From the NCBI GenBank assembly GCA_029060585.1, contig JAIDTS010000455.1:1-6209 (forward strand): a DNA stretch of 6,209 bases. Direction: 5' to 3'. The notes under the pieces were generated by a model. It made no database searches, was not told where the DNA came from, and saw only the letters and a list, made by a program, of their open reading frames with translations. Source of the DNA: Muribaculaceae bacterium (GTDB lineage Bacteria > Bacteroidota > Bacteroidia > Bacteroidales > Muribaculaceae). The translations under genes were made by a program, and so were the position numbers. Below, piece after piece: positions 1-6,209 of the stretch; position 1 is the first letter of the stretch; each line of letters begins with the position of its first letter.

Positions 1-48
1 AAATCAGATTGACCCTCAAAAACTACTTTCAAACTCTGAATATAAAAG

Positions 49-91
49 AAGGCAATCAGACGTGTCACCACTTTGCCGGTCTGATTGCCTT
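49..91 (-). terminator. Long hairpin, probable terminator of the leftward operon
   Basis: AAGGCAATCAGAC (49-61) is perfectly complementary to GTCTGATTGCCTT (79-91), giving a 13-bp stem with a 17-nt loop. Read on the minus strand, the stem is followed by a T-rich tract (CTTTTAT), as expected for an intrinsic terminator. Read on the plus strand, no T tract follows. It lies about 210 bp past the stop of the small gene at 304-492, so it could end the mod-res-small-gene transcript. The T tract is interrupted, so termination is an inference; it could also act as an mRNA-stabilising hairpin or serve a gene to the left of the window. Confidence 0.55.
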
Positions 92-100
92 GGATACGCT

Positions 101-127
101 GGACGTTGGACGTTTTACGTTGGACGA
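101..127. repeat. Heptamer tandem repeat, unit GGACGTT
   Basis: Nearly four copies of a 7-bp unit are visible: GGACGTT (101-107), GGACGTT (108-114), TTACGTT (115-121) and a partial GGACGA (122-127). The array is non-coding and sits just after the 49-91 hairpin. Function is unknown; such arrays expand and contract by slippage. Confidence 0.8.
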
Positions 128-138
128 GGCATTTAATA

Positions 139-166
139 AGTCTTCAGTCTTTAGTCTTCAGTCTTA
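139..166. repeat. Heptamer tandem repeat, unit AGTCTTC
   Basis: Four consecutive 7-bp units are visible: AGTCTTC (139-145), AGTCTTT (146-152), AGTCTTC (153-159) and AGTCTTA (160-166). Only the last base of the unit varies. It is the second heptamer array within 70 bp and has an unrelated unit sequence. Non-coding; function unknown. Confidence 0.85.
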
Positions 167-243
167 AGAGGGGCTACGAATTATGGGTGTTTTCACACAG
201 AGAGCGCAAAGGTGCAAAGTGCGCGATTGAGCGTACTATGACC

Positions 244-270
244 AGAGTAACAGAGTACTAGAGTACTAGA
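244..270. repeat. Octamer tandem repeat, unit AGAGTACT
   Basis: Three 8-bp units and a partial fourth are visible: AGAGTAAC (244-251), AGAGTACT (252-259), AGAGTACT (260-267) and AGA (268-270). The array lies about 35 bp beyond the stop codon of the small gene at 304-492, so it would lie in the 3' untranslated part of the operon transcript. Confidence 0.8.
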
Positions 271-303
271 AAAGGCGAAAGTGGGGACTGTGGATATCAC
301 GCT

Positions 304-492
304 TTATATTAAGTGGGTGACGTTGATTTTTTTGTATTTATTACCCATTCCGAGGGCAAAAGCCATCTGGTCTTTGATGATGAGCTCACCCTTTTGGAGT
401 CCGGCAATAGCGGTTCGGATCTCCTGGAGTTCCTGACCGCTTACGCCGAACAGGTCCTTGATAACCTTGTCGTCGATTGTCTGCTGCTTCAT
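304..492 (-). CDS. Small protein of unknown function, downstream of res
   Basis: This reads as a 62-residue soluble, probably mostly helical protein starting MKQQTIDDKVIKDLFGV. The middle (about residues 18-47) is rich in charged and aliphatic residues, with no membrane segment, signal peptide, cysteine pair or motif I recognise. Third codon positions are enriched in G and C like those of res, which favours this strand over the overlapping plus-strand frame. I start it at the ATG at 492, 35 nt past the res stop. An in-frame ATG at 534 would add 14 residues and overlap the end of res by 8 nt, but that extension looks less protein-like. No clear ribosome binding site precedes either start. It probably belongs to the mod-res transcript and may depend on coupling to res translation. 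It could be a restriction-modification accessory or an unrelated passenger; the sequence does not decide. Confidence 0.65.
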   Translation of the reverse strand: MKQQTIDDKVIKDLFGVSGQELQEIRTAIAGLQKGELIIKDQMAFALGMGNKYKKINVTHLI

Positions 493-526
493 AATCAAGG
501 TTTGCTGTCGATTCCTTTTGCCATAG

Positions 527-2914
527 CTATGCATTTTTAGGATCAAACATATCCCAGTTGTCAAGATCGGTTGTGTTGTTTAAGGGTAATCTGCAATAAA
601 GCCATACGTCACTTCCCTCCGGCTTGTTAATGATAATGCCACCGTCAAGATTCTGGCCTTTGGCATTCTCTGCGGAGATATACTCGCGAAGTGCATTGTG
701 CTTTTCAGGAGCGAATACATCGCTGTTTCTGGTCTTTGTATCAAAGATATAGATTCTTCCTGATTTCATTCGTATTACGAAGTCTGGATAGAAAAGCGGT
801 ACGGATTCAATACCGTTAGGCTCATAGGGTATTGCATAATGAGTCTTCCCTTTGTCTCCGTTCTTATACCACCAGTCAATTTTATCTGAATGTTTTTCCA
901 GAAAGGCCACAAATCTCTCTTCAGGACCTGATGCTGATGTCAGTTCTACAAACGGTTCAAGGGCATGGTTCTCCACTTCTGATTTGACTGTATGTGTATC
1001 CGTGTCATAGACTCTTTCCTCGGGTATTTCCCAATTATAGGATGTCAGCATCCTACTGAGGTCTGGACGCGACTGCTGACGTTGCTTCATATAGCGGTCA
1101 AGGGCAAGTTCAAGCAGATGGTCGAATGTAGGTTTGTTTTCATGATAAAGCACTACTTTCTTCGCATCCGTATCAAATATGCTGAAGTAGTCTTCAAGAA
1201 TTCCGAGCAGATACCCTGCTATACGGTTTGTCCTGTCGCCCTGACGCGACTCGAACTGTCCCCCTTTAGTATTGATATAGGCAAGAAACACACGGTCTAT
1301 CTCACTGGCAGTTCTGGCGAATTTTGCCTGATCAAATTCAAGCACCTGCTCTTCATTCTGGAAATGAACGTCTTTAGGAATCTCGACATTGACGGTTTTT
1401 ACATCAAGTCTTAACAATTTCTGTACTTTCCTTCTGTTTTCATCTATTATTAGATCCCCTGTCTCCGGCAAAGACTGCGGTTTATCATCTTCTCCCCGCA
1501 AAGCAGCGAGTTCCGCGAGGCTGAACAGCATTCCCCCTTTCTCAAGTTTGAAAACTTCTTCCGCAGTCTTGTAAAGAACTTTCTTGAAGTCAGGGCCAAG
1601 ATAATTGCGCTTCATATTAGGTCGGGATGCGAAGACTGACGGAAGCGATACATTCGTCATAGACTCACGCCGAGTGGCCGTCACCGTATGGTTGAGGATA
1701 TAGCTTTGGTCGGCGGCCACGATTTTTATCTTGTCTTTAGCTATGTCGGTATATACATAGCCGATATTGAGGAGGTCGTTGGGGTAATGCTTCTGCTCGG
1801 GCATCCTGAGAATTCGTCCGACAGTCTGTATTGTAAACTGGTCGCTGCTGAGTTTTCGGAATATCAGGAGTACGGCAGCCCGCGGACAGTCCCAGCCCAG
1901 TGCGATGGCTTCCTTGAAGAGCAGTACCTTGGTCATATTGTCCGGTTTTTCAAGATTCTCCAAGTTTTCCTTCTCATTGGCGAGCCATACTGCCAGTTTA
2001 CCGTTTTCAACCGTAATCTCTTCCGTTGTATTGTATTTTAAGTATGTCTTGACGACTTCCGCTATTGTGTTGTCGTCTTCGGTCATAGTCTCCTTTGTGT
2101 CGTTAGGAAGCTGAACCAACAGAAGAGGCTTGATATTCGACCCAAGTCGCTCATATTCATCAGCAATCTGCTGTCGCTTGAGAAGAGCTGTTTTCAGGAG
2201 TCTCTCCTCAAGCGACAAAGGGTCGGCCGTATCCACATCTATGTCAGGATTCAGCACCACTTCCTTCTTTATCATTTCGGCATTGATTACATCACGGCGA
2301 TCCACAAGTACTTTTTGAGTAGTTCCGTTGATCGGAGTCTTGGGTGTTGCTGAGATTCGCAACTCGACGGCAGGATTTATCCGGTCGAGAACCTGTCCGG
2401 ATTTGTCCGCCGTTTTCGACCAGAACATATGTTCCTCGTCAATGATGGCGACTATTGGGATACCGAGCTCTTCCTGTGTGCGCTTTGTTATCTCATAGAG
2501 CGATGCAGAGCTTTCGCTGTCACGCACCATTATGTTTTTCTCCTTGTTGACACTTTCCCAGTTGACGAAAAGAATCTCTCCAGGTTGTATGCCCTCGCTC
2601 TGGTCGAGTTCGTCAAACATGACCGGGGATAGTTTCCTCGTCTCGCCAAACGCTCCTTTGAGGCTCAAATAGCTTTGGAGGTGGAGTTTTCGAGGGGCAA
2701 ACCATATAAAAGCGCATTCCTGGTATCTGGAATCTCCCCGCTGTTTCATTTCGTCTGCAATCGCGGCAAGTGTCTGACAAGCCATGACTGTTTTGCCGGC
2801 ACCTGTCGGGGCTTGAAACACAATCTTTCTGCGCTTTCCACCACTGTTAAGTGCCTTTATTGTCTTGTCTGTAAGTTCGGCTACCGCCTGCTGCTGGTAA
2901 TATAGGTTTTTCAT
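527..2914 (-). CDS. res: Type III restriction enzyme, Res (helicase-nuclease) subunit
   Basis: This 795-residue protein is the restriction subunit of a type III system. With Mod it uses ATP hydrolysis to communicate between recognition sites and cuts unmethylated foreign DNA in the cytoplasm. The N-terminal half is a superfamily 2 helicase: Walker A APTGAGKT (35-42), LFVNWES (115-121, typical of type III Res), motif II DEEH (159-162), motif III SAT (188-190), GWDCPRA (340-346) and motif VI QTVGRILRMPE (363-373). The C-terminal domain carries a PD-(D/E)xK-type site: PDFV from 710 and FDTK at 724-727, with E665/E666 as a possible further acidic ligand. Asp rather than Glu stands in the last motif, which the family tolerates. 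All key residues are present, so it appears active. The start overlaps the mod stop (ATGA) and has a strong ribosome binding site, implying translational coupling. It is somewhat short compared with well-studied Res proteins of roughly 900-1000 residues. Confidence 0.95.
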   Translation of the reverse strand: MKNLYYQQQAVAELTDKTIKALNSGGKRRKIVFQAPTGAGKTVMACQTLAAIADEMKQRGDSRYQECAFIWFAPRKLHLQSYLSLKGAFGETRKLSPVMFDELDQSEGIQPGEILFVNWESVNKEKNIMVRDSESSASLYEITKRTQEELGIPIVAIIDEEHMFWSKTADKSGQVLDRINPAVELRISATPKTPINGTTQKVLVDRRDVINAEMIKKEVVLNPDIDVDTADPLSLEERLLKTALLKRQQIADEYERLGSNIKPLLLVQLPNDTKETMTEDDNTIAEVVKTYLKYNTTEEITVENGKLAVWLANEKENLENLEKPDNMTKVLLFKEAIALGWDCPRAAVLLIFRKLSSDQFTIQTVGRILRMPEQKHYPNDLLNIGYVYTDIAKDKIKIVAADQSYILNHTVTATRRESMTNVSLPSVFASRPNMKRNYLGPDFKKVLYKTAEEVFKLEKGGMLFSLAELAALRGEDDKPQSLPETGDLIIDENRRKVQKLLRLDVKTVNVEIPKDVHFQNEEQVLEFDQAKFARTASEIDRVFLAYINTKGGQFESRQGDRTNRIAGYLLGILEDYFSIFDTDAKKVVLYHENKPTFDHLLELALDRYMKQRQQSRPDLSRMLTSYNWEIPEERVYDTDTHTVKSEVENHALEPFVELTSASGPEERFVAFLEKHSDKIDWWYKNGDKGKTHYAIPYEPNGIESVPLFYPDFVIRMKSGRIYIFDTKTRNSDVFAPEKHNALREYISAENAKGQNLDGGIIINKPEGSDVWLYCRLPLNNTTDLDNWDMFDPKNA

Positions 2915-4776
2915 TCCTCTCCTCCTTCCGCTGCGAAAAGACCTCCTAATTCCTCGTTATCTTCAATTGGATATTCATTTGTTCCCATTCCGGATTCGCG
3001 GACGACCGAACCGTGCGTCCCTACCGGTTTATCCTTAGGTTTCGGTAATACACGTTTATATGCATTGTATATCGCGGCGGGTAATGCCGTAGTCTCCACT
3101 TTATCTGCAACTGTTTCGAAAAGTTCTGATGCGGGGTCTTCGCTCGGAGAGAATACATATACCTTCATCGGGTTCTTGATATCCATTTTTTCAATGATAC
3201 CGACTATCTCTTCGATATATTCTTCCCTGTATATGATAAGCATCTGTTTTTTCCCGTCGTCGAAATACCGGAATATCTGAGGATGCGTTTTGACTTCACC
3301 CATACTTTTCTTCTCCATATAAAGGTTTTCCTTTATACATAGCATATCGGTTGAGAGATTTACCAGTCGCTGCATATTACGCATAGTCCGGCTTCTTCCG
3401 ACAAAATCAGTCTTATAATACCGCAGATTATTGTTATGTAGTCCTTCCACAAACTCACCGTTAGGTTTCGTATACCCCTCGATAACCCTCTTATTCCTCT
3501 CGTAAGTTATATTCTCGCAGATTCCGTTCTCGTTATTGGTGCAGAGAATGCACAGTCGCTTGCCACCGTCCTCGGCGTTAAGTTGCATAACGGCGTGGAG
3601 GGTTGTACCGGAACCTGCAAAGAAATCTAGATAGAGACTATCCTTATTACCACTCATTTGTAAAATAGTCCTTAATAAGTTTAATGGCTTCGGATAATCA
3701 AATTTTTTCTCTGAGAACAAATCCATTACCTCCTTTGTCCCTCTGGCAGAGCTTATTGCATCTTCAAGAATGAGGTTCTGATAAGGATGGCTTCGTTCTA
3801 TCGGATTGTTATTATTATCAACTTTCAAATATTGTTTGAAATAAATGACCCATTTCCCATTCTTTTTTGAAAAAAGTAAAAAGCCATTCTGTTTGCCCCA
3901 TTCAACTTTGGACTTAGACCAACGCCAATTCCAAAATGGTTGACTGAAAGTTTCTCCACCAGGGAATAAAATACTTCCATCGGGCATATCTATTCCGTAG
4001 TTTAATGCTTCAGAGTAATGGCTACCAGTCATGCGCCGATCAAGCTTATTTGTAATATATGGTCCACGAGTCTCAACAAACTCATCTAATAAAGTATATT
4101 TATCATAATTTTCTATTGGCTTAGAATTAATTGCCGCACTTTCTTTTTTTCGTGAAAATAAAAGTACATATTCAGTAACAGTCTTGATATCTGTTCCTGT
4201 ATTAGATCCCGGCGTGGACTGCCATAATAAATTAGAAAGAAAATTATTTTCTCCAAATATATCATCGAACAGCAACCGTAAGTTTGCAAATTCATTATCA
4301 TCAATAGAAATAAAGATAACTCCTCGGTCTGATAGGAGTTTCTTTGCAATACGTAGACGACGCGACATGAACGACAGCCACTTTGAATGTCGATAACTAT
4401 CATCAGTATCTACATATGAATCGTTATAGATAAAATCTTTGTTGCCCGTATTGTATGGGGGATCTATATAGATTACGTCGATTTTTCCGGCGTGGGTGTA
4501 TGCGAGGGTTGTTAGGGCTTCGAGGTTGTCCCCTTCTATAAGAATGTGATTGGGAGCGTTGGGTTCAGCTTCTGTCAATGCACGGTCTTTGACTTCTACG
4601 AGTACAGGAAGTTCATCTCGGAGTCGCTCTTCAATTGCTTCCGGTTTATCCTCCCAGACAAGTCCGTAAGTCTTGGTTTCGCGGAGAAGTCCGAGAAGTG
4701 CCGAGCGTTCATCATCAGTCAATCCATCTAAGGTTTTGATTCGGTCAATTAGTTTATGACGGTCAGTCGCTTTCAT
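2911..4776 (-). CDS. mod: Type III DNA methyltransferase, Mod subunit (N6-adenine)
   Basis: Mod recognises an asymmetric DNA site and methylates adenine N6 on one strand; it also supplies sequence specificity to Res. From the ATG at 4776 the protein has 621 residues. EGDNLEAL (81-88) precedes catalytic motif IV DPPYNTG (105-111). AdoMet-binding motif I FFAGSGTT (385-392) comes later, the motif order of beta-class enzymes. KPLNLL (363-368) fits motif X. The region between, about 177-357, should be the target recognition domain. It is clearly AT-richer than the flanks, suggesting the specificity module was exchanged. The frame stays open upstream to a TTG at 4845, but that codon lies in the T tract of the preceding terminator. 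The ATG at 4776 begins MKATDRHKLIDRIKTL, a normal Mod N terminus, so I prefer it. No ribosome binding site or clear promoter lies just upstream; transcription may come through the structured leader at 4844-5155. The target sequence cannot be read from the protein. Confidence 0.95.
   Translation of the reverse strand: MKATDRHKLIDRIKTLDGLTDDERSALLGLLRETKTYGLVWEDKPEAIEERLRDELPVLVEVKDRALTEAEPNAPNHILIEGDNLEALTTLAYTHAGKIDVIYIDPPYNTGNKDFIYNDSYVDTDDSYRHSKWLSFMSRRLRIAKKLLSDRGVIFISIDDNEFANLRLLFDDIFGENNFLSNLLWQSTPGSNTGTDIKTVTEYVLLFSRKKESAAINSKPIENYDKYTLLDEFVETRGPYITNKLDRRMTGSHYSEALNYGIDMPDGSILFPGGETFSQPFWNWRWSKSKVEWGKQNGFLLFSKKNGKWVIYFKQYLKVDNNNNPIERSHPYQNLILEDAISSARGTKEVMDLFSEKKFDYPKPLNLLRTILQMSGNKDSLYLDFFAGSGTTLHAVMQLNAEDGGKRLCILCTNNENGICENITYERNKRVIEGYTKPNGEFVEGLHNNNLRYYKTDFVGRSRTMRNMQRLVNLSTDMLCIKENLYMEKKSMGEVKTHPQIFRYFDDGKKQMLIIYREEYIEEIVGIIEKMDIKNPMKVYVFSPSEDPASELFETVADKVETTALPAAIYNAYKRVLPKPKDKPVGTHGSVVRESGMGTNEYPIEDNEELGGLFAAEGGEE
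2921..2927 (-). promoter_or_regulatory. Strong Shine-Dalgarno sequence for res
   Basis: The minus strand reads AAGGAGG within a longer purine run, 6 nt before the res ATG and inside the last codons of mod. This is a near-perfect anti-16S match, in contrast to the other starts in the window, which lack one. It supports the res start and suggests that res has its own initiation signal in addition to coupling through the ATGA overlap. Confidence 0.75.
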
Positions 4777-4843
4777 TACGAGAGCGACTTTAGAATGCCG
4801 CCCATTAGATTTGTCGCCAATACCCCACTGCGACCGAGTTAAC

Positions 4844-4963
4844 AAAAAAAGGAGTGGGTATCTGTACCGTTGCTCATTCGTACATCACGAGTGTCTGAAG
4901 TTCGTTACCAATGAATGAGTGTCACAGAGACCCACGCCTATGCAAATACCCCAAACCCACTCC
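4844..4963 (-). terminator. Intrinsic terminator of the structured RNA, with two rival stems
   Basis: The minus strand ends ACCCACTCC directly followed by TTTTTTT (4850-4844). The 3' arm has two possible partners. GTGGGTCTCTGT (4935-4924) pairs with ACAGATACCCAC (4865-4854), 12 positions with one mismatch. GGAGTGGGT (4963-4955) pairs perfectly over 9 bp with ACCCACTCC (4859-4851) and abuts the T tract. The two are mutually exclusive. Both lie upstream of mod, so either termination is constitutive with read-through, or the choice of pairing matters. Confidence 0.6.
4854..4950 (+). repeat. Structured repeat unit A (inverted relative to unit B)
   Basis: Read on the plus strand this is a compound hairpin. 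The outer stem is 4854-4865 with 4924-4935. The inner stem is CTCATTC (4873-4879) with GAATGAG (4913-4919). Next come GTA with TAC (4880-4882/4906-4908) and a 4-nt bulge CAAT. A distal stem ACGAG (4887-4891) with TTCGT (4901-4905) has its loop centred on TGTCTGAA. Blocks 4880-4887, 4890-4899 and 4905-4912 are identical to blocks in unit B on the other strand. Similarity continues more weakly through AGACCCACG to TATGCAAATACC. Confidence 0.7.
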
Positions 4964-4995
4964 ATGCCGATTAAGGCATAGAATGAGCCCGGATA

Positions 4996-5096
4996 GGTAT
5001 ATACATACCCGTGGGCGTCTATCACCACTTAATTCTTGATTGGTAAAAAGGTTTCAGACACTTTGATGTACCAAGAATAAAGCGCGAGTAAACGCC
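4996..5096 (-). repeat. Structured repeat unit B (inverted relative to unit A)
   Basis: Read on the minus strand it has the same layout as unit A. The outer stem is GGCGTTTA (5096-5089) with TAGACGCC (5021-5014). The inner stem is CTTTATTCTT (5082-5073) with AAGAATTAAG (5037-5028), one mismatch. Then come GGTA with TACC (5072-5069/5045-5042) and a 4-nt bulge AATC. The distal stem is AAAG with CTTT, with a TGTCTGAA loop. Stem sequences differ from unit A but pairing is kept, while the loop and bulge blocks are unchanged. The downstream end, TATGTATATACC, matches the end of unit A and can form its own GGTAT/ATACC hairpin (5009-4996). Confidence 0.7.
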
Positions 5097-5161
5097 TTTT
5101 ATTTTTATTTACCTCCCGCCTCGCTTCCTCTCTTGGAAGACCCACAGCGTGAGTCTATTTG

Positions 5162-5169
5162 CAAAGTTA
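5162..5169 (-). promoter_or_regulatory. Bacteroidota-type -7 box for the structured RNA
   Basis: The minus strand reads TAACTTTG, an exact match to the TAnnTTTG -7 consensus of the primary sigma factor in Bacteroidetes. The predicted start falls a few bases further, at about 5157-5155, exactly where the first hairpin begins. I see no good TTTG -33 box about 19 bp upstream; that stretch is a T-rich tract instead. One exact -7 match is not rare by chance, so its value comes from its placement. Confidence 0.5.
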
Positions 5170-5370
5170 ATAAAAAAATTTAATATGATAATCAGTTACT
5201 GACTAAAAAATAAGAAAATGGAGTCAAATCTGTTTAAACTATGACTTTCCCATACTGCTCGTCGCGCTTGGAGATCGCTCCCAACCTACTCTAATGCCCG
5301 ATATAGAGAGATGGAGAGGCTGGATATTCAGTAGTCGAGCTAATGGGGACTAAAACAGAATGTATAGAGA

Positions 5371-5390
5371 GGGAGAGCTGGAGCTCTCCC
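5371..5390. other. Perfect short hairpin between divergent units
   Basis: GGGAGAGC (5371-5378) and GCTCTCCC (5383-5390) form a perfect 8-bp stem with a TGGA loop. Neither strand shows a T tract right after the stem, so it is not a standard terminator. It may be a protein-binding palindrome or a chance product of the purine-rich context. Confidence 0.4.
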
Positions 5391-5467
5391 TTCCTAAAAT
5401 ATATGATGGGAAAAGGTGAGTTGTAAGGAGTGTTAAAATGGGGTAAAAAAGGGGGTTTTACATTTCT

Positions 5468-5494
5468 GATGGATTTTTTGGGGAATTTCAGGGG
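5468..5494 (+). repeat. 27-bp direct repeat, left copy
   Basis: This copy starts GATGGA and ends GGGGAATTTCAGGGG. It matches the copy at 6183-6209 over the full 27 bp apart from one inserted A and one missing G. It lies upstream of the promoter of the 5612-6088 gene. A second, weaker echo (GGGGATTTC) follows directly at 5492-5500. Confidence 0.7.
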
Positions 5495-5550
5495 GATTTC
5501 GAGTATTTTCACGTGGCTTGCGCTGGGCTCGTGAGAGCGCATGTCATTAT

Positions 5551-5581
5551 TTTGTTTTGAAGATAAAAGTTGTTATCTTTG
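5551..5581 (+). promoter_or_regulatory. Promoter of the 5612-6088 gene (-33 TTTG, -7 TATCTTTG)
   Basis: TTTG (5551-5554) and TATCTTTG (5574-5581) match the -33 and TAnnTTTG -7 elements of the Bacteroidetes primary sigma factor, with the standard spacing of 19 bp. Transcription should start near 5585-5588, giving a leader of about 25 nt before the ATG at 5612. Confidence 0.8.
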
Positions 5582-5611
5582 CATTTTGAAATATGAAACT
5601 GTAAGCGCATT

Positions 5612-6088
5612 ATGAGATTGAAAGAAACACCTTCCAGAAAGCCATCCGGAACGAAACGGAGTCTTTTTAAGATTGTTATCGTTGTCGGCATAGCCATCAT
5701 TCTATTTTCCTTAGCCCTCGTCTTGATGATGCGTGGATGTGATGGCAACGAGTCTGAACCATATTCTGAAGAAATTATTGCCATTCCATACGTCGTCGAT
5801 TCAATCGAAGATATATCAATGGATTCTTCACTTGATTATCAACATTCTATTGATTTGGAGAGCGAAAGTCAATTAAAAGATGGTCAGGACAAAACTTATT
5901 CAGGAGAAGCAGATAACGGATCGCAGAGTTCTACATCAAAGAAGAAACCTATAGATCCAAGATTTCAGAATCCTGATGGCACATATAAGCAACCATGGGA
6001 ATATGCAAAATATTTTGACGACGATGAAAGCGATGATTACGAAGAGGGGTATGAAGAGGGCTACGAAGATGCGCTGGATGAACTTTGA
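5612..6088 (+). CDS. Acidic single-pass membrane protein of unknown function
   Basis: The 158-residue protein starts with a short basic tail (MRLKETPSRKPSGTKR), followed by a hydrophobic segment at about residues 18-40. This predicts a single membrane anchor with the tail in the cytoplasm and the rest outside the inner membrane. A cysteine follows (C43 in MMRGCDG), but the arginine before it and its distance from the start argue against a lipoprotein signal. Residues 44-110 are acidic, Ser-rich and probably disordered. PIDPRFQNPDGTYKQPWEYA (113-132) is the most folded-looking part. The end is very acidic, with three tandem units YEEG-YEEG-YEDA at 143-154. I do not recognise the family. The start is fixed by an in-frame stop just upstream and by the promoter 30 bp away; no Shine-Dalgarno sequence is present. 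It is divergent from the restriction operon and separated from it by a long gap, so a functional link is not implied. Confidence 0.8.
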   Translation: MRLKETPSRKPSGTKRSLFKIVIVVGIAIILFSLALVLMMRGCDGNESEPYSEEIIAIPYVVDSIEDISMDSSLDYQHSIDLESESQLKDGQDKTYSGEADNGSQSSTSKKKPIDPRFQNPDGTYKQPWEYAKYFDDDESDDYEEGYEEGYEDALDEL

Positions 6089-6182
6089 AGTTTTACCGGA
6101 CTGAAGTATTGAGGGTTTCAATCTCGTATTGTAGGCCTCGATCTTCCTTCTTTTCATTGAAGTTGGCTCCTATTAGATAGAC

Positions 6183-6209
6183 GATGGAATTTTTTGGGAA
6201 TTTCAGGGG
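6183..6209 (+). repeat. 27-bp direct repeat, right copy, at the window edge
   Basis: This copy starts GATGGAA and ends GGGAATTTCAGGGG at the last base of the window, so it may continue. With 5468-5494 it brackets the 5612-6088 gene and its promoter. The left copy sits about 80 bp upstream of a -33 box, so a second promoter and gene of the same kind may follow beyond the window. Confidence 0.7.

Follow-up and report, generated by a model that had tools for sequence, protein, structure and literature searches.

Upstream of a type III restriction-modification operon in a Muribaculaceae genome, a member of a common gut family, we found a leader in which two hairpins of one RNA are predicted to dock through three short pairings, whose letters vary among relatives while their fit is kept. 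Judged from sequence, this leader appears to be new and is probably a gene-controlling switch. The stretch of DNA analysed (6,209 nt, hereafter the window) carries the leader on the minus strand, directly upstream of mod-res, from about 4844 to 5169; a sequence-only reading had originally given the feature as 4854..5096.

That reading described two convergent copies of one structured unit, unit A on the plus strand and unit B on the minus strand, with conserved loops and changing stems. The three shared blocks, GTACATCA, AGTGTCTGAA and TTACCAAT, proved exact, with 26 shared bases in the same order over a span of 33 nt on both strands (4880-4912 on the plus strand, 5039-5071 on the minus strand). 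Their gapped pattern occurs at just two places in the window, against 0.00 expected in 200 shuffles, so the identity is not due to chance. The flanking stems pair as described, and the folds of unit A on the plus strand (-34.3 kcal/mol, z -3.8) and of unit B on the minus strand (-27.6 kcal/mol, z -4.6) were below all 200 shuffles. The 4-nt bulge claimed for the same place in both units is present in the predicted fold of A and has no counterpart there in B. Reading A on the plus strand did not hold up either, as its minus-strand fold is nearly as good (-31.2 kcal/mol, z -3.6). The promoter, the T-run, the strand preferred by a covariance model of the core (102.6 against 32.3 bits) and the homologues all indicate that A and B belong to one and the same minus-strand transcript. 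The blocks, called X, Y and Z in B and X', Y' and Z' in A, agree between the units because, within this single transcript, each set is the reverse complement of its counterpart. Two separate units on opposite strands were therefore ruled out, since one minus-strand transcript accounts for both.

The pattern is carried by other genomes, as the sequence-only reading had anticipated; homologues were found by pattern scan, blastn and covariance model. A scan of 84,980 genomes for the X/Y/Z pattern gave one further copy, L001, in a Muribaculaceae MAG and likewise before mod-res; the genome of L001 holds two more, divergent copies ahead of other genes. Window and L001 are 92-100% identical per 100 columns over 4844-5141 and mostly 75-94% over mod/res, falling to 36-67% in the Mod specificity region, and their loops are one base apart. 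In mod itself (3581-4343, minus strand), the low-identity central part between better-kept flanks looks like a target-recognition exchange with the leader loops unchanged. With blastn (E <= 0.001), matches were found in 32 of 198 Muribaculaceae genomes. The covariance model R1, built from 17 rows of the 90-nt core, matched (E <= 0.01) 99 of 397 family genomes and 9 of 393 order-level genomes, counts in which many low scorers may be chance and some come from the strand opposite a good match; strict filters were used in both searches. Three of the nine order-level matches exceeded 80 bits and were shared with the family sample; a fourth reached 45 bits. The extent of the family given here is that seen in genome samples. 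From the best places 74 stretches were taken, and rescoring of 76 sources gave 77 entries including the window. We left out L083, L092, L133 and L135 (short flanks) and L091 (runs of N), and L137, L138 and L140, which fail the X/Y/Z test, stand outside the 69 leaders analysed below. Alignment A4 comprises 54 of 64 non-redundant leaders; L112, L116, L117, L111b, L121, L123, L125, L126, L129 and L141 were left out by eye for unusual segment lengths.

Among 20 mod upstream regions without an R1 match in the family search, six (L156, L161, L164, L168, L171 and L173) carry X/Y/Z in a leader whose core is divergent. Their X/Y/Z scores are 19.4 to 25.0, and since the highest shuffle value displayed is 21.0, L161 and L171 rest also on family likeness. 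R1 gave 19.2 bits for L161, 19.1 for L164 and 37.2 for L173. Two of these leaders before mod, L156 and L168, have a much shorter core with X/Y/Z intact and no clear T-run. At L024 (G075; also L174), wing 1, the hairpin that corresponds to unit B, is fused almost directly to the mod start, and the core, wing 2 and T-run are missing; in such a natural deletion mod should be unregulated. At L111, tandem leaders with different X/Y/Z lie 1.7 kb apart (696-785 and 2395-2482), the second before mod-res.

The predicted transcript would start just past the promoter box and run through a 5' segment, wing 1, the core, wing 2 and the T-run before reaching the gene; all parts that follow lie on the minus strand of the window. 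The promoter -7 box TAACTTTG (5162..5169) fits TAnnTTTG, the Bacteroidetes consensus for this box. In 67 of 69 homologues such a box precedes the core by 110-220 nt, compared with 2-4 of 62-68 in five control windows. It is followed by a 5' leader segment, GACTCACGC...GGCGGGAGG, which was delimited by alignment and is partly self-complementary (5111..5155). Its part GACTCACG may pair alternatively with the 3' closing strand of the core; complementarity to that strand was 27.0 for own and 24.6 for cross combinations (n=62; permutation p 0.0005, against p 0.83 for a control region), weak evidence because the permutation ignores kinship. Wing 1 (5021..5097) is a covarying hairpin with an outer stem, a short inner stem and exposed X (GTACATCA, 5064..5071), Y (AGTGTCTGAA, 5053..5062, the apical loop) and Z (TTACCAAT, 5039..5046). 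The conserved core rod (4931..5019) covaries and scores 102.6 bits with R1 on the minus strand and 32.3 on the plus strand, the window itself being one of R1's 17 rows. Wing 2 (4851..4939), unit A read on the minus strand, is a covarying hairpin with Z' (ATTGGTAA, 4905..4912), Y' (TTCAGACACT, 4890..4899, again the apical loop) and X' (TGATGTAC, 4880..4887), complementary to Z, Y and X, respectively. It is followed by a T-run (4844..4850), a presumed intrinsic terminator; 59 of 69 homologues have a T-run at +70..+128 relative to the core, against 1-11 of 65-68 in the five control windows.

Between the T-run and mod lies one more hairpin, GTCGC-AGTGGGGTATTG-GCGAC (4813..4834), in which GGGGTATT echoes the core's GGGGTATTTGC. 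Sixteen of the 69 leaders, including 13 that precede mod, have GGGGTATT at +80..+160 relative to the core, and this hairpin could be an autoregulation site. The type III DNA methyltransferase gene mod (2911..4776; PF01555 E 8.6e-36; PADLOC MTase_III E 3.3e-102) starts with the ATG at 4774-4776, 155 nt past the core, as a 621-aa frame at +155, and is followed by the restriction helicase gene res (527..2914; PF04851 E 2.3e-14; PADLOC REase_III E 6e-15). Elsewhere in the window, a plus-strand gene (5612-6088) encodes a protein of 158 aa that has no Pfam match at E <= 0.001. Inspection by eye suggests a single membrane stretch and an acidic tail in this protein, and shows a short repeat, TTTTTTGGG(G)AATTTCAGGGG, on both sides of the gene (5474-5494 and 6190-6209).

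The loops, thought conserved from the window, turned out to be the most variable parts across homologues. Where cores were 90-95% identical (78 pairs), mean X/Y/Z identity was 0.52 and that of the stretch just before X was 0.87, with 0.35 as the random 8-mer baseline. All 16 same-genome leader pairs compared differed in X/Y/Z (identity <= 0.52), and 30 to 40 distinct loop sets were counted among 69 copies. The fit between the wings is nevertheless kept. A three-segment score averaged 22.0 for own wings and was at least 16 in 69 of 72. For all 5112 foreign wing pairs, 41% had no such chain, the mean was 7.5 (12.7 without zeros) and 197 (3.9%) reached 16. The own wing was the best partner in 59 of 72 by this score and in only 35 of 73 by a plain alignment score (own 19.2, foreign 10.05). 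In the 54 aligned leaders, 85.4% of X/Y/Z cells were paired versus 54.1 when shuffled and 30-40 when slid, a figure that ignores kinship and is biased upward because the columns were derived from the tested sequences; the own-versus-foreign comparison is free of this bias. Compensated cells numbered 451 versus 165.6 shuffled, and the covariation score was 0.735 versus 0.220 shuffled and 0.09-0.13 slid. In the same leaders, there was no excess of pairs changed on both sides (24 versus 23.4 shuffled) or of further pair types (71 versus 71.1). Relatedness among sequences is not controlled in any of the shuffles.

Hypervariable loops within a conserved scaffold, and first genes of defence type in 28 + 11 of 69 leaders, would also suit guides, X/Y/Z and X'/Y'/Z' recognising the two strands of one DNA target in the manner of a bridge RNA, or sensing phage nucleic acid. 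We consider such guides very improbable. Four X-Y-Z sets had no exact gapped match in IMG/VR, and the window's set matched, in the 84,980 genomes, just the leader of L001 itself. Moreover, the loops do not track the Mod specificity region, which differs from L001 far more than the loops do, and no gene family is common to all loci.

The claim of a selected fold was borne out, since the stems covary. In wing 1, 86.7% of stem cells were paired versus 81.6 shuffled, with both-side changes in 14 of 19 pairs versus 9.0. The 26 pairs of wing 2 had 78.0% of cells paired versus 73.1 and 88 compensated cells versus 35.1, with no clear excess of both-side changes (15 versus 12.9 shuffled). In the core, 34 pairs had 90.8% of cells paired versus 84.5, and 22 of them changed on both sides versus 11.1. 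For each of the three, percent paired, the number of compensated cells and the covariation score were higher than in any of 500 shuffles, kinship being ignored. In local folds, the probability of being unpaired was 0.82 for Y and 0.78 for Y', 0.42-0.57 for X, Z, X' and Z', and 0.15 and 0.17 for the outer stems. For 66 of 69 leaders, the finished RNA is predicted to take X/Y/Z into a single long rod that encloses the core; the joined fold is on average 13.4 kcal/mol lower than the sum of the local folds (range 4.2 to 21.9).

Two models could describe how wing 1 and wing 2 would dock via X-X', Y-Y' and Z-Z'. In one, the wings would swap their pairing between rod and hairpins; with the joined fold that much lower for the finished RNA, a switch could be balanced only through co-transcriptional timing. 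In the other, the wings would interlock while staying hairpins, a paranemic arrangement that the energy model cannot score. In the alignment, X/Y/Z and both wing stems occupy almost separate columns, and this use of different nucleotides leans towards interlocking. As a possible though doubtful extension, the leader may be a natural paranemic switch, in which two stable hairpins interlock via three 8-bp helices without unfolding, the interlock chooses between core closure and terminator, and the letters diversify as lock and key, giving each accessory or defence gene in a cell its own non-interfering switch.

The sequence holds an upstream promoter box, a hairpin with a T-run before the gene and a mutually exclusive helix. 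The closing helix of the core folds in 69 of 69 leaders, and its 3' strand is reused by the wing-2 hairpin near the T-run in 61 of 62, the strand CGTGGG being common to the closing helix and the base of wing 2. This strand would form either the core helix or the wing-2 terminator hairpin, mutually exclusive states. A change in alignment column 204 is matched in each of the two alternative partners: A stands with U on the core side in 11 rows and on the wing-2 side in 8 rows (kinship ignored). In 53 of 69 leaders, an open frame that is at least 100 aa long or reaches the contig end begins at +90..+200 (median +138); the other 16 of 69 have no such frame there. Promoter, T-run, gene distance and shared strand together are, on this predicted fold, the layout of an attenuator. 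A simple terminator scanner did not list the wing-2 terminator because it allows just small loops (3-8 nt). By the rule used, 10 of 69 leaders have no T-run, and the divergent L156, L168 and L171, which keep X/Y/Z, also have no clear one, so termination is perhaps not the general output.

These three leaders, all before mod, and the extra hairpin at 4813-4834 would suit a leader that acts on translation or mRNA stability, the joined wings governing access to the mod start or attack by RNase and the T-run being secondary. We hold this to be unlikely, as the T-run has a nearly fixed place in 59 of 69 leaders and the core and terminator pairings exclude each other. Somewhat less unlikely, although still improbable, is a free-standing structured RNA acting in trans, for instance one that binds protein or forms oligomers with X/Y/Z joining two molecules, terminated before a gene that is a mere neighbour or partner. 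Its own promoter box and T-run would fit, hypervariable yet self-complementary segments would allow homotypic assembly, and the 16 same-genome pairs all differ in X/Y/Z. The nearly fixed distance to the frame start in 53 of 69 leaders speaks against it. A second promoter box beyond the T-run, ahead of the gene, is rare as well (1 of 68), which would leave the gene itself with no recognisable promoter.

With inverted repeats separated by about 120 nt, and with two or three copies in some genomes, the leader recalls an invertible promoter or the end of a transposon or MITE. This origin is highly implausible: the copies stand at an almost constant distance ahead of gene starts, most differ from one another in their loop letters, the repeats are split into three ~8-nt blocks by non-complementary spacers, and the box at 5162-5169 lies outside the repeats (4880-5071). 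Phage and plasmid records gave no match, nor did a core pattern match in IMG/VR, and such a record was thus rejected as a known source. A leader peptide in the core was ruled out by 1-nt gaps in its frame among homologues. Known Rfam RNAs were ruled out for the window and the loci scanned: with Rfam 15, the window, L003 and L004 gave no family at gathering score even at a permissive E (in the window, just two sub-threshold snoRNA chance matches), and six further loci at gathering threshold gave only a distant 5S rRNA in L084.

Counting only frames of 110 aa or more, the first gene downstream of the 69 leaders is mod in 28, HKD+SNF2 helicase (PADLOC C3a139) in 11 and another gene in 20; 10 of 69 have no such frame within 700 nt, some of them at contig ends. 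Among the other first or following genes, part of whose proteins was scanned, were DUF6079, kinase-Ppx, acyltransferase, DUF4391 and caspase, as well as BspA-like repeats, fimbrillin-like and tubulin-like proteins. GmrSD and SbcD/SbcC adjoin L138 and L137, leaders that fail the X/Y/Z test. Because the first genes are diverse and many are of defence type, the leader seems to belong to accessory genes as a module, with defence genes well represented among them. An R1 match was found upstream of 27 of 72 mod loci (matched by hand); because both searches score part of the candidates, further matches may have been missed. On this count we rejected the idea that the type III enzyme requires the RNA, which appears to be an add-on regulator. 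We know of no description of leader-RNA control of defence genes in the Muribaculaceae.

With terminator/antiterminator leaders of the riboswitch or attenuator type, this leader shares the promoter, the structured 5' region, a helix whose formation precludes a terminator-like hairpin, and the gene directly downstream. It differs in that its two hairpins, which flank a rod-like core, would be joined by three hypervariable pairings, and in serving diverse accessory genes rather than one pathway, with no ligand known. Purine riboswitches also have two hairpins docked through loops; there the contact is a small loop-loop one, whereas here ~22-25 bp in three blocks have hypervariable letters. In the antisense systems FinP/traJ, CopA/CopT and RNAI/RNAII, complementary hairpin loops have diverged in their letters and relatives do not cross-react; here both partners lie in one transcript. 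Among the literature matches listed, with subscription papers and preprints outside the scope, none dealt with a leader of type III mod or of defence genes from Bacteroidales. RNA paranemic crossovers are presented as designed motifs in PMC10376919 and PMC11667664, which cite Afonin, Cieply and Leontis 2008 for them. As presented there, inter-hairpin helices alternate with short intra-hairpin helices on separate nucleotides, as they would here; theirs are designed, whereas the predicted pairings here are natural, in a putative three-dimensional arrangement.

If the interlock coexists with the hairpins, the leader would be a natural form of a motif that these two papers present as designed RNA, and if interlocking is true, it would be more than a variant of leader attenuators. 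The 30 to 40 loop sets are a ready natural mutational data set, and the core is conserved enough for a signal hunt. For the Muribaculaceae, these results point to a recurrent predicted RNA switch ahead of restriction-modification, helicase and surface-protein genes.
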